This document shows, piece after piece, positions 1-64,000 of a stretch of 64,000 nucleotides of DNA; the first letter of the stretch is position 1; each line of letters opens with the position of its first letter. The position numbers were made by a program, and so were the translations under genes. Location of the stretch: positions 1 to 64,000 of the IMG/VR virus record IMGVR_UViG_3300033148_007251; one strand, 5' to 3'. The notes under the pieces are model-generated. The model did not search any database. It was not told where the DNA came from and worked only from the letters and a program-made list of their open reading frames with translations. The stretch comes from a virus.

Positions 1-686
1 GTTATCATAACTGACCATGATGCCATCCAAGACCAAAAAATATTTTCTTTTACGTGCCCCTTAAGACGCCAAGTCCCTGTATTGGCAGTGTCATTAATGA
101 AAAAAGTTGAAAGCATTTGAACTCTGGACATAACACCCAAGAATTCACAAGTGTTCCCTAATTCCGGAAAATCGTTAGGCGCCGGAGTAGCTGATGCTGC
201 CAATCTATATTTTGTTTTTGCAAAAGAACCGATAATCATGTTTCTTGTTTGTCCAGCGAAGTTTTTTAAAATTGAACTCTCATCACAAATCACAGCCACA
301 AATACACTTGCATCAAATAAATGTAACCGCTCATAGTTTGTAATATTTATTCCGTTAACAACCTCTTCTTGAGAAGAACAATAATTAACCTTGATCCCAA
401 ACTTTTCACCTTCTAAAATAGTTTGTTTAGCAACAGCCAAGGGTGCAAGGATAAGAATCGGTTTATTTTCTCGTTTGTGGATTTCATCAGCCCATGAGAG
501 TTGCATGATGGTCTTTCCTAACCCACATTCACAGAACAGCGCCGCTCGACCACGTGCCAATGCCCATCGCACAAGTACCGCCTGCCAATCAAAAAGATTT
601 TTATTAAGGTCTTTTAGTTCGATTTCAAATCCTGATTTCTCGTCAGCAATATTTTTAGATTTTAAAAAATCCTTATAATTATTCAT
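1..686 (-). CDS. SNF2/DEAH-type helicase, N-terminal part (cut by window edge)
   Basis: ATG at 686 opens a frame that stays open to base 1, so only about 228 residues are seen. A WQ pair near residue 34 leads into a Walker A motif CGLGKT (about 54-59). A DES Walker B-like motif lies near 135-137 and a SATPAPND motif III near 165-172. This is the first RecA-like lobe of a superfamily 2 helicase or translocase of the kind many siphophages carry near replication genes. It probably unwinds or remodels DNA during replication or recombination. The start overlaps the stop of the upstream GIY-YIG gene as TAATG, so translation is likely coupled. The C-terminal lobe lies outside the window. A second SNF2 gene at 17331-19268 is a different protein. 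Confident as SF2 ATPase, less so on exact subfamily. Confidence 0.85.
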   Translation of the reverse strand, partial: MNNYKDFLKSKNIADEKSGFEIELKDLNKNLFDWQAVLVRWALARGRAALFCECGLGKTIMQLSWADEIHKRENKPILILAPLAVAKQTILEGEKFGIKVNYCSSQEEVVNGINITNYERLHLFDASVFVAVICDESSILKNFAGQTRNMIIGSFAKTKYRLAASATPAPNDFPELGNTCEFLGVMSRVQMLSTFFINDTANTGTWRLKGHVKENIFWSWMASWSVMI

Positions 687-1477
687 TATTTAGTTCCCTG
701 TTCTGGCAATTGTATATCTTCGTAATATTTATTATTTTTAATTTTTGAAATTATCCCTCTGTCAACACTAAATTTTTTAGCGATAATATTTTGCGTTATA
801 CTATTAGATAACATTTTTTTTACTTCTAAAATTTGTTTGCCACAAAGTTTACCGGGACGTAACGGTAATTTGTTAAGATCTATTTTATCACTTTGAACAT
901 CAAAATAGTGTTTTCCGGTTTTAATATTTGAAATCGTCATTTGCTGAACACCAAATTGTTTAGCGATATCTTTTTGATAAATACCATCAACTAATAATTT
1001 TCTAATTTCTAAAATTTGATTATCTGTAAATACCCTTGATGATTCTGACATTTTTCTGCGTGTTTTAATAGATATGTTTTGTTTTATTTTCGACATTTTT
1101 TCTTTTGATTTCACAGTATGATTCATGCCTATGTGTGACTTAGATATTTTTTTACGTATTTCTTCAGATGGATTCGATAAACCTTCTCCACCATCAGTAA
1201 GATTATAACCATTTGGCCTTTTCGTATTAAATGCTTTAACGTATTCAATTTCTTCTTTACATGCATCTTCCCAACTACTGCATCCAAATATTATTTCATG
1301 CTTAAATTCTTTTTTGCCATACTTTCGGATAGCTCTATGTAAATAACAATCATCATAACAACCAAAATGATCCCTCATCCGCCGCTTATAATCACCAGTT
1401 ATTCCAATATAACTCATACTATTAATGGTATTAGTAATCTTATAAACAACAAATTCTTTGTATTTTTCTTTCTTCAT
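686..1477 (-). CDS. GIY-YIG homing endonuclease, two C-terminal HTH modules (HEG1)
   Basis: 263 aa. The N-terminal GIY-YIG nuclease fold shows VYKITN, YIGIT, the conserved Arg in KRRM and the Glu in KEEIEYVK, followed by the family signature NGYNLTDGGEG. NUMOD3-like RKK(I/M)S repeats follow. Two modules of about 55 residues of the form NQILEIRKLL..G..Q.DIAK.F.V...TI..IK then resemble helix-turn-helix DNA-binding units. Such free-standing enzymes cut an allele lacking them and spread by repair. It lies between a zinc-ribbon gene and the SNF2 helicase, sharing TAATG with the helicase start. A TTGTATCAT motif sits 5 bases before its ATG, with no Shine-Dalgarno site. It is one of six close paralogues here. 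Confidence 0.9.
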   Translation of the reverse strand: MKKEKYKEFVVYKITNTINSMSYIGITGDYKRRMRDHFGCYDDCYLHRAIRKYGKKEFKHEIIFGCSSWEDACKEEIEYVKAFNTKRPNGYNLTDGGEGLSNPSEEIRKKISKSHIGMNHTVKSKEKMSKIKQNISIKTRRKMSESSRVFTDNQILEIRKLLVDGIYQKDIAKQFGVQQMTISNIKTGKHYFDVQSDKIDLNKLPLRPGKLCGKQILEVKKMLSNSITQNIIAKKFSVDRGIISKIKNNKYYEDIQLPEQGTK

Positions 1478-1482
1478 ACTCT

Positions 1483-1499
1483 ATGATACAAGATTTTTT
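1483..1499 (-). promoter_or_regulatory. recurring TTGTATcAT motif upstream of HEG1
   Basis: On the minus strand the sequence reads AAAAAATCTTGTATCAT and ends 5 bases before the HEG1 ATG. The same block recurs at seven other places in front of or between leftward genes. If the TATCAT is a -10 element, the transcript would start at or next to the ATG and be leaderless. Promoter function is inferred. Confidence 0.45.
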
Positions 1500-1608
1500 A
1501 CTTTTTTAAAATTATTTTAAAACATTTGTGACAATACCACTTTCTACGATATCCGTCCGTTTCAATCCAATCCATTTTTACTTTACAATTTTTACAAATT
1601 TCTTTCAT
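1498..1608 (-). CDS. zinc-ribbon microprotein, 36 aa
   Basis: A 36-residue frame with two CxxC pairs (CKNC at residues 5-8 and CHKC at 26-29), spaced as in a small zinc ribbon, with a basic tail. The ATG overlaps the stop of the preceding gene as TAATG, supporting translation. Tight packing and paired cysteines favour a real gene, although it is short. The function is unknown; similar lone zinc ribbons occur at 14388, 23795, 56145, 56456 and the right window edge. Confidence 0.7.
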   Translation of the reverse strand: MKEICKNCKVKMDWIETDGYRRKWYCHKCFKIILKK

Positions 1609-1808
1609 TATTTCCTCTTTGCAACATAAAGGCAATCTTTTGCATCAATTAATCCAATATCAATAAGAGCCTCTTGAGCCCTCATATAAATTGGTGTATA
1701 GTGATGAGAATAAAACCCTCTGTCGTCATTAAGCGTTATAAAACACTTTTTATGGAACATATCGAGAACTAAAGTTTGCAACACATTTATTTTAAGATTT
1801 GTGCCCAT
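1608..1808 (-). CDS. small phage protein, unknown, 66 aa
   Basis: 66 residues, not recognised. It contains a VLDMFHKKCFITL core followed by an acidic-basic stretch and ends in a basic VAKRK. No membrane segment or cysteine pair is visible. Its stop overlaps the next gene (TAATG), and the next upstream gene ends a few bases away, so it belongs to a compact leftward operon. Real as a gene, function unknown. Confidence 0.6.
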   Translation of the reverse strand: MGTNLKINVLQTLVLDMFHKKCFITLNDDRGFYSHHYTPIYMRAQEALIDIGLIDAKDCLYVAKRK

Positions 1809-1814
1809 AATTAT

Positions 1815-2009
1815 TTACCTCTTTTTATTTAATTCTTCTCGTTTTTTATTTATTCTTTTAGTGATAATATTTCTTATTAATATAAGCCGTAATCTTGCAC
1901 CACATTTGCCTGAATCAACATCTGCTATAGCATTCTCAAGAAGATCAAACATTTCTATTTGTTCGTTTAATATAACCTGATTGACGATTTTTTCTTTATT
2001 TTTTATCAT
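1815..2009 (-). CDS. small basic/acidic helical protein, 64 aa
   Basis: The internal ATG at 2009 is preferred over the longer TTG form because its TAATG overlaps the stop of the gene upstream. The 64-residue product is lysine-rich at both ends, with a central acidic helix (EQIEMFDLLENAIADVD). No family is recognised. It lies in the tight gene chain 1498-2194. Confidence 0.6.
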   Translation of the reverse strand: MIKNKEKIVNQVILNEQIEMFDLLENAIADVDSGKCGARLRLILIRNIITKRINKKREELNKKR

Positions 2010-2194
2010 TATAAATTCTCCCAACTATTATATAATATTTTATCAGAAAATATATTATATTTCTTAAAAAAATTCACAAAATATTCAGCAGATTCTTCGG
2101 TAAACATCGCAGCGATCAAAGATTCTTTGGCTGTGATGTTGAATGATTTTATTTTTATGATATTATAAGCGAGTGAACAATCTCGAAAGTTCAT
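2009..2194 (-). CDS. small phage protein, unknown, 61 aa
   Basis: 61 residues starting with ATG at 2194, ending in TAA that shares TAATG with the next gene. The middle, ESLIAAMFTEESAEYFVNFF, suggests an amphipathic helix pair. No domain is recognised. The chained stop/start arrangement is the main evidence that it is translated. Confidence 0.55.
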   Translation of the reverse strand: MNFRDCSLAYNIIKIKSFNITAKESLIAAMFTEESAEYFVNFFKKYNIFSDKILYNSWENL

Positions 2195-2243
2195 ATTGTT
2201 TATCCTTTTTTTTGATAATTGATTTCTTTATAAATTTACTTTG

Positions 2244-2405
2244 TCACGGGACAACGATACAAGGGTAGCCTCTTATTGGTTGGTTTTTAGCATTAAATAT
2301 ATCAGTATCATGTATTTTAATTGTAGGTACTGAATCACCTGCCACAACACTAAGTAATTTTTTATTCATAATGTCTTTTTCGTTTTCGCTCTCTTTAGAA
2401 GTCAT
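2244..2405 (-). CDS. small phage protein, unknown, 53 aa
   Basis: 53 residues from ATG 2405 to TGA 2244, between HEG2 and the small-gene chain. The acidic start is followed by a compact, strand-like second half (SVPTIKIHDTDIF) ending in PCIVVP. It is not recognised. A frame of this quality in the only sizeable gap here (2195-2410) makes a gene likely. Confidence 0.5.
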   Translation of the reverse strand: MTSKESENEKDIMNKKLLSVVAGDSVPTIKIHDTDIFNAKNQPIRGYPCIVVP

Positions 2406-2410
2406 ATTAT

Positions 2411-3442
2411 TTATCCTCTTTTTGGTAGTTGAATTTCTGAATAACTTTCATTTCTTTTAATGCGTGAAACAGTATCAAGTGAAACATCAAATTTTTTAGC
2501 TATTGTTTTTTGAAAAATACCATCATTTAACATTTGTCTTATTTTTAAAATTTGGTTTTTTGTAAATTTACGATTATATTTTGACAACAAACTTAAATCT
2601 ACATTAGGTATTTGGATATTTGCATATATTTGATCTCTTTTAATAAGACCAATAGTTTCCTGAGCAACACCAAATTTTTTAGCTATTCTGGAATAAATTA
2701 TTCCATTTGATAATAATTGTTTAATTTCTAAAATTTGACTATCTGTAAACTTGCAACCACCTTTTGGCAGCAAACTTAAATCTGTGTTTTGTAATTGAAT
2801 ATTTTCATAACATTCGTTTCTTTTAATGCGACCAATAGTTGAAGTTACAACATTAAATTTCTTTGCAATTTTACATTGGGACACTCTGTTTAATAACAAT
2901 TGTTTAATTTCCAAAATCTGATCTTTAGAGAATATCTTTCTTGCTTCAGATCTCGCTTTGCAAATTTCAGCAGAAAGTACTTTTCCTTTGTGTATTTCGG
3001 ACAATTTTTTGCGAGTTTCAGCAGAAGGATTTTTACATGCTTCAGATATTTTCTTTTTGTGTTCTTTTGAATGTTTTTTCCCTTTATTTCCATTCCCTAT
3101 CTTTTTGCGTGTTTCTTTAGATGGAGTCCACCCTAAATTTCCTTCCCCTCCATCAGTTAGATTGTATCCATTTGGTATTTTAGTATTAAGAAATTTAATA
3201 CATTCAATTTCTTTTTTACATAACTCTTCCCAACTATTACATTCATATATTATTTTATATTTAAATTGTTTTTTGCTATATTTTTTTATTGCCCTATGTA
3301 AATATGAGTTCTCATATTTATTGGAATTGAAATGTTGCTTCATTCGTCGTTTATAATCAACAGTTATACCAATATAGGATTTACCACTATTAATATTAGT
3401 GATTTTATAAACAACAAATTTTTTATATTTTTTGGTCTTCAT
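2411..3442 (-). CDS. GIY-YIG homing endonuclease, three C-terminal HTH modules (HEG2)
   Basis: About 343 aa from the ATG at 3442; a TTG 15 bases upstream gives a longer but less likely form. The nuclease domain has VYKITN, YIGIT, KRRM and KKEIECIK, then NGYNLTDGGEG. NUMOD3-like motifs (SKETRKKI, SKEHKKKIS, SAETRKKLS) form a linker. Three HTH modules follow at roughly residues 170-225, 228-285 and 286-343, each with QILEIKQLL...IAKKF.V...TI..IKR. It sits directly downstream of the DnaB-type helicase gene. Three modules against one or two in other paralogues suggests unit duplication. Confidence 0.9.
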   Translation of the reverse strand: MKTKKYKKFVVYKITNINSGKSYIGITVDYKRRMKQHFNSNKYENSYLHRAIKKYSKKQFKYKIIYECNSWEELCKKEIECIKFLNTKIPNGYNLTDGGEGNLGWTPSKETRKKIGNGNKGKKHSKEHKKKISEACKNPSAETRKKLSEIHKGKVLSAEICKARSEARKIFSKDQILEIKQLLLNRVSQCKIAKKFNVVTSTIGRIKRNECYENIQLQNTDLSLLPKGGCKFTDSQILEIKQLLSNGIIYSRIAKKFGVAQETIGLIKRDQIYANIQIPNVDLSLLSKYNRKFTKNQILKIRQMLNDGIFQKTIAKKFDVSLDTVSRIKRNESYSEIQLPKRG

Positions 3443-3448
3443 ATCTGT

Positions 3449-3463
3449 ATGATACAAGATTAT
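3449..3463 (-). promoter_or_regulatory. recurring TTGTATcAT motif upstream of HEG2
   Basis: On the minus strand ATAATCTTGTATCAT ends 6 bases before the HEG2 ATG. It is the same motif, in the same position, as before HEG1 and HEG5. Possible leaderless promoter; function is inferred. Confidence 0.45.
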
Positions 3464-3503
3464 GACAAAAGTTTATTATTTTTCATTATTATTTTCTTCT
3501 TTT

Positions 3504-4976
3504 TCAGTTTTTTTTCATGATGGCTGAACCTAAATACGGGCGGCCTATTCGGTAATTATGCAAAACTGTTATTTCAGTATTCAAGGAAAAATCGTCGTGT
3601 CTTTGCTTTAGCATAACCGCTTTCATACAACCTTTCTTCTTATCATCTGGAGACATATTTATAGCCATACCTGCATCAAGCAATTCGAGCTTAGCGATCG
3701 ACTCCGCCCAATCGCCTTGCTTTATCTTTTTTCCTGTCCTGGCGGTGTTAGATTGTGACGCCGTTATTACCAGACAATTCTTTTCAAGTGCTAAGGCCTT
3801 GTGTTCTTCCCAGATACTTGCTATTTGATGGCGATTATCCGTCCTGTTATTGGCCGGGGCAAACTTATCAGCATAATCAGTGACTATAACATCCGGTGAA
3901 AATCCCTCCATTTTTTCTAAGTTATTAAGGTATGACCTTAATCCTTCCATATTAACTGATTTCGAAGGAAACGTAACAAGTTTAAATTTATTACCCCTTA
4001 GCAAAGCTGATTTTTTTATTGCATTACTTTTTTTTGCCGCTTGTTCAAATGTCATTTCCTTTTTACTACTTTTTTTGTATAAAATAACAGGCGTGTAACT
4101 TTTACAAATATCACATTTTGCTTTTTTCTTTTTGAAGTGATTACAACTTTGTATATTTTCACATTCAAAATAAGGTATGTCAACAACTCCTTCATATTTC
4201 TTGGATGGCAAACCAGTAATATAATGTTGGATTCTTTTTACCATTTGCTTTTCTGACATTTCTAAACTAACAAAAAGAACATTAAGTCCTGAAAATAATG
4301 CTTTTAATGCAGCGTACATTAGCCACCATGTTTTACCTGTTCCGGATGATCCTACAAAACTAAATAGCCACCCTCTCTCTAAATAGCCCATTGTTTGTCC
4401 AAGAACTCCAGGGAATGAAAATAATCTATCTGATGTATCTAAATCAAGGGCATCATTAATGATATTCAAATCAAAAATGGGATCGACGCCTTTGATTTTA
4501 GTTTTTGTTATATTTGTATAGTTTTTAATTAATGATTCTGCGTCATCTATATTATCATTAACAAGATGGTGTTGAATATCTGACATTAAGCATTTTAATG
4601 ATCTGTTTCTAAAATATTCTTCCGCCTTATCAAGTATATACGGTTCATCAAATTTATCAGAATTAACATATTGTTCCGATATCCCTTCAAAGAATTCCTT
4701 TATCATATCAGATTCATCAGCATCAAGAAAAGCCTCTTTCTCGTAAAAAATACGTTCAATATGTTTTCCTGGAGCTTTTTGATATTTGTCAAAATATTCA
4801 AAACACCATTGAGTAATAGTTTTCGCAAAAGGTATTTTAAAAGAATCATTAATATAAATTTGCTGAATATCTCTTATGAATTCAGATGATGTAATAAGCC
4901 CTATAACTATTTGTCTTTCTAATGATCCGCCAGAACTAATATTTTTACGGCCTATAATTTTTCCGATCACACTCAT
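3504..4976 (-). CDS. DnaB-type replicative helicase
   Basis: 490 aa. The RecA-like motor domain begins with a GWLFSFVGSSGTGKTW Walker A (about residues 200-220). FVSLEMS follows as in DnaB motif 1a, and DVIVTDYADKFA acts as Walker B. A later ASQSNTAR stretch fits motif 3, and KQRHDDF fits motif 4. An unusual insert after the Walker A carries C/H residues (CENIQSCNHF, then CDIC) that could bind zinc. The N-terminal 180 residues are helical, like the DnaB N-domain. It would unwind the fork as a hexamer with the primase at 14618. It heads a leftward cluster; HEG2 follows directly. Confidence 0.85.
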   Translation of the reverse strand: MSVIGKIIGRKNISSGGSLERQIVIGLITSSEFIRDIQQIYINDSFKIPFAKTITQWCFEYFDKYQKAPGKHIERIFYEKEAFLDADESDMIKEFFEGISEQYVNSDKFDEPYILDKAEEYFRNRSLKCLMSDIQHHLVNDNIDDAESLIKNYTNITKTKIKGVDPIFDLNIINDALDLDTSDRLFSFPGVLGQTMGYLERGWLFSFVGSSGTGKTWWLMYAALKALFSGLNVLFVSLEMSEKQMVKRIQHYITGLPSKKYEGVVDIPYFECENIQSCNHFKKKKAKCDICKSYTPVILYKKSSKKEMTFEQAAKKSNAIKKSALLRGNKFKLVTFPSKSVNMEGLRSYLNNLEKMEGFSPDVIVTDYADKFAPANNRTDNRHQIASIWEEHKALALEKNCLVITASQSNTARTGKKIKQGDWAESIAKLELLDAGMAINMSPDDKKKGCMKAVMLKQRHDDFSLNTEITVLHNYRIGRPYLGSAIMKKN

Positions 4977-5022
4977 TGTCTATCCTTTTTTTGTTTTTAA
5001 AAAAGCTCTGATTTATTCTCTT

Positions 5023-5805
5023 TTATTGTGATATAATATTTATTGTTTTTTGTAAATCCAAAACAGCGTTTTTTAAATGTTTAATTACATTTTTTTCTGG
5101 AAATCCTTCATTTATTTCGGTTACTCGATCTATTATTTTTTGTTTATAATTATAACCCAAGCAATTAGGGTTGAACCCAATTTCTTTTAATGTTTTTTTA
5201 ACATTTTCAAGTTTTTCAATTCTATATTCAAGTTGGTCTTGTTTTGTTTTAACAGATTTTACATTTTTATTATACAGTTGTCTAATTTTTCTTGAAACAT
5301 TATGTCCGAGATCTTGATTTTCATTTTGATTAATGAACCACATTTCCCAGTATTTTTTCGGAGAATAACTTTCATTGGATAATCCATTTATTATTTTTGA
5401 ACGGCTCATAAGTATGTATTTTAAAACATTATCCGAAATGTCTACGTGTCTATGAGGTGCTTTTTTCTTACAATATAATCTAGTTCCGTTTTTAGATGAT
5501 AATAATAATCCTGCCTGTTCTGGTACTTCTGTAACGTCTATAACTCCAATAGGGGCAACGAAATAAAAATCAGTACAATACGGAAGGTATTTTTGCCATT
5601 TGTTATCATTTATAAAATCACTACGAGAAACCTTTATTTCATATATCCATGTCATGGGCCTTGTATAAGATTTTTTCATTACCCAAAGATCAAATCTAAG
5701 AATATTATTTGAAGACCAAGTGCTACCATTTTTACACTCAGGGACAGCGATATCATTTTTATGTCGTTGTAAAAGCAATTTAAGAATATCGTTTGCTTTA
5801 ATCAT
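5023..5805 (-). CDS. PD-(D/E)XK-like nuclease, MmcB-like
   Basis: 260 aa. Residues about 35-140 carry a restriction-endonuclease-like pattern: FDLWVM, then WIYEIKVSRSDF (ExK), then KWQKYLPYC..FYFVAP and an AGL stretch. This is the arrangement seen in the MmcB DNA-repair family and phage relatives of it. The C-terminal 100 residues are lysine-rich and coiled-coil-like. A role in DNA processing or repair is likely; the exact substrate cannot be told. It sits between the organiser and helicase genes, consistent with replication. Confidence 0.55.
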   Translation of the reverse strand: MIKANDILKLLLQRHKNDIAVPECKNGSTWSSNNILRFDLWVMKKSYTRPMTWIYEIKVSRSDFINDNKWQKYLPYCTDFYFVAPIGVIDVTEVPEQAGLLLSSKNGTRLYCKKKAPHRHVDISDNVLKYILMSRSKIINGLSNESYSPKKYWEMWFINQNENQDLGHNVSRKIRQLYNKNVKSVKTKQDQLEYRIEKLENVKKTLKEIGFNPNCLGYNYKQKIIDRVTEINEGFPEKNVIKHLKNAVLDLQKTINIISQ

Positions 5806-5940
5806 ATTGTTTTATCCTTCCTTATTTGTAATACAAGGCGTTTTGTTTTAAAACCCTTATACTGGTATATTTTTTGATTTATCTATGACTATTTCAATAT
5901 ATTCGTTTGAAATTTGGCATACCCTAACTATGTTTATTGA

Positions 5941-7659
5941 TTAAAAATTATCTTCGTCATCTTTAACGGTATTAAGTTCATATATTTTGCGTCGATCCGG
6001 CAAATCAAAATAACATTTTTCATATGGAATAAAAGTCGGTTTTAATATTTCCTGGATTGTATCTTTTGATAAATTATAAAATGATGACAAATAACCATTT
6101 TTACGCATTGTTGGATCGAGTTGATATTTGTTTTCAATATCAACAAATATTTTTTTAAATTTTATTTTCCAATCACCATTATTTTTACGACCGCCGATAA
6201 AGTCAGAGATGTGTTCATTGAACCAGTTTATATTTATATTGTTAATCTTTATTTCATAATCAGTCAACACCTCCATTATACAATTTTCTGCCCATTTTAT
6301 ATTTTCTTTTGTGTTATCTTCGATAAGTTCTTTGATTATATATTTTTTTTCTAATTCTTCTGCATTATCTATACACCTTTGTATCTTTTCATGTGGTGTT
6401 TCTATACACAGATGTTCATGTTCTCCCCATCCTCTACTTTGGATATCAACACCTAAGATATCGCTTTCAATAAGCATAAACCTTTTGAATGTTTTGGAAT
6501 CGGGGAATAATACCTGTTCGTTATTCAATGAGATTCCTGCACCTTCACCATCGATCCACTCAAAATAATGATTTGATAATTGAGTCAGTGTCCCAAGATT
6601 CCGTCGAGCAGTTGAATTAAAGACTCGATTTTCCCAATCATCTACAAGGTGCAAATTATCACCCGTCATTAAGTTATTAAGCCAGACCTTCTGTTTTAAT
6701 AATGCTTCATAAATTTTGGATTTAGAAGGCTTATATCCATGCTCCCAACATTCAAGATTCATCCACTTATTGGCAACCGTTTTTATTTCTTCTAAAAATA
6801 AGTCAATTTTTTCTTTTGGAAATAAATGTAATGATTTGTGAGTAGGGTTATTCAATGGGTTATTTAATGGATTATCATTTTTATTTGTTTTGGAAGATGT
6901 TTGATTGTTATTGACTTTAAAAACCTCTAACGGAAGTGATTCATCAACAAACCTGTCCAAACCTCTCACAAGGAATTCCTCGATCGACCATTTGTGATCC
7001 CAGTAATAATCCGGAGAATTTAGAACTATAGAGTAATTTTTGAAGGCCTGAAATATTTCTTCATTGGAGTAATCATTGTTCTTTAAAATTTTGTCTATAA
7101 CCTTCTTTCTTTTGGAAGTGATCTTAGAATGAACAATTATATTTTGTTTGTTCCAAAATTCCAAAAAATGTATATAAATTGTTTTATTAGTATTTAAAGA
7201 ATTTAAGTTATTAGTACTTAAAGCATTTGTCTCCTTGCTTTCCACAGTGTGGCCTTTCCCACACTGTGGAATATCCAGGGTGTGGATATCTGTAACTTGA
7301 TCTATTTTATTTTTATCCCACCAAATAAATTTTATGTAAATATAATGGCCAGTTATTAAATTTGTCTCTTTATTTCTGGTCGTAATGTTTTCTATTAACC
7401 CAAGTTTAACGAGTTCTTTCTTCGCTTCTCGCACTCGTTGTTTTCCCCATTTTAACCCTTGAGCTACATATGACGTTGTCGCTCTTACTTGTTCTGTTTT
7501 TTGCCATTTTGCAGTTTGGTAATAAAACCAATATAAAGCCATGAGATCAGCAGGCCTGTCTTGTTTTAATATGATGTCAGATGTAACCTTGGAAATAACT
7601 ATTGGTTCTTGCGATTTATCATAATTAATTTTTTCTTGTATTTTCCTTTTCCGTTCCAT
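5941..7659 (-). CDS. replisome organiser / replication initiation protein
   Basis: 572 aa. Residues about 15-110 look like a winged helix of the phage O/DnaD-like replication family: SDIILKQDRPADLMALYWFYY, then VAQGLKWGKQRVREAKKELVKLGLI. A helical middle follows (IIVHSKITSKRKKVIDKIL). A long C-terminal region contains WMNLECWEHGYKPSKSKIYEAL and IGGRKNNGDWKIKFKKIF, the latter typical of helicase-loader type C-termini. It probably binds the origin and loads the DnaB-type helicase encoded just downstream. HEG3 lies immediately upstream. The family assignment is by pattern only. Confidence 0.55.
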   Translation of the reverse strand: MERKRKIQEKINYDKSQEPIVISKVTSDIILKQDRPADLMALYWFYYQTAKWQKTEQVRATTSYVAQGLKWGKQRVREAKKELVKLGLIENITTRNKETNLITGHYIYIKFIWWDKNKIDQVTDIHTLDIPQCGKGHTVESKETNALSTNNLNSLNTNKTIYIHFLEFWNKQNIIVHSKITSKRKKVIDKILKNNDYSNEEIFQAFKNYSIVLNSPDYYWDHKWSIEEFLVRGLDRFVDESLPLEVFKVNNNQTSSKTNKNDNPLNNPLNNPTHKSLHLFPKEKIDLFLEEIKTVANKWMNLECWEHGYKPSKSKIYEALLKQKVWLNNLMTGDNLHLVDDWENRVFNSTARRNLGTLTQLSNHYFEWIDGEGAGISLNNEQVLFPDSKTFKRFMLIESDILGVDIQSRGWGEHEHLCIETPHEKIQRCIDNAEELEKKYIIKELIEDNTKENIKWAENCIMEVLTDYEIKINNININWFNEHISDFIGGRKNNGDWKIKFKKIFVDIENKYQLDPTMRKNGYLSSFYNLSKDTIQEILKPTFIPYEKCYFDLPDRRKIYELNTVKDDEDNF

Positions 7660-7674
7660 TTTATATTTTTTCCT

Positions 7675-8583
7675 TTATGGTAATTGGATATTTGTGTATG
7701 TTTTATTTCTTTTGATTCGTGAAATAGTTTGCTGAACAGTATTAAATCTTTTTGCTATTTTATATTGTGATATCTTATTTAATAACATTTTGCGTATTTC
7801 TAAAATTTGATCATTAGAAAGTTTGTGACTTCCTTTTGGTAAATTATTTAAATCTATTCCTGATAGTTTGATATTTGCGTAAGTTTTGTTTCGTTTAATA
7901 CAACTAATAGTTGAAACAACAACATTAAATTGTTTTGCTATTAAACATTGTGATATTCCATTTGATAATAATTGTTTTATTTCTATAATTTGATTTGTTG
8001 AAAATTTATGATCACTTCTTAAGTTTTTAAGTTTTTCTTCTTGGTGCTTAATATTAAAATAAGTTTTACCACGTTTAATGCATCCTATAGTTCCTTGAGC
8101 GACATTAAATATTTTTGCAATTGCATGTTGTGATATTCCATTTGATAATAATTGTTTTATTTCTATAATTTGATTTGTTGAAAAAATTTTCCCAGCATCT
8201 GATATTTTTCGTTTGGCTTCAGTAGATCTGTTTTTAGCAGCAAGGGACATCTTTTTACGAGTTTCTTTAGAGCGTTTTAACCCAATGACCCCTTCTCCTC
8301 CATCTGTAAGATTATAACCGTTAGGTACCTTAGTATTAAAGATTTTAATATATCCAATCTCTTCTTTACATAACTCTTCCCATGAATTACATTCAAATAC
8401 TATTTCATGTTTAAATTTGTCTTTACCGTATTTTTGAATAGACCTATGCAAATAAGTATTATCATAATTAGAATGAAAGTGTTCTTTCATTCGTTTTTTA
8501 TAATCACCGGTCATGCCAATATAACATCGCCCAGTTATGGTGTTAGTAATTTTATAAATAACAAATTCTTTAGTTTTGTTCAT
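7675..8583 (-). CDS. GIY-YIG homing endonuclease, three C-terminal HTH modules (HEG3)
   Basis: 302 aa. It has the GIY-YIG domain (IYKITN, YIGMT, KKRMKEHF, KEEIGYIK), NGYNLTDGGEG, then a short NUMOD3 segment (SKETRKKMS). Three HTH modules follow, each built on NQIIEIKQLLSNGISQ..IAK.FNV...TI..IKR. The first two modules share an almost identical opening stretch, visible also as a repeated DNA block at about 7960-8000 and 8140-8180, so duplication looks recent. It lies 15 bases upstream of the replisome organiser gene and next to an odd GC-rich stretch. Confidence 0.9.
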   Translation of the reverse strand: MNKTKEFVIYKITNTITGRCYIGMTGDYKKRMKEHFHSNYDNTYLHRSIQKYGKDKFKHEIVFECNSWEELCKEEIGYIKIFNTKVPNGYNLTDGGEGVIGLKRSKETRKKMSLAAKNRSTEAKRKISDAGKIFSTNQIIEIKQLLSNGISQHAIAKIFNVAQGTIGCIKRGKTYFNIKHQEEKLKNLRSDHKFSTNQIIEIKQLLSNGISQCLIAKQFNVVVSTISCIKRNKTYANIKLSGIDLNNLPKGSHKLSNDQILEIRKMLLNKISQYKIAKRFNTVQQTISRIKRNKTYTNIQLP

Positions 8584-8589
8584 TTGGGA

Positions 8590-8715
8590 TACCCCCGTTT
8601 AAGGTCAAAAGAATAACAATGGTGGGATCAGTGTAAACGGCACCGACCCCGGGAACCATTGCTTCGAGATTAACAAGGGGGTAGCTAACCGCACTTGTTA
8701 TATATAATATACAAA
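8590..8715. other. GC-rich structured island between HEG3 and an early gene
   Basis: About 125 bases clearly richer in G+C than anything around them. Two perfect inverted repeats are visible: CAATGGT at 8617-8623 with ACCATTG at 8655-8661, and AACAAG at 8672-8677 with CTTGTT at 8694-8699. Frames are open on both strands without usable starts. It could be a structured RNA, a homing site, or a scrap of foreign coding DNA brought in with HEG3. No function is assigned. Confidence 0.4.
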
Positions 8716-8722
8716 TTTTTTG

Positions 8723-8959
8723 TTAAAAGTCAAATTTTATTTTACATATACTACATTTAAATTCTTTGGCACTAATGGATTTACTGTCATACCAAGGGCA
8801 GTCCTCAAAGTCACAGATATTTTTAATAGAGGGAACGTAATTTTTTTCTTTATGTTTTGCTGTTATTTTACTATCACTATATTTTTGAGGTTTAAGAACT
8901 GTTACCTTGTGCGTTTTCAGCCAGTCTTCTTGCATTTTAATTTCTGTTTTTCTATTCAT
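8723..8959 (-). CDS. putative zinc-binding small protein, 78 aa
   Basis: Start taken at ATG 8959, just past the nrdG stop; a longer form from 8977 would overlap nrdG. The C-terminal half holds paired cysteines (ICDFEDC and CSIC) that could bind one zinc ion; the N-terminal half is lysine-rich. It is not recognised. Position directly after nrdG suggests co-expression, not shared function. Confidence 0.6.
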   Translation of the reverse strand: MNRKTEIKMQEDWLKTHKVTVLKPQKYSDSKITAKHKEKNYVPSIKNICDFEDCPWYDSKSISAKEFKCSICKIKFDF

Positions 8960-8961
8960 TT

Positions 8962-9666
8962 TTATCTCACCGTGCATTTTTTTACGTATTGTTGAGCGAT
9001 TTTTTGTAACTCTAAAATTTCATTGTCTGTATAAATTTCTTTTTCATCCCCGAATAATTCGGGATTTAGAACATTGTTATTTTTAAATTGCTGTAAAATA
9101 TATAATTCAGCTTCACCAATTATATATTTCATGTTATTCAATGTCTCTTTGTTTATAAAAGATCGAATACAAGTTGTCCTTAGTTCATAATCTATACCTG
9201 ACCTTTTGATTATATCTGCCGTTAAAGACACTTGAGAGGCACTGTGTTTGAATTTTGTTAGAAAAGCATAGTTGGAACTGTCCGTTTTGATATCTAAAGC
9301 CACATAGTCAATAAGCTCCTTCTCAATAAGTTTTTCAACGACATCAGGCCGACTTCCATTCGTATCCAATTTAATTTGATATCCCATGTTTTTTATTTTT
9401 TTACAAAATGAGATCAAGTTTTTTTGGATCGTCGGCTCCCCGCCTGAAATCACAACTCCATCTAACAATGTTGTTCTGAGTGAGAGAAAATTTAATACAA
9501 ATTTTTCAGAAAGTGTTAGGTTTTCTTTCTTAAGTTTGTTTGATATAAGCCACTTATTGTGACAATATGGACATTGAAAGTTACATCCCTGGGTAAATAC
9601 GATACATGCTATTTTCCCAGGGTAGTCAATAAAACTATTTTTTATTAATCCTCCTGCTTTAATCAT
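8962..9666 (-). CDS. nrdG: anaerobic ribonucleotide reductase activating protein (radical SAM)
   Basis: 234 aa. Opening IDYPGKIACIVFTQGC is followed by CNFQCPYC, the CxxxCxxC [4Fe-4S] signature of radical SAM enzymes. A GGEPT motif (VVISGGEPTIQ) marks the SAM-binding strand. NrdG-type activases use SAM to install the glycyl radical on NrdD, encoded at 12356-14434. At 234 residues it is longer than the compact E. coli type and closer to the YjjW/NrdG2-like phage forms. Its start overlaps the HEG4 stop (ATGA). HEG4, a phosphoesterase, a DUF1599-like gene and HEG5 separate it from nrdD, so homing genes may have split an older nrdDG pair. Confidence 0.85.
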   Translation of the reverse strand: MIKAGGLIKNSFIDYPGKIACIVFTQGCNFQCPYCHNKWLISNKLKKENLTLSEKFVLNFLSLRTTLLDGVVISGGEPTIQKNLISFCKKIKNMGYQIKLDTNGSRPDVVEKLIEKELIDYVALDIKTDSSNYAFLTKFKHSASQVSLTADIIKRSGIDYELRTTCIRSFINKETLNNMKYIIGEAELYILQQFKNNNVLNPELFGDEKEIYTDNEILELQKIAQQYVKKCTVR

Positions 9667-10370
9667 TTTTCCTCGCCTTTTGGTAGTTGAATGTCTGAAT
9701 AACGTTCATTTCGTTTGATTCTGGAAACAGTTCCTTGAGCGACATCAAATTTATCTGCTATTTTATATTGTGATATTCCATCTAATAGCATTTTTCGTAT
9801 TTCTAAAATTTGATTATTTGAAAAATGTCTTTGCCACATTGACAATTTTTTACGAGTTTCATCTGATATATTTTGTCGCATCATTGACATTTTTTTACGA
9901 GTTTCATCAGAAAACTTTCTTCCTATTTGCCAAGCTGACATCTTTTTGCGAGTTTCTAAAGAACGTTTTTGGCCTTTGTTTCCTTCAGATATTTTTTCTC
10001 TGTGTTCTTTTGAAAGTTTCTTTCCTATTTGTGATGCTCTCATTTTTTCACGAGTTTCTTTAGATGGGTTTGGTAATCCCTCGCCGCCATCCGTTAAATT
10101 AAAACCATTAGGAGCCTTTGTATTAAATTTTTTTATATATTCAATTTCTTTTTTGCATAACTCTTTCCAGTTATTACATTCAAATATTATTTTATGAGAA
10201 AAATTATCTTTACCATATTTTTGAATAGATCTGTGCAAAAAAGTGTTATCTTTTCTTTTAAAATGACTTCTCATTCGTTGTTTATAGTTTATAGTAATTC
10301 CAATATAAGATTTGTTAGATTTCATATGGGTTATTTTATAAACAATAAATTCTTTGTTTTTTTTAATCAT
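9663..10370 (-). CDS. GIY-YIG homing endonuclease, one HTH module (HEG4)
   Basis: 235 aa. GIY-YIG domain with VYKITH, YIGIT, KQRMRSHF and KKEIEYIKKF; then NGFNLTDGGEG and five NUMOD3-like RKKMS repeats, the longest such linker here. A single HTH module ends the protein (NQILEIRKMLLDGISQYKIADKF). Its stop overlaps the nrdG start (ATGA) and its start overlaps the 3' end of the phosphoesterase gene, so it is inserted without disturbing either neighbour. No TTGTATAAT motif precedes it. Confidence 0.9.
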   Translation of the reverse strand: MIKKNKEFIVYKITHMKSNKSYIGITINYKQRMRSHFKRKDNTFLHRSIQKYGKDNFSHKIIFECNNWKELCKKEIEYIKKFNTKAPNGFNLTDGGEGLPNPSKETREKMRASQIGKKLSKEHREKISEGNKGQKRSLETRKKMSAWQIGRKFSDETRKKMSMMRQNISDETRKKLSMWQRHFSNNQILEIRKMLLDGISQYKIADKFDVAQGTVSRIKRNERYSDIQLPKGEEK

Positions 10371-11232
10371 TCTTCCTCACTTGTCGTTGCATCCAGACCG
10401 ATTTAGAAAAAACATCAGGATATTTCTTTTGTACAAATTTACATAATGGCATTTTTTCATAACGCCGACACAGATAATCCAATGAGATCTCCATAAGTGA
10501 GTAATCTCCGTCTAAAACTTCATGGAAGATGAAAATGCCCCTCCACTCGTTGTTGCTTTGTGGCCCTCTGTAATCTTCATCGTGAAGGTAACAAGAGCCT
10601 TGTACCAGCCCACGAATTCTTTTGCCGTTACTCAATGATCTGACGCCAAGCAAATAAATTTGTTGATGCCCCATAACAAAGCTAATCCCTATATTTTTGA
10701 GTCGTATTCCGATATTCTCACCGCCAAAAGGCCGTCCCGACAAAGGATTTGAAAAGTAATGAGCGTAATTAATGCCGCCGGACTCAAACACTTCAAGAAA
10801 TGGGTGAACTTTCCAGCCAAAGGATTCATACTTTAAATCAGAGATGCTCATAAAACCCTCTAATTTCGGGTCACATTCCACAGCCCTGGTTATTCTGTGT
10901 TCATGATTACCAATAGTTAAATGCAAATCAGGGTTATATTGCTTCTTTTTGTTTTTTATCATTCTTTTGTTGTATGTAATCAAAGGTGACATCAATATTT
11001 TCATAGCATTATGTGATGCTTCGATATCCTTTTTATATCTTCTGCCTTCATACGCTGTTTTTCCTACGTCATATGATGAAAGGCTCTCCATATCCGCAAA
11101 ATCACCAATGTTTATTATTACATCTGGTTTTTTTTCAATGATATATTCACCAATCCATTTGAGGTGATCGGTTGGCGTATTCGGAGTAACCTGGCAATCT
11201 GGTATGACAAGATGTTTTTGTGTTTTATTCAT
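10363..11232 (-). CDS. calcineurin-like metallophosphoesterase
   Basis: 289 aa. Metal-binding motifs in order: IPDCQV (residues about 10-15), INIGDFAD, IGNHEHR and a late MGHQQ, the D-x-H/Q, GDxxD, GNH[E/D] and GHxx set of the family. Phage members of this group are usually annotated only as phosphoesterases; whether the substrate is DNA, RNA or a nucleotide cannot be told. It is unrelated in detail to the SbcD-like protein at 57981. It sits in the nucleotide-metabolism stretch between nrdG and the DUF1599-like gene. Confidence 0.8.
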   Translation of the reverse strand: MNKTQKHLVIPDCQVTPNTPTDHLKWIGEYIIEKKPDVIINIGDFADMESLSSYDVGKTAYEGRRYKKDIEASHNAMKILMSPLITYNKRMIKNKKKQYNPDLHLTIGNHEHRITRAVECDPKLEGFMSISDLKYESFGWKVHPFLEVFESGGINYAHYFSNPLSGRPFGGENIGIRLKNIGISFVMGHQQIYLLGVRSLSNGKRIRGLVQGSCYLHDEDYRGPQSNNEWRGIFIFHEVLDGDYSLMEISLDYLCRRYEKMPLCKFVQKKYPDVFSKSVWMQRQVRKND

Positions 11233-11234
11233 GG

Positions 11235-11495
11235 TTATTTTCCTTTTTGTGCAATTTTAAGAAGAATTAAATATCCAATTAAATCTTGTATGGTGTCTTC
11301 TTTGATATTTTTTGTGTTTTTGTTTCGGATTCGTGATAGTTTGTCATCAATTCTGACATAAATTTGCTCAATGTTATTACTTTCGCTAAAGATGCGCACT
11401 GGTTCAAGAGCTGAATTTCCATATTCTTTATTCTTCTTTAATAGTAATTCTTTAACTGCATTACATTCTTCTATAATCATTTTTTGTGTATTCAT
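11235..11495 (-). CDS. DUF1599-like (nucleotide modification associated) protein
   Basis: 86 aa. The pattern KNKEYGNSA, then RIDDKLSRI, then EDTIQDLIGYLILL matches the small phage family called nucleotide modification associated domain 1 (DUF1599), which has an all-alpha MazG-like look. A role in nucleotide pools is plausible from the family name and the nrd neighbours, but no reaction is established by the sequence. The ATG shares TAATG with the stop of HEG5. Confidence 0.55.
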   Translation of the reverse strand: MNTQKMIIEECNAVKELLLKKNKEYGNSALEPVRIFSESNNIEQIYVRIDDKLSRIRNKNTKNIKEDTIQDLIGYLILLKIAQKGK

Positions 11496-12334
11496 TATAT
11501 TTCCTTTTCTGGTAATTGAACATCTGCATAAACTTTATTTTGCTTGATGCTACTAATAGTTGTTTGATGGGTATTAAATTTTTTAGCTATAATTTTTTGA
11601 GAAAAGCCTTTTGATAACATTTTTCGCATTTCTAAAATTTGATTTTTGGAAAATTTATGATTTCCTTTTGGTAAATTTTTTAAATTTATTCTTGGTGTTT
11701 GCATCTCTGAATAATGCCTACCAGTTTTAATATCAGAGATAGTGGTTCTATGAACATTAAATTTTTTAGCAATATCTTTTTGAAGAAGTCCGTTTTTTAA
11801 TAATTTTCGTATTTCTAAAATTTGGTCAACAGAAAAAATTTTTTGTACATCTGACATTTTTTTACGAATTCTTTTAGATGGATTTTGATGAGCTATTGAT
11901 AATTTTTTGCGAGTTTCTTTAGAGACCATTTTGTTTTTGTGTACTTTTGATATTTTTTTACGAGTTTCTTCAGATGGATTTTTAAGAGCGATAGATATTT
12001 TTTTTCTTGCTTCTTTGGACATTTTATACCCATCTATTCCTTCTCCTCCGTCTGTAAGATTATAGCCATTAGTCACTTTGGTATTATATAATTTGATAAA
12101 CTCAATTTCCATTTTACATAACATATTCCATGAATTACAATAACAAATTATCTCATGCGTAAATTTTTCTTTACCATGTTTTTTGATAGATCGATGCAAA
12201 TATTGGCAACACTTATTAGCATTAAAATGATTTCTCATTCGGGATTTATAATCACCAGTAATACCAATATAGGCTTTTCCGCTATCAATATTGGTAATTT
12301 TATAAACAACGAATTCTTTAGTTTTATTTTTCAT
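11495..12334 (-). CDS. GIY-YIG homing endonuclease, two HTH modules (HEG5)
   Basis: 279 aa from ATG 12334 (a TTG 15 bases upstream is inside the TTGTATAAT motif). GIY-YIG domain with VYKITN, YIGIT, KSRMRNHF and KMEIEFIKLY, then NGYNLTDGGEG and several NUMOD3 motifs (SEETRKKIS, SKETRKKLS, SKRIRKKMS). Two HTH modules follow, joined by the linker NLPKGNHKF seen in other paralogues. It lies between nrdD and the DUF1599-like gene, overlapping the latter by TAATG. Confidence 0.9.
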   Translation of the reverse strand: MKNKTKEFVVYKITNIDSGKAYIGITGDYKSRMRNHFNANKCCQYLHRSIKKHGKEKFTHEIICYCNSWNMLCKMEIEFIKLYNTKVTNGYNLTDGGEGIDGYKMSKEARKKISIALKNPSEETRKKISKVHKNKMVSKETRKKLSIAHQNPSKRIRKKMSDVQKIFSVDQILEIRKLLKNGLLQKDIAKKFNVHRTTISDIKTGRHYSEMQTPRINLKNLPKGNHKFSKNQILEMRKMLSKGFSQKIIAKKFNTHQTTISSIKQNKVYADVQLPEKEI

Positions 12335-12340
12335 ATTGTT

Positions 12341-12357
12341 ATTATACAAGATTTTTT
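12341..12357 (-). promoter_or_regulatory. recurring TTGTATAAT motif upstream of HEG5
   Basis: On the minus strand AAAAAATCTTGTATAAT overlaps the last bases of nrdD and ends 6 bases before the HEG5 ATG. It is one of the best-conserved copies. A promoter here would free HEG5 from nrdD transcription; this is inferred. Confidence 0.5.
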
Positions 12358-14434
12358 ATATTTTATATAATTTACGATTTTTAAATTCTTCTAATTTCCC
12401 TTTATTGAAATTTTTTACTGGCCTTATATATCCGACAACTCTGCTATAAACTTCTGTCTCTGCCCCGCATTTAGGGCAGGATGCCTTTTCTCCAGGAATG
12501 TATCCGTGAGATTGACAAACGCTAAAAGTCGGTGTTAATGAAAAATAAGGCAGCTTATAATTTGTCGCCACTGTCTGAATTAGGTTTTTAACGGTTGTTG
12601 TATCGGTGATTTGTTCACCAAGGAATAAATGCACCACAGTGCCTCCAGTATATTTTGTTTGGAGTTCATCTTGCAAACTCAACATTTCAAATACGTCATC
12701 CGTATAATTTACTGGAAGCTGGGTTGAGTTAGAATAAAATGGTTCAGCCCCATTTTTATAATCACTTTCATTTGCACAAATGATATCAGGATGTTGTTTC
12801 TTATCTTTTAAAGGCAAACTATAACTAATTCCTTCACCAGGTGTTGCCTCTAAGTTAAAAATATCACCTGTTTCTTTTTGTGTCTCTACAAGCAAAGTTC
12901 TTAGATGATCCATTATTTCAACAGCAAACTTTTGCCCTTGTTCACTTCCGATATCTTGTTGAAAAAGATTCAGGCACAATTCATTCATACCAATAATACC
13001 GATTGTTGAAAAATGGTTTTTCCAATAATAACCAGTTCTTTTTTTTGTATCACCCAAATAGAATTTCGAATACGGGTATAAATTGTTTTCTGTGAATTTT
13101 TCAAGTATTTTTCTTTTTATCATAAGTGATTTGACTGCCGTTTGATATGTTTTTTCTAATATATCAAAACAATCTTCTTTGTTTTTTGCAACGTATCCTA
13201 TTTTTGGAAGGTTAATTGTCACAACCCCGATTGAACCAGTCATCGGTGAACTGCCAAATAGGCCTCCGCCTCTGATATCAAGGTCTTTGTGTGACAATCG
13301 AAGCCTACAGCACATACTGGTAACTTGTTCAGGATCCATATTTGAATTTACAAAGTTACTAAAATAAGGAATTCCATATTTGCCTGTCATCTTCCATATC
13401 ATCTCAAGATTAGGGTTATCCCAGTCAAAATCCTTAGTGATGTTATATGTTGGTATGGGAAATGTAAAAACCCTGCCCCTTGCATCGCCTTCCATCATTA
13501 CTTCAGCAAATGCCTTGTTAATCATGTCCGCTTGATGTTGAAATTGAGAATATGTAAATTTTTTATAATCTCCACCAATAATTACTGGTTGATCTTTTAG
13601 TGTAGATGGTATTTGTAAGTCTATGGATATATTGCTAAAAACACTTTGAAAACCGACTCTTGTAGGAACATTCATGTTAAAAATAAATTCTTGAATTGCC
13701 TGTTTTACCTGATCATAACTTAAACTATCAAAATGTACAAATGGTGCTAAAAGAGTATCAAAATTAGACACAGCCATCGCTCCTGCAGACTCGCCCTGAA
13801 GTGTATAAAAAAAGTTTGTTAGCTGCCCTAATGCTGATCTCAAGTGTTTCGCTGGAGCACTTGCTACTTTGCCTTCAACTCCAGTAAATCCTTTCAATAA
13901 CAAGTCTTGTAAGCTCCAACCGCAGCAATAATTTGATAATAAGCCAAGATCATGAATATGAAAATCACCTCTTTTGTGAGTATTTCTAATTTCAGGCGGA
14001 TAAATTTTGTTTAGCCAGTATTCAGAGGTTATGCCGGATGAAATATAATTGTTTAACCCTTGCAAAGAATAGCTCATATTGCTATTTTCTTTAACTTTCC
14101 AGTCCGATTTAGAAATATAATTGTTCATGAAATCAATATTTGTTTTTGTTACAAGGCTTCTTATTTGTGAGTGTTGCTCTCTGTATATTATGTATGCTTT
14201 GGCTGTTTTTTTAAATGGTGAATCAAGCAATATATTTTCAATAATATTTTGAACATCTTCTACAGCAATATTATGATTGTTGTCTAAGAGTGATAATACC
14301 CTTAGTGTATATTTTTTTGCTATTATTTCTTTGAATTCACCAGTTGCTTTGCCAGCCTTAAGAATAGCATTTGTAATTTTTTCAGAATTAAAAGAGACTA
14401 CTTTGCCGTTTCTTTTTGTTATTTTGTTGATCAT
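12356..14434 (-). CDS. nrdD: anaerobic ribonucleoside-triphosphate reductase (class III)
   Basis: 692 aa, the usual NrdD length. Residues 1-90 are an ATP-cone (ITKRNGKVVSFNSEKITNAI). The catalytic barrel follows, with an MCCRLRL stretch that fits the active-site cysteine region. The C-terminus has a zinc site (CQSHGY and CPKC) directly before SRVVGYIRPV, which holds the glycyl radical Gly. The enzyme reduces NTPs to dNTPs without oxygen and needs the radical SAM protein at 8962. Its presence implies replication under anaerobic conditions. HEG5 follows immediately. Confidence 0.93.
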   Translation of the reverse strand: MINKITKRNGKVVSFNSEKITNAILKAGKATGEFKEIIAKKYTLRVLSLLDNNHNIAVEDVQNIIENILLDSPFKKTAKAYIIYREQHSQIRSLVTKTNIDFMNNYISKSDWKVKENSNMSYSLQGLNNYISSGITSEYWLNKIYPPEIRNTHKRGDFHIHDLGLLSNYCCGWSLQDLLLKGFTGVEGKVASAPAKHLRSALGQLTNFFYTLQGESAGAMAVSNFDTLLAPFVHFDSLSYDQVKQAIQEFIFNMNVPTRVGFQSVFSNISIDLQIPSTLKDQPVIIGGDYKKFTYSQFQHQADMINKAFAEVMMEGDARGRVFTFPIPTYNITKDFDWDNPNLEMIWKMTGKYGIPYFSNFVNSNMDPEQVTSMCCRLRLSHKDLDIRGGGLFGSSPMTGSIGVVTINLPKIGYVAKNKEDCFDILEKTYQTAVKSLMIKRKILEKFTENNLYPYSKFYLGDTKKRTGYYWKNHFSTIGIIGMNELCLNLFQQDIGSEQGQKFAVEIMDHLRTLLVETQKETGDIFNLEATPGEGISYSLPLKDKKQHPDIICANESDYKNGAEPFYSNSTQLPVNYTDDVFEMLSLQDELQTKYTGGTVVHLFLGEQITDTTTVKNLIQTVATNYKLPYFSLTPTFSVCQSHGYIPGEKASCPKCGAETEVYSRVVGYIRPVKNFNKGKLEEFKNRKLYKI

Positions 14435-14567
14435 TATTTGATTTTTCCTTTTTATGTTTAATTATTTGCCTTGCGGGAATAGACGTCATTTGTTCACCGA
14501 TACATATAGGACATTCGTGAATATGATCCATAAATAATATTTTATGTTTTTTGCAATAATTTTTCAT
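14388..14567 (-). CDS. small Cys/His-rich protein, 59 aa
   Basis: ATG 14567 to TAA 14388, overlapping the start of nrdD by 47 bases in another frame. Residues 5-22 carry C, H, H, H and a CPIC pair, a likely zinc knuckle; the tail is lysine/glutamine-rich. Overlap of this length is unusual for this genome, so the gene is likely but the C-terminal end may be incidental. Confidence 0.45.
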   Translation of the reverse strand: MKNYCKKHKILFMDHIHECPICIGEQMTSIPARQIIKHKKEKSNNDQQNNKKKRQSSLF

Positions 14568-14617
14568 ATTTTTATTTTGTCTATGTAATATAAGGGTTTT
14601 TATGAAAGAGTCAATCT

Positions 14618-15538
14618 TTATAACCCTATTTCTTTCATGATTGCGTCAGCATCATCTTGTTTAAGATCTCCAGGGTCACTGTTTTCAATAAGAAATGGCA
14701 AAATTATTACTTTGACACTGTGCCTGAACCCATTTGATATCAAAAAACCTAATTCTTCCGCTTGCATTTGCGCTCTTTGTTCTGAATCAAACATAATAAA
14801 AACTTTTTTGAATGTTGATGCAATCAGCCTGGCTTGTTGTCTGGTGAAGGCTATTCCAAATGTTGCCACTGCACCAGTGCCTAATCTCCAGACATCCGTT
14901 ATACCTTCGACAATGATGCATGTATCATGATTAGTCTGGTCAAGTCCGTAAACACAATGTTGATGTTGAATAATTTCTTCGTTTTGAAAACAAGCGAGAT
15001 ACTTTTGGTCATGTTTACCAGTTATATCTCTGCACTGAAAAGAAACGAGTTTATTGTTTTGATATATAGGCGCACAAATACGATTTTTATAGAATCCATA
15101 ATGGGGCGTTGATAGTAGATTCCATTGCATGATTAATTTTTCAGGATTAAAATTTCTATTCAAAAGATATTTTTTTGCCTTCTGTGTCAATGAATTTGTT
15201 CCGCTCGGAAATATGAGTTCAGATGGAGTCTCAATTGTATATTTTTCCCGCTTAATAGGCTCTGTGGCAGTAGAATACTTTTTTAGAATACCATAGGCTT
15301 CCTTTTTGTTTATAAGGGCTGATATGATGCTATAGAGCGTGTGACTACCGCATCTATAGCACGTTACATATCCGTCTTTTGTATTAAACCCTAAATGATA
15401 GCCCGATGAACCTGACCCAGAACACATAGGGCATGCACAGTTCACCCATCCCTCTCGGTAATGCTTTCCGTTTTGGGCATAAGGGATATTGTAATCATTA
15501 CAAAATGAGGTAGCATTAAAATTTTGTATATTGCTCAT
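14618..15538 (-). CDS. DNA primase (zinc ribbon plus TOPRIM)
   Basis: 306 aa. The N-terminal zinc ribbon has CPMC and CYRC pairs (about residues 36-63). After a linker the TOPRIM domain shows IIVEGITDVWRLG, a following ATFGIAF strand, and FIMFDSE, matching the E and DxE/D metal sites. This is a compact DnaG/T7-gp4-like primase without a helicase domain, presumably partnering the DnaB-type helicase at 3504. It makes RNA primers for lagging-strand synthesis. HEG6 lies 15 bases upstream. Confidence 0.85.
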   Translation of the reverse strand: MSNIQNFNATSFCNDYNIPYAQNGKHYREGWVNCACPMCSGSGSSGYHLGFNTKDGYVTCYRCGSHTLYSIISALINKKEAYGILKKYSTATEPIKREKYTIETPSELIFPSGTNSLTQKAKKYLLNRNFNPEKLIMQWNLLSTPHYGFYKNRICAPIYQNNKLVSFQCRDITGKHDQKYLACFQNEEIIQHQHCVYGLDQTNHDTCIIVEGITDVWRLGTGAVATFGIAFTRQQARLIASTFKKVFIMFDSEQRAQMQAEELGFLISNGFRHSVKVIILPFLIENSDPGDLKQDDADAIMKEIGL

Positions 15539-15553
15539 TACATTCTCCCTTTT

Positions 15554-16354
15554 TTAAAGTCGTATTTCTGCATAACGTTCGTTTCGTTTGATGATACCAA
15601 TAGTTGAATGAGCAACACCAAATTTTTTAGCTATTTTACGTTGTGGTATTTTATCTAATAACATTTTTCTTATTTCTAAAATTTGTTTATTTGTAAATAT
15701 TAATTTTGCTTCTGATATTTTTTTACAATGTTCTTTAGATTTTTTTTTGCCTTTATGCGATTCGGATATTTTCTTGCGAGCTTCAGCAGTGTGTTTTTTA
15801 CCTTTCCCCGCTTCAGATATTTTTTTACGAGTTTCTTCAGAAATTATTTTTCCTTTATTTGCTTTGGATATTTTTCGCTTTGTTATTTTAGAGAGATGCT
15901 TGCCATAATTAGGATGTTTTTCGCCTTGTAGTGCATCAGATATTTTTTTACAAGATTCAGGTGTGTGCTTTTGTTTATAAAAGGGATTATTTTCTCCCTT
16001 ATGTGATTCAGACATCTTTAGACGTGTTTCTTTAGAAACTATAACCCCTAATTGACCCTCCCCGCCATCAGTAAGATTATAACCATTAGGCCTTTTGGTA
16101 TTAAATTGTTTTATGTATATAATTTCTTTTTTACAAAGTTCTTCCCATGAATTACACTCAAATATAATTTCAGATATAAATTTACTTTTCCCATATTTTT
16201 TAATAGTATTATGTAAATAAGTGTCATCATAATTATAATTAAAATGTCCCCTCATTCTTTTTTTATAATTAGTAGTAATACCAATATAACACATACCATT
16301 GGTAATATTGGTAATTTTATACACAACAAATTCTTTTTTGTTCTTTGACATCAT
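15554..16354 (-). CDS. GIY-YIG homing endonuclease, one HTH module (HEG6)
   Basis: 266 aa. The nuclease domain (VYKITN, YIGIT, KKRMRGHF, KKEIIYIKQF, NGYNLTDGGEG) is followed by the longest NUMOD3 array of the set, about seven GK..S.E..KKIS units. One HTH module ends it (NKQILEIRKMLLDKIPQRKIAKKF). It precedes the primase gene by 15 bases. The long NUMOD3 array with a single HTH module contrasts with HEG3, which has the reverse balance. Confidence 0.9.
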   Translation of the reverse strand: MMSKNKKEFVVYKITNITNGMCYIGITTNYKKRMRGHFNYNYDDTYLHNTIKKYGKSKFISEIIFECNSWEELCKKEIIYIKQFNTKRPNGYNLTDGGEGQLGVIVSKETRLKMSESHKGENNPFYKQKHTPESCKKISDALQGEKHPNYGKHLSKITKRKISKANKGKIISEETRKKISEAGKGKKHTAEARKKISESHKGKKKSKEHCKKISEAKLIFTNKQILEIRKMLLDKIPQRKIAKKFGVAHSTIGIIKRNERYAEIRL

Positions 16355-16358
16355 GTTT

Positions 16359-16709
16359 TTATCCTATAACTTCTCTTTCGATAACAAATGATGATTGGTT
16401 ATTTGTTTTTCTCATAAATTTTCCAGGCATATAAATTTCACCCCTTGAATCAATTCTTTCATTATTAGGGCCAATCACATCAGAATTTGACATCCAAGAA
16501 GAATATTTAAAACACCTAATCATATTTATAGCAATATAAAAACTTGCTATTTCTTGATCTCTTTGGGATCCTTTTGGTATTTTTGTTTTGTCACTCCTTA
16601 ATGGCTCAAAATTTGGATCATTAAGGAGTTGTCCCCTCTCTTTCTTTTTCTTTTTTTTATTTATTGCTATTTCCCTCATTAATTCTTTTAATATGGCTTT
16701 TTTCTTCAT
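16359..16709 (-). CDS. phage protein, unknown, 116 aa
   Basis: 116 residues, very lysine-rich at the start (KKKKKKER near residue 20), followed by a folded-looking second half with SWMSNSDVIGPNNERIDSRG. No family is recognised. A Shine-Dalgarno-like GGAGAG lies before the ATG at 16709. It ends just before HEG6. Confidence 0.6.
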   Translation of the reverse strand: MKKKAILKELMREIAINKKKKKKERGQLLNDPNFEPLRSDKTKIPKGSQRDQEIASFYIAINMIRCFKYSSWMSNSDVIGPNNERIDSRGEIYMPGKFMRKTNNQSSFVIEREVIG

Positions 16710-16717
16710 AACTCTCC

Positions 16718-16846
16718 TTATTTAAACATTTCATAATCATAATAAATTGTTGATTGGTAAAACATAACTTTATTCATCCAGGTTGGACAGCTATAATAAT
16801 TGTATTTTTTAAATATTCGTTTAAATCTTTGGTTATATATTTCCAT
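16718..16846 (-). CDS. small Tyr/Lys-rich protein, 42 aa
   Basis: 42 residues starting at ATG 16846 behind an AGGAGA site and ending 8 bases before the next gene. The composition is aromatic and basic (KKYNYYSC, IYYDYEMF). Not recognised. The strong ribosome site and spacing support expression. Its start overlaps the decayed end of the homing endonuclease relic. Confidence 0.5.
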   Translation of the reverse strand: MEIYNQRFKRIFKKYNYYSCPTWMNKVMFYQSTIYYDYEMFK

Positions 16847-17330
16847 TTTTTATCTCCTTTTTTTGTTTTGAATACATAATACAAGTTTTCATTATTTTTT
16901 CGTTTAAATATTGATAGTTTTTAAAATTATTTGTTCGTAATCTGTAGGTTATTGTGTATTTTTTTATATTGAGTGTTTCTGAAGCATTTTTAACGGTATC
17001 AAAATGTTGGTTATCAATAATAATAGCACGTGCCATTGGATGGTTTTGCCTCTTTGTGATAAATGAGGCTTGTCTTTTAATGCATCTGATAATTTTTTAC
17101 GAGTTTCTTTTGAAATATTTTGTTTAGAAATCGATAGTTTTTCACGGGTTTTTAAAGACATTGTTCTACCTTTTGATGCTTCTGACATTTTTTTACGAGT
17201 TTCTTTAGATGGATTTTTGGTTTTGTTAATTCTTTTTTAATAGTCTTTAATGATTGTTTTTTGTCAGTTAATGAGTCACTAATTTTTTTACGTGTTTTTT
17301 CAGAAAGTTTTTTGCCCTTATGTGCATCAT
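16833..17330 (-). pseudogene. decayed homing endonuclease (NUMOD3 repeats and NUMOD1)
   Basis: Directly after the SNF2 stop, the minus strand encodes NUMOD3-like fragments (KLSEKTRKKISDS, SKETRKKMSEASKG, SKETRKKLSDA) and then a NUMOD1 DNA-binding motif (NASETLNIKKYTITYRL). These pieces lie in different frames: at least two frameshifts are needed, near 17210 and near 17040. No nuclease domain is left. It looks like the tail of a seventh homing endonuclease that lost its catalytic part, and it is of the NUMOD1 type, unlike the six intact HTH-array genes. Confidence 0.7.
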
Positions 17331-19268
17331 TTATTTTTCTCTTTTATTTTTTAAAATGTTTATTAAATCATTAAATATATTTGTTGATTTTGTTATTTTA
17401 CCATCTAAAATTTGATCAACAACGATGGCTTTTTCTTTTAATAGTGACATAATATCTTCTTCAATTGTATTTTGGCTAACAAGATAATGAATATTAACGT
17501 TTTTTTTTTGGCCAATTCTATGGCAGCGATCTTCAGCTTGAGAAAGGGTTCCGGGTTCCCATGGATATTCCAAAAAACAAACATTTGATGAAGCGTTCAA
17601 CGTAAGGCCTGTTCCAGCGGATTTGATATTTCCAACAAATAACTTGATTTTAGGGTCAGTTTGAAATTTATCAACGGCGGTTTGTCTTTTATTTGATGGA
17701 GTTGATCCATCAATTTTGACAGTCATTTTAGGAAACTCTTTGATTAATAAATTAATTGTTTTTTTGTGAATAGCAAATATAACCAATTTTTGATCACTTT
17801 CTAAAAAATTATTTATCCATTTGATACATTGTTTAAACTTTCCATTGATAGAAAGTTGTTTAAGCTTTTCAAGGGATGTCAATGCCTCTGCTTTTTTTGC
17901 CTTTTTTGCTTTTTCTTCTCCTTCGTGTTCTTTAATCCAATCGATGATATTGTTTTCTGCCTTTTTGTATTCTTTAAAATTATCAATTTTAATTGGTATG
18001 ATTGATTTGGTTTTTGGCGGTAGTTCTTTTAATACATCTTCTTTTTTGCGTCGGATCATAATAGACTTTGTTAAGATTTTATGCAATTCGAGAATATTGC
18101 TTGAGCCAGAAAAATCCCATCCCCAAGAATTATGTTTTAAATCGCAATATTTTTTTGCGAAATTCCATCTATTTGGGAATAATCCTGGGTGGATGATCCT
18201 GATAATATTAAAGAACTCAATCGGTCTGTTTATAATTGGAGTCCCGGATAAAGCGATAACCCGCTTTATCTTTTTACACAAAGATATTGTTGTTTTGGTT
18301 CGTAAAGCTCCGTTGGTCTTAATATAATGAAACTCATCTAAAATAATTATTTCTGCTCTTAGTGCCTTAAGTGTAGGTGTCCACGTTGATAAGATGTCAT
18401 AATTAATAATATAGATGTCAACGTGAGGGATCGGATACATTTTTTTACCGCTGATTATATGAATAGTTTCTTTTTCCATCCACGCCTTGATTTCATTTGC
18501 CCAGTTTTGCTTGAGAGAGGAAGGGCAAACAATTATAACCGGTCTTAATTTTTTATTAAGTTGAGCATATCCAAGGGCTTGAACGGTTTTACCAAGTCCC
18601 ATCTCATCAACTATAAGTGCTCTCCCTTTATTGTTTTTAATAAAAGAAACACCTTCTTTTTGAAATTGATATAGTTTCTTTTTTAAACCGGGTATTGAAA
18701 AATTTGTAATCAGTTTTTTTTCAGAGGTGATATCCTCATACCAATTATTTAGATTTTCACAAAGGTTAAATTTAAATTCTTTGAGTTTTTTGACAGCTTC
18801 AACAGACACAGGGCATTTCCAGCACTGTTCTTTTTTTACAAATTTATATCCTGGAAGTGTTTTGATTTTAAGGATTGTTTTTTTGAATCTTTCATCGCCA
18901 TAAGGATATTTAAACTTGATAATAATAGAATTTTTCTGCCTCTCAGCGATTTTAATAATATTCAGCTCCTCTTGTTTAGTACCATCGAATCCAAGGTCTT
19001 TGATTTTTTCTAATGTTATTCCAACCTTTAATAATTGATTTACATATTTTGGCATTGCTTTTCGTAAATACCATTTTTGTCTGTCGTCGAGTTCAAGCCC
19101 CTCCATGTCTTTTTTGGCAATAGCGAATAGAAAGCCAGAGTCTTGATTGTTAAAAGTTACCTTATTGTCACCATTGGTTTGTAGGGCATGCATAGCCATA
19201 AGCGCGCCCAGTGCCATGCATTCATCATTTTTGATTAAGTCCATTAACTTTCGTGTGTTTTTATCCAT
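17331..19268 (-). CDS. SNF2-family helicase/translocase with HARP-like N-domain
   Basis: About 645 aa from ATG 19268, chosen because AAAGGA sits 11 bases upstream; a GTG at 19277 is the alternative. Residues about 100-180 resemble a HARP-like domain (FKYPYGDERFKK, then CWKCPVS). The motor follows: IVDEMGLGKTVQALGYA (Walker A), DEFHYIK (motif II), ALSGTPI (motif III), and a second lobe with VIFAIHKKT, STPSNKRQ and RCHRIGQ (motif VI). SMARCAL1-like annealing helicases share this layout, suggesting fork remodelling or strand annealing. It is distinct from the partial helicase at 1-686. Confidence 0.85.
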   Translation of the reverse strand: MDKNTRKLMDLIKNDECMALGALMAMHALQTNGDNKVTFNNQDSGFLFAIAKKDMEGLELDDRQKWYLRKAMPKYVNQLLKVGITLEKIKDLGFDGTKQEELNIIKIAERQKNSIIIKFKYPYGDERFKKTILKIKTLPGYKFVKKEQCWKCPVSVEAVKKLKEFKFNLCENLNNWYEDITSEKKLITNFSIPGLKKKLYQFQKEGVSFIKNNKGRALIVDEMGLGKTVQALGYAQLNKKLRPVIIVCPSSLKQNWANEIKAWMEKETIHIISGKKMYPIPHVDIYIINYDILSTWTPTLKALRAEIIILDEFHYIKTNGALRTKTTISLCKKIKRVIALSGTPIINRPIEFFNIIRIIHPGLFPNRWNFAKKYCDLKHNSWGWDFSGSSNILELHKILTKSIMIRRKKEDVLKELPPKTKSIIPIKIDNFKEYKKAENNIIDWIKEHEGEEKAKKAKKAEALTSLEKLKQLSINGKFKQCIKWINNFLESDQKLVIFAIHKKTINLLIKEFPKMTVKIDGSTPSNKRQTAVDKFQTDPKIKLFVGNIKSAGTGLTLNASSNVCFLEYPWEPGTLSQAEDRCHRIGQKKNVNIHYLVSQNTIEEDIMSLLKEKAIVVDQILDGKITKSTNIFNDLINILKNKREK

Positions 19269-19292
19269 TGAAATCACCGTCCTTTCTACGTA

Positions 19293-19460
19293 TTAAATAA
19301 GCTCTAATAATTTTTCACGTAAACCCTCGTATCCGCAAATATAAGCGTATATCTCTTTGTTACTTAGATAAAGGGGCGCACAATACCCTTCATATTCATT
19401 CAAGACTATACGCTCTATTATTTCCAGTTTTTTTGTTAGTTCCTTTTCTAACTTTGTCAT
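19293..19460 (-). CDS. small phage protein, unknown, 55 aa
   Basis: ATG 19460 to TAA 19293. The start is a lysine/glutamate helix (LEKELTKKLEIIERIV), followed by an aromatic segment with two cysteines (YCAPLY, YICGY). Upstream GGGGATAAAATAAA gives a weak ribosome site. Unrecognised; it fills the gap between the SNF2 and pentapeptide genes. Confidence 0.5.
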   Translation of the reverse strand: MTKLEKELTKKLEIIERIVLNEYEGYCAPLYLSNKEIYAYICGYEGLREKLLELI

Positions 19461-19534
19461 TTTATTTTATCCCCTTTTGTTATAATTTTGCTATGATTTA
19501 TTCAATTTATTATTTTTTAAATGATCCAAAGGTG

Positions 19535-20311
19535 TTATTTAAATTTAGCTCTACTAAGATTAGCTCCACTAAGATTAGCTCTACTAAGGTTAGCTTCACT
19601 AAGGTTAGCTCTACTAAGGTTAGCTTCACTAAGGTTAGCTTCACTAAGGTTAGTCCAACTAAGATCAGCCCAACTAAGATCAACTCTACCAAGGTTAGCT
19701 TCACTAAGATCAGTCCCACTAAGATCAGTCCCACTAAGATCAGCTCTATGAAGATCAGCTCCACTAAGATCAGCTTCACTAAGATCAGTCCCACTAAGAT
19801 CAGCTCTATGAAGATCAGCTCTATGAAGATCAGCTCCACTAAGATCAGCTCTATGAAGATCAGCTCCACTAAGATCGGCTCTATGAAGATCAGCTCCACT
19901 AAGATCGGCTCTATGAAGATCAGCTCCACTAAGATCGGCTCCACTAAGATCGGCCCAACTAAGATCACCCCAACTAAGATCAGTTTCACTAAGGTTAGCC
20001 TTATCAAGGTTAGCCCTACTAAGATCACCCCAACTAAGATCAGTTTCACTAAGGTTAGCCTTATCAAGGTTAGCTTCGTTAAGGTTAATCTTACTAAGAT
20101 CAGCTCTACCAAGGTTAGCTTCACTAAGATCAGTCCCACTAAGATCCGCCCCACTAAGATCCGCCCCACTAAGATCCGTCCCACGAAGATCAGCCCCACT
20201 AAGATCAGCTCTTATTTTAATAGCATTTCTTAGAGTTTTTCTTATTGTTTTTAAATTATCTTCGAATATTATTTTTTGAGTTTTTTTATGTATTATTTTC
20301 ATAATTTTCAT
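19535..20311 (-). CDS. pentapeptide repeat protein
   Basis: 258 aa. After about 35 ordinary residues, the rest is an uninterrupted run of around 44 A(D/N)LSx pentapeptides (ADLSG, ANLSE, ADLHR, TDLSW). This repeat folds into a right-handed square beta-helix. Some members mimic B-form DNA and block DNA gyrase (MfpA/Qnr type); others have no known role. The DNA repeats every 15 bases, so three frames on both strands are open; this frame is chosen for its ATG, RBS-like AAAGG and clean A(D/N)L periodicity. A phage gyrase or anti-host role would be speculative. Confidence 0.9.
   Translation of the reverse strand: MKIMKIIHKKTQKIIFEDNLKTIRKTLRNAIKIRADLSGADLRGTDLSGADLSGADLSGTDLSEANLGRADLSKINLNEANLDKANLSETDLSWGDLSRANLDKANLSETDLSWGDLSWADLSGADLSGADLHRADLSGADLHRADLSGADLHRADLSGADLHRADLHRADLSGTDLSEADLSGADLHRADLSGTDLSGTDLSEANLGRVDLSWADLSWTNLSEANLSEANLSRANLSEANLSRANLSGANLSRAKFK
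19545..20215 (-). repeat. 15-bp coding tandem repeat
   Basis: The pentapeptide gene consists of imperfect 15-bp units (minus strand like GATCTTAGTGGAGCT). A 30-bp higher-order unit alternating SGADLHRADL recurs about five times near 19790-19930, which suggests recent unit duplication by slippage. Confidence 0.85.
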
Positions 20312-20318
20312 TTTACCT

Positions 20319-20816
20319 TTATGAGTTTATGGTAAATTTAATTTCATTCAAAGTTTTGTCAATAATTTTCTTCTTCCATCCTATTTTGACTAAGTATTTG
20401 GATAATTGATATACACTTAGTTTGGATTTAGGAATCATATTTATCAAATCTTTTGGGGCATCAAAAATAATAGCAACTATATCTTTCGCTTCATTTGTCA
20501 TTTTGTTTAGGGAGTCTTTAAAGATACATCTCTTTTCCTGGTTACCGCCATCAGTACTGTTAGTTTCTTCTATAAACTCACAAGAGATATGCTTATTTTT
20601 ATTTTGATTATTCTTTGTGATAATATTTTTGAATCTATTTTCTACTGATGAAAACAATAATGTTGAGAATTGTCCTTTTTTTGAATCATGTAGGGGAAAG
20701 CATTCTGCAAATAAAAGATTACATTCCCCCACAGCATCATCAAGTTCCGTATGAGACCTGGTGTGCCATTTCCATGCCTGCTTTTGTATCATTTTTGAAT
20801 AATCTTGATATTCCAT
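20319..20816 (-). CDS. putative phage RNA polymerase sigma factor
   Basis: 165 aa from ATG 20816 behind AGGGAGCAAC. The first 75 residues read like sigma-70 region 2: ELDDAVGECNLLFAECF, then KKGQFSTLLFSSVENRFKN, corresponding to the core-binding DxxG....A...FD...G.FST.L......N pattern. A C-terminal segment (SVYQLSKYLVKIGWKKKIIDKTLNEI) could be a region-4-like helical unit. Such proteins direct host polymerase to late or middle phage promoters. If real, it is a candidate reader of the TTGTATAAT motif found in this genome. It could instead be another helical DNA-binding protein. Confidence 0.55.
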   Translation of the reverse strand: MEYQDYSKMIQKQAWKWHTRSHTELDDAVGECNLLFAECFPLHDSKKGQFSTLLFSSVENRFKNIITKNNQNKNKHISCEFIEETNSTDGGNQEKRCIFKDSLNKMTNEAKDIVAIIFDAPKDLINMIPKSKLSVYQLSKYLVKIGWKKKIIDKTLNEIKFTINS

Positions 20817-20841
20817 TTTTGTTGCTCCCTTTTTGTTTAGT

Positions 20842-21078
20842 TTAATGTAATGTCTGTCCTTCATTATTAACTTCGCAAAAATCCTTTGATGTAACAGCAT
20901 ATGCGTATTCTTGTTCAGACACTACATCTATTAATGCATTCCAGTCAATTTCCCCATAATTAAGAGGGATATTATGCAAAACTATATATTTGGCTCGTAT
21001 TCTATCTTGCCCATAAACATCATCATCATAATAAGGGTTTTCATAAAATTTAAAACTTTTTGTTATGTTGTATTTCAT
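20842..21078 (-). CDS. small phage protein, unknown, 78 aa
   Basis: 78 residues with an aromatic, acidic opening (YENPYYDDDVYGQD) and a hydrophobic core (YIVLHNIPLNYGEIDW). Not recognised. The ATG at 21078 follows AAAAAGGAT. It lies directly before the sigma-like gene. Confidence 0.55.
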   Translation of the reverse strand: MKYNITKSFKFYENPYYDDDVYGQDRIRAKYIVLHNIPLNYGEIDWNALIDVVSEQEYAYAVTSKDFCEVNNEGQTLH

Positions 21079-21100
21079 TTGTTGCCATCCTTTTTAATGA

Positions 21101-21304
21101 TTATATTGTTTCTATTTCGCAGCCATCACCCCAAGTATCAGCAAGAGCCCAATTAACAGCGTGGCGAAGTTCGTTTTTATTTGCATTTGGAAAATAATGA
21201 ATGAGGTATTCAGTACAATCATTAATAATATTTCCTGAATAATGTTTCATGTCTTGCAGTGCTTTGGCTGCAGCGTTATAATATTTTTTGTTATAATTTT
21301 TCAT
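21101..21304 (-). CDS. small phage protein, unknown, 67 aa
   Basis: 67 residues, mainly helical, with YYNAAAKALQDM and NELRHAVNWALADTWGDG. Two cysteines are not paired. No family is recognised. It begins the dense run of early microgenes that extends to 25.7 kb. Confidence 0.55.
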   Translation of the reverse strand: MKNYNKKYYNAAAKALQDMKHYSGNIINDCTEYLIHYFPNANKNELRHAVNWALADTWGDGCEIETI

Positions 21305-21319
21305 ATTATTTTCTCTTTT

Positions 21320-21475
21320 TTAATTATATTTTTTATCTAATGTTTTTAAAAATGCCTTTAAAGATGCCTTTGATAATTTATTTTCACTTTTATCTTTTTC
21401 TATTATTAATTCCTGGTTAAAGACTTCATCATAGGCTTCGGCCATTGATTCAATATATTGTTTATAATTTTTCAT
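21320..21475 (-). CDS. small helical protein, 51 aa
   Basis: ATG 21475 to TAA 21320; the start, MKNYKQYIESMAEAYDEV, resembles that of the neighbouring 67-aa product (MKNYNKKYYNAAAKALQD), hinting at a shared origin of the two N-termini. Acidic-basic alternation suggests a coiled helix. Function unknown. Confidence 0.5.
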   Translation of the reverse strand: MKNYKQYIESMAEAYDEVFNQELIIEKDKSENKLSKASLKAFLKTLDKKYN

Positions 21476-21479
21476 TTTT

Positions 21480-21617
21480 TTATATCCTCTTGAAGATATT
21501 ATTGAGTTTGCGCGCTGCTTTTTTTCTTAATACCTCATTTATCATTCGTTTGTGTTCACTCTGACTAAAATATAATTTTTTTTCTTTTAGGTTTGTTAAT
21601 TTTTTTTGTCTTTTCAT
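21480..21617 (-). CDS. small basic protein, 45 aa
   Basis: ATG 21617, preceded by AAGGAGGTAAATAAAA, a near-perfect ribosome site. The product is strongly basic (MKRQKKLTNLKEKK, RKKAARKL), as expected for a nucleic-acid binder. Unrecognised. Confidence 0.55.
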   Translation of the reverse strand: MKRQKKLTNLKEKKLYFSQSEHKRMINEVLRKKAARKLNNIFKRI

Positions 21618-21646
21618 TTTTTATTTACCTCCTTAAGGTTTATGGT

Positions 21647-21850
21647 TCAAACAAACAGAATTGGTATCCAAGCTATAACTATTGCCAGAACTAAAATTAT
21701 GCAAAATGTCACAAAACAGATTGCCGAAATATCATAAAGTTTAGCCGATTTTTTCTTTTTGTAGGTTTTCGTCTTTTTGGGGTTAGGATACCTATTTAAA
21801 TAATCAGATGTTTTTTTTACAGCGATATTAAGATTTTGTTGATTTACCAT
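21647..21850 (-). CDS. small membrane protein, 67 aa
   Basis: A basic N-terminal 40 residues (NPKKTKTYKKKK) followed by one long hydrophobic stretch (ICFVTFCIILVLAIVIAWI) reaching the C-terminus. A single-span protein with its basic part inside the cell is expected by the positive-inside rule. The ATG at 21850 follows AAAGGAGATAG. Early membrane microproteins of phages sometimes act in superinfection exclusion; nothing here shows that. Confidence 0.6.
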   Translation of the reverse strand: MVNQQNLNIAVKKTSDYLNRYPNPKKTKTYKKKKSAKLYDISAICFVTFCIILVLAIVIAWIPILFV

Positions 21851-21853
21851 GAA

Positions 21854-22012
21854 CTATCTCCTTTTTATATAATGTAGATTATTTTTTTGTTCTGTAAAAA
21901 TTTTATATAGCCCGGGGCGTAAATCTTCCATAAGTTGTTTTTCTTTTTCCGTGTACGTGATCCCGAATTTCTGTTCGGTAGAGAACATCATTCTTATATT
22001 GTTTTCTGCCAT
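21854..22012 (-). CDS. small phage protein, unknown, 52 aa
   Basis: ATG 22012 to TAG 21854; its last codons contain the AAAGGAGATAG that serves as ribosome site for the next gene. Sequence features: RMMFSTEQKFGITYTEKEKQ, then a basic tail. Its own ribosome site is weak. Unrecognised. Confidence 0.45.
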   Translation of the reverse strand: MAENNIRMMFSTEQKFGITYTEKEKQLMEDLRPGLYKIFTEQKNNLHYIKRR

Positions 22013-22071
22013 CACTGTTCTTGCATCATGTGTTTTTTTGTAATGTGTTATTTTTCATGTCGTCCTCTTTC

Positions 22072-22284
22072 TTACGATGTATAGTTTCGCTCATCATCGA
22101 CATTGTGCGTTAATACATATTCACAATCACGAAAGTATATCCATGCCTTCCATCGAGCAAAAAAACTTAATTTATATTTGACTGAACATCCAATAGTTAT
22201 TGCCAGCCGTTCCATTTCTTTAATACTTGGCAAATTGTTAATGTAAGTGTTTTCAATTTTTGTTATTAATTCTAATAAATTCAT
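22072..22284 (-). CDS. small phage protein, unknown, 70 aa
   Basis: 70 residues with an amphipathic first helix (LLELITKIENTYI), a hydrophobic-aromatic middle (SFFARWKAWIYF) and an acidic-polar end. The ATG at 22284 follows AGGAGGAATC. No family is recognised. Confidence 0.6.
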   Translation of the reverse strand: MNLLELITKIENTYINNLPSIKEMERLAITIGCSVKYKLSFFARWKAWIYFRDCEYVLTHNVDDERNYTS

Positions 22285-22292
22285 GATTCCTC

Positions 22293-22472
22293 CTATACCA
22301 GTTTTACAAGTTTATAGAAGAGCTTTACGATATTTCCATCATCATCCCTAATCATAACGTGCTCACTTTGCACGTCTATTTCGAGTAAATGTCCCATTTT
22401 GCCAGTATCTACATTCTGACCAAAACCTTTATTGTCATATATTCGTACCCTTTGTCCGTAATAATTCTTCAT
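22293..22472 (-). CDS. small SH3-like/beta protein, 59 aa
   Basis: ATG 22472 overlaps the stop of the upstream gene as ATGA, so translation is coupled. The strand-rich sequence (GQRVRIYDNKGFGQ, GKMGHLLEIDV, VMIRDDDGNIVKLF) looks like a small beta-barrel. Unrecognised; the coupling and composition make it a credible gene. Confidence 0.6.
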   Translation of the reverse strand: MKNYYGQRVRIYDNKGFGQNVDTGKMGHLLEIDVQSEHVMIRDDDGNIVKLFYKLVKLV

Positions 22473-22702
22473 TTTATGCCTCCATCTATGCCTTTAAAAT
22501 TGTCTTTTCTAAAATAGATACTGTTTTGTAGGTCATACTTTACTGGATTTTTACGGTATAACTCCCAAACCTCTATACCGTCCATGGTGCTATTCCTTAC
22601 GCCATAGTTTTTAATAGTATCCCCAAAAAAATGCATATTTGATCTTGTAAAATGATAAGGTGCCGTGTGTCTTGTCTGATATTTTAATTCTAACGGGGTC
22701 AT
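22469..22702 (-). CDS. small phage protein, unknown, 77 aa
   Basis: Start at ATG 22702 chosen over an upstream in-frame ATG because GGGAGGGA lies 6 bases before it. Sequence has YQTRHTAPYHFTRS and WELYRKNPVKYDL, rich in aromatics and basics. Not recognised. It overlaps the next gene by ATGA. Confidence 0.55.
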   Translation of the reverse strand: MTPLELKYQTRHTAPYHFTRSNMHFFGDTIKNYGVRNSTMDGIEVWELYRKNPVKYDLQNSIYFRKDNFKGIDGGIK

Positions 22703-22703
22703 A

Positions 22704-22895
22704 TTAATCCCTCCCTTTGTTGTCGATTTCTTTAAGCTCGCATAGTTCAAAAACATAATCAGGTACCCATGTGTTGCCTATAAGTGCCTCCCCATCCTTA
22801 AATTCTTTCACGTCATAGACCATGCCGGTCATAAATGCCATTACGTTTTCTTGGCCAAGTTCTACAACATACAATTGTTTACATAGTCTTTTCAT
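22704..22895 (-). CDS. small phage protein, unknown, 63 aa
   Basis: Start at ATG 22895, six bases behind AAGGAGG and overlapping the stop of the preceding gene (ATGA). The sequence (YVVELGQENVMAFMTGMVYDV, then ALIGNTWVPDYVFELCEL) looks strand-rich. Unrecognised. Confidence 0.6.
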   Translation of the reverse strand: MKRLCKQLYVVELGQENVMAFMTGMVYDVKEFKDGEALIGNTWVPDYVFELCELKEIDNKGRD

Positions 22896-23032
22896 AATGC
22901 CTCCTTTATATTCATTTTTTGTAATTCTATTATTCGTTTTGTTAATTCCACAATAGTGAATGGATACCATTCACCGTTTGGTTTGAATCTACGACATAAA
23001 ACATTATTAATTACTTTTTCTTCATAATACAT
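22892..23032 (-). CDS. small phage protein, unknown, 46 aa
   Basis: ATG 23032 follows GGAGGGGAGATATT. The product has a basic middle (VLCRRFKPNGEWYPF) and a terminal helix whose codons include the AAGGAGG used by the next gene. Unrecognised. Confidence 0.55.
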   Translation of the reverse strand: MYYEEKVINNVLCRRFKPNGEWYPFTIVELTKRIIELQKMNIKEAL

Positions 23033-23047
23033 AATATCTCCCCTCCT

Positions 23048-23413
23048 TTATGCCATGAAGTAGTTGTCTTCTTGCACAACCCTGTTATAAATTGTTAGAA
23101 AATCCAATGTATCAATGATATTTACATTTGATTGTTTAATAGGTTTCTCATTCAGGCATTTAAAAACACCTGGATGTAAGTCTTCAAGCATGTTTATTTC
23201 GGCTTGAGTGTATGTCCCGCCAAATCCTGCCATAAGCTTTTCATTTGTGACTATATTCTTTTTTGCTTTCTTTGTACAGGAACTGTGTATTTTTGCCATG
23301 TTGATTTGTTTCTTAATTTCTTGCATTGTCATTTTATCACCTTTATTAATGAGTTTAAAATTTATTATATGATTTATCCTTTTTGCCATTATTATTTTCT
23401 TTGATTTTGTCAT
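23048..23413 (-). CDS. small phage protein, unknown, 121 aa
   Basis: ATG 23413 behind AAAAGGAGATATAAC. A second in-frame ATG at residue 28 also has an upstream GGTGA and could be used. The sequence has a basic first half (CTKKAKKNIVT) and an acidic second half (MLEDLHPGVFKC, IIDTLDFLTIYN). No family is recognised. Confidence 0.55.
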   Translation of the reverse strand: MTKSKKIIMAKRINHIINFKLINKGDKMTMQEIKKQINMAKIHSSCTKKAKKNIVTNEKLMAGFGGTYTQAEINMLEDLHPGVFKCLNEKPIKQSNVNIIDTLDFLTIYNRVVQEDNYFMA

Positions 23414-23467
23414 GTTATATCTCCTTTTAATTAAATTACAAACTCCAATATGGTTTTTTATTTCAAA

Positions 23468-23566
23468 TTATCCCATAATGTTTTTACCGATATATAATGC
23501 TAACTTATTTAGTGCAAGTAATAGTTGTTTTTTTGTAATTTTATTCCCATTTTTAATACGTTTCAT
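23468..23566 (-). CDS. possible microprotein, 32 aa
   Basis: ATG 23566 lies inside the end of the upstream gene; the frame runs 32 codons (KKQLLLALNKLALYIGKNIM), a possible single amphipathic helix. No ribosome site stands out. Reported as a weak candidate for a 130-base gap. Confidence 0.25.
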   Translation of the reverse strand: MKRIKNGNKITKKQLLLALNKLALYIGKNIMG

Positions 23567-23723
23567 TAACAGCGTCTAATTTATCCATAAGCATTTCGAT
23601 ATGTTTTGTTTTCTGTACTCCTAATATAGATTCAATTGATACGTTTCCATGTAACAGTTGAACTTTATACACTTTATTTTGGGCTAACCATATTTCTTTT
23701 TTTTCGTTTATCATAGCATCCAT
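23553..23723 (-). CDS. small phage protein, unknown, 56 aa
   Basis: ATG 23723 behind AAAAAGGAGACAAAATA. Helical product (EKKEIWLAQNKVYKVQLL, then KTKHIEMLMDKLDAVN). Its leader carries the truncated hammerhead-like stem II/GAAAC remnant, the same position that complete ribozymes occupy before two neighbouring genes. Function unknown. Confidence 0.55.
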   Translation of the reverse strand: MDAMINEKKEIWLAQNKVYKVQLLHGNVSIESILGVQKTKHIEMLMDKLDAVNETY

Positions 23724-23745
23724 ATTATTTTGTCTCCTTTTTAAG

Positions 23746-23766
23746 GGTGTTTCGATTTCAAAAATC
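23746..23766 (-). other. truncated hammerhead-like remnant
   Basis: On the minus strand GATTT-TTG-AAATC followed by GAAACACC reproduces stem II, the GAAA box and the 3' strand of stem III of the ribozymes at 24291 and 24578. The CUGAUGA box is absent and stem I and the 5' stem III strand are not found. The stem II sequence is repeated once more at 23783-23795. Not expected to cleave. Confidence 0.55.
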
Positions 23767-23794
23767 TATTGCCTGTTTTTATGATTTCAAAAAT

Positions 23795-23974
23795 CTACTT
23801 AATGTTCCGTTTTAGGTACGTATTACAATTCTTACAATGAAAACCCAACATATTCTTTTTGATAGCCATAGATAAACAATCATCATACTTTCCACAGCAT
23901 ATGTATCTGTTATTAGCGACATCACGTGCATACATAATACCACATTCTGTTATTGTTTTAATTGCTTTGGTCAT
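23795..23974 (-). CDS. zinc-binding microprotein, 59 aa
   Basis: ATG 23974 behind AAGGAGAAAAAAAC. Cysteines at about 11, 26, 27 and 33 and a C-terminal HCKNC suggest a small zinc fold. Strand-like segments VANNRYICC and GFHCKNCN flank a helix. Unrecognised, early leftward operon. Confidence 0.6.
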   Translation of the reverse strand: MTKAIKTITECGIMYARDVANNRYICCGKYDDCLSMAIKKNMLGFHCKNCNTYLKRNIK

Positions 23975-23996
23975 TGTTTTTTTCTCCTTATATTTA

Positions 23997-24269
23997 TTAT
24001 ATATATGGGATGTTTTGAGTTAACCATTTTTTGAGTTTTTTTTTACCCGTAAACGTTAGGTCTAATGTATTATATAACATTATTACATCTTCATATGATG
24101 CAATGATCATTTCATGTACCGCATCATAATAATGGGGTTCATTATCATATCTTTGATATCTCACTCTATAAAATAGAGGGTTTGGAATTATTTTTAATCT
24201 AATTTGGAAGTTGTCACCTTTTAATTTTGTGTTGTGTATACTTTTGTTTTGCAATATCAATATTTCCAT
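23997..24269 (-). CDS. small phage protein behind a hammerhead leader, 90 aa
   Basis: ATG 24269 follows GGGAGGTGATATTAAA. The product appears strand-rich with a basic centre (FQIRLKIIPNPLFYRVRY) and a final helix (LTFTGKKKLKKWLTQN). No family recognised. Its 5' leader is the hammerhead ribozyme at 24291-24344, only about 20 bases away, so self-cleavage would give it a defined mRNA 5' end. Confidence 0.6.
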   Translation of the reverse strand: MEILILQNKSIHNTKLKGDNFQIRLKIIPNPLFYRVRYQRYDNEPHYYDAVHEMIIASYEDVIMLYNTLDLTFTGKKKLKKWLTQNIPYI

Positions 24270-24290
24270 TTTAATATCACCTCCCTATAA

Positions 24291-24344
24291 AGTGTTTCGA
24301 TCTTTAAGATCTCATCAGTGACAGTCACATAACAGCCAGACACT
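24291..24344 (-). ncRNA. type III hammerhead ribozyme, copy 1
   Basis: Minus strand, 54 nt. Stem III is AGUGU (24344-24340) with ACACU (24295-24291). C17 is at 24339, so cleavage is expected between 24339 and 24338 after GUC. Stem I is a hairpin 24338-24319 (UGGC/GUCA plus GUU/GAC beyond a U-U mismatch). The core box CUGAUGA is at 24318-24312. Stem II is GAUCU-UAA-AGAUC (24311-24299), then GAA (24298-24296). Every conserved core base is present. It lies in the leader of the 90-aa gene. Identity is strong by pattern and by comparison with copy 2; activity is untested. Confidence 0.88.
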
Positions 24345-24391
24345 AAGAGCAGTTTAATGACTTGCTGAGGTCATTATATTAGATTGTAATG

Positions 24392-24559
24392 TTACTGAAT
24401 AATTTTTGCTGCCCAATCTGGAACATCCACTTCTTTGCCAGATTTATTTGTAATTTTATAATATCTACCATTATTGCCAATCTCAATGGTAGCACTATAA
24501 ATTTCTTTTTTTGTAATTCCCAACCAGCTTATTAATGTATCTGTTATTATGATTTTCAT
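24392..24559 (-). CDS. small phage protein behind a hammerhead leader, 55 aa
   Basis: ATG 24559 behind AAGGAGGAGCATT. The sequence begins MKIIITDTLISWLGITKKE and ends in DVPDWAAKIIQ; strand-rich middle (YSATIEIGNNGRYYKI). No family recognised. Hammerhead copy 2 ends about 20 bases upstream of the start, the same arrangement as for the next gene. Confidence 0.6.
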   Translation of the reverse strand: MKIIITDTLISWLGITKKEIYSATIEIGNNGRYYKITNKSGKEVDVPDWAAKIIQ

Positions 24560-24577
24560 AATGCTCCTCCTTTTTAA

Positions 24578-24633
24578 TAATGTTTCGATTTATAAAATCT
24601 CATCAGTAACAGTAATATAACTGTTAGACACTA
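24578..24633 (-). ncRNA. type III hammerhead ribozyme, copy 2
   Basis: Minus strand, 56 nt. Stem III is UAGUGU (24633-24628) with ACAUUA (24583-24578), one G-U pair. C17 is at 24627, cleavage expected between 24627 and 24626. Stem I is a perfect hairpin UAACAGU-UAUAUU-ACUGUUA (24626-24607). The box CUGAUGA is at 24606-24600. Stem II is GAUUU-UAU-AAAUC (24599-24587), then GAA. Compared with copy 1, stem I and stem II bases differ but pairing is kept (C-G to U-A in stem II), which argues for selected RNA structure. The cleavage triplet is GUC in both. Confidence 0.9.
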
Positions 24634-25115
24634 AGAGCATCCATTAGCTTGCCTTATATAATAAGGTAGAGGCATCCTGGTATGTCCATTCGGTTCTCAA
24701 TGCTGTTAGGTTTTTAGTAACCCTGCATGATGGAGTCCTTGACTATTTGTCGAGGCGTCTATTTTTTTATTTCAAACAAGATGTTTTTTAATGGGTTTAC
24801 TTGCTGGCACCGTTTCCCGTGTGCCTCTTGTTTGTTCTTGTTTATATAGTACTGCAAACCGTGTGCCATGTTGTTAAATAAATCGTAATAAATATTAAAA
24901 GTAATGTAAGTTACTTAAATTATTATGTATATATTTTATCAAGATAATTTAAATACCTTTTGTTTATTGTAAATTTAGCTATTTTAGATACATTTAAAAT
25001 TGGACTGGACTGGACAGTCATACACTTTTGTAAATATTTATAATAGAATCAATATATTATAAGATGAATACTCTAAATCATACACTCCTGGACAGTCGTA
25101 CACTTTTTAACCCTA
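24634..25115 (-). other. gene-poor early leader with hairpin
   Basis: About 480 bases without a convincing gene, upstream (in leftward reading) of hammerhead copy 2. It holds a GGCAC/GTGCC hairpin at 24806-24825 and a repeated GGCACACGG block. An AT-rich stretch lies at 24880-25000, with operator-like direct repeats at 25011-25107. It probably serves as a long 5' leader plus promoter region; no clear -35/-10 pair was found. Confidence 0.4.
25011..25107. repeat. operator-like direct repeats
   Basis: TGGACAGTCATACACTTTT at 25011-25029 recurs at 25089-25107 with one change, 78 bases apart. A partial TCATACACT copy lies at 25078-25086, and TGGAC is tripled at 25001-25015. Spacing close to whole helical turns and position in the early leader suggest binding sites for a phage regulator; none is identified in the window. 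Confidence 0.5.
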
Positions 25116-25487
25116 TTATAGATCCTCAAACCATATAATTTTTTTCTTATCTACTATGTTAGGTTTAATATCTTGTTTTGACTTAGGTTTAAATATTGGT
25201 GTTTCAATAGGCTGTGTGTCAATAATGGCCCGTGGTATATATTCTACATAATCATTAATATATTCTTTTATTTGATTTACTGGCCAAAACCACTCCCCTC
25301 TAATGTGATATGTGGCAAAGCTTCTGTGCAACTCTTGTTCAAATCCTATATCTCCATCAATAGCTTTGATTATAGTTAATTGTTCCCATGAACCCGTTTG
25401 TAATTGTTTTAGTCTATCATTTATATCTCTACTTGTGTACCCGATTTTAATTGGCCCTGATGTCCCACTTTGTATAAAGTATATCAT
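25116..25487 (-). CDS. GIY-YIG nuclease, T5orf172/MUG113-like
   Basis: 123 aa. Short GIY-YIG variant: IYFIQSG.SGPIKIGYTSRD, then RLKQLQTGSWEQL, then the Glu-containing FEQELHRSFATYHIRGEWF, which is the T5orf172 pattern. Unlike HEG1-6 it has no NUMOD or HTH array. Phage T5 and relatives carry such proteins of unknown role; it may be a small nuclease rather than a homing enzyme. The C-terminal 40 residues are basic and unstructured. Confidence 0.8.
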   Translation of the reverse strand: MIYFIQSGTSGPIKIGYTSRDINDRLKQLQTGSWEQLTIIKAIDGDIGFEQELHRSFATYHIRGEWFWPVNQIKEYINDYVEYIPRAIIDTQPIETPIFKPKSKQDIKPNIVDKKKIIWFEDL

Positions 25488-25536
25488 GTTATTTTTCCCT
25501 TTTATTTGTTTTGATGCCTTTTTTATTAATTAAAGG

Positions 25537-25662
25537 TTATTCGTTAACTATTCCGGGATATACTACGATGTATCCTTGTTGGGCGTAAGAATCAGCCTTA
25601 CTTGGAACTCCATAATCGACGTGAACCCAACGGCCATTTATTTCCTTATAAAGTTTTACCAT
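25537..25662 (-). CDS. small phage protein, 41 aa
   Basis: Start at ATG 25662, eight bases behind AAGGAGA. Sequence GRWVHVDYGVPSKADSYAQQ followed by GYIVVYPG looks like a compact two-strand fold. It is probably the first gene read from the leftward promoter at 25771-25800. Function unknown. Confidence 0.6.
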   Translation of the reverse strand: MVKLYKEINGRWVHVDYGVPSKADSYAQQGYIVVYPGIVNE

Positions 25663-25770
25663 TTTGTTTTCTCCTTTGTTTTGTTGGTTTGTTTTGTTGT
25701 TATCTATATGTAGAAGCAAGATTAATGCCAGGTGTTATAATATTTGTTATTTAGTTTGTAACATTTGGAT

Positions 25771-25800
25771 ATTATAGTGTAAAAGTTGATGAATGTTCAA
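25771..25800 (-). promoter_or_regulatory. leftward early promoter
   Basis: On the minus strand TTGAAC (25800-25795), an 18-base spacer and TATAAT (25776-25771) make a good sigma-70 promoter. It points toward the early microgenes, with the first start about 110 bases downstream. It is divergent from the rightward promoter at 25912. Confidence 0.65.
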
Positions 25801-25911
25801 AACGACGTCAGGTTGAAAATTGTGTAATTGTGGCATCGACTACCAAAATTTGTCATATTTTTGCCATATTTTGTTATTGATGATTATTTTGAAATTAAAA
25901 ATTTACAGCCC

Positions 25912-25939
25912 TTGACAACTGAAATTTATGCTTTATTAT
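25912..25939 (+). promoter_or_regulatory. rightward promoter P1
   Basis: TTGACA at 25912-25917, 16-base spacer, TATTAT at 25934-25939. The surrounding 40 bases are nearly repeated at 26540-26579 (promoter P2), including the downstream ACT.AAAT.TATG stretch. It faces the virion operon. Confidence 0.7.
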
Positions 25940-25949
25940 ATAGTTATAA

Positions 25950-26252
25950 CCAATATATAAAATTATATGTGATCCGGTAAAATTTCTATTTAAGACCTGT
26001 ATACCGGCTATCAAAGTAACAACAGGCATCGGTTGGCTAACCGGTACAATAAATTCAAGCTATCCAATTTCAAATGGCATTTGTATCCGTCCATTTGGCC
26101 CCGTTCCTGCAACCCAGGGGATCATTGTGAATAAAGAGATTATTTGGAATCTCTTTGCCTCAGTTAAGACAGAACTGGATGAGGGCAATCGTTTTGTAAA
26201 AAGCGATTCAAACACAATGCGTTTTTTATATGAACTTATGACACGAAGTTGA
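25950..26252 (+). pseudogene. start-less coding remnant on the plus strand
   Basis: A frame open for about 100 codons from the TAA at 25947 to TGA 26252, without a usable start near its beginning. The C-terminal part reads like a natural protein (GICIRPFGPVPATQG, TELDEGNRFVKSDSN), and local GC content is above that of its surroundings. An antisense frame of 66 aa looks less natural. It may be the remains of a gene lost between the two promoters; no family is recognised. Confidence 0.35.
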
Positions 26253-26273
26253 CGACACATACGGCAAAAACAA

Positions 26274-26322
26274 TATCCCCCTATTTTAAATTTATTTTTT
26301 TTAAATTTAAAATAGGGGGATA
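26274..26322. terminator. perfect 21-bp inverted repeat with T7 loop
   Basis: Arms 26274-26294 and 26302-26322 pair without mismatch; each has five C or G at one end and an AT-rich remainder, with a loop of seven T. There is no T-run after the stem on the plus strand, so ordinary Rho-independent termination is uncertain. Lying between two rightward promoters and next to AT iterons, it could be a terminator, a replication-origin cruciform or a protein site. Confidence 0.55.
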
Positions 26323-26352
26323 ACTATCTTCAAAATTAACTTCTCCAATGGC

Positions 26353-26405
26353 AATATTAATTATTAAATATTAATTATTAAATATTAATTATTAAATATT
26401 AAAAA
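26353..26405. repeat. 14-bp AT iterons
   Basis: AATATTAATTATTA occurs three times head to tail (26353-26394), followed by a partial copy. The tract has no G or C. Together with the inverted repeat next door this resembles a DNA unwinding element, but no initiator site is proven. Confidence 0.7.
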
Positions 26406-26543
26406 TGCACGCTTATATAATAAGGTATATCGATAATCATACCAAGGTAACAATAATTATTTAATAGCTAAAATTAAATAAAAAAAATTTACATTTAATT
26501 CAACTCATTATGGATAAAAATAAAAATATTTTGCCGTTGCCCC

Positions 26544-26571
26544 TTGACAACTAAAATCTATGTATTATATT
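26544..26571 (+). promoter_or_regulatory. rightward promoter P2
   Basis: TTGACA at 26544-26549, 16-base spacer, TATATT at 26566-26571. It is a near copy of P1. The predicted start near 26578 coincides with a seven-codon ATG frame (MKVFYIN) at 26578-26601, a possible leader peptide. It reads into the terminase operon. Confidence 0.7.
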
Positions 26572-26599
26572 ATAGAAATGAAAGTGTTTTATATAAATT

Positions 26600-26711
26600 A
26601 AGTCTTTACAAGCAACAAGAATAAGCCAAACTTAAACCTTAAACCTTATCAGGATTGCTTTAAAGACTTGTAAAAACTGTAAAAACGGCTTAAAAGGTTT
26701 TTACAGTTTTT
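26600..26711 (+). terminator. attenuator-like leader of the terminase operon
   Basis: A 15-bp perfect hairpin (26672-26686 with 26697-26711) ends in a T-run, like a Rho-independent terminator. Upstream, AAGTCTTTA at 26600-26608 pairs with TAAAGACTT at 26661-26669. Alternatively TTTACAAG at 26605-26612 can pair with CTTGTAAA at 26667-26674, overlapping the hairpin base. Mutually exclusive pairings in a 200-base leader suggest regulated read-through. Confidence 0.5.
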
Positions 26712-26806
26712 AATGTTTCTTTGAGTTTATTAAAAAAAACGTTAATTTTATTAAAAATTATATATATATTATGGCGACATTTATAAGAAAAAACAGCGGA
26801 GACAGT

Positions 26807-27406
26807 ATGGAAAAGAAAAAATCCTCTCCTGTTACGAGCAACAAAAAGAAGGTGACTGTAAAAAAACCGAAAATCACCAAAGATTCCCCAATGACCCGTA
26901 ATATGAAGCTGTTTGCCGATAGGTGGTTGGTTGATCGTAATGCCACAAAAGCGTATAAAATAGCATTTCCTAATACCAAGAACGATCAGTCAGCAGGTGC
27001 TCAGGGTTGCGTTATGTTAAAGGATCCAAGGGTACAGAAACACATCAAGGAGAAAATGGCGAATATTGCCAAGAAGATTGATATCGACATCGAGTGGGTG
27101 CTTCGAAGGTTCAAGTTGCTCGTCGATTATAATGTGGATGATTTCTTTGATGAGGACGGTAATGTGAGACCGCTTGAACAAATCTCGCCTGATAAGCTTT
27201 ATGCTGTCTGTGGCCTAAAATCAGTAACAACGATTACAAATAAGAAGAAGAAGCAGATAAAGAGAACGATTATAAAAGACCTCAAGTTCCCAGATAAAAA
27301 AGGAGTGTTGGATTCTCTCGCTAAATACTTGGGGATGTTTGCCGAAGACAATAAACAAAAAGTTGCAACTGTGCCTGAAGTACTGAATATCAGGCTGGTA
27401 GATTAA
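26807..27406 (+). CDS. terS: terminase small subunit
   Basis: 199 aa from ATG 26807, chosen because GGAG lies 7 bases before it; an in-frame ATG at 26771 has no ribosome site. After a lysine-rich tail (KKKVTVKKPKI), residues about 25-100 match terminase small subunit family 2: FADRWLVDRNATKAYKIAFP, then GCVMLKDPRVQKHI. It binds packaging sites on phage DNA and hands them to the large subunit encoded next. A winged or helical C-terminal half follows. Confidence 0.8.
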   Translation: MEKKKSSPVTSNKKKVTVKKPKITKDSPMTRNMKLFADRWLVDRNATKAYKIAFPNTKNDQSAGAQGCVMLKDPRVQKHIKEKMANIAKKIDIDIEWVLRRFKLLVDYNVDDFFDEDGNVRPLEQISPDKLYAVCGLKSVTTITNKKKKQIKRTIIKDLKFPDKKGVLDSLAKYLGMFAEDNKQKVATVPEVLNIRLVD

Positions 27407-27434
27407 ATAAAATGATTATGTGAGTGCAATTATT

Positions 27435-28673
27435 ATGGATATAAATATCAGCAGGAAGCTTTTTAATCCAGCATATTTGCCTTACTTAGACGATCAGTCC
27501 AGAACTCAAATTTTTTTCGGAGGAGCATCCTCAGGTAAATCTATTTTTGTCGTTGGGCAAAGAGTTGTTTATGATCTCATAAAAGGTGACAGAAACTATT
27601 TAATTATCCGAAACGTTGCCGATACTTCTCGAAAATCGACATTCAAGGAAGTTAGAAAAATCATTTTTGATTGGAAATTAGACGAATATTTTAACATAAA
27701 TAAATCAGACATGGTAATTACATGCCTGGTTAACGGTCACCAGGCAATGTTTGCTGGGTTGGATAATGTAGAAAAGCTTAAATCAATTACTGCAGATAAG
27801 GGCGTTATAACAGATATAGTAGTGGAAGAAGCGACGGAGACGAAAGAAGATGACCTGAGACAGTTACAAAAAAGACTCAGGGGGAAATCCAAAGTTAAAA
27901 AAAGAATGACCTTAGTATTTAATCCGATCGCCAAGGTGCACTGGATACACAAAATTTATTTTGTCGGTAATTTTTATGATGGAGAAACGCTTTATCATAA
28001 AGACAATCTCCTTATCTTAAAGACTACCTATAAAGATAATTTGCGGTTTCTCGAAAAAGATGATATCGATGCTCTGGAAAATGAGACAAACAAATACTTT
28101 CGGGAAGTATACACTTTAGGCAACTGGGGCGTTTTTGGAGACGTAATATTTACAAATTGGACAGTAAAAGATTTGTCCGAAATGATACCCACTTTCGACA
28201 ATAATAGGAACGGCTTGGACTTTGGTTATGCATCGGATCCTGCAGCTTACAATAGAATGCACTTCGACAAAAAGAGAAAAACTATTTATATTTATAAAGA
28301 ATTTCATGAAAAGGGCCTCACAAATCCAGAATTAGCAGCAATGTTACGCCCCGTTGTCGGTAATGATGTACTGGTGTGTGATTGTTCAGAACCGAAAAGT
28401 ATACAAGAATTGAAAGACGAAGGAATAAACGCTATTGGTGCTCGAAAAGGCCCCGACTCAGTGACATTTGGTATTCAATGGCTCCAGGGTAATAAGATCG
28501 TTATCCATAAAGAGTGTCAAGAAACGATTAATGAGTTTCAATTGTATCAATGGAAAAAGGATAAATACGGCGAGACGATGCCGAGGCCGATAGATAAGTA
28601 CAATCATCACCTGGATTGTATTCGTTATAGCTTAGAAGATGACATGGAAAAAGCGGCCATATTCATAGCTTAA
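27435..28673 (+). CDS. terL: terminase large subunit
   Basis: 412 aa from ATG 27435 (a GTG at 27420 is possible; neither has a clear ribosome site). The ATPase has IFFGGASSGKSIFV (Walker A, about residues 28-41) and DIVVEEATE (Walker B). The nuclease begins with GLDFGYASDPAAY, continues with VCDCSEPKSI and ends with DKYNHHLDCIRYSLE, giving the acidic residues of the RNase H-like fold. It matches the PBSX/Terminase_3 type. It packages DNA through the portal. Confidence 0.93.
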   Translation: MDINISRKLFNPAYLPYLDDQSRTQIFFGGASSGKSIFVVGQRVVYDLIKGDRNYLIIRNVADTSRKSTFKEVRKIIFDWKLDEYFNINKSDMVITCLVNGHQAMFAGLDNVEKLKSITADKGVITDIVVEEATETKEDDLRQLQKRLRGKSKVKKRMTLVFNPIAKVHWIHKIYFVGNFYDGETLYHKDNLLILKTTYKDNLRFLEKDDIDALENETNKYFREVYTLGNWGVFGDVIFTNWTVKDLSEMIPTFDNNRNGLDFGYASDPAAYNRMHFDKKRKTIYIYKEFHEKGLTNPELAAMLRPVVGNDVLVCDCSEPKSIQELKDEGINAIGARKGPDSVTFGIQWLQGNKIVIHKECQETINEFQLYQWKKDKYGETMPRPIDKYNHHLDCIRYSLEDDMEKAAIFIA

Positions 28674-28684
28674 GGAAATTAGAC

Positions 28685-30664
28685 ATGCAAATTACAAACG
28701 CAATAAAGAATTTCTTTTCTCGCAATCTGGCTTTTTCTAATTCGTTTGCCATTAAAACAGGCACACCAATTTATAAAGATTGGACTGTGCAAAAAGCGGT
28801 CAAAGACGGATACAAAGTTAATAGTTGGGTCTATAGGGCGGTTAGTTTAATTACCAAATCTGCATCAAGTGTCCCCTGGATCGTAGTGAACGAAGATGGT
28901 GAATCAGTAGATCATTATCTGAGTAATCTCATGAAACATCCAAATAATGCCGTTTCGAGACAAGATATGTTCGAGCTCCTTGTGGCATGGCTTGAATTAA
29001 GCGGGAATGCTTATGTGAAAACAGTTAAGGTTGCTGGAAAAACAATTGAGCTATGGCCTGTGTCTCCGGATCGCTTAAAACCAGTTTTGTCCAAAAACAT
29101 CTCCGAATGGATTAGCGGTTATGCTTTGGATGAATCAACTAAGGCGGATTTTGAGTCTGATGAAATTATTCATTTTAAGTATTTTGATCCAGCTAATCCT
29201 TATGAAGGGATTGGCTCCTTGCAGGCGGTTTGCAAAACGGTTGATGTAGACGTAGATCAGTTAAATTGGAATAAGTCATCTATGCAGAATAGAGGCGTAC
29301 TTGACGGAGTGTTTTCATTCAAGAAAGAGTTTCGCTCCCAGGAACAAGCGGATGCTATCTCTACGAAGCTTAATGAGAAGCATGCAGGGGGGTTCAACGC
29401 ACATAAATTAGGTGTTGTAGGGAGCGAGGCAAAATATATAAGAACAGCTCTTACCCCAGTTCAAATGGATTTTATTAGTTCCAGAAAGTTTAACAGAGAT
29501 GAGATATTCATTGTTTTTGGCGTGCCTCCGCAATATGCAGGGACGCAAGAGTCTTCGACATATAATAATTATCAAACATCAGAATTGATTTTCTGGTTCC
29601 AAAAAATTATTCCTTTGCTTGATGATTTAAGAGACACCTTAAATTTCTTTTTTAGAGATGAACTTGGAGAAGGCCTTAAGCTCACTTTTGACCTAAGTAG
29701 AATTCCGGCAATTAGACGAGCGCTTCTGGAAAGATCAAAAACGGCAAAAATATTATTTGACATGGGAGTCCCCGTAAATCAACTGAATCGGATATTTGAA
29801 TTTGGCATTGAAGAATTTGAAGGTTGGAAAGTATCTCGTGTTGGTAACAATTCCACGGCTGAAAAGGTAGAGACAAAATCAACAAGTAAAAATATCGAGA
29901 CACGTAAAACATTGTTGTCACAGAGAGACATAGAATCTGAAGTGAAAACCAGGATGGACTTCGCTGATAGTAAAGTTAAAAGCATAGAGATTTTGCTGGG
30001 AGACCAACAAGAAGTTATATTCGATGCTATTGAAGCGAAGGCGAATAATAAAGGTATAGTTAATTGGATCGATGTTGAGCGGTTATTGTCAAGCACTTGG
30101 TCTGATTGGATAAATGTATATACCAGTTTAACGAGTGAATATGCCGAAATAGCGGCAGGACAAGTAGTGATTGTAAAAAGAGCCACAGTTGAAGCTGAAA
30201 TTAAAGATTTAATCAATTTGTACCTTGTGGAAGAAAAAACGGTTTTAACGGAGATAAGCTTGATTTCCAAATCAACAGTTGGCAAGTTGATCGATCAAGT
30301 TGAAGAAGGAATCGAAAACGCATGGACAGTCTCAGCGCTACAGCAGGCAATAGTAGATATAGGGGTCTTCTCCCCGGCAAGAGCATTGACATTATCCAGA
30401 ACCATAACGGGTACAGCGGGTAGCATCGGTCAGTTTGTTAGTGCTCGACACTCAGGAGCGACGCATAAAAAATGGATCAATTCCGTGTTTGATGTCAGAG
30501 ACTTACATGTTACCAGAGCGGCTCAGCCAGCAGTAAAGATTAACGATAGATTTAGCGCTATGGACGGAGCTTTTCAGGGGCCGCTGTATCCTTTAGATAA
30601 TGTATTAACTCCAGGAGATCGAATAAATTGTAGATGTTCAATAAGTTTTGAGATTCGGAAGTAA
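28685..30664 (+). CDS. portal protein fused to a MuF-type head morphogenesis domain
   Basis: 659 aa. Residues 1-400 are an HK97-type portal: VNSWVYRAVSLITKSASSVP, LLVAWLELSGNAYV, DEIIHFKYFDPANPYEGIGS and the conserved VFGVPPQYAG. The C-terminal 150 residues contain HKKWINSVFDVRDLHV and GDRINCRCSISF, the MuF signature. MuF is usually a separate gene after the portal; fusion occurs in several phages. The portal forms the dodecameric DNA entry pore. The start follows AAGGAAATTAGAC. Confidence 0.88.
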   Translation: MQITNAIKNFFSRNLAFSNSFAIKTGTPIYKDWTVQKAVKDGYKVNSWVYRAVSLITKSASSVPWIVVNEDGESVDHYLSNLMKHPNNAVSRQDMFELLVAWLELSGNAYVKTVKVAGKTIELWPVSPDRLKPVLSKNISEWISGYALDESTKADFESDEIIHFKYFDPANPYEGIGSLQAVCKTVDVDVDQLNWNKSSMQNRGVLDGVFSFKKEFRSQEQADAISTKLNEKHAGGFNAHKLGVVGSEAKYIRTALTPVQMDFISSRKFNRDEIFIVFGVPPQYAGTQESSTYNNYQTSELIFWFQKIIPLLDDLRDTLNFFFRDELGEGLKLTFDLSRIPAIRRALLERSKTAKILFDMGVPVNQLNRIFEFGIEEFEGWKVSRVGNNSTAEKVETKSTSKNIETRKTLLSQRDIESEVKTRMDFADSKVKSIEILLGDQQEVIFDAIEAKANNKGIVNWIDVERLLSSTWSDWINVYTSLTSEYAEIAAGQVVIVKRATVEAEIKDLINLYLVEEKTVLTEISLISKSTVGKLIDQVEEGIENAWTVSALQQAIVDIGVFSPARALTLSRTITGTAGSIGQFVSARHSGATHKKWINSVFDVRDLHVTRAAQPAVKINDRFSAMDGAFQGPLYPLDNVLTPGDRINCRCSISFEIRK

Positions 30665-30698
30665 CAAATAACTTGATGTAAAAAAATGGAGACACAAT

Positions 30699-31820
30699 AT
30701 GAAAATGAAAACACTTGAATATAGGGGTTTTAACTCGACCCTGGATCTGAGAACAGCAGACGGTAATGAATGGATCTTTGAAGGGTATGCAGTAACATGG
30801 AATACCATAGATGATTACAGAACGACTTTTAAAAGAGGCGCATTCAAGAAGACGATTTCGGAGCGAGGCAAGCACATAAAGATTTTGTGGAATCATGACT
30901 CGGACGAACCAATTGGCAAGATTGTTGAGTTGAGAGAAGACGACATCGGCCTGTTTATTAGAGGACTTTTAACAGAGGGGGTAACAAAGGCAGCAGACGT
31001 TTATCACAATCTTAAGGCTGGCGTTATTGACACTTTGTCATTTGGATTTATCCCCCTGCAGAAAAAAGCAGCGGATAAAGATGGAGTCGTTTGCATAACT
31101 GAAGTAAAGTTGTACGAGATTTCTCCTGTAACATTTGAGGCGAACTCAACAGCCGTTATTACGGACGTAAGAACCAAAGAAGATTCTTCAAATCAAGAAA
31201 ACAAAGAAGGGCGTTCCGAAGATTTCGGGGAGACAGTAAATGAATCACTTCTGGCCAAAGAGGGGTATTTGTTATTTGATGCTTTGTGTGAGACTCTACA
31301 AGATATATGGTGGAATAATGATGATAAAGAGGATATAGTATCGAAACAAGATAAAGTGATTGCAGAGTTCCATGCAGCTTATCTTAAATGGTCTTCTGGA
31401 TATATAGACAAGTTTTGGAGCGAAAGAAAAACGGCCTTGGCGAGAAATGATCTTGCTAAAGCATTTGTTCTTGAATTGAAGGATTCACTTGAAGTGATGT
31501 CGAGTAACACTTCCTTCACTATCAAGGAGATTAAAGCACTTTCTTCAGGAAAGATACTTACTAAAGAGAGTCGCAAGAAATTGGTCGAGCTTCCTGAGCC
31601 TATCAGGGCTGCACACCAAAAAGAGAGATGCAAAGTCGTTGAGTCACTTTGTGATGAATTGAGAGTTGGTGGATTTAGTGTTGCCGAAAGTCAAAGGTTT
31701 AGTTCTTTGCTGAGACTAAGAGATATCCAGAAAAGGGAAGATGTATTAAGTTTTCCAAATATTTCAAACAATATTATTTCTGAATTGGTGAAGATTAGAG
31801 GCAGCATTAATCAAGAGTAA
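30699..31820 (+). CDS. prohead maturation protease with long C-terminal extension
   Basis: 373 aa. The HK97 prohead protease fold occupies about 160 residues: FEGYAVTWNTID, FKRGAFKKTI, ILWNHDSDEPIGK (catalytic His) and IDTLSFGFIP (catalytic Ser). The remaining 200 residues are helical and charged and may serve as an internal scaffold, as often found upstream of capsid genes. It should cleave the capsid delta domain during maturation. GGAGAC precedes the ATG. Confidence 0.88.
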   Translation: MKMKTLEYRGFNSTLDLRTADGNEWIFEGYAVTWNTIDDYRTTFKRGAFKKTISERGKHIKILWNHDSDEPIGKIVELREDDIGLFIRGLLTEGVTKAADVYHNLKAGVIDTLSFGFIPLQKKAADKDGVVCITEVKLYEISPVTFEANSTAVITDVRTKEDSSNQENKEGRSEDFGETVNESLLAKEGYLLFDALCETLQDIWWNNDDKEDIVSKQDKVIAEFHAAYLKWSSGYIDKFWSERKTALARNDLAKAFVLELKDSLEVMSSNTSFTIKEIKALSSGKILTKESRKKLVELPEPIRAAHQKERCKVVESLCDELRVGGFSVAESQRFSSLLRLRDIQKREDVLSFPNISNNIISELVKIRGSINQE

Positions 31821-31855
31821 ACAAAATTTATAAAAATACAAAAAAGGAGTATAGC

Positions 31856-33067
31856 ATGTCAAAAGATTTAAAAGAATTTAATGAAGAATTGAACAAAACA
31901 TTCGACGAATTTAAGAAAAGAAATGACCTGGCAATCGAAGAGGCTGAGAAAAGATCCGGAATTGCGACAGCAGAGACTTCTGCTATTGTCGAAAAGGTAA
32001 ATGCTGATATTACTGAAATCAGAGCATCTATGAAAGAAATTGAAACTCGCATGAGCCGACCTAATTTCAATCCTGAAGGCAAAAACGAGGTTAATGCCGA
32101 TGTAGAGCTTAGAAAAGCATCTTTTAATAAATGGTTGCGATTTGGATTCGATGGAGAAAAAACTTCTTGGACACCTGAAGAGAAGCGATCTTTATCTTCA
32201 GCATCTGATGGTACTGGCGGTTTTCTTGTGCCAGTTGAATGGGAATCGGGCATCATAATGAACGCTTATGATCTTGCTGAATTGCGTCCTATTTGTCAGG
32301 TTGGAACCACTGGAAGAGACACTGTGCAGCTCGGTGCGTTGTCTAAGCCGACTGTAGCATGGGGTAGGTCAGATATTGCAATTTCTACTCAATCATTAAC
32401 AGCCGGAGGAGAAAGGATAACGATCTATCCGTTAAGAGCAATTGCTCTTGTTCATAATGATACTCTTGAGGACGCAGATGCTGATCTCAATTCTGAGATT
32501 AACAATGCTTTTGGTAGAGCTGTTGCTGAGGCCGAAGATGATGCTTTTGCTATTGGTGCAGGAGATGATTCTCCAAGGGGTGTATCATCTGATTCAAGGG
32601 TTCAGGCAAATTATGTTTTCTCTGGTGTTTCTGATGCTTTGTCAGATTCTACTCATAACGGCGTTGATGTACTAACTGACTGTATGTACAAACCAAAGAA
32701 GGCTTATCGTAAAAACGGTACATGGGCATTCAATTCAACAACTGAAGCAGCTATTCGTAAGTTAAAAGACGGAGAAGGTCGTTATCTGTGGCAGCCTCCA
32801 GTTCAGGAAGGACGACCGGCTTTATTGCTTGGTAAACCTATTGTTAATCCTGAAGGTATGGCTGATATTGCAGCCAATGCTTATGTTGTTGTATTTGGTG
32901 ATTTCATGGCCGGTTACAAAATTAGAGATCGTAAAGGGATTACAGTTACTCGGCTTGTTGAGCGTTACGCAGAGTACGAGCAAACTGGTTTCAAGATTGT
33001 CGCCCGAGTTGGTGGACAAGTAACTTTGGCAGAGGCCTTTGGTTGCCTTAAAATCGCTACATCATAG
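31856..33067 (+). CDS. HK97-type major capsid protein
   Basis: 403 aa. The first 75 residues form a charged coiled coil (delta domain; FNEELNKTFDEFKKRNDLA), expected to be removed by the protease. The shell domain starts near SSASDGTGGFLVPVEW, then LRPICQV, followed by a P-loop and A-domain ending VGGQVTLAEAFGCLK. This matches the HK97 fold order. It follows the protease gene by 35 bases with an AAGGAG site. Confidence 0.92.
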   Translation: MSKDLKEFNEELNKTFDEFKKRNDLAIEEAEKRSGIATAETSAIVEKVNADITEIRASMKEIETRMSRPNFNPEGKNEVNADVELRKASFNKWLRFGFDGEKTSWTPEEKRSLSSASDGTGGFLVPVEWESGIIMNAYDLAELRPICQVGTTGRDTVQLGALSKPTVAWGRSDIAISTQSLTAGGERITIYPLRAIALVHNDTLEDADADLNSEINNAFGRAVAEAEDDAFAIGAGDDSPRGVSSDSRVQANYVFSGVSDALSDSTHNGVDVLTDCMYKPKKAYRKNGTWAFNSTTEAAIRKLKDGEGRYLWQPPVQEGRPALLLGKPIVNPEGMADIAANAYVVVFGDFMAGYKIRDRKGITVTRLVERYAEYEQTGFKIVARVGGQVTLAEAFGCLKIATS

Positions 33068-33082
33068 TAAGGAGGATAAAAT

Positions 33083-33556
33083 ATGGCTTATAACAAACCT
33101 TACGTGAAAGCACAAAAACTTTATGTCAATGATGTAGAGGTTACTGCTACGGCGCCAGAGCTTAATACTTTGGATGGTGCAATAGCTTCTGCTGTGCCGG
33201 TACTTACTGCAGGAGCCGCTACTGATGAGATGGATATTACCATCACCGTAAAAGATGCCGCTGGAGTTACAATCGCATCTCCGGCCATACTTGAAGTGTG
33301 GATAACTGATAGCGATACTAATTTCACACTTACAGGAACAAGTGCATCTGGCGCTTTGACCGCTATAGATGGGGCAGTTTTGCAAGAGATTACAGCCAAG
33401 AAACACATTGTTTGTCTTACACCAGCCACAGGAGTTATCAATTTGTCTCTTGTAGATAGTGCAAACACTGCCGGTGAAATAGTATGTGTTAGGCTTCCTA
33501 ATGGATTGTTTTCTCAGAGCGAAGCGTCTGTAGCCGGTAGTTACGAGGGCGGTTAA
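33083..33556 (+). CDS. head decoration/structural protein candidate
   Basis: 157 aa right after the capsid gene behind AAGGAGG. Beta-rich sequence (MDITITVKDAAGVTI, ILEVWITDSDTNFTLTG) like a small Ig-like or decoration domain. The N-terminus (LYVNDVEVTATAPELNTLDG) resembles tail or fibre trimer segments ending in LNTLDG. Its place after the capsid supports a head decoration role; not certain. Confidence 0.6.
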   Translation: MAYNKPYVKAQKLYVNDVEVTATAPELNTLDGAIASAVPVLTAGAATDEMDITITVKDAAGVTIASPAILEVWITDSDTNFTLTGTSASGALTAIDGAVLQEITAKKHIVCLTPATGVINLSLVDSANTAGEIVCVRLPNGLFSQSEASVAGSYEGG

Positions 33557-33575
33557 ACAAACTTAACAATAGACT

Positions 33576-33644
33576 TTTGCGGGATAGAGTTCCATACAAA
33601 CTCGATAAGCTGACGATTCCCCTTTTTCATCAGCTTCCCGCAAA
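33576..33644 (+). ncRNA. three-way-junction RNA element A
   Basis: Between two virion genes. P1: TTTGCGGGA (33576-33584) with TCCCGCAAA (33636-33644). P2: GAGTT (33587-33591) with AACTC (33599-33603). P3: AGCTGA (33608-33613) with TCAGCT (33630-33635). All stems are perfect. It shares GGGATAGAGTT and ACTCGA with element B downstream of the next gene, with covarying P1 pairs. No T-run follows, so it is not an ordinary terminator. Function is unknown. Confidence 0.6.
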
Positions 33645-33698
33645 TAATGATATTAAATAAAAGGGATATTAAGTTATCGAAAATAGGAGATTATAATT

Positions 33699-34076
33699 AT
33701 GAAAGGTGATGCAAAAAGCAATTTCACAATAGATGATTTGGGAATGCCAGCATTGAGCAGGTCTGCGGACACATATGTTTCGGAGTCAGTTGATCATAGT
33801 CTGGCCCCGTCATGTGAGTTTTTCATTTCATGTGGGACATATGCGACTTCATTTGTTGCTACCCTGCAGTACAGCGACGATGATTCAACCTGGACAGATG
33901 AGCCAGATACTACAGCAGGTAATACCGTTTCTCTTACTTTGACAGTGGCCGGTAACGGTTCTATATCTTGCCCAAATCCAAGGGGAAGGTATAGCCGTAT
34001 CAGCACAGTTCTGGGTGGGACATGCGTCCATAGTATTACAAGCGTTCTTGGGCCTTTGCGTTCAGTTGCTGTTTAG
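33699..34076 (+). CDS. virion-operon protein, 125 aa, flanked by RNA elements
   Basis: 125 residues, beta-rich with SLTLTVAGNGSISC and a C-terminal SVLGPLRSVAV; a pattern ATLQYSDDDSTWTDEPDTT is common in small phage structural proteins. It is preceded by AGGAGATTATAATT. It is flanked on both sides by copies of the structured element, as if it were an exchangeable cassette. Structural role inferred from position. Confidence 0.6.
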   Translation: MKGDAKSNFTIDDLGMPALSRSADTYVSESVDHSLAPSCEFFISCGTYATSFVATLQYSDDDSTWTDEPDTTAGNTVSLTLTVAGNGSISCPNPRGRYSRISTVLGGTCVHSITSVLGPLRSVAV

Positions 34077-34093
34077 AAACAGTAACCTAAATA

Positions 34094-34151
34094 GTTACGG
34101 GATAGAGTTTCGCACTCGAAAACGGGCATCCCTAAGTCCTATTCCCGTAAC
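34094..34151 (+). ncRNA. three-way-junction RNA element B
   Basis: P1: GTTACGGGA (34094-34102) with TCCCGTAAC (34143-34151). P2: GAGT (34105-34108) with ACTC (34114-34117). A weaker GGG/CCC hairpin lies in the P3 position. Compared with element A, two P1 base pairs change on both strands (T-A to G-C, G-C to A-T) while pairing is kept. It ends 24 bases before the next start codon. Confidence 0.6.
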
Positions 34152-34175
34152 TTAATCATTAGGAGATAGACGGTT

Positions 34176-34463
34176 ATGAAAACAAAAATAAAAATGACAG
34201 AATCCAAAAAAGGGAGTCCGAACGGAACAACAGTAATTAATTATATTGCTGGAAAAGAGTACGATCTTCCAGAAGGCTTAGCAAACGTTTTTGTTAATAA
34301 GCTTTTAGTTGCGGTAGAGATAAAAAATCAGGTTGATCAGGTAAAGGAAATTGAAATATCAGAGAAAGATCTCAATATTGAAACCCCTGAAAAGAAGCTT
34401 CACATTGAAATACCGATGAAAAAAGTAAAGAAACAAAGGAAAAAGAAGTCCAAAAAGGTATAA
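34176..34463 (+). CDS. small head protein, 95 aa
   Basis: Behind AGGAGATAGACGGTT. The core pattern VINYIAGKEYDLPEGLANVFV resembles small phage proteins encoded just before the head-tail connector. The C-terminal 40 residues are a charged tail ending in poly-lysine. Role unknown. Confidence 0.55.
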   Translation: MKTKIKMTESKKGSPNGTTVINYIAGKEYDLPEGLANVFVNKLLVAVEIKNQVDQVKEIEISEKDLNIETPEKKLHIEIPMKKVKKQRKKKSKKV

Positions 34464-34474
34464 TAAGGTAAACT

Positions 34475-35029
34475 ATGGCAATTGAATTAGTATCATATGC
34501 GTCTTTAAAAGCACTTTTAACTTTGGAAGATGCTTTGATAACAGACTATCCGGCATTGAATCTCATTAGAACATCTGTAACGTCTGCTATCGAGGAATAC
34601 CTAGATCGGTCACTGGAGGAGATAGAGCGCACAGAAACAGTTTACATTGGCGGTTTCGCAACAAAGATGATTAGGTTACCTGGCATACCTGTAGCAAGTG
34701 TCTCATCTGTTACTGTAACTATAGCCGGAGAATCCGAGACTTATGATGAAAATGAGGAGTTTGAAATAACCGAATACGGAATCAGATTATTGGTGGCTTT
34801 GAGTAACGCTAAAGTAGTAATTGTTTATACGGGTGGAATTTCGGTTGTACCCGGCGTAATTGAAAGGGCAGCATTATTGCAAACAGCGTATGAATTTCAG
34901 TCAAAAGACCAGATCGGAGCCGAATCTGTTACGACTTCGGGTGGCAGCGTAAGCAGACCAGCACTGGGGTTACTTAAAGAGGTAAAAAGGATGCTTAATA
35001 ACGAGAAACATCCATTGTTACTGGTATAG
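34475..35029 (+). CDS. head-tail connector, gp6-like
   Basis: 184 aa. Helical start (YASLKALLTLEDALITDYPAL then SAIEEYLDRSLE), then strands (IRLPGIPVASVSSVTVTI) and VVIVYTGGISVVPGVIERA followed by a long helix. This is the Phage_connect_1/HK97 gp6 arrangement. It should form the ring under the portal. Gene order (connector, gp10-like, terminator-like) supports this. Confidence 0.65.
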   Translation: MAIELVSYASLKALLTLEDALITDYPALNLIRTSVTSAIEEYLDRSLEEIERTETVYIGGFATKMIRLPGIPVASVSSVTVTIAGESETYDENEEFEITEYGIRLLVALSNAKVVIVYTGGISVVPGVIERAALLQTAYEFQSKDQIGAESVTTSGGSVSRPALGLLKEVKRMLNNEKHPLLLV

Positions 35030-35032
35030 ATT

Positions 35033-35623
35033 ATGCAAATTGAAGTAAAAAAATTTGTTGAGATTGATCAATATCTCAAAGATATGCCAGAGACGATGTT
35101 TGATGATGCTAAGCCTTTATTCCAAAAGGCAGTTATTGACGCTGACAAAAGAGTAAAAAGGCTTTTTGGAATTCGGATACAGTCTCGAACAGGAAACCTT
35201 CGTAGGTCTTTGAGAACAAGCGTAAAGGGAATGAGCCTTGATAGTTTACAGGCATCGTTTTATAGTGCTGCAAATGTCGCTGGAACACCGATTGTTCATG
35301 CTCCGATTCAGGAATTTGGAGGGACAATCAACGCTATTGATAAATACAAAAAAGTACCTGGTGGGCCTTATCTGAATGTTCCGACCGAAGCCAATCAGAC
35401 GGCAGCGGGTGTTATGAGGAAGACTGCAAGAATGGTTTTTAATAAGGGCGGGTATATTCAAAAAACAAAGAAGGGCAGATGGGGAGTATTTTTGGGAAAT
35501 AAAATGATGTTTGCCTTGGTAAAAAGAGTTCACGTTACTCCAAAATTAAGCATGCGCTCATCGGCAGAAAGACAAGTATCTCGTTTATTATCAAGCTTAT
35601 CTAAAATAATAGGGAACGATTAA
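35033..35623 (+). CDS. head-tail joining protein, HK97 gp10-like
   Basis: 196 aa. Helical start, then RIQSRTGNLRRSLRTSV, the turn that typifies gp10/neck-type proteins (SGxL..SI), and APIQEFGGTI as in the family's hExGG motif. A basic C-terminus follows. It probably joins head and tail during assembly. Confidence 0.65.
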   Translation: MQIEVKKFVEIDQYLKDMPETMFDDAKPLFQKAVIDADKRVKRLFGIRIQSRTGNLRRSLRTSVKGMSLDSLQASFYSAANVAGTPIVHAPIQEFGGTINAIDKYKKVPGGPYLNVPTEANQTAAGVMRKTARMVFNKGGYIQKTKKGRWGVFLGNKMMFALVKRVHVTPKLSMRSSAERQVSRLLSSLSKIIGND

Positions 35624-35625
35624 TT

Positions 35626-36114
35626 ATGGCCACTGCGATAAATACAATATTGGCAAAAATTGGTGCAAGGCTTGCTAATATAACAATCACAAACGAATAC
35701 AATTACACGTTCAAAAAAATACAAGAAGGTATGCTCAAGCCCTTTGCTGGCTATGATTTACCAGCCATAAACTATTGGTGCACAAGTTTGGCCAATGAAC
35801 GAACTGTGTACGATGATGATAATAGAGTCCTTGATTTAGTGATAGAGGCTTTTTCTATGACTCGTGACGAACCGTTTACCCGAGTTGTTAGTAAGCTCGC
35901 CGCTGATATTGTAACAGGGCTAAATAGGGCGACAGGTTCTCCAGCAGTATCCGACTCGCCTAGTTATGATCTGGGAGAAACGGTTACAGAGTTAATTTTT
36001 GACAGTTATGATTATGAGATTGGAGAAGGGCAAGACCCTTGGTGCGGGGCATTATTAAGATTTACTATTAAATATAGAACGAATCCAAACGAGATGGTAC
36101 TGTATGGGGTTTAA
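35626..36114 (+). CDS. tail terminator/completion-like protein
   Basis: 162 aa, ATG two bases after the previous stop. Helix MATAINTILAKIGARL is followed by strands, RVLDLVIEAFSMTRDE and a C-terminal LLRFTIKYRTNPNE. That helix-strand-strand layout and the position before the tail tube gene suggest a tail terminator. Sequence match is weak. Confidence 0.45.
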   Translation: MATAINTILAKIGARLANITITNEYNYTFKKIQEGMLKPFAGYDLPAINYWCTSLANERTVYDDDNRVLDLVIEAFSMTRDEPFTRVVSKLAADIVTGLNRATGSPAVSDSPSYDLGETVTELIFDSYDYEIGEGQDPWCGALLRFTIKYRTNPNEMVLYGV

Positions 36115-36141
36115 AACAATCTAAAAAGGGGGTAGATTGAC

Positions 36142-38250
36142 ATGAAAAAAGTAGCTATAATATGTAGTCCAGGTATGGACAATCATTTACAGGAGATAAT
36201 ACAATATCTGGGAGAGAATTATGAAACAAAGATTTGTGTTACTAATGATCAGGAAGCTATATATAATGTTTCAAAATGGGCGGATGTAATTTGGATAGAA
36301 TGGGGAGATCAGGCAGCAATTAATGTGACGAGGCAGGGTCAATTACTTTTTGGAAAACAGGTTATCTTAAGGATACACAGTTACGAAGTATTTACCAATT
36401 ATCTTGATTACATTAAATGGTCTGCAGTAACAGATTTAGTTTTTGTAGCTGAACATATTAGGAACCTTGCTATACAAAAATTTCCTCGTATTAGAAGAGA
36501 AGTTGATCGGATCCATGTAATACCAAACGGAATTGACGTAAAGAGGTTTAAAGGCATTTGTCCGGAGAACAATAAACAACTTGCATATCTTGGGTTCATC
36601 AATTTTAAGAAGGCACCGTTACTTTTGTTTACAGCTTTCGCCGAATTATTAAAAATGGACGCCAGCTATAAACTTCACATAGGCGGGACATTTCAAGAAG
36701 AGAGATATGCTTTATATTTAAGGCAAATGAGCGAAGATCTTGACATCAAAGATAATATAATTATTTATGACTGGGTGGAGAAACCGGAAGATTGGCTACA
36801 AGATAAAAGCCATATACTTTGTACCTCTGTTTTGGAGAGTCAAGGAAAAGGCATAATGGAAGCCATGGCGATGGGTCTAAAGCCTATTATACATAATTTT
36901 GTAGGGGCAAAAAATATCTATCCAAAGAAATATTTGTGGAATACGGTTTCTGAATTCTGTAATATGATCGTTATGTCGTCTCAATATGATCCGGAAGAAT
37001 ACAGAGAGTATGTTGTCGACAATTATGAAATGGAAGAGCAACATACTAAGATCAAAAACATAATTGACATTAACAAAAAACCGATTAGTGTTTTTATGGC
37101 AGACAATAAAGTTAAACCGATAACTTTATCCGTTACAATGATAATGAGGGACGAGGAAAAGAATATCGGGAGGTGCTTGGAATCAGTAAAAGGTATCGCT
37201 GACGAGATAGTTATTGTAGATACAGGATCAATAGATAATAGTGTGGCTATAGCAGAGGCGCACGGAGCTAAAGTCTATCATCATCCATGGGAGGACGACT
37301 TCTCACTCCACAGAAACCAAGTTATTGGTTATGCAAGCGGAGATTGGATGTTGCAAATAGACGCTGATGAAGAGTTGGTTATTAATGATAAGGGAAATTT
37401 AAAAGCGATTTTAGCTAAAATAAATCCAGAATATAACGGAGTGTCTATAGTTTTAAGAGATACGTGTATAGAATCAGGAACTCAATTTAATGCGTCAAGG
37501 ATATTCAGGCGGGGATTCGTTGAGTATCATAGAGCTGTGCATAATAAACCGATTTATGAAGGAGCAAGCAAATTCGGTTCCGTGTTAATCCAGGGCGTCG
37601 AGATAGTTCATTATGGTTCTCATTATCAAATATCAAAAGAAGAATCCAAAAAAAAGGGAGATAGAACTCGTAAATTATTAATCAAATCTCTTCGCAATGA
37701 TCCAGACGATTATGAATTGCTTTTTTATTTTATGCAATTGGAAGGAACCGTAGGGAATATCGAAAAGGCAGTTGAGTACGGAGAGAAATATCTGGCATGC
37801 AAAAATAAATGCGACGGTTTTAATGATTCTGTTTATTATTCAATAATAAGATTGAATATGGAAATAGGGAACATTGAAAAGGCTCGGCATTGGTTGAGGG
37901 AAGCGCAAATACTACTTCCTGGGGATTTAGACATAGCATTTGTAACGACTGAGCTGGGAGTTATTACTGGCAACGGTCAATTGTTACTTGAAGGCGCTAG
38001 AAATTACATAAAGCAATATAAGAGATTTCAGGAGAGCCCGGATCTTACGGGATGTCGTTTTATCTTTTCCCTTAAACCGGATAGCCTTTATTTTGTGCTA
38101 AAACACATGACTGCGTATTTATTGGGCGACGGAGTTTCTTGTTTAGACCTTTTAAAAGGTTCGATTGGAAATCTTTCCGTAGAACAGCAGGCAATCGCAG
38201 TTAAAGAAATAGAAGAAATATTGAGTCCAATTGGCGTAAAGACAAACTGA
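36142..38250 (+). CDS. two-domain glycosyltransferase (GT4-like plus GT2) with TPR-like tail
   Basis: 702 aa. Residues 1-310 are GT-B/GT4-like: VIPNGIDVKRFKG, AYLGFINFKKAP and an EX7E motif in ESQGKGIMEAMAMG. Residues about 330-480 are GT-A/GT2: TMIMRDEEKNIGRCLES, IVIVDTGSIDNS and a DADEEL metal site. The last 200 residues look like helical repeats. It presumably adds sugars to virion proteins or another phage product. Its place inside the head-tail operon, between terminator and tube genes, is unusual and favours a virion substrate. GGGGG and AAAGGGGG precede the ATG. Confidence 0.8.
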   Translation: MKKVAIICSPGMDNHLQEIIQYLGENYETKICVTNDQEAIYNVSKWADVIWIEWGDQAAINVTRQGQLLFGKQVILRIHSYEVFTNYLDYIKWSAVTDLVFVAEHIRNLAIQKFPRIRREVDRIHVIPNGIDVKRFKGICPENNKQLAYLGFINFKKAPLLLFTAFAELLKMDASYKLHIGGTFQEERYALYLRQMSEDLDIKDNIIIYDWVEKPEDWLQDKSHILCTSVLESQGKGIMEAMAMGLKPIIHNFVGAKNIYPKKYLWNTVSEFCNMIVMSSQYDPEEYREYVVDNYEMEEQHTKIKNIIDINKKPISVFMADNKVKPITLSVTMIMRDEEKNIGRCLESVKGIADEIVIVDTGSIDNSVAIAEAHGAKVYHHPWEDDFSLHRNQVIGYASGDWMLQIDADEELVINDKGNLKAILAKINPEYNGVSIVLRDTCIESGTQFNASRIFRRGFVEYHRAVHNKPIYEGASKFGSVLIQGVEIVHYGSHYQISKEESKKKGDRTRKLLIKSLRNDPDDYELLFYFMQLEGTVGNIEKAVEYGEKYLACKNKCDGFNDSVYYSIIRLNMEIGNIEKARHWLREAQILLPGDLDIAFVTTELGVITGNGQLLLEGARNYIKQYKRFQESPDLTGCRFIFSLKPDSLYFVLKHMTAYLLGDGVSCLDLLKGSIGNLSVEQQAIAVKEIEEILSPIGVKTN

Positions 38251-38269
38251 AAAAAGAGGAGATATAATT

Positions 38270-39286
38270 ATGGCGACAAGTTCAAAAGCAAAAATTAGTA
38301 TAGAAACCGGTCAGACATTAGCACCTTATGCCGTGATGACTGATGGTGGTGATCATCAGATTTATAATCTTGGTACTATCTGGAGTGGAAAAACAGATTT
38401 TACTCCTTCTGTCCGTCCTAATGGCATGGTTTCTGGCAGAAATGTATTGTCCGTAAGTGCTGTTAATGATACGGTAACTGTAGCCGGATTTACTGCATAT
38501 GCAAAGGGCATAGAGAAGACTGTGTCAGCAACAACCGATACGTTTACAAGAGGTACTGGCCCTGGGAAAGCCAAAATTATTTCTGTGGTTATGGATTCTT
38601 CTGGATCAATCGCTGTAGTCCATGGAGAAGAAGGAGCGGACACTACTTTCAGCGAAGTAAGAGATGCTGCTGGCGGCCCTCCATATATTCCTGCCAATGA
38701 CGTAGAATTAGGGCAGATACGAACCACGGGCTCTACTGCAGCTGTAATAACAGCAGCAGAGATATTTCAGGTGGTTGGTACTCATACAGAGCGGTTTGAT
38801 TATCCAACATGGGATGAATTTAATGTTGGCAAAGGCATGTTGGCAAGTATTTCTGCAGAATCTCAATCACATATAAAGTTCGCTTCTGTTCTTACTCCTA
38901 TTCATACAGCAGCAGCATATAAGTTAACTTTTGTTGAGTACTATACACCTATTTTTTCTGAGCTTTCTAAAACAATGGATTTTACGCCAGTAGAGAATTC
39001 TCCAAGTGTAACATCTACTCAGTATTATAACGGTACAATTGCAGCCGCATCCAGATCGCTTGGAACAGGTAGTTTTACGGCTTTGATGAGCGATAATATT
39101 TCTGATGCTCTACTTAATGAACAAGATGAAGTTATCACAGTTAAGTTCTGGGCTGATCGAAATAAGAATCCGTTTATCTTGACTCAAGGAGAAATAGGAA
39201 TCACAAGAACTTTTCCGGTCGCTGCTCAAAATCAAGCTGCCGTAACGATAGCGGCTGAAAACGCAAGCGTATCATTTTTGAGTTAA
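38270..39286 (+). CDS. major tail (tube) protein candidate
   Basis: 338 aa. Beta-rich throughout, with SGKTDFTPSVRPNGMVSGRNV and a C-terminal FILTQGEIGITRTFPVA. Located directly before the frameshifted chaperone gene, which in siphoviruses follows the tube gene. GAGGAGATATAATT precedes the ATG. A sheath is unlikely because no second large gene of this kind precedes the chaperone. Confidence 0.65.
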   Translation: MATSSKAKISIETGQTLAPYAVMTDGGDHQIYNLGTIWSGKTDFTPSVRPNGMVSGRNVLSVSAVNDTVTVAGFTAYAKGIEKTVSATTDTFTRGTGPGKAKIISVVMDSSGSIAVVHGEEGADTTFSEVRDAAGGPPYIPANDVELGQIRTTGSTAAVITAAEIFQVVGTHTERFDYPTWDEFNVGKGMLASISAESQSHIKFASVLTPIHTAAAYKLTFVEYYTPIFSELSKTMDFTPVENSPSVTSTQYYNGTIAAASRSLGTGSFTALMSDNISDALLNEQDEVITVKFWADRNKNPFILTQGEIGITRTFPVAAQNQAAVTIAAENASVSFLS

Positions 39287-39320
39287 CCATTTAGTGTGAT
39301 TAATAAAAAGGGGAAAACAA

Positions 39321-39755
39321 ATGGCATTTAATGAAGAGGCATTTAACAATGCTCATTTTGATGAAAGAACGGTAGAGGTTAAGGTTCCCGAACTGTCTAA
39401 ATTTTACGATGAAGGAGACAAGTTGATTTGGATAGTTCGGGGACTAACAGGGCATGAATTAGCAAAGGTTAACGAAGCCGTCAGGCTGAACAAAGATATT
39501 GATTCCATTCTTAGTGGGATTACATCTGAGACGCAAAGCAAGAAGATAGACGCCGTAAAAGAAGCTTTGGGCATTACAGATAGTTCTCCTGGAGATTTGG
39601 TTCGTAGAATAGCAGCGTTGCGTATGGCTTCTGTAAACCCTGTCTGTACCCAGGAAATGGTAGTGAAATTAGCTGATGCTTTTCCAACAACTTTTTATTT
39701 ATTAACGAATAAAGTTTTTGGGTTGACGGGGGAGGGTAAACAAGTGGGGGAATAG
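39321..39755 (+). CDS. tail assembly chaperone (G-like)
   Basis: 144 aa, ending at TAG 39755. The helical sequence (DKLIWIVRGLTGHELAKVNEA, LVRRIAALRMASVNP) and position between the tube and tape-measure genes match phage lambda G-like chaperones, which help coat the tape measure. A run of five G just before the stop sits in the overlap with a -1 frame ORF, so a G-T type fusion can be made. Confidence 0.7.
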   Translation: MAFNEEAFNNAHFDERTVEVKVPELSKFYDEGDKLIWIVRGLTGHELAKVNEAVRLNKDIDSILSGITSETQSKKIDAVKEALGITDSSPGDLVRRIAALRMASVNPVCTQEMVVKLADAFPTTFYLLTNKVFGLTGEGKQVGE

Positions 39756-39916
39756 ATAGCCTCTGGAGAAACGTAGAAATTAGAAATATTCTTTCTCTTT
39801 GTTACGAGAAAAAGAAGTTTCTTTATGAGGCACGTCCTGATTTATTTCCGCAGGGGTTTGTAACGCAAGTTGAAATGGAACTCTGGTCAAGATTTTATGA
39901 AGATTTAGGATCGTGA
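39740..39916 (+). CDS. T-like extension made by -1 frameshift
   Basis: Frame -1 to the chaperone, open from after TAA 39737-39739 to TGA 39916, with no usable start of its own. After GTGGGGGAA (39744-39752) the frame reads DSLWRNVEIRNILSLCYEKK and ends FYEDLGS. A slip of tRNA-Gly on GGGGG at 39746-39750 would fuse it to the chaperone. The heptamer is not the canonical X-XXY-YYZ, so the exact slip site is uncertain. The fused form would be about 200 aa. Confidence 0.6.
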   Translation, partial: TSGGIDSLWRNVEIRNILSLCYEKKKFLYEARPDLFPQGFVTQVEMELWSRFYEDLGS

Positions 39917-40063
39917 AAAAATAAGTTTAAAATTGATTACATACAGTTTAAGCTGTCCAGCTATACACTGGTATTGCTTTTTTATAAATCCTTAAGCAAT
40001 CGCTATATGGTTTAGTGGAATTGTAAAAAATAGCGACTATTAAAGATATGGATAAGTAGAAAC
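39917..40063 (+). other. spacer before the tape-measure gene
   Basis: 147 bases without a gene. It contains a 7-bp hairpin ATTGCTT/AAGCAAT (39973-39979 with 39994-40000) and a CCAG/CTGG hairpin just before it. It could influence tape-measure translation; nothing more can be said. Confidence 0.4.
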
Positions 40064-42631
40064 ATGGCTGATATTAAAAAAACTATTGATATAATTTTTC
40101 GGGGCACTGACCAACTTAGTGGCACTATTGACGTTGTGTCTGGTCAAATATCTGATCTTGGCACAAAAATTGAAGGTATAGCTACGCCATTATCTGAGGT
40201 TACCGACACCATTTTAAAAATTGATTTGGCTTTAACTGCTCTGGGGGGCGCAGGATTGGCATTTGCTTTTTCTGAATCATCTAAGTTTGAAGATGCATCT
40301 ATTGAACTACAGAAAGTTTTAGGGAATCAACCAGGTGCACTAAAAGTAGCAGAGGAGGCAGCGTTTGATTTATCTGCTCAATATGGAGAAAGCGGTTCCT
40401 CTATTTTATTATCAACGGCCGATTTCAAACAAGCTGGGTTTACCATACAAGATTCTCTTTTGTTAACCAAAGCAGCAATGGATTTGTCCATCGCTGGGTC
40501 TCTAGATGGTGCCGAGGCGAGCAGCATATTGATTTCAATATTGAAAGGTTTTAAGACTCCGGCTTCTGAGGCTGCACGATTAGTAGACATATTGAATGAA
40601 GTATCAAATAATTATGCAACCGATGTTAGAGAACTCGGTGTAGGCATGGCAGCGCTTTCGCCAATTGCTAAATTGATGGGGTTTTCATTTGAAGAAACGG
40701 CAGGAATATTAACCCCCGTTATTGAAGTTTTTCGTTCTGGAGATGAGGCATCAACTGCTTTGAAGATGGGTTTGTTGAAATTAATTGATGATTCAAAACC
40801 TGTCGCTGATGCTCTTGCAGGTATTGGAGTGGCTCAAAGAGATGCTAACGGTGACCTTAGGTCTGGAAAAGACATATTGTTTGATGTCGCTAGGGCATTT
40901 GAAACAGCCGACGAGAACGACAAGTTATTTTTAGCCTCTCAGTTAGTAGGAATTAGACAAGCGGCAAAGATGGTAGAGGTATTTGATGGTTTGGCCAAAT
41001 CAACCACAATTACCAACATTGCGATGGGAGCTGCAGGATCCGCAAGCGATGAGGTTGCAGTCAGACTTAAAAGTGGAACGGTTGTCGTTGATAAATTTAA
41101 ACAAGGCTTTTCTAATCTTGCAGTTGTTGTTGGTGATCAGTTTGGAGAAACGGCAAAAACGTCTATTGACGGGGCAACTGATGTAGAAAACGCTTTGCGG
41201 CAGATAGTTGGAGATGGAACTTTTGCTCCTATTTTTGCTGCTTTAAATGAGTTTGCTGAAGACATTGGCAAATATTTGTCCGGGATTGCATTGGCTATGC
41301 CAGAAGCCTTTGAGAAGATTGATTGGAGCGGGCTCTTAGACGGTATTTCCGATTTAACTGGCGGCCTAAGTGATTTATTTGAAGATATTGATTTAACAAA
41401 TCCAGAAGACTTGGCTGAAGTTATCCAGTTTATTGTTGATTCTTTAGAATCTTTAGTTCGGGTTACCAAAGGAATGGTGGATGTTTTTAAGCCGTTAATT
41501 ATAGACATTATTGAATCTGCAAAAGGGTTCAATGCTATGAATGACGAGACAAAAGAAACTTCCGGAAATATATTAGGAATCGCGAAAGCGATTACTGGAC
41601 TTGGCGTGGCGATGTCTATTGCGTTGGTTACGCTTGGTCAGAATGCAGATACTATTAAAACCGTTTTTAGCGTTGTAATAAACTCTGTAAAATTTATGTG
41701 GGATTCGACAGTTCTTACAGTTGAAGGTATTTTGTTATTTACCGCTGAGGCCGTTCAGGATTTACTAAAGGTTTTGAGGGGTGTTTCATTTGGCGATCTT
41801 GCAAAGGCTTTAGACGAAGCTTCTTCAGAGGTGCAAATATTTCAGGATAGCCTTAAAGAAGACATCGGTAAGCGGGCGCAATCAAATTTAGATATATTGG
41901 CAGGAGCATTTGGGGAAACCACAAAAGCTATAAAAGAAACATCCAAGGCAATTGAAGAAATTCCGGATGAAGTTGATTCTGAAATTGTCATAGCTGCAAA
42001 TTTGGCAGAATTGGAGGCTGAGCTTGACAAGGCAGGAGTCTTGATTAGAGAACAGGACTCAACAGTTGTAATTGATGCGGATACAACTCAGGCAACGGAA
42101 AGTATAGCCGTGGTCGCAGAAGAGATTCCCAACGTACTACTTGAGGTCAAACTTCAAGGTGATATAGATAAGGAAATAGAAAGGATAAAGGCTACTGCTG
42201 ATTTGGCCCAAACTTCTGTTGAGTGGACTGCAAAATTGAATATCGCAGAAGCGAAAAGCAATGCTAAAGTTCTTGAGTCAATATTTGATGCGATGTCGAA
42301 TACTATCACCAGTACAGGTAATGTCTTAGCTGGCCTTTTCGAGTTATTGACAGGTGATAATCTTGCAACTTTGACAAAATGGAATATAGAAGACCAAATT
42401 AAAAAAGAAAGTAAAATGCGTGAAGAAGCACATAAAGAAATAATGAAGCTCAATGAAGCTCAGAGAGAGTATATGGATGCAAAGACGGCAGCTCTCGAAT
42501 CAGGAGAAGGCCTCATTACGATTACAGCGGATGGTCTTGAACCCGAAATAGAAGCCTTCATGTGGAAGATACTTGAAAAAATACAGATTAGAGCAACAGC
42601 AGATCAAGCGGAATTTTTATTAGGTATGTAG
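40064..42631 (+). CDS. tail tape measure protein, TP901 type
   Basis: 855 aa. The N-terminal third carries the TP901 core signature: FEDASIELQKVLGNQPGALK, GGSSILLSTADFKQAGF-like and LMGFSFEETAGILTPVIEV. The long middle and end are helical, with hydrophobic stretches (IAKAITGLGVAMSIALVTLG). Tape measures set tail length at about 0.15 nm per residue, so the tail is expected near 125-130 nm. No lysozyme or peptidase domain was seen. Confidence 0.85.
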   Translation: MADIKKTIDIIFRGTDQLSGTIDVVSGQISDLGTKIEGIATPLSEVTDTILKIDLALTALGGAGLAFAFSESSKFEDASIELQKVLGNQPGALKVAEEAAFDLSAQYGESGSSILLSTADFKQAGFTIQDSLLLTKAAMDLSIAGSLDGAEASSILISILKGFKTPASEAARLVDILNEVSNNYATDVRELGVGMAALSPIAKLMGFSFEETAGILTPVIEVFRSGDEASTALKMGLLKLIDDSKPVADALAGIGVAQRDANGDLRSGKDILFDVARAFETADENDKLFLASQLVGIRQAAKMVEVFDGLAKSTTITNIAMGAAGSASDEVAVRLKSGTVVVDKFKQGFSNLAVVVGDQFGETAKTSIDGATDVENALRQIVGDGTFAPIFAALNEFAEDIGKYLSGIALAMPEAFEKIDWSGLLDGISDLTGGLSDLFEDIDLTNPEDLAEVIQFIVDSLESLVRVTKGMVDVFKPLIIDIIESAKGFNAMNDETKETSGNILGIAKAITGLGVAMSIALVTLGQNADTIKTVFSVVINSVKFMWDSTVLTVEGILLFTAEAVQDLLKVLRGVSFGDLAKALDEASSEVQIFQDSLKEDIGKRAQSNLDILAGAFGETTKAIKETSKAIEEIPDEVDSEIVIAANLAELEAELDKAGVLIREQDSTVVIDADTTQATESIAVVAEEIPNVLLEVKLQGDIDKEIERIKATADLAQTSVEWTAKLNIAEAKSNAKVLESIFDAMSNTITSTGNVLAGLFELLTGDNLATLTKWNIEDQIKKESKMREEAHKEIMKLNEAQREYMDAKTAALESGEGLITITADGLEPEIEAFMWKILEKIQIRATADQAEFLLGM

Positions 42632-42712
42632 CATCTTAAAGTTTAATTTTAACGTAAATAATAACTTGACTTTTGTAAATTAAGTATTATCTTATGAAAA
42701 GGAAATACGGAT

Positions 42713-43060
42713 ATGGTATCCATAACAACTTCTACTCCTGTTACTAACGGCAAATTGTTGATTCGAAAGTATAGATTGGGTTCGCAGATAAAAAATGGGA
42801 CTGCCAGGATTAGCAAAGTTAAGACTCTTGATGGCGGAGTATCGGTGAATCACAATGGTTTTGCTGATGGAGACAGAAGTATAGATGTCAATGCCACATT
42901 AAGTGAATCTGATGCTGATATTTTGTGGGATATATTTACGGGTGAAACCTTTGTGACTGTTGCAATAGAAGATGGAGTTTATAATGCTGTGATAAAAACA
43001 GTTAATATAAAAGACAAAGTTAAAATAATCATAGAATTTGAGTCAAAGCTTAGTTGTTAG
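42713..43060 (+). CDS. small tail protein, 115 aa
   Basis: 115 residues, strand-rich (VTNGKLLIRKYRLG, GVSVNHNGFADGDRSI, ADILWDIFTGETFVTV). Follows the tape measure and precedes tail tip genes, so likely part of the distal tail. Preceded by AAAAGGAAATACGGAT. Family not recognised. Confidence 0.55.
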   Translation: MVSITTSTPVTNGKLLIRKYRLGSQIKNGTARISKVKTLDGGVSVNHNGFADGDRSIDVNATLSESDADILWDIFTGETFVTVAIEDGVYNAVIKTVNIKDKVKIIIEFESKLSC

Positions 43061-43072
43061 GAGGAACAAAAA

Positions 43073-43909
43073 ATGGCCGTAACGTTAACATTATCCAATC
43101 ATTACAAATACCAACTGATGAAAAAGAAAATTGATCTGTCGGCAGATACCTTGATAATGATTTTGATGAACAATACATATGCTTTTGATAAGGACACTGA
43201 TGCTACTCTCGCTAATATTGCAGCAGATCAATTGGCTACTGATCATGGATATACCCAAAATGCAAAAGAGTTGGCGAATAAAGTATTAGCTGAAGATGAT
43301 GCGAACGACAAAGGGAAAATGACCTGTGACGACGTATCGTGGACAGCTTCAGGAGGAAGCATAGGGGCAACTGGGGCAGCAGTTTTATTGGATTTTTCAG
43401 CGCTCGATGATACTGAGTTTTTTACAACTCAAAAAGATCAGGATTTTGTTGGAGGGTCTACGCATTGGGCGAACGGTGACCTTGGAACGACTTTTGACGA
43501 TACCGACAATTTAAGTCTTGTGTCATCCAGTACTGGTCAATATTGTAAAATCACCTTTACCGATATCGGCACAGCGCTTGTTGCAGGCGGAAGATATAGG
43601 TTACAATATGATTATTCTGAATCGCTTGCCGGCTATGAGTTTAAGATCAACGGTGTGAGTCTTCAGGTGCTCGGTGATGCAGTGGCTGGAACATCACAGA
43701 CAATAGATTTTGTGGCTGATGAATCGTTTACTGGTGCACATGAACTGAGAATTTATTCGAAAACAAACGCAGCCGCAGCCGGTGATTTTGATAATTTTTC
43801 ACTTAAAGAAATCGCCACGGTTATTGGTTGTATTGATTACGGTGGTGATTATACAATTACAGATGGATTAAGCTTTGCAATTAAAGATATCCAAATAGAT
43901 ACCGTGTAG
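43073..43909 (+). CDS. tail protein with inserted beta-sandwich domain
   Basis: 278 aa. The outer parts form a widespread small phage tail protein: SNHYKYQLMKKKIDLSADTL, WTASGGSIGATGAAVLLD and, at the end, IGCIDYGGDYTITDG. Between them, residues about 122-245 hold an extra domain with FDDTDNLSLVSSSTGQYCKI, YRLQYDYSES and FDNFSLKEI, the profile of a galactose-binding-like/CBM jelly roll. The insert may bind host surface sugars. Preceded by GGAGGAAC. Confidence 0.65.
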   Translation: MAVTLTLSNHYKYQLMKKKIDLSADTLIMILMNNTYAFDKDTDATLANIAADQLATDHGYTQNAKELANKVLAEDDANDKGKMTCDDVSWTASGGSIGATGAAVLLDFSALDDTEFFTTQKDQDFVGGSTHWANGDLGTTFDDTDNLSLVSSSTGQYCKITFTDIGTALVAGGRYRLQYDYSESLAGYEFKINGVSLQVLGDAVAGTSQTIDFVADESFTGAHELRIYSKTNAAAAGDFDNFSLKEIATVIGCIDYGGDYTITDGLSFAIKDIQIDTV

Positions 43910-43919
43910 GAGAATTGAT

Positions 43920-45839
43920 ATGGGATGGCTTTCGGATTGGCAGAATAGAAGAAAAATTACCATTAGCAATATTAATGTTGATGCTGTTTTGTCTGATTTC
44001 CCTATCCTTGTAAAAATTTCAGCAAGTTCAGGTACTGGCAGCACGGATATCACAGATATTTTTACTGAATTGGCTGGAGATGCCAATCGGAAGAAAATAG
44101 CCGTTACAGTTTCTGATGGGACTACTCAGTGTTATGTTGAGATTGAGAGATGGGATCATACAAATTCAGCAGCATGGTTATGGGTGAAAGTCCCATCTGT
44201 AGCTTCTGGTTCTGCAACCGATTTGTATATTTATTACGATTCGGCTCAAGCTGATAATACAACTTATATTGGAGATACAGGAGACACCCCAGCTCAATCT
44301 GTTTGGGACAGTAATTTCCAACTTGTTGCGCACATGGCTCAAGATCCAAATGGAGACATTGCTGATGCAATAAAAGATTCTACTGTTAATGCCAATCATG
44401 GAACTCCTGGCGGTTCTATGACGTCCGCTGATCTGGTTGACGGTAAGGTTGGAAAAGCAATAGATTTTGATGGTAATGATTTTCTTACCGTTACAGCGGA
44501 TGCAAGTTTAAAGTTTGGTACCGGCGATTTTACTATAGAAAGTCTGTTTAAAACAACCTCTGCCGATGCAATAGCTATGTTGAGCTATGGGGATAGAGCG
44601 AACAATCCTGGATGGACATCTTATGTCGGCGCAGATGGGCACGCAAAATTTATTATAGATGATGCTACAAACCAAGTAGTTATTGAAGATGCTGCAAACC
44701 ATGCAGATGGTTCTCTTCATTATTACTCTGCTGTCTTAGATAGGAATGGTAATTGTGTAATTAATATTGATAATGCTCCTGTCGCATCTGAAGATATTTC
44801 TGGGGTTAATTTAACATTAGATACTACAGATCATGATGAAATTAATATAGCACGGGCATGGTATGGAACCAGCTATACGGTATATTATACTGGCTTAATA
44901 GATGAAGTCCGTATTTCCGATACAGCCCGTTCAGTTGCTTGGGTAAAGGCAACTTATTACAGCAATTGGGATGGTCTGGTTTTATATAGTAGTCAGGAGG
45001 CTTTGGCAGAGATATTTTTTCCAAGCCCTATGGCTGTCACTGCATCTATACAATCGAATATACAAGTTGAATTGTCATCGAACTTATTGACGGTTACAAC
45101 GTCGATGCCGGTAATCGATATATATTACGGAGGTCTTGTTAATTGTCCTTCTTCTTTAGGCGCAGCAAGTTCTTTACAAGCGGATATCGAATTACTTATT
45201 CCTTCTGTTCGATTTACATCTGTAGGGACATTACAATCACAATCTGAGCTCCAAATATTTACAGGAGATGTTTTAGCCGCTACAGGTTCAATATTGGCAA
45301 CAGTAGAAGAACCTTTTTCTGTGGCTATTCTTCCACGTATTTATACATTTACATTAACCGGTGCGGCTGATGGTATCGCAGATATAGTGATACCAATAAG
45401 TTCATTCCAAAGTAGAATTAAAAGTGGAACCCCTACATATTTAAGCGTGGTTATTCCTGGAACCGATTATTCTTCCGAGATAAATTTGAGGCTTAACGGA
45501 AAGCTTGTTATTCGTATGGGGTATTTAAGTAACGACGAATTTATTTTATCGGAAATTATAGCGTCTGTTGATTTTGAAAGCATTATAATCAACGAAGGGG
45601 GCGTAAACAAATCTATTACGCTCGACGGTCATAAAACAGAAACATGGATACCAAAAGAAGTTGATTTGGTTGGTGCGAGTTATATGAATTTAGATAACGG
45701 AGAATTGAGATATCGCTGTACTCCAAACATATATGTGCGTCCAGGTGATACAGTAAGCATAAACGGGGACTCATTTATTGTTGAAAATATTACTTATTCT
45801 GTCTCTGCTGAATTAGAGACTTTTGAGGTGTCTGAATAA
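43920..45839 (+). CDS. tail protein with DUF2341 and LamG domains
   Basis: 639 aa. Residues 1-110 match DUF2341-like sequence (NRRKITISN, LYIYYDSAQA). Residues about 115-345 are a LamG/concanavalin A-like lectin fold (VDGKVGKAIDFDGNDFLTV, GTGDFTIESLF, GLIDEVRISDTARS). The C-terminal 290 residues are beta-rich and likely form the tail-attached part. Such lectin folds bind carbohydrate or polymer on the host. The stop overlaps the next start by one base. Confidence 0.75.
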   Translation: MGWLSDWQNRRKITISNINVDAVLSDFPILVKISASSGTGSTDITDIFTELAGDANRKKIAVTVSDGTTQCYVEIERWDHTNSAAWLWVKVPSVASGSATDLYIYYDSAQADNTTYIGDTGDTPAQSVWDSNFQLVAHMAQDPNGDIADAIKDSTVNANHGTPGGSMTSADLVDGKVGKAIDFDGNDFLTVTADASLKFGTGDFTIESLFKTTSADAIAMLSYGDRANNPGWTSYVGADGHAKFIIDDATNQVVIEDAANHADGSLHYYSAVLDRNGNCVINIDNAPVASEDISGVNLTLDTTDHDEINIARAWYGTSYTVYYTGLIDEVRISDTARSVAWVKATYYSNWDGLVLYSSQEALAEIFFPSPMAVTASIQSNIQVELSSNLLTVTTSMPVIDIYYGGLVNCPSSLGAASSLQADIELLIPSVRFTSVGTLQSQSELQIFTGDVLAATGSILATVEEPFSVAILPRIYTFTLTGAADGIADIVIPISSFQSRIKSGTPTYLSVVIPGTDYSSEINLRLNGKLVIRMGYLSNDEFILSEIIASVDFESIIINEGGVNKSITLDGHKTETWIPKEVDLVGASYMNLDNGELRYRCTPNIYVRPGDTVSINGDSFIVENITYSVSAELETFEVSE

Positions 45840-47494
45840 TGGGAAAAGGCGTCATAAAATCAGGCGGTGAAAACGGTTTGTATAATGTCAAATTGACCTT
45901 CAATAGAGATAGGGTAAATAACCTTATCTCTATTATGGATACGCAGATAACAGCACTCAACGCAGAGATAGATATGATGGAGGCAGGAGATGCCAAAGAG
46001 TTAAAAAAACTTCAGCGTAATTCATATCAAAAGAAAAAAGAATATCTGCAAAACAATATGCCGGAAGATCCAACTGTTTCTGCATGGTGTGCAGACTTTA
46101 CGGAAGATATGAGTGGGACAGTTGGAACGGTTGAAATACCTGGGGAGAGGGGTGTATTGCAAATACAGCCAGGATATGAAAGTAATGCTGCCTACAATAC
46201 AACGAGAGACGGGCAGTTACAACTACCTGTTGCGGGAACTCCAGAAAGCGTATTTTACAATCTTGCGATGTTACCTGGCTGGCAAAAATGGATGCCTACG
46301 TATAGATATGGAATAATTTCAAACATTGATACGGATAATGATACTTGTAACGTAACGCTTGATAAAGTAGAAAGTAGTCAACAAAATTTAGATATCAATC
46401 AAATTAATAAATTAACAGGCGTTGCGATTGAATATATGTCTTGTAATGCAGTTGCTTTTGAAGATGGTGATTCGGTTTTAGTTGAGTTTGCAAGCCAGGA
46501 CTGGGCTGGAGCAAAGGTTGTAGGGTTTAAAGACAACCCTGTAGCTTGCGAATATGAGTTTTATATCAGGCCTACATTCAATGGATATTCACCAACCTAT
46601 GGTGGAGAAGGTATTAGATTAGAAAACGATGAATATGACGAAAGAGCAAGCACAACGGTTACAGGTGATTTTGCCGGTCTTTGCGGCCCATTCACGCAAG
46701 ATGTTGACACCGGAGACGAAGATATTTTTCTTAATACATCTGTGGCTGCAGGTGTAAATCCTAACTATGCCGGAGTTAATAATATATTTGCTCATTTTGT
46801 TGAGGTCGAGGAAGGGGAAGCGGCTTTTCATTATGGGTATACTTTTAGTGCTTTAAATTGGTTTGATGCGGGCAAGAAGGAGTTCAAAATCGGCGACGGT
46901 ATCGGGGCTTCTATTTTGCATGTTAATCGAGTAAGTTGGTTGAGATATAGAAACGTTTTGAAGGGTTGTGCGAAAACAATTGAAACTATTAACGATGTAA
47001 AATATAGCGTGTATACCGTAGATTTTACAGGCTTATATTTTCCAGCATTAACATACACACTTAAAAAATATCTATCAACTTGGCCGTGTAGTGGTTGCGG
47101 AGCTCAAGACACATCTCAAGAAGCTCCAATTCGCTATGGTTTAACAGTTGAAAATATCGATGCAGATCAGGTGAATAATTCCGGTATTTGTATCGGATAT
47201 GAAACGGAATGCGCATATGAAGAGGGTGAATGTAAAGCTTGGTTAGCGAGAGCGATAACAAGCCACACTCCTGAATTTGTAATGACCAAAGATCAAATAT
47301 GTGTGTTGTCGGATGAGTATGGTTGTAATACTTCTTACGCTTCGATTACCATAGACACAAATCTTTATATTCATGAACAACAGATTATCCATCCATATGG
47401 CAGTGGAATAATATGTGAGGTGTTAACCACAGACTGTTCTGATGACGAGGAATATAAATATGAAATAACATTAGCTCCAGAAAATAAATTCTAA
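45839..47494 (+). CDS. tail tip/baseplate-like structural protein
   Basis: 551 aa. A coiled coil (ALNAEIDMMEAGDAKELKKLQ) near the start, then GWQKWMPTYRYGIISNIDTD, followed by an OB-like strand block (DSVLVEFASQDWAGAKVVGF). A cysteine-rich C-terminal part (CSGCGAQDT, CAYEEGECKAW) could bind metal or form disulfides. Position among tail tip genes gives the role; the family is not recognised. Confidence 0.55.
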   Translation: MGKGVIKSGGENGLYNVKLTFNRDRVNNLISIMDTQITALNAEIDMMEAGDAKELKKLQRNSYQKKKEYLQNNMPEDPTVSAWCADFTEDMSGTVGTVEIPGERGVLQIQPGYESNAAYNTTRDGQLQLPVAGTPESVFYNLAMLPGWQKWMPTYRYGIISNIDTDNDTCNVTLDKVESSQQNLDINQINKLTGVAIEYMSCNAVAFEDGDSVLVEFASQDWAGAKVVGFKDNPVACEYEFYIRPTFNGYSPTYGGEGIRLENDEYDERASTTVTGDFAGLCGPFTQDVDTGDEDIFLNTSVAAGVNPNYAGVNNIFAHFVEVEEGEAAFHYGYTFSALNWFDAGKKEFKIGDGIGASILHVNRVSWLRYRNVLKGCAKTIETINDVKYSVYTVDFTGLYFPALTYTLKKYLSTWPCSGCGAQDTSQEAPIRYGLTVENIDADQVNNSGICIGYETECAYEEGECKAWLARAITSHTPEFVMTKDQICVLSDEYGCNTSYASITIDTNLYIHEQQIIHPYGSGIICEVLTTDCSDDEEYKYEITLAPENKF

Positions 47495-47510
47495 ATAAGG
47501 AGAAAGAGCT

Positions 47511-47672
47511 ATGATGCTTAAAGAAACAAAAGAAAAGATTGAAGATACACTTGAAATGAAAGACATCAACATATTTTTGAAAGTTTTAGATATGTGTTCA
47601 AAAGAAAAAATAGGTATTCCTGATTTGAGGGCATATGTCCAAGATAACAAGAAAAGACGGAAGGAGAAATAA
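47511..47672 (+). CDS. small helical protein, 53 aa
   Basis: ATG 47511 behind AAGGAGAAAGAGCT. The helical sequence ETKEKIEDTLEMKDINIFLK is followed by a basic end (QDNKKRRKEK). The last codons supply the ribosome site for the next gene. Unrecognised; real by spacing and signals. Confidence 0.6.
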   Translation: MMLKETKEKIEDTLEMKDINIFLKVLDMCSKEKIGIPDLRAYVQDNKKRRKEK

Positions 47673-47674
47673 TT

Positions 47675-47992
47675 ATGGCATTTTTAGAAAGAACAGGAAG
47701 ATTTCTTGGCTTCACCAACTTTGTAACTGTTGCGACTGGCGAAACCAACATATTGGCAATTCCGCCTTTGGATGCTGGTCATCAAATATCTGTAACGGCT
47801 ATTCCTGGTGCTAATACAGCTAAGGTTGAGCATACAACTTCACCTGATGCCGATGTTGCTGCCTCGGCAGTTTGGCAAGACTGGCCTTCTGGTTCGGTGA
47901 CGATTACTACAAGTGATATAGTTGAAGGCCCTATAACTGGATTAAGGTTCTCTGCTACGGGCGGACAATGCAAATTCGAAGTTGTGATATAA
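47675..47992 (+). CDS. small virion protein, 105 aa
   Basis: ATG 47675 with AAGGAG overlapping the previous gene. Beta-rich, no cysteine pair; contains GHQISVTAIPGANTAKVEHT and a terminal SATGGQCKFEVVI. Likely a small tail or decoration protein by its place; not recognised. Confidence 0.55.
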   Translation: MAFLERTGRFLGFTNFVTVATGETNILAIPPLDAGHQISVTAIPGANTAKVEHTTSPDADVAASAVWQDWPSGSVTITTSDIVEGPITGLRFSATGGQCKFEVVI

Positions 47993-48003
47993 GGAGATGA
48001 ACT

Positions 48004-49329
48004 ATGGCTTCAGGAATATGGAAAAACAGCAAGATCCCATACGTGTTAAAAGCAGTTGCGCCTACCACTTCGGATATCAGTTATTCTGTGCCGACAATGT
48101 GGGTCAATACAGCAACAAATAGAATTTACTTTCTCGTTGATATTACCGCCGGTTCTGCGACTTGGTATGAATCTGCAACCTCAGCTTTACCAATGGCAAC
48201 ATCGACCGATCCTGCTGGAGATGCCGCTGTGTCAACTGCTATTGTTAATGCTTATAGCGGCGTTATTATCACTCTTACGGGCGCAGGCAATGCCCAAACG
48301 ATTCAAGCTCCAACCGATACTACGGCAGGCAAACCTTTCACGGTTGTCACGAATGACAGTAACGGAGCATACACGATAGAAGTAAATGGAATAACAATGT
48401 CTGCAGGAGAAGCTCAAAGATTTCTTTGGGATGGCTCTGCATGGATAATGGTATCTGCAGTTGATGCTGATGATATTGCTTTTACTCCCGCCGGTGATAT
48501 AGTTGCAACAAATGTTCAGGATGCGATTGAAGAGCTTGATGATGAAAAGATGAAGCGCATCACCTCTGTTGATAATGAGATTGCCAGATTTGATTCCACT
48601 GGTGGAGACGTACAAGGGTATACCTCCAATCCTCCTACAGTTTCTGATGATGGTGAAGTTCTTATTCCTGGAAGCATGGGTGTCGGTACAGATTCCCCGG
48701 ACACAATACTTACTTTGAAGAATGATAACTGGGTTTCTGGTAAAAACTTTGCTGGTACTGATTCAGTTAATCTACTCAAAGTAAATGTTGATGATGAAAT
48801 AGATGTCGGTGGTACGCTAAACCTGGGTACAATTGAGGGCCCCGAAGATGGTGGAGCCATCACGCTTTATGATATGTCGGTGTCAGCAACGCCTACTTCT
48901 GGCGATGAAATGTCATTTACTCATAAGATTGACGGTGATAGTATACTTACAGTAGGAGCATTTGCTGATTCTGCAGGCGGAGTAGGCGGCCATTTTGTAC
49001 AGAATCACGGTGCACACTTTGATAAGAAAACCAATGCAGGTGCAGCTGATTATAATCCTTCGGCCTTAACCAGTGACTATATAATTACAGTAGATACAAC
49101 TGCAGCGGCCAGAGCAGTAATAATTTCAACTGAAGATAGAGATACGGGAAGTGCAGATAAAGTTAGAACATTCATAATTCAAGATATAGCGGGGAACGCT
49201 GGAGCAAATAATATCACAATATCATTAGAGACAAGTGGTAATATTAGCGGGGCAGCAACAGCAGTTATAAATGCAAATTACAATTCCGTTACTCTTATAG
49301 TAGATGGAACAAACGGTGCGGTGATTTAA
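48004..49329 (+). CDS. tail fibre-like protein
   Basis: 441 aa, behind AAGGAGATGAACT. Repeated beta-strand segments, NVQDAIEELD and GSMGVGTDSPDTILTLKND are typical of fibre shafts that precede chaperone or receptor-binding domains. No S74 peptidase end is visible; the last 80 residues form strands ending TAVINANYNSVTLIVDG. Probably a host-contact fibre. The TAA stop shares TAATG with the HNH gene. Confidence 0.6.
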   Translation: MASGIWKNSKIPYVLKAVAPTTSDISYSVPTMWVNTATNRIYFLVDITAGSATWYESATSALPMATSTDPAGDAAVSTAIVNAYSGVIITLTGAGNAQTIQAPTDTTAGKPFTVVTNDSNGAYTIEVNGITMSAGEAQRFLWDGSAWIMVSAVDADDIAFTPAGDIVATNVQDAIEELDDEKMKRITSVDNEIARFDSTGGDVQGYTSNPPTVSDDGEVLIPGSMGVGTDSPDTILTLKNDNWVSGKNFAGTDSVNLLKVNVDDEIDVGGTLNLGTIEGPEDGGAITLYDMSVSATPTSGDEMSFTHKIDGDSILTVGAFADSAGGVGGHFVQNHGAHFDKKTNAGAADYNPSALTSDYIITVDTTAAARAVIISTEDRDTGSADKVRTFIIQDIAGNAGANNITISLETSGNISGAATAVINANYNSVTLIVDGTNGAVI

Positions 49330-50018
49330 TGATAGATAATGAAAAAGTAAGATATTGTGAATGTGGTTGTGGTGCCATAATAAACAGCTTTGATAATCAA
49401 GGAAGACAGCGAAGATATTTACATGGTCATTATAATAAGGGTAGACAGGTATTAGATGAAACAAGAAAAAAGATATCAGAAGCAAAGAAAGGAAAAATGA
49501 TTGGTGAATTAAATCCAATGTTTGGAAAAAAGCGTCCGGATTTAGCAGAAAGAAATCGTCAAAGCAAAGGGGAAAAACATTCGGAAGAAACAAAGAAAAA
49601 AATAAGTGAATCTGGTAAAGGTAGAAAACACACTGAAGAGACAAAAAAGAAGATGTCTATAAACAATGCTATGCATAGACCTGAGATTGTATCTAAATTG
49701 TCTGGTGAGAATAGTAATTTATGGCAGGGTGGGAAATCATATGCAGGATATACACCGGAATTTAATAACAATTTAAAAGAACAAATTCGCAAACGAGACA
49801 ACTATCGTTGTCAGGAATGTTTTAAGCACCAAGATGAACTTTATGGTAAAACCGGAAAAAAATATAAATTACATATCCATCATATTGATTTTGATAAGAA
49901 AAATAGTGACCAATCAAATTTGATTAGTTTGTGTATAAGTTGTCATATGAAAACTAATTATAATCGAGAACACTGGACAGATTATTATAAAGGCAAGATA
50001 GAACAAATGGAGATTTAA
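49329..50018 (+). CDS. HNH homing endonuclease with NUMOD3 repeats
   Basis: 229 aa. A zinc-like CECGCG start, then NUMOD3 repeats (DETRKKISEAKKGKM, SEETKKKISESGKG, TEETKKKMS), then an HNH nuclease: IRKRDNYRCQEC, LHIHHIDFDKKNSD, NLISLCISCH. A free-standing homing enzyme wedged between two virion genes, overlapping the first by TAATG. It is unrelated in its nuclease fold to HEG1-6 but uses the same NUMOD3 linker type. Confidence 0.9.
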   Translation: MIDNEKVRYCECGCGAIINSFDNQGRQRRYLHGHYNKGRQVLDETRKKISEAKKGKMIGELNPMFGKKRPDLAERNRQSKGEKHSEETKKKISESGKGRKHTEETKKKMSINNAMHRPEIVSKLSGENSNLWQGGKSYAGYTPEFNNNLKEQIRKRDNYRCQECFKHQDELYGKTGKKYKLHIHHIDFDKKNSDQSNLISLCISCHMKTNYNREHWTDYYKGKIEQMEI

Positions 50019-50019
50019 T

Positions 50020-50556
50020 ATGAGTTATACAAACAGAGGTTTCTGGAAATCAGTAAGTCCGTTTCTTGATGAAAACACTTCTAATGTTGCCAATAAGCCT
50101 ACCCTTGTTTGTAGGGGGGTGTTCTGTGGGTATTCGCTTCCAGAATATGCTGTGGGTGAAGAATTATTATTTAAAATGCGTGTTCCTCATAGTTGGGACG
50201 GAACAACCAATCCTTACTTTGTGGTAATAACAAGCATTTCGGCAACCGAAGATATTGGCGATAAATATAAATTACAATTAGAATGGCAATCAGAAGATAT
50301 ATTGCATGTGATACCGGATACAATTGCCGAAACTTTAACTGATGAAATAACAGTTGCTGACGGCACTGCTTTTTACGCTGAAATAGTAACATTTGAGCTT
50401 GATGGGTCTTTTTTAGTGTCAGGTCAAACATTACACATGAAACTTAAAAGAGTAGCAGCATCTTCAAGTTCCGTATCCAATGAGATAATCATATGGCATT
50501 GGGACACACGATGGAAGTTTAATAAATTTGGAACAGACTCGATACAGGGGTATTAA
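50020..50556 (+). CDS. virion-operon protein, 178 aa
   Basis: 178 residues, strand-rich: ALxVCRGVFCGYSLPEYAVG-like opening and FFVVITSISATED-type strands, then an alternating polar end (IIWHWDTRW). Starts two bases after the HNH stop. Likely structural with its 185-residue neighbour; no family recognised. Confidence 0.5.
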   Translation: MSYTNRGFWKSVSPFLDENTSNVANKPTLVCRGVFCGYSLPEYAVGEELLFKMRVPHSWDGTTNPYFVVITSISATEDIGDKYKLQLEWQSEDILHVIPDTIAETLTDEITVADGTAFYAEIVTFELDGSFLVSGQTLHMKLKRVAASSSSVSNEIIIWHWDTRWKFNKFGTDSIQGY

Positions 50557-50557
50557 A

Positions 50558-51085
50558 ATGTCATATGAAAGGATAAGATTAGATACATACACACATATAG
50601 AAAAGATAGATGCCGGGCAATTAGGTAAAAACCCTTCAAATCCTCCGGCATTGCATCTTGCCGGGATTACAGTAGGCCAGAAATATACCGTTGATACAGA
50701 TAAGTCTAATGTGTTGTTTAACGTGCCAAGAAATTACAATGGTGGTGATGCTACTTTATGGTTTAACTGGACTAAGTCAGCAGTTGGTGCAGATGAATCT
50801 ACTAAAACAGTCAGATGGCAGGTTAAATATCTGATGGTTTCCCCTGGCGTGAATTGCAATACTGGCGAGGTTACATTGGTCACCCAAGATTCATATGACG
50901 ATTCCGACCTTACAAGCCAGATTATATATAGCACGCCAGTTATTCCGATCCCAGAGGCGTCTCTTGTAGCCTCTGGGGGTTTAGCACTTGAAGTATCCGC
51001 TATTACTCCGACAGGCACAGCACTGGCCGATGAACCATTGTTGTTGGGTGTTGTATTTAGTTGTACCTGTAAATTTATAGCGTAA
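50558..51085 (+). CDS. virion-operon protein, 175 aa
   Basis: Start at ATG 50558 chosen (AGGGG ten bases before it) over a TTG at 50528 that would overlap the previous gene. Beta-rich, including LHLAGITVGQKYTVDTDK and a C-terminal LADEPLLLGVVFSCTC. Probably structural; unrecognised. Confidence 0.5.
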   Translation: MSYERIRLDTYTHIEKIDAGQLGKNPSNPPALHLAGITVGQKYTVDTDKSNVLFNVPRNYNGGDATLWFNWTKSAVGADESTKTVRWQVKYLMVSPGVNCNTGEVTLVTQDSYDDSDLTSQIIYSTPVIPIPEASLVASGGLALEVSAITPTGTALADEPLLLGVVFSCTCKFIA

Positions 51086-51107
51086 TAACAAATTGGGAGA
51101 TAAAATT

Positions 51108-51338
51108 ATGCCAGAAATAATAGAAATTGATCTAAATCCAGAAATTAAGACTTATAAAAAAACAGAAGGTTTTCTCGTTATTGAGAGAACTCATGACAAG
51201 CCCGTAGTGCATAGTGATTCGTATAACATTGAACAAGCGCAGGCAAAGCTTGACAAGATTGACGGTGTAATTGCTTTATGGGAAGCAAAGAAAGTCCCGC
51301 TTCAGGAAGTTATTGATAAATATAATGAGATAGCATAG
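51108..51338 (+). CDS. small protein of the fibre region, 76 aa
   Basis: ATG 51108 behind GGGAGATAAAATT, preferred over a TTG 15 bases upstream. Sequence IEQAQAKLDKIDGVIALWEA suggests a helical hairpin; a similar tail-fibre-adjacent helical unit is common in phages. Function unknown. Confidence 0.5.
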   Translation: MPEIIEIDLNPEIKTYKKTEGFLVIERTHDKPVVHSDSYNIEQAQAKLDKIDGVIALWEAKKVPLQEVIDKYNEIA

Positions 51339-51346
51339 GAGGCATG

Positions 51347-51562
51347 ATGAAACTATATGCATTTTTTCCAGATGGACATGGGCCTTTTTCTTTTTTTGTT
51401 ATGGCTGAAACAGAAGCGGAAGCTGTATTGGCGGTCGAGAAAGAAAGAAAAAAGTATGATGCCGAAGATTCCGATGGGTTTGGGTCTACTGACGTTACAC
51501 AGCCTCATTATATGAAGGCTGTAGTTGGGGCAAACGTGGTTTTGATCAATGCAAATGATTAA
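51347..51562 (+). CDS. small protein, 71 aa
   Basis: Two ATGs are adjacent; the second (51347) is chosen because it lies 4 bases after AGGAGG. Aromatic start (YAFFPDGHGPFSFFV), then acidic helix and VVGANVVLINAND. Unrecognised. Confidence 0.5.
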   Translation: MKLYAFFPDGHGPFSFFVMAETEAEAVLAVEKERKKYDAEDSDGFGSTDVTQPHYMKAVVGANVVLINAND

Positions 51563-51577
51563 TAGGGAAATAAAATA

Positions 51578-52924
51578 ATGAAAACATCTTCATTAAATAA
51601 AGGATTAGTTGGTCACTGGCCATTAGATAAGCAGTCTTTTAATCCTGCTACAAAAAGATTTACAGACAAATCAGCACATTGTAACCATGGCACAGGTTAT
51701 GGAACTAAGCTTGGTTCCGCAGACCCTGGGTTCCAGGCTGATCATATGGGTCAGTTAGTTAGGAGTGCTCCGTTTAATGGGAGTGACGATTATGTTGATT
51801 TGCCCGCTATGACTTTAGGAACATCTTGGTCTGTCAGTTGTTGGTATAAACCCACAAATTTCATACAGTATACGCATTTATTGACCGCGGATAATCAAGG
51901 TTCATTTGCATTTAAGATATTTTCAAACTCAGGAGAAGTATATTTTTATACCAGTGCAAGTGGTAGCATTTTATCAAATTACACTTTGAGTACCGGAATT
52001 TGGTATCATTTAGTAGTGACTTATGACGGGACTGACGTCAAGATAATTATTGATAATGATGAGAAGGTTAGTTCATCAGAAACGTTGGATATTTCATCCT
52101 TTGGGTATAAAATTGGCAATCATAATACAGAATTTTCTTGCGGAACGCAAGAAAATACCCGAATCTACAATAGGGTACTATCACAACAAGAAATAACTTT
52201 ACTTTACGAATCGTACAGACCAAAACTCGCTATATCTTCATTACATAAAGGACTAGTCCTCGATATGCCTTTGACAAGTGAAAGGCATAACCCTGGAACA
52301 GACGTTTTTACTGACAGGACTCCATATAATAATCATGGTGCTAACAACGGAGCGGATGTAGACACAGACCATAGCACTTTTGTGGCTGCTAATAGCGATT
52401 ATGTGAGAATTCCTGATAGTGTTAGTCTTAGTCCAACGGTGGCAATGACGGCTATGATTTGGGTTAAGGGAACGGCGCAAGATTATATAGGAGTTTTAGA
52501 ACACTTTGACACAGGTGTAAATCAAAGAAGTTTTGCGTTATGGACATCATCTTCATCCCCATATGATGTTATTCGGGTTCTTGTTTCAGATGATGGAAAT
52601 TATGCAGGACATTCAAAAGACTATACTTCAAGCATCGTAGTCTTTAATAATACGTGGCATTTAATCGGTTTTATTTTTGATGCTGGAACTCTGAAATTAT
52701 TTGTTGACGGAGTAGAAGACACAAATCCGACAAAATCTTCTGATGATGCAATAACAACAATTCACAATTCAACAGCAGATATCGTGGTTGGATGTACTTT
52801 AAGCAACAACACACCAGCAAAATTCTTCAGCGGTGACTTAGCCCTACCAAAAATATACAATCGAGCACTCACGCCTGCAGAGTGGATGCTTGCCTATGAT
52901 CAAACAAAAGGATTATACTTGTAA
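51578..52924 (+). CDS. tandem LamG-domain tail protein
   Basis: 448 aa. Two concanavalin A-like/LamG domains in tandem: LVGHWPLDKQSFNP... VNVYNRVLSQQE-like ending near residue 210, and LVLDMPLTSERHNP... KIYNRALTPAE near 440. Each has the expected opening strand, ANSDYV/GSDDYV motif and closing RxYNRxLTxxE block. It likely binds polysaccharide. It is the last virion gene before lysis genes. Confidence 0.75.
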   Translation: MKTSSLNKGLVGHWPLDKQSFNPATKRFTDKSAHCNHGTGYGTKLGSADPGFQADHMGQLVRSAPFNGSDDYVDLPAMTLGTSWSVSCWYKPTNFIQYTHLLTADNQGSFAFKIFSNSGEVYFYTSASGSILSNYTLSTGIWYHLVVTYDGTDVKIIIDNDEKVSSSETLDISSFGYKIGNHNTEFSCGTQENTRIYNRVLSQQEITLLYESYRPKLAISSLHKGLVLDMPLTSERHNPGTDVFTDRTPYNNHGANNGADVDTDHSTFVAANSDYVRIPDSVSLSPTVAMTAMIWVKGTAQDYIGVLEHFDTGVNQRSFALWTSSSSPYDVIRVLVSDDGNYAGHSKDYTSSIVVFNNTWHLIGFIFDAGTLKLFVDGVEDTNPTKSSDDAITTIHNSTADIVVGCTLSNNTPAKFFSGDLALPKIYNRALTPAEWMLAYDQTKGLYL

Positions 52925-52991
52925 AAAAAATTCTTATTAAGCATATAATATTAACAATTTAAAAACAGGACGTTGACGGGAATTGCATATC

Positions 52992-53318
52992 ATGGCCGCT
53001 CATTTTGAAAATAGACTGGACAATATTGAATCCAAATTGGATAATGTAAGTGACGCTATCACTAAGATAGCTGTGCAAAAACAAAGAATTGACACTTTGG
53101 AATTCAAGGTTAATTCTCTTTATATAAAATGGGATCAATTAATAAGCCCCGACGAGGGCATTTTACAAAAAATTCAATCTAAAATGGTTTTTTATGATAG
53201 TCAAATTAAAATTACGAAATGGGTAATGATTTTATTTAGTACAACTGTTATTGGTTGTACTGTGTCTTTATTTGCTATGGCGAATTATCTTTTTAAACTA
53301 CCAGTAACTATACCATAA
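52992..53318 (+). CDS. coiled-coil protein with C-terminal membrane segment
   Basis: 108 aa from ATG 52992. Coiled coil (FENRLDNIESKLDNVSDAIT), then one membrane span near the end (WVMILFSTTVIGCTVSLFAM). This XhlA-like profile is common directly upstream of phage endolysins, suggesting a lysis accessory role. A second membrane-active gene follows at 54262. Confidence 0.6.
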   Translation: MAAHFENRLDNIESKLDNVSDAITKIAVQKQRIDTLEFKVNSLYIKWDQLISPDEGILQKIQSKMVFYDSQIKITKWVMILFSTTVIGCTVSLFAMANYLFKLPVTIP

Positions 53319-53329
53319 TGGTGAATATT

Positions 53330-53737
53330 ATGAATTACAAATTAATAGAAATGCTTAAAAGGCACGAAGGACTTAGATTAAAACCGTATTATTGTACTGC
53401 CGGGAAATTAACAATTGGTTATGGCCGCAATCTGGAGGATGTTGGCATATCGGAACATGAAGCGTCATTATTGTTATCCGGTGATGTTATTGAGACGGAA
53501 CAAGATATCAAGTCTATATTTTTAAATTTCAATGATTTTACAGAAAATAGACAAATCGCCTTAATGAATATGTTGTTTAATCTTGGTAAAACGAAATTTT
53601 TAAAGTTTAAAAAAATGATAAAAGCAATAAAAAATAACGATTGGAATGAAGTTGCAATCCAAGCAAAAGATAGTAAATGGTATACTGATGTTAAGGATAG
53701 AGCGATAGAAGTTGTGCAATTACTTAAAAACGGGTAA
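53330..53737 (+). CDS. endolysin, GH24 lysozyme with E-C-T triad
   Basis: 135 aa from ATG 53330 (GGTGA six bases upstream; ATG 53318 is the alternative). T4/P22 lysozyme pattern: HEGLRLKPYYCTAGKLTIGYG. The catalytic Glu is followed by eight residues, Cys in place of Asp, five residues and Thr, i.e. E-8-C-5-T. Cys at this site is known to be tolerated in GH24 enzymes. It would cut peptidoglycan between MurNAc and GlcNAc. No signal peptide is visible, so a holin is needed. Confidence 0.85.
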   Translation: MNYKLIEMLKRHEGLRLKPYYCTAGKLTIGYGRNLEDVGISEHEASLLLSGDVIETEQDIKSIFLNFNDFTENRQIALMNMLFNLGKTKFLKFKKMIKAIKNNDWNEVAIQAKDSKWYTDVKDRAIEVVQLLKNG

Positions 53738-53748
53738 TAGGAAATAAA

Positions 53749-54240
53749 ATGAATAAAAAAAAGAAAACAGGCACAATAGGGACAATTAATAATAATGATA
53801 ATGTAGGCATCAAAAATATATTAAATATAGGAGATACAATTTCCCCTAAGTTTGGATATGAATTATGTGGGTATTTTGGGTTAGATTATCTTATGAATCG
53901 TATGAGAAAATTTGGACCTGATAATTTTTTAGATTTTAAATTTGATGGAATGTCAATGCTTCCTGACACACTGGTGGCCTTTATTGGTTGTTTAGACAAG
54001 GATAAATTGATTTACGAGTGTGCCCTACCTCATGATCTTGCATACGCTTATACTGAGTTTGGCGTTCATAATGACATTGAGAGACAAAGAGCTGATTTAA
54101 AATTAAAATCAAATCTAATTCTTAAAGCAGAAATGAGTTCTTGGTTAGCTGAAATTTTTTATAGAGCAGTTAGGATAGGTGGGGCAGAAAATCTTGCCGC
54201 CAATTTTAGTTGGGGATTTGCCACCGTTAACAAAATATAA
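53749..54240 (+). CDS. HDxxY-motif protein in the lysis cassette
   Basis: 163 aa between endolysin and holin. The segment LPHDLAYAYTEFG, then ERQRADLKLKSNLI, resembles the His-Asp dyad and following helix of phage phospholipase A2-like proteins. Acidic start (GTIGTINNNDN). If so, it could act on membranes during lysis. This is a pattern-level guess. Confidence 0.4.
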   Translation: MNKKKKTGTIGTINNNDNVGIKNILNIGDTISPKFGYELCGYFGLDYLMNRMRKFGPDNFLDFKFDGMSMLPDTLVAFIGCLDKDKLIYECALPHDLAYAYTEFGVHNDIERQRADLKLKSNLILKAEMSSWLAEIFYRAVRIGGAENLAANFSWGFATVNKI

Positions 54241-54261
54241 AAAAACAATAAAGGTAAAAAT

Positions 54262-54711
54262 ATGTGGAATATATTATCAAAAATAAGCGGTGGGGCAGTT
54301 AAAGAGGTTCTTAATGGTGCAGGCAAGGGAATCGGTTCAGTAATGAACAGATTCGGATTTACTGAAAAACTTTCTGAATCAGAAAAGATCGATAAATATT
54401 CAACTTTGTTTAAAATTTCTGAAGATTCGACTGATTCTGCTCGGCAAATGTTTATGGTGGAAATGAAAACGCAGAAACAGCCATGGGTAATTCGAATATT
54501 AAATGGGCTTGTGAGGCCTTTAGGGGGGCTTGGTGCTTTATCTGTAGAATTCTATGCTATTATGGGAGCTAATTTTGGGCAATGGTTTGGTTTTCCATAT
54601 ATTGAGGTTAAAATAGAAACGGAACAGCATCTTGTTTTAGGAGCGATTATCGCTTTTTATTTTGGAAGTCGTCTTAAAGAAACATTAAGCGGTTCATCAA
54701 CCAAAAGATAA
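54262..54711 (+). CDS. holin of the 3TM type
   Basis: 149 aa. Charged SESEKIDKYSTLFKISEDSTDSAR, then KQPWVIRILNGLVRPLGG, the RP turn of the 3TM holin family, then hydrophobic segments (ALSVEFYAIMGANFG, LVLGAIIAFYFG). It should open the inner membrane for the endolysin. Final gene of the rightward operon. Confidence 0.75.
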   Translation: MWNILSKISGGAVKEVLNGAGKGIGSVMNRFGFTEKLSESEKIDKYSTLFKISEDSTDSARQMFMVEMKTQKQPWVIRILNGLVRPLGGLGALSVEFYAIMGANFGQWFGFPYIEVKIETEQHLVLGAIIAFYFGSRLKETLSGSSTKR

Positions 54712-54720
54712 ACGTTTATA

Positions 54721-54770
54721 TATAGGCAAAATACTTATTAAGTAACTATTCAATAAGTATTTTGCCTATA
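54721..54770. terminator. bidirectional terminator at convergent operon ends
   Basis: TATAGGCAAAATACTTATT (54721-54739) pairs without mismatch with AATAAGTATTTTGCCTATA (54752-54770), a 19-bp stem and 12-base loop. It lies between the rightward holin gene and leftward genes. No long T-run follows on either strand. Confidence 0.7.
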
Positions 54771-54787
54771 AGCTATACAAGTTTTTA
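54771..54787 (-). promoter_or_regulatory. recurring motif, copy near terminator
   Basis: Minus strand ATAAAAACTTGTATAGC, close to the recurring TTGTATAAT block but lying after the leftward gene end and facing the terminator, with no gene downstream. This copy argues for caution in calling the motif a promoter. Confidence 0.25.
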
Positions 54788-54794
54788 TAATTTT

Positions 54795-54971
54795 TTACCA
54801 ATGTTTTCCTTGATCTGTGATATTAGAAACGAAATTATAAAGGTTTTTCATAGCGTCCTTTTTTGTTTTCCCAAATCTTGATACTATACCAATCATAGGT
54901 GCATAACCAACTGCTCGCCATTCTTTATTCGCCTTACTATATGTGATTGAAAAAGTGTTTTGTTTAGTCAT
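54795..54971 (-). CDS. HicB-like small protein, 58 aa
   Basis: ATG 54971 behind GGAAAGGA (a longer form starts at 55010). Strand-strand-helix pattern FSITYSKANKEWRAVGY, APMIGIVSRFGKTKKDAMKN resembles the HicB antitoxin fold alone. No HicA partner is next to it. Possibly a small regulator. Confidence 0.5.
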   Translation of the reverse strand: MTKQNTFSITYSKANKEWRAVGYAPMIGIVSRFGKTKKDAMKNLYNFVSNITDQGKHW

Positions 54972-55068
54972 ATTAAATTTATCCTTTCCAGTGTAAATGT
55001 TTTCCGGCATTTCTTATTATAGAAAGCCCTGCATAAGGGCCCGGATATTATTCAATTTTGCTTACCTT

Positions 55069-55434
55069 CTATTTATCACAAATAACTTTTTCGAGTGTTC
55101 GAATAAGATTATGAAGCTCTTCGTCAATTTCGCTATCGGTAATAAATCTTGATGCAGCGATTGTTCTAATCCTTGAAAATAAAACTTCAAGAACTTCATG
55201 AAAAGCAGTTTTATTAAGTTCTTTATCAGTTATTTCTTGATTCCATTCATAGCCTAATTCAATGTCTGCCCGGCGATTAAGGATATCAAAATAAGTAACA
55301 GCCATATTATGTTCATCATTATCCTCTTTGTCTTGCAAATTAACATTAACCTCCCACCCATAAATGCCAAAATATTCAATCCAATAGCCTACGTACCCTT
55401 TAAATTTTTTAATATCTAATTTGGTCATTTTCAT
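55069..55434 (-). CDS. putative HExxE metal-binding protein
   Basis: 121 aa. A helix FHEVLEVLF carries HExxE, close to the metallopeptidase HExxH in many phage homologues that read HEVLHLL. Before it, WEVNVNLQDKEDNDE and VTYFDILNRRADIEL look like the usual strands. The third ligand is Glu or absent, so activity is uncertain. Start at 55434. Confidence 0.45.
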   Translation of the reverse strand: MKMTKLDIKKFKGYVGYWIEYFGIYGWEVNVNLQDKEDNDEHNMAVTYFDILNRRADIELGYEWNQEITDKELNKTAFHEVLEVLFSRIRTIAASRFITDSEIDEELHNLIRTLEKVICDK

Positions 55435-55445
55435 TCAGTTCACCT

Positions 55446-56111
55446 TTATTTTCTTAGCGTATCAAATATTTTTTTCATATCTGGTAAAATAACGGTTTTG
55501 ATTCCTGCATTATCCTTGTAATAATTATACAATTTTTCTCTGGTTTTTATATCATATATTTTTATCTTGTAATATAATTCTCTGGCTATTTCTTCATCAG
55601 TCATATCTTCAGGGAACACAGTACATAGTTCTTTATTTTGATATAAAAGCTTAGAGTGCTGCCTGGTATTACCAATAATTGTGGAACATCCGCATCGCAT
55701 TGCTTCTATGGGACACCTATCACCCCTACCACCTCTGCCAAGATAAACAAGAATCTTGCTTTGATTATAAATTATATTAAGATTTTTTCTATCGACCATC
55801 CCCGGCATAAATACGTTTAGTTTTTCTCTTTTTAATATATCTATCGCCTTGTTTGTTTCGACACCTCTATGAACAGACTCGGGCATAATACAAGCCGGAT
55901 CTTCATTAAATATCTCCCTGTACTTAACAAGGGCATCAACAGTTTTCCGTGTGCCTTTCTTATCATGAATATGAGATCCACCAATACAGAGATCGTATTT
56001 CATTTCTGTATTTGGGATGTAATAGAATAAGTTGGGATTAGTCGGTTTTTTAAAACCAAACCGAAAACTACCAAAATCAAAACTCTGGTCAAAATTAATC
56101 TCGTTTGCCAT
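55446..56111 (-). CDS. GT-B type glycosyltransferase, short
   Basis: 221 aa. The C-terminal nucleotide-sugar half resembles GT4: LNVFMPGMVDRKNLNIIYNQ, then YLGRGGRGDRCPIEAMRCG, where the usual EX7E first Glu is missing. The N-terminal half is short. It may be a reduced or inactive transferase, or one of a family acting on phage DNA or surface. Preceded by AGGAGAATAAC. Confidence 0.6.
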   Translation of the reverse strand: MANEINFDQSFDFGSFRFGFKKPTNPNLFYYIPNTEMKYDLCIGGSHIHDKKGTRKTVDALVKYREIFNEDPACIMPESVHRGVETNKAIDILKREKLNVFMPGMVDRKNLNIIYNQSKILVYLGRGGRGDRCPIEAMRCGCSTIIGNTRQHSKLLYQNKELCTVFPEDMTDEEIARELYYKIKIYDIKTREKLYNYYKDNAGIKTVILPDMKKIFDTLRK

Positions 56112-56144
56112 ATTTGTTATTCTCCTATTTTGTTATGTGAAATT

Positions 56145-56255
56145 TTAATCTTTTTTCTCGAATTCACATTTACAAAACGGACATGTTTCATTGCTATTTG
56201 AATTATCAGTCGCCCATGTATATCCACATTTAAGACATTTTGTTTCTTTTTTCAT
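56145..56255 (-). CDS. zinc-ribbon microprotein, 36 aa
   Basis: ATG 56255. Two clear CxxC pairs (CLKC at 7-10, CPFC at 25-28) in 36 residues, the classic rubredoxin-like ribbon spacing. Ribosome site AGGAAATTAATAAA. Function unknown; one of several such microproteins here. Confidence 0.65.
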   Translation of the reverse strand: MKKETKCLKCGYTWATDNSNSNETCPFCKCEFEKKD

Positions 56256-56283
56256 TTTATTAATTTCCTGTTTTTTAGTCTGT

Positions 56284-56451
56284 TTAATTATATGTATGAT
56301 CAATAGCGCCTGGCGCTATAATCCCCTTCCTGCTTTTTTCTATGTTGGCCATATTTGCAAATATTTCATCGTGATGAAAATAAATATCACTAGCCTTGAT
56401 ATTATTATTTAATAAAAAAACACATATTTTTTCTATAAGAGTTTTATCCAT
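56284..56451 (-). CDS. small phage protein, unknown, 55 aa
   Basis: ATG 56451 behind AAGGAGAATTAATAAA. Helical start (LIEKICVFLLNNNIKASDI), then FHHDEIFANMANI and a glycine-rich end. Unrecognised. Confidence 0.55.
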   Translation of the reverse strand: MDKTLIEKICVFLLNNNIKASDIYFHHDEIFANMANIEKSRKGIIAPGAIDHTYN

Positions 56452-56455
56452 TTTA

Positions 56456-56638
56456 TTAATTCTCCTTGTATTGACATTTTGGGCAACGTTTAAATCCCAA
56501 ATTATAAATTTCTGTTGGCAATAAATATTTGTGTTTACATTTTGGACACGACATTTGTCTAACGCAATCAGGCATTTTGTTACGTTCAGGAAACATTATT
56601 TGTTCAAGCATTTTAAGTGGATCATTATATTTAGTCAT
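56456..56638 (-). CDS. zinc-ribbon microprotein, 60 aa
   Basis: 60 aa, ATG 56638 behind AAAAAGGATGATAAA. Cysteine pairs CPKC at about 31-34 and CPKC at about 52-55 enclose HKYLLPTEIYNLGF. Same type as 56145 but with a helical N-terminal extension (PLKMLEQIMFPERN). Confidence 0.7.
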   Translation of the reverse strand: MTKYNDPLKMLEQIMFPERNKMPDCVRQMSCPKCKHKYLLPTEIYNLGFKRCPKCQYKEN

Positions 56639-56672
56639 TTTATCATCCTTTTTGTTAATATTTTATTTATTA

Positions 56673-56735
56673 TGGCTGAGGCGCAAGGACTTGAACCTTG
56701 ATTGACATGTTATCCTACCATTGAATGACGCCCCA
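56673..56735 (-). tRNA. tRNA-like gene (tRNA-Gln-like ends) lacking the anticodon arm
   Basis: 63 nt on the minus strand. Acceptor: TGGGGCG with CGCCTCA (one G-T pair), then GCCA with encoded CCA. D-arm: ATTC/GGAT around AATGGTA. T-arm: CAAGG-TTCAAGT-CCTTG, intact. Between D-arm and T-arm only 11 bases remain instead of about 23, so there is no anticodon stem-loop. UGGGG ends fit tRNA-Gln. A TTGTATAAT motif precedes it by 9 bases. It cannot decode; it may be decayed or reused as an RNA mimic. Confidence 0.65.
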
Positions 56736-56744
56736 TTTATTTAT

Positions 56745-56760
56745 ATTATACAAAGTTTTT
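56745..56760 (-). promoter_or_regulatory. recurring TTGTATAAT motif before the tRNA-like gene
   Basis: Minus strand AAAAACTTTGTATAAT, then 9 bases to the first base of the tRNA-like gene. The distance fits a -10 element and transcription start. Supports promoter function of the motif. Confidence 0.55.
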
Positions 56761-57412
56761 ATAAATTTTCATCATTTTTTATAATCTCCTGTATTTTTGA
56801 TACCCTATTTTCAAGGCTCACATAAAAAACCTTATCTGCACCATCTTGAATATCTTGAATTGCTGCCCTTTCATCACTTACCATAATGATTTGGATACCC
56901 ATTTGTTTGGATATTGTTTTTATCATTTGAATTGCTTTTTTATTCGCTTCTTCCCCCTTTAAATGTTGAAATGGCTCATCTAAAATTAACACGTTTCTTG
57001 GAGAAGGGATGATTAATCTCCAAATAGCAATTCTTAATGCTATTGCAGCGACATCGATCACCCCTCCACCGCTATCAAAAAAAGGATTAAACAATTTACC
57101 ATTTTGTTCAAATAAAAGATTACATTCTGTTTTCCCACGATTAATTATAAATGAAACACTAAGTTTATACGGGTCATCAAATATCGCTGCCAATGCCGGT
57201 GAAACGATATTAGAAAGCTGACACTCTAATTCCTTTAATGTCTGTTTTGCTACATTTTGTATAATTAATTGAGCCTTTTCAATATTATTAATCTTTTCTT
57301 CAAGTATTTCAATCTGATTATTTGCTTTATTTTGATCAGATTTGAGTTGAGAAACAATCCCAATTTTTTGATTTAATATTTGTTTGTATTTTTGAATATC
57401 CATAATGACCAT
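56759..57412 (-). CDS. SbcC/Rad50-like ATPase, C-terminal half
   Basis: 217 aa. A short coiled start, then FFDSGGGVIDVAAIALRIA (ABC signature) and VLILDEPF (Walker B), with VSDERAAIQDIQDGA after it: the second half of a Rad50 head. The first half is encoded separately at 58907. Together they should form one ATPase head with the SbcD-like nuclease. TAATG overlap with the gene before it. Confidence 0.8.
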   Translation of the reverse strand: MVIMDIQKYKQILNQKIGIVSQLKSDQNKANNQIEILEEKINNIEKAQLIIQNVAKQTLKELECQLSNIVSPALAAIFDDPYKLSVSFIINRGKTECNLLFEQNGKLFNPFFDSGGGVIDVAAIALRIAIWRLIIPSPRNVLILDEPFQHLKGEEANKKAIQMIKTISKQMGIQIIMVSDERAAIQDIQDGADKVFYVSLENRVSKIQEIIKNDENL

Positions 57413-57687
57413 TATATTTTAGGAAGAGTTATTATATTAGATTGCTTAATTGTATTATTATTATCCAAATCATTAGTTTTTGCTTTTTCAATAAATAAAT
57501 TAACTATAGCGCTAGTTACATTTGACATTAATTGTAACGCTGCATTAAGATTGGCCGGAAAACCAGTTAAATTAACTGTTCCGTTATCCATTTGTTTAAT
57601 CACCATTTGAAACATAACCCTTGGGGCAATTGGAACAGATGGAGATTCTTTTAATGACGAAGGGTCTATTTTAATAACGTTAGACAT
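57412..57687 (-). CDS. small protein in the SbcCD cluster, 91 aa
   Basis: Start at ATG 57687 (a TTG at 57717 lies within the TTGTATAAC motif). Sequence MSNVIKIDPSSLKESPSVP, then helical AALQLMSNVTSAIVNLF. Unrecognised; placed between the two halves of Rad50, it may belong to the complex. Confidence 0.5.
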   Translation of the reverse strand: MSNVIKIDPSSLKESPSVPIAPRVMFQMVIKQMDNGTVNLTGFPANLNAALQLMSNVTSAIVNLFIEKAKTNDLDNNNTIKQSNIITLPKI

Positions 57688-57708
57688 TTTTATACCTCTA
57701 TTTTTTTT

Positions 57709-57725
57709 GTTATACAAATTTTTAT
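57709..57725 (-). promoter_or_regulatory. recurring TTGTATAAC motif
   Basis: Minus strand ATAAAAATTTGTATAAC, about 22 bases before the ATG at 57687. It would start a transcript inside the recombination operon. Confidence 0.4.
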
Positions 57726-57967
57726 TAAATTTCCCAATTATATTTTTTCTCTAATTCTAATAAACCGTTATTTAATTCTTTTTCTTTTTTGTCTAATTCA
57801 ATTTCTGTTTTTCGTAATTTTTGTTCAGCATCTTCAATTGTTTTGCAATCAAAATCCTTATTAAGAGAATCAATTAATTGTTCTTGCTTTCCTTCAAGCT
57901 TGGATAATTCGTTTTTTGCTTCATCTATTTTTGTCTTCATTTTTAATAATTTTTCACTGTTTGTCAT
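57725..57967 (-). CDS. coiled-coil protein in the SbcCD cluster, 80 aa
   Basis: 80 residues, nearly all heptad-like helix (KMKTKIDEAKNELSKLEGKQ, then KLRKTEIELDKKEKELN). Encoded between the two Rad50 halves, it could supply a coiled-coil piece missing from the C-terminal half. Confidence 0.55.
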   Translation of the reverse strand: MTNSEKLLKMKTKIDEAKNELSKLEGKQEQLIDSLNKDFDCKTIEDAEQKLRKTEIELDKKEKELNNGLLELEKKYNWEI

Positions 57968-57980
57968 TATTTTGCTCCCA

Positions 57981-58907
57981 TCACGCCATAGATTTGTTAA
58001 TTATTTCTTCAATGGCCTTATCAACATTATTGATATTAATATATTTTTTTATATTAGTCCTAAAACACATTTTGGTTTCAATACTATTTGATAAACTTTG
58101 CATATATGTAGCCATACGAATATCTTTTTCTTGTTTATTGTCAATATGATCTCTGTTTATTACATTTTGTTCAATAGGTAAATAAACATCTTCTACTATA
58201 TTGGTGTCTATAAACCACTTATACACCTTTGGTTTATAATTAATTTGATCCGCTGTTGTTCTCATCATTGAGCCTGGATTTACAAGCAATCTATTTTTAT
58301 ATTTAGAAACAAAAGGCAAATGATTATCACCGGAAAGAATTAAATTATATTTTGGAAAACCCTTAAGAAGTTCGTGCCCTTTTGGAGCCTTTTGATCTTT
58401 CCACAAAGGTTTATTTTCGATAATCATTTGATGAGTTATAGCAATTTGCGGCAATATGTTGCGCTTAGCGTTACAAACTTTAATGCCATAAGAAAAAGGG
58501 TTTAATATAAATTTATCATTTATATTTTGTGACTCTTCGATTACAAAAATAGTAAACCCACTATGTAAAACGCCACATCCACTTTCGTGCCAAGAATCAA
58601 TACGATGATTAGGTAAGTCATGCTGCCCTAAAATAGTTATTATGTCTATATCATATTTAGCTACCAAAGACATAAATCGTTCTAATAATTTATTTGGCCA
58701 TTGACTTTTGTGTCCAAAATCGCCGGCAACAAGCAATGGGCAATTGTTTTCTTTACATAAATCGAAAATAAAATTTAATTTTCTAAATTGAGCTTCAATA
58801 AAATCATCTGTTCTACATCTTGGAACATCATGTCTAATGTGTAAATCAGCACACAATATTGCATCAGCCTTTTTAATTGTTTGTTTTTTTCTTTTGAAAT
58901 TATTCAT
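57981..58907 (-). CDS. SbcD/Mre11-like nuclease
   Basis: 308 aa. Phosphoesterase motifs: CADLHIR (DxH), VAGDFGHK (GD), LGQHDLPN (GNHD-like), AITHQ and LSGDNH. This order matches SbcD/Mre11/T4 gp47. It would process double-strand ends with the Rad50-like halves. Its ATG shares TAATG with the previous gene. Confidence 0.85.
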   Translation of the reverse strand: MNNFKRKKQTIKKADAILCADLHIRHDVPRCRTDDFIEAQFRKLNFIFDLCKENNCPLLVAGDFGHKSQWPNKLLERFMSLVAKYDIDIITILGQHDLPNHRIDSWHESGCGVLHSGFTIFVIEESQNINDKFILNPFSYGIKVCNAKRNILPQIAITHQMIIENKPLWKDQKAPKGHELLKGFPKYNLILSGDNHLPFVSKYKNRLLVNPGSMMRTTADQINYKPKVYKWFIDTNIVEDVYLPIEQNVINRDHIDNKQEKDIRMATYMQSLSNSIETKMCFRTNIKKYININNVDKAIEEIINKSMA

Positions 58908-60109
58908 TATTTTATTTCCTGTTCACATAATGGGCACGTAGAAGGCATTTCTTTAGCCAATTCTATTTGTAAATCATTTATATTTTTAGTTTCTTTTTTA
59001 ATTTTATGTTCTATTGATTTGGCATCATTTATAATAATACATAATAATTTTTTGTGTTTTTGTAAATTATCAAAATCAATTTGATATTGAATCAATTCGT
59101 TTATTTGTTTTTTTGCTTTTATTAACTCGATGAATAGCACTCTTTGTTCATTGTTTTCATTCAAATTAAAAACAGTTTCATTTAAAATATTCCAATAACC
59201 ATTTTTAATATCAATTGTTTTATCAAGATTAATTAAATCTTGAATTTTTTCATTATGTATACAAATTAAATTGTTTTTATTTAATTTATCTTGGTTTTTA
59301 TTTAAATCATTTACTAATTTATTTAAATTGGTAAATGATTGATTTTGAGATCCTATGCTCTTTTTAAATATAATTAATTTTTTAATATCATCTTCATATT
59401 TTAATATTAAATTGATCTTATTTAAATTAGCATCATTAATGTGAAATTGATATATATTCTTATTTAAATTGTCGAATAACATCGTTAAATTAGATATATC
59501 AAATTCGATGCTTTCTATTTCTTTAATTTTAATGCCGGCTTCAGTTAACCATGAATATTCTTTTAACTTTTCTTGTTTATTTAATTTAATACCCTGTTGA
59601 ATTAACAAATCTCTGTTTTTTTGCTTTAAAACCTTGGTGATATTTGTTTGCGTTACATCTATAATGTCTAATTTAACAGCCTTATTAATTTGTTTTCCAA
59701 CTTCACCCGGTGTCAATTTTAAAAGAAAAGGTGTATCAAATTGTTTTTGTATATTTGTTTCAGGTATGTTTAATAAATTAGATATCTCTTCCGGAACCTT
59801 TGTCCCGAACCCTTCAAAAACATCTGTCTGTTTTGATTCTTTATTATCAACGCAATATATATTTTTTTTACCCTTTTCTCTAATAATTGTTTTTTGGTTA
59901 TCAATATCAACGCTTACGGAAGTATCCCCTCCCCAATGCGAACGAAAACGATCACCTGTTGGCTTATTGGAGATTACCCAGTTCAACGCTCTTATGATGC
60001 TACTTTTTCCCTTACTAGATTCTCCAATTATAATATTGACGCCTGGATCAAAATCTAATTTTGTATTTTTATGACTTTGAAAATTTTTTATTTTGATTGA
60101 TTTTATCAT
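58907..60109 (-). CDS. SbcC/Rad50-like ATPase, N-terminal half with zinc hook at its end
   Basis: 400 aa. The start IKSIKIKNFQSHKNTKLDF leads to Walker A GESSKGKSSIIRALNW; QFDTPFLL fits a Q-loop. A long coiled coil follows, and the protein ends in CPLCEQEIK, a CxxC zinc hook placed at the very C-terminus. In whole Rad50 the hook is mid-protein. A break exactly at the hook is unusual. Function: DNA tethering and end processing with 57981. Confidence 0.85.
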   Translation of the reverse strand: MIKSIKIKNFQSHKNTKLDFDPGVNIIIGESSKGKSSIIRALNWVISNKPTGDRFRSHWGGDTSVSVDIDNQKTIIREKGKKNIYCVDNKESKQTDVFEGFGTKVPEEISNLLNIPETNIQKQFDTPFLLKLTPGEVGKQINKAVKLDIIDVTQTNITKVLKQKNRDLLIQQGIKLNKQEKLKEYSWLTEAGIKIKEIESIEFDISNLTMLFDNLNKNIYQFHINDANLNKINLILKYEDDIKKLIIFKKSIGSQNQSFTNLNKLVNDLNKNQDKLNKNNLICIHNEKIQDLINLDKTIDIKNGYWNILNETVFNLNENNEQRVLFIELIKAKKQINELIQYQIDFDNLQKHKKLLCIIINDAKSIEHKIKKETKNINDLQIELAKEMPSTCPLCEQEIK

Positions 60110-60113
60110 AATT

Positions 60114-60311
60114 TTATAACCATTCTAACATGGATATACCGTGAATGTTGAGACTTTCCCAAAAGGTATTCCTCATCTTGCAATCTTTTTCATTTTCATA
60201 TTTTAAACTTTGGCCGTAAAGCGGATGTCGCATTATCCCCTTAAGCCATAATATCTCTTTGTTATTTAAAGATAGCGTAGTTGTTGATCCATTTTTTATT
60301 TCCACTTTCAT
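60114..60311 (-). CDS. small phage protein, unknown, 65 aa
   Basis: 65 residues with TTTLSLNNKEILWLKGIMRH and a C-terminal helix (RNTFWESLNIHGISML). Placed between EndoVII-like and SbcC-like genes; ATG 60311 follows AGAGGTAATTAAC. Unrecognised. Confidence 0.55.
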   Translation of the reverse strand: MKVEIKNGSTTTLSLNNKEILWLKGIMRHPLYGQSLKYENEKDCKMRNTFWESLNIHGISMLEWL

Positions 60312-60316
60312 GTTAA

Positions 60317-60826
60317 TTACCTCTTTATTTCATCAATAATATTAAGTATTGCTTTAAAAGATTTATTCATTTTTCCACTTTTAGGATACACAGGAAGTTT
60401 CTTTCTATTTGGATATATTTGAAAGTAATATTTACAAATTTTGTTAAAATCACGTTTATTTATTTTCTCTGCTTTGGGTCGCTCATTTGGGTGAATGTAC
60501 TTTGGATCAAGGGGCGGGGCCTCTAAATAATCAGCTAAATTCCTCAGGAACTCCGGTAATTGTATTAATTTGGTTAACCCATACCTTTTAAATGAGTTTG
60601 TTACTTTTCCCTCTACAACATTAGCATTTTTATGAATCACGCCTCTTAATAGCCCTTTTCCATCTTTTCCAAGCATATCCTTTTTTCTTTTGTGCTTATG
60701 GTCAAAAACGGCGTCTTTATAATCAATGGGTAATTTTAATATTGGACAGGTGCCCTTTTGTTTTACCCATTGATTATATCGCAGTTCTTTTAATTGAGCA
60801 TGGGTTAATGATATTAATTTAATCAT
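60317..60826 (-). CDS. endonuclease VII-like Holliday junction resolvase
   Basis: 169 aa. Matches the T4 gp49 layout: FDHKHKRKKDMLGKDGKGLLRG, then HKNANVVEGKVTNSF, then YIHPNERPK. The zinc cysteines of T4 EndoVII are missing (CPILKLP instead of a CxxC). The DHKH and N of the active site are kept. It should resolve branched DNA before packaging. A TTGTATAAT motif lies 20 bases upstream. Confidence 0.7.
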   Translation of the reverse strand: MIKLISLTHAQLKELRYNQWVKQKGTCPILKLPIDYKDAVFDHKHKRKKDMLGKDGKGLLRGVIHKNANVVEGKVTNSFKRYGLTKLIQLPEFLRNLADYLEAPPLDPKYIHPNERPKAEKINKRDFNKICKYYFQIYPNRKKLPVYPKSGKMNKSFKAILNIIDEIKR

Positions 60827-60844
60827 TTTTTATTCCACTATTAT

Positions 60845-60860
60845 ATTATACAAGATTTTA
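60845..60860 (-). promoter_or_regulatory. recurring TTGTATAAT motif
   Basis: Minus strand TAAAATCTTGTATAAT, about 18 bases before the EndoVII-like ATG. One of the best copies, in an otherwise featureless intergenic gap. Confidence 0.5.
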
Positions 60861-61964
60861 CTAATATTTTCTTGTTCTTTTTAATTCTACACTCTCTTCG
60901 ATTTCATTCCAAACGCAACCGGTAATATCTTGTAATTTTTTTTGTAATTTTTCATTTTCTATTTTTTCAATTAAAGACGCTTTTGTTTCTTCTATATTAA
61001 ATTCTACAGCCTTTATATTTTGGCCCGCTTTTTTCCAATGTCCTGAATTAACAAGAAAGTCAATACAACTAGAAACATCATCAATTCCATAACTGGCAAA
61101 AATATCAAATTCCACGTCTCTTAGTTTGCCGGTAATTTTGTTCTTGGTCACCTTAGCTATTATTGAATTTCCAATTTTTCTTTTTTGTTTTCTAACTTCT
61201 TTTACAAGGGTTTTTTTCTTATTTAACCACACTTGATGCGAGCTATAGAAAAAAGGGGCCAATCCACCGGAAGTCGTTTTCTTTGAACCGAACACAACAC
61301 CAATCTTTGCTCTCTCTTGTTGAATGATAAACAAAACGCTTTTAGTATGGCTCATTTTTCCATTTATCATCCTTAAGGCTTCCCCTATGCCCTTGGCCTT
61401 TTCTGTTTTGAAACTGCCCTTGATTTCTTGAATAGCATCTGGATTTTTTGCTTTAATTAAAGCTTGCTGATATTCCCTTTGTAATTCTTCACTACTCGTA
61501 AGACTATCTAAGCTATCAAGAATATAAATAAATGGTTTTTCTTGTTTTGTAAAATTTAAAATATTACTTTTGAAATCTTGAATTGTTTCACTATGCAACG
61601 GTTCATCATCGTTATGTAAAGGTGACGTGATTCTCTCCGCTAATTTATTACCAAATAAATATTTAATATCAAATCCGTTACAAGTCTCTTCGCTGTCATC
61701 ATAAATAAATTCGTAATTATCAAATCGCTCATCTTGAGCGCATTCAGCTAACATTGTTAACATAAGCATTGTTTTTCCACTGGCCGATCCCCCTGGCAAA
61801 GTAATAATTCGACCAAGGGCAAATGCACCAAACGGATTATCAGAACACGCAAGGTTCAACATGGTGCTTCCTGACGGTATTAAAATAGATGTATCTATTC
61901 TCTTTCTTTTAATTTTTATATTAGCCGATTCTTCTACTTGACCTAATATTTTTCTTTTTATCAT
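60861..61964 (-). CDS. RecA/UvsX-like recombinase
   Basis: 367 aa. Core: LPGGSASGKTMLMLTMLAE (Walker A), FIYDDSEE, YILDSLDSL (Walker B), and a SVLFIIQQERAK strand with GGLAPFFYSSHQVWL near the L2/C-terminal region. It catalyses strand exchange in recombination-dependent replication, working with the gp32-like and UvsY-like proteins next door. Start at 61964. Confidence 0.85.
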   Translation of the reverse strand: MIKRKILGQVEESANIKIKRKRIDTSILIPSGSTMLNLACSDNPFGAFALGRIITLPGGSASGKTMLMLTMLAECAQDERFDNYEFIYDDSEETCNGFDIKYLFGNKLAERITSPLHNDDEPLHSETIQDFKSNILNFTKQEKPFIYILDSLDSLTSSEELQREYQQALIKAKNPDAIQEIKGSFKTEKAKGIGEALRMINGKMSHTKSVLFIIQQERAKIGVVFGSKKTTSGGLAPFFYSSHQVWLNKKKTLVKEVRKQKRKIGNSIIAKVTKNKITGKLRDVEFDIFASYGIDDVSSCIDFLVNSGHWKKAGQNIKAVEFNIEETKASLIEKIENEKLQKKLQDITGCVWNEIEESVELKRTRKY

Positions 61965-62043
61965 TTTTTTAGTCTTTGTTTTATTTTTAATAAAGGGGAA
62001 TATTTCTATCCCCCTTTATTATTGTTTTTGATTAAAAATCATA

Positions 62044-63207
62044 CTAAAACGGAACATCTTCCTCGTTTGCAACCGGTGTTCTTGGCCGCCTGCGTGGCCT
62101 TGATGGCTTATCTTCTTTTTCTTTCTTTAATTCCTCTTGCCTTGTAATACACTTCTGAAAAATATCCTCTTCACATTCTTCACATTCTTCACCGGTGTTA
62201 CAATCAATTCCAAACTTTTTCCCTTCAGGGCATTCATTTTTGGGATTATTGCTGAATCTTTTTCTTGATGTTGCTGTTGGTGTTTTATCCTTAACATCGT
62301 CCTTAACATCGTCCTTAACATCGTCCTTAACATCGTCCTTAACATCGTCATTAACATCGTCCTTAACATCGTCCTTAACATCGTCATTAACATCGTCCTG
62401 AATCTTTTCTTCCTTTTGGGTAACATCATCGTCGAGGCCAAAATGAGCGTTGGCAACTTGTTCATAAGTCGGTATAATAAGCATTTTGTCAAGAGAGAAA
62501 ACCTTATCCAGTGTATCTTCTGAATAAGATTCTCTTTCTTCAAATGAAATAGAATGCGGCTTGAGATAGTCTTTACCCCTAAATGTTTCTGTGCCACCTT
62601 TGAATTTAATTGACGCCCCCATTTCTAAATCACTAAAAGTTATGGTTTCTTCTTCATCCTCTAATGCTTCTTGTAGAATTTTTTCAAACCAATGCCATGA
62701 AAAATTATCCCATAGTTGTATCCCCTTTTCCTCATCATTATGATCATAAATATTATAAAATGTTCTCCAACTCCATTTAAGAGATTGTATTTTCTTTTTG
62801 TCCTGTTCATCTTCATCCTTGCCCCACTCTTCATATAATTCTTCACAAATAGGACACTTCTTACCAAACGCATGCTTTAAACAAAGGAACATATCATTGC
62901 CTTCTCCGATATTACGATGAATAGGGACTTCAAGTTTATAATCCAAGAATCCAACTTCACTATATTCACCTAAAGTGCTTCCTGATACACTTTTAAGCAT
63001 TTTGTATTTTTGGTTTGTAATTTCAAATGGCAAAATATCAATATGATTTTTACGACCAATCTTAAATCTTTTTATTTCTGTTCCATTAGCCTTAGAATAA
63101 TCTAAAACCGATTTTATTCCAAAGGTTTTATTATCCTTTTCCTTAACTGATCTCTTTGTCCTGTTAGCTAATGCGGCCCTTCTTTGTTCTGGTGTAATTC
63201 TTGGCAT
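62044..63207 (-). CDS. gp32-like single-strand DNA-binding protein
   Basis: 387 aa from ATG 63207 (AAGGAGGCGAAATAAG upstream). OB-fold region with zinc-binding CPICEELYEEW, preceded by CLKH, as in T4 gp32. An acidic linker of nine DDVK/DDVN repeats follows. The end, ANEEDVPF, mimics the SSB DDxxPF tip that recruits partners. It coats single strands at forks and recombination tracts. Confidence 0.8.
   Translation of the reverse strand: MPRITPEQRRAALANRTKRSVKEKDNKTFGIKSVLDYSKANGTEIKRFKIGRKNHIDILPFEITNQKYKMLKSVSGSTLGEYSEVGFLDYKLEVPIHRNIGEGNDMFLCLKHAFGKKCPICEELYEEWGKDEDEQDKKKIQSLKWSWRTFYNIYDHNDEEKGIQLWDNFSWHWFEKILQEALEDEEETITFSDLEMGASIKFKGGTETFRGKDYLKPHSISFEERESYSEDTLDKVFSLDKMLIIPTYEQVANAHFGLDDDVTQKEEKIQDDVNDDVKDDVKDDVNDDVKDDVKDDVKDDVKDDVKDKTPTATSRKRFSNNPKNECPEGKKFGIDCNTGEECEECEEDIFQKCITRQEELKKEKEDKPSRPRRRPRTPVANEEDVPF
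62291..62398 (-). repeat. 12-bp coding tandem repeat in the SSB linker
   Basis: Nine head-to-tail copies of TTAACATCGTCC (last base varies), encoding the DDVK/DDVN linker. Frame-preserving unit length means copy number can change without disrupting the protein. It is not a CRISPR array: no spacers. Confidence 0.85.
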
Positions 63208-63208
63208 C

Positions 63209-63367
63209 TTATTTCGCCTCCTTTTTGTTTTCGTTTTTGTTATTTGTTTTCTCTTCAAAAAAAGTTAAAAAAATTATTTTTGAAGCGACCCTTATTGAAA
63301 TTCCAAAAAAAATAAATGCAAAAAATATTTTAAGCATTGTTTTTAATAATTCATATAATAATTCCAT
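63209..63367 (-). CDS. small membrane protein, 52 aa
   Basis: ATG 63367. One hydrophobic span (MLKIFFAFIFFGISIRV) followed by basic polar residues. Its last codons contain the AAGGAGG for the gp32-like gene, and its stop is one base before that ATG. A membrane role in the replication block is unknown. Confidence 0.55.
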   Translation of the reverse strand: MELLYELLKTMLKIFFAFIFFGISIRVASKIIFLTFFEEKTNNKNENKKEAK

Positions 63368-63369
63368 GA

Positions 63370-63861
63370 TTATTTCCGCACCCTTTTGTTTAAGCTAGAT
63401 CTTTCTTTACTGGACGATTCATCACTAATTCTTACCTCGATTGATTCACCTTGATTTTTTTGTAACTCTTCAATTGGTGAAGCAAAATAATTACCTATCC
63501 ATAATTTAACTTCATTTTCAAGTGCTGATTTGCGATCATCAAATGCACGTAAAGCATTTTTAATCATATTCAGCTCATATTCTGCATCAATTTGTTCATT
63601 TTTTGCCTCGATATAATCATTATTTTCACAACAAAAAGCTTCGATTTGCTGCACCGTAATCTTTGGATTTTCAGTCTTACATTGTTTAATTAATTTTGCC
63701 TTAACAACAGCTACAGCTTCATTTATTTTTTTTGTAACTCTATCTAAATGAGATACCTCGGATGCATATTTATAACGTAAATTTGCATGATTTTTCCATT
63801 CGTTATGCAAATTGTTTAAATCTATTTTTAAATCTTTTTTAAAATTAAATTCTTTATCCAT
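63370..63861 (-). CDS. UvsY-like recombination mediator candidate
   Basis: 163 aa, nearly all helical: NLHNEWKNHANLRYKYASEV, then KINEAVAVVKAKLIKQC, then a long helical end (NALRAFDDRKSALENEVKLW). The pattern resembles T4 UvsY and similar phage mediators. Location beside gp32-like and RecA-like genes supports a role in loading the recombinase. Sequence identity to UvsY is weak. Confidence 0.5.
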   Translation of the reverse strand: MDKEFNFKKDLKIDLNNLHNEWKNHANLRYKYASEVSHLDRVTKKINEAVAVVKAKLIKQCKTENPKITVQQIEAFCCENNDYIEAKNEQIDAEYELNMIKNALRAFDDRKSALENEVKLWIGNYFASPIEELQKNQGESIEVRISDESSSKERSSLNKRVRK

Positions 63862-63883
63862 TTATTAATATTTCCTTTATCTT

Positions 63884-63899
63884 ATTATACAATATTTTT
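63884..63899 (-). promoter_or_regulatory. recurring TTGTATAAT motif
   Basis: Minus strand AAAAATATTGTATAAT, about 22 bases before the ATG at 63861. Likely the promoter for the replication/recombination block. Confidence 0.45.
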
Positions 63900-63910
63900 C
63901 TGTTTTTTAT

Positions 63911-64000
63911 CTACTTTTTATTTTTTTCTTTTCCGCAAACAGTACATCTATATGTTGTTCTATCAACCTTTTGGTTATGAACCCTTATTGATTTTCCATA
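63911..64000 (-). CDS. C-terminal end of a zinc-ribbon protein (cut by window edge)
   Basis: A frame open from base 64000 to TAG 63911-63913, giving 29 residues that end RTTYRCTVCGKEKNKK with a CxxC pair. The rest lies outside the window. Confidence 0.6.
   Translation of the reverse strand, partial: YGKSIRVHNQKVDRTTYRCTVCGKEKNKK

Follow-up and report, generated by a model that had tools for sequence, protein, structure and literature searches.

The 64,000-nt window analysed here, which belongs to an IMG/VR record of 75,279 bases, carries two complete type III hammerhead ribozymes in tandem on its minus strand, each standing directly ahead of a small gene. We consider it likely that the two hammerheads are processing sites dividing a read-through early leftward transcript. 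The record belongs to a tailed dsDNA phage. Its plus strand carries genes for terminase, portal, protease and capsid from 26.8 kb onwards, and its minus strand encodes homing endonucleases, helicases and an anaerobic ribonucleotide reductase; a tRNA search found none. The transcript and its genes are called early from this divergent layout only, in which replication genes lie on the minus strand and those for packaging and the head on the plus strand. Close to where the leftward block of genes starts, copy A of the hammerhead precedes a gene of 55 aa and copy B one of 90 aa; next on the minus strand come a 59-aa gene and a decayed third copy, which is followed by a 56-aa gene.

Copy A (24578..24633, minus strand) consists of stem III UAGUGU/ACAUUA, stem I UAACAGU/ACUGUUA and stem II GAUU/AAUC, with C17 at 24627, CUGAUGA at 24606-24600 and GAA at 24586-24584. 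Copy B (24290..24345, minus strand) consists of stem III AGUGU/ACACU, stem I UGGCUGU/ACUGUCA, which includes a U-U mismatch, and stem II GAUC/GAUC, with C17 at 24339, CUGAUGA at 24318-24312 and GAA at 24298-24296. Both sequences contain CUGAUGA, GAA, the A15.1-U16.1 pair and H17 after U16.1. In both copies, folding and alignment to a covariance model (R1, below) place three helices about the core, of which stems I and II are closed by loops and stem III is open. The loops of stems I and II are AU-rich and could touch each other, the contact on which fast cleavage at low magnesium depends. For the isolated 56-nt elements, the minimum-energy fold is the hammerhead, apart from one to two pairs; with longer flanks, thermodynamic folding favours non-hammerhead structures.

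The model R1 was built from 66 other viral hammerheads, collected by a pattern of core bases only and excluding the window. It retrieved copy A with 49.6 bits (E 3.6e-11) and copy B with 48.7 bits (E 6.6e-11), and a third match was absent from the window at E values up to 10 and from the entire record at E values up to 1. A three-stem descriptor likewise gave two matches in the window vs none in 60 Markov-simulated 64-kb sequences. The family covariation score of the 66-sequence alignment was 0.913 vs 0.187 after shuffling, although covariation counts overstate the independent evidence because these sequences had been pre-filtered for paired stems. The initial annotation had described both elements as complete type III hammerheads, and its core bases, strand and coordinates agree with these results. 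It had also proposed a search with the Rfam model RF00008, which, run with an E-value threshold on the 75-kb record, matched both elements: copy B at 35.5 bits (E 1.8e-7) and copy A at 28.6 bits (E 1.5e-5), with scores for copy A ranging from 22.3 to 28.6 bits. Both scores fall below the RF00008 gathering cut-off of 48.5 bits, so that a default Rfam scan at that cut-off reported neither copy.

Between the two copies, 9 of 59 positions vary; every one of these is in stems I and II or the loops, and the core and stem III are unchanged. Two of the differences are double compensatory changes (stem II pair 4, U-A/C-G, and stem I pair 2, A-U/G-C); the others are one A-U to G-U wobble, one A-U to U-U change in stem I of copy B and three changes in loops. 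The earlier observation that stems I and II vary with pairing preserved, including C-G to U-A in stem II, is thus borne out, apart from that single U-U mismatch. Identity along the 59-nt repeat starts sharply at UGCUCUUA and stops at GAAACA. Judged by their sequences, the pair arose through duplication of a 59-nt unit, and both motifs are under selective constraint. The boxA-like 8-nt sequence UGCUCUUA stands at the 5' edge of copy B (24344..24351, minus strand) and recurs in copy A at 24632-24639; it occurs four times in the window when both strands are counted, twice at the hammerheads. A role as part of a general phage module was rejected: the exact window leader has no further viral match, and no other viral hammerhead of the set has the motif at that position.

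A decayed third copy, overlooked in the initial annotation, lies at 23734..23767 on the minus strand, ahead of the 56-aa gene at 23553-23723. It keeps the stem II hairpin, GAAAC and the Shine-Dalgarno sequence (repeats D3 and D7) and lacks CUGAUG and stem I; R1 gave no match to it up to E = 10. Two intact copies and one decayed copy in the same operon amount to a natural live-versus-dead comparison.

According to the ORF list and its translations, copy A leads the 55-aa gene (24392..24559, minus strand; Shine-Dalgarno AAGGAGG at 24566-24572) and copy B leads the 90-aa gene (23997..24269, minus strand; Shine-Dalgarno GGGAGGTG at 24278-24285). From the end of each element it is 5-7 nt to the Shine-Dalgarno sequence and 18-21 nt to the ATG. 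The elements are therefore directly ahead of strong ribosome sites, as initially described, although the distance of about 20 bases given at that time is the distance to the start codon rather than to the ribosome site. Copy B lies 53 nt downstream of the stop codon of the gene before it, and copy A is preceded by ~480 nt of non-coding sequence. Neither the 55-aa nor the 90-aa protein has a relative among viral contigs or a PHROG match, and the comparison of 23.0-26.5 kb with phage records found no DNA similarity.

Just ahead of copy A on the minus strand, the non-coding segment 24640-24870 has a higher GC content and a folding z-score of -2.4, and may be a structured RNA with a 3' end that copy A would generate; a comparison of non-coding 24640-25100 with group I intron and other Rfam RNAs gave no convincing match up to E = 10. 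A near-palindrome, CCTTATTATATAAGG, is found at 24652-24666 (minus strand) and again, with one mismatch, at 26411-26425 between the divergent gene blocks. The direct repeat AAAAGTGTAYGACTGTCCAG, on the minus strand at 25010-25029 and 25088-25107, is intergenic, with its units 95% identical and 78 nt apart, and possibly represents operator or promoter elements. A 20-bp terminator-like hairpin with the stem ATCCCCCTATTTTAAATTTA is located between the divergent gene blocks, at 26275-26321.

The position of the window copies relative to genes recurs in other phages. The search pattern TGTC..CTGATGAG..CGAAACA, restricted to core bases, matched at least 120 stretches in viral contigs. Among the matches listed, a scan for three paired stems yielded 144 matches in 116 sequences, and quality filtering with removal of near-identical sequences left 88 non-redundant viral hammerheads, the two window copies included. 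Among these listed matches, 75 of 88 had the start of an ORF (ATG, 30 aa or more) no further than 45 nt from the GAA (median 30 nt), a placement found at 23% of random and 28% of shifted control positions. Because the pattern says nothing on start codons, this placement is not built in. Upstream, the stop of the preceding co-directional gene was at a median of 39-40 nt before the cleavage site, again among the matches listed. The survey of 88 viral examples fixes the place of the hammerhead, just ahead of start codons and just after the previous gene; its counts are of listed matches and do not measure prevalence. Hammerheads in leader position are common in phages among the viral contigs surveyed. 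When 42 contigs were searched whole, 40 had matches; most held a single copy, and 14 of the 40 held 2-5 copies. Downstream proteins were small, with 61% of at most 100 aa among the matches listed, and mostly without family, with exceptions that include HNH nucleases, an ATPase and ArdC-like anti-restriction proteins. These types (small orphans, few HNH, ArdC) agree with previous reports (PMC3088659, PMC6155905).

The survey also revealed a hairpin abutting the 5' side of the ribozyme. A strict hairpin was defined as a perfect one that has 6 or more bp, 3 or more of them GC pairs, and ends 0-12 nt before stem III. Within the 40 nt 5' of stem III, it was present at 51 of 88 viral hammerheads among the matches listed (L011-L127), 31 of them with no gap, compared with 9% of dinucleotide shuffles and 7% of random windows of the same loci; the mean folding z-score of the 40 nt was -2.6 vs -0.4. 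Other stop codons of the same loci had such a hairpin in the next 40 nt in 121 of 725 cases vs 50 of 88 at hammerheads (p 4e-15). Neither window copy passes the strict test. A weak counterpart, UAAUGAC-CUCAGCAA-GUCAUUA (24355..24376, minus strand), separates copy B from the stop of the 55-aa gene; two of its 7 bp are GC pairs, and its gap to stem III is 9 nt. We found no description of an abutting hairpin at phage hammerheads in the hammerhead literature examined, and no mention of one in the searched text of Perreault et al. 2011 (PMC3088659), so it is an apparent addition. Where such a hairpin abuts stem III, the short distance from the preceding stop offers scant space for a promoter, a point in favour of read-through RNA being processed. 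It is reasonable to suppose that the cut would leave the upstream mRNA ending in a protective hairpin, one element thus finishing one message and starting the next.

Under the processing model that we favour, each hammerhead would fold as RNA polymerase passes and cut after C17, at 24627 in copy A and 24339 in copy B. The upstream product of each cut would be an RNA with a 2',3'-cyclic-phosphate 3' end; the downstream product would be a 5'-hydroxyl mRNA starting with the stem I hairpin, its Shine-Dalgarno sequence ~55 nt from the new end. Cuts at both copies would turn one read-through transcript into a separate unit message for each of the two small orphan genes. We infer cleavage, read-through transcription and a benefit in the form of an independent half-life or expression for each small gene. 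Hammerhead cleavage is known to yield a 5'-hydroxyl end (PMC10250234). RNase E acts poorly on such ends via its 5' sensor, though direct entry is common (PMC4191395), and E. coli seems to have no efficient kinase for them (PMC4191395, citing unpublished data). Together, these properties make a longer life of the cleaved mRNA plausible.

Processing is supported by the exact pair returned by R1, by compensatory changes that spare the core, by the placement ahead of start codons and by the contigs with multiple copies. Points against it are the U-U mismatch in copy B, the long-flank folds that favour other structures, and the terminase relatives without hammerheads. These relatives are five short contigs together with Marinitoga and Thermoanaerobacterium phages; hammerheads are absent from them, including three complete phage records (53.4, 43.7 and 41.9 kb), and the trait is therefore not shared throughout that wider group. 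There may also be a promoter between the genes, given the ~480 nt of non-coding sequence ahead of copy A. The processing role is directly testable by 5'-hydroxyl end mapping in dozens of phages.

Self-cleavage might instead turn translation on, with a leader that hides the Shine-Dalgarno sequence until the cut frees it, an explanation that we regard as unlikely. Its best case is copy A, where GAUGCUCUU (24633..24641, minus strand), on the 5' side of the element, could pair with the Shine-Dalgarno region of the 55-aa gene before cleavage. The duplex has an energy of -10.8 kcal/mol, and modelled accessibility rises from 0.20 uncleaved to 0.88 cleaved, placing copy A among only 4 of 82 leaders with a modelled gain above 0.3. 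Copy B shows no such gain in the same modelling (0.45 to 0.35). In the 82 leaders taken together, native 5' flanks conceal the site to no greater extent than swapped ones (0.589 vs 0.603, p 0.86), and native duplex energies with the Shine-Dalgarno sequence are no better than swapped ones. Shine-Dalgarno sequestration as a family-wide mechanism was thus rejected by flank swapping, and in the modelling it is only at copy A that a freed ribosome site is plausible.

That the hammerheads are passive passengers, hopping or being copied between phage genes with no benefit to the genes behind them, seems to us very unlikely. Such elements could leave a decayed copy in the same operon, be missing from the terminase relatives and precede genes that have no family in common, all of which is seen here, but they would not account for the intact core in both copies with its accompanying compensatory changes, nor for the non-random placement just ahead of start codons and the non-random abutting hairpin.

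The least probable explanation is that the pair makes circular RNA, excising a 288-nt RNA with the 55-aa gene whose ends rebuild a hammerhead and ligate into a circular mRNA. Cleavage of copy B would leave a 3' end of 13 nt (UGCUCUUAGUGUC) identical in sequence to the strand removed from copy A, and the two ends of the excised RNA could therefore come together as an entire hammerhead. Viroids and retrozymes make RNA circles by such end-rejoining (PMC7761336). Three points speak against this explanation, namely that the strand identity is equally expected from duplication and core constraint, that most contigs with phage hammerheads hold a single copy, and that Perreault et al. sought circular products in other tandem cases and detected none (PMC3088659).

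The same search pattern, applied to bacterial contigs at one genome per species (L128-L247), gave full three-stem hammerheads in at least 58 loci. Where a phylum is named, the bacterial matches listed are nearly all from Patescibacteria (CPR), often several per contig and beside orphan genes; 10 proteins flanking Patescibacteria hammerheads had no Pfam match. A boxA-like G[ACT]TCTTT follows these hammerheads, with 35 downstream matches among the 80 listed vs 2.4 expected over the whole 60 nt, and 33 of the 35 start 5-12 nt after the GAA, a few bases past stem III. The form G[AT]TCTTTGA occurs at L128, L138, L140, L154, L170, L176, L206 and others. Four Patescibacteria loci (L138, L141, L154 and L175) have GGAAGCAGAGCCTC in common, ahead of a hairpin and ~35 nt before stem III.

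Compared with known systems, both window copies share with Rfam RF00008 all core bases, three helices, an open stem III end and C17 after GU; they differ in their scores, which are below the gathering score (35.5 and 28.6 vs 48.5 bits). The roles of bacterial and phage hammerheads have been described as an open question (PMC6155905). In the haloviruses HF1/HF2, a hammerhead stands 13 nt ahead of an early helicase gene, with a mapped mRNA 5' end at most 3 nt from the cleavage site (PMC3088659). The window resembles these in having a hammerhead shortly ahead of a gene, "early" being inferred from layout in our case; the HF1/HF2 hammerhead is, however, a variant structurally analogous to one requiring high magnesium, in viruses of an archaeal host, whereas the window has a canonical core in two copies. 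The initial annotation was right that each hammerhead directly heads a small minus-strand gene, where a cut would set the mRNA 5' end, but the novelty that it saw in duplicated copies as leaders of microgenes does not hold, as hammerhead clusters beside small genes of phages have been in the literature since 2011 (PMC3088659) and more than one copy per contig recurs in our survey. Perreault et al. 2011 reported multiple hammerheads flanking single genes in prophages and proposed that they process long phage transcripts to gene-length mRNAs; three of the tandem arrangements cleave in vitro and one in E. coli (PMC3088659). De la Pena et al. 2017 noted that different prokaryotic hammerheads are often close together, flanking ORFs for small non-conserved proteins (PMC6155905). 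With two copies on one phage strand, each beside a small gene, the window shows the clustering that characterises the prophage examples, which likewise have several same-strand hammerheads, in a different phage and with different genes. Given these precedents (PMC3088659, PMC6155905), the window is a further case of a known arrangement.
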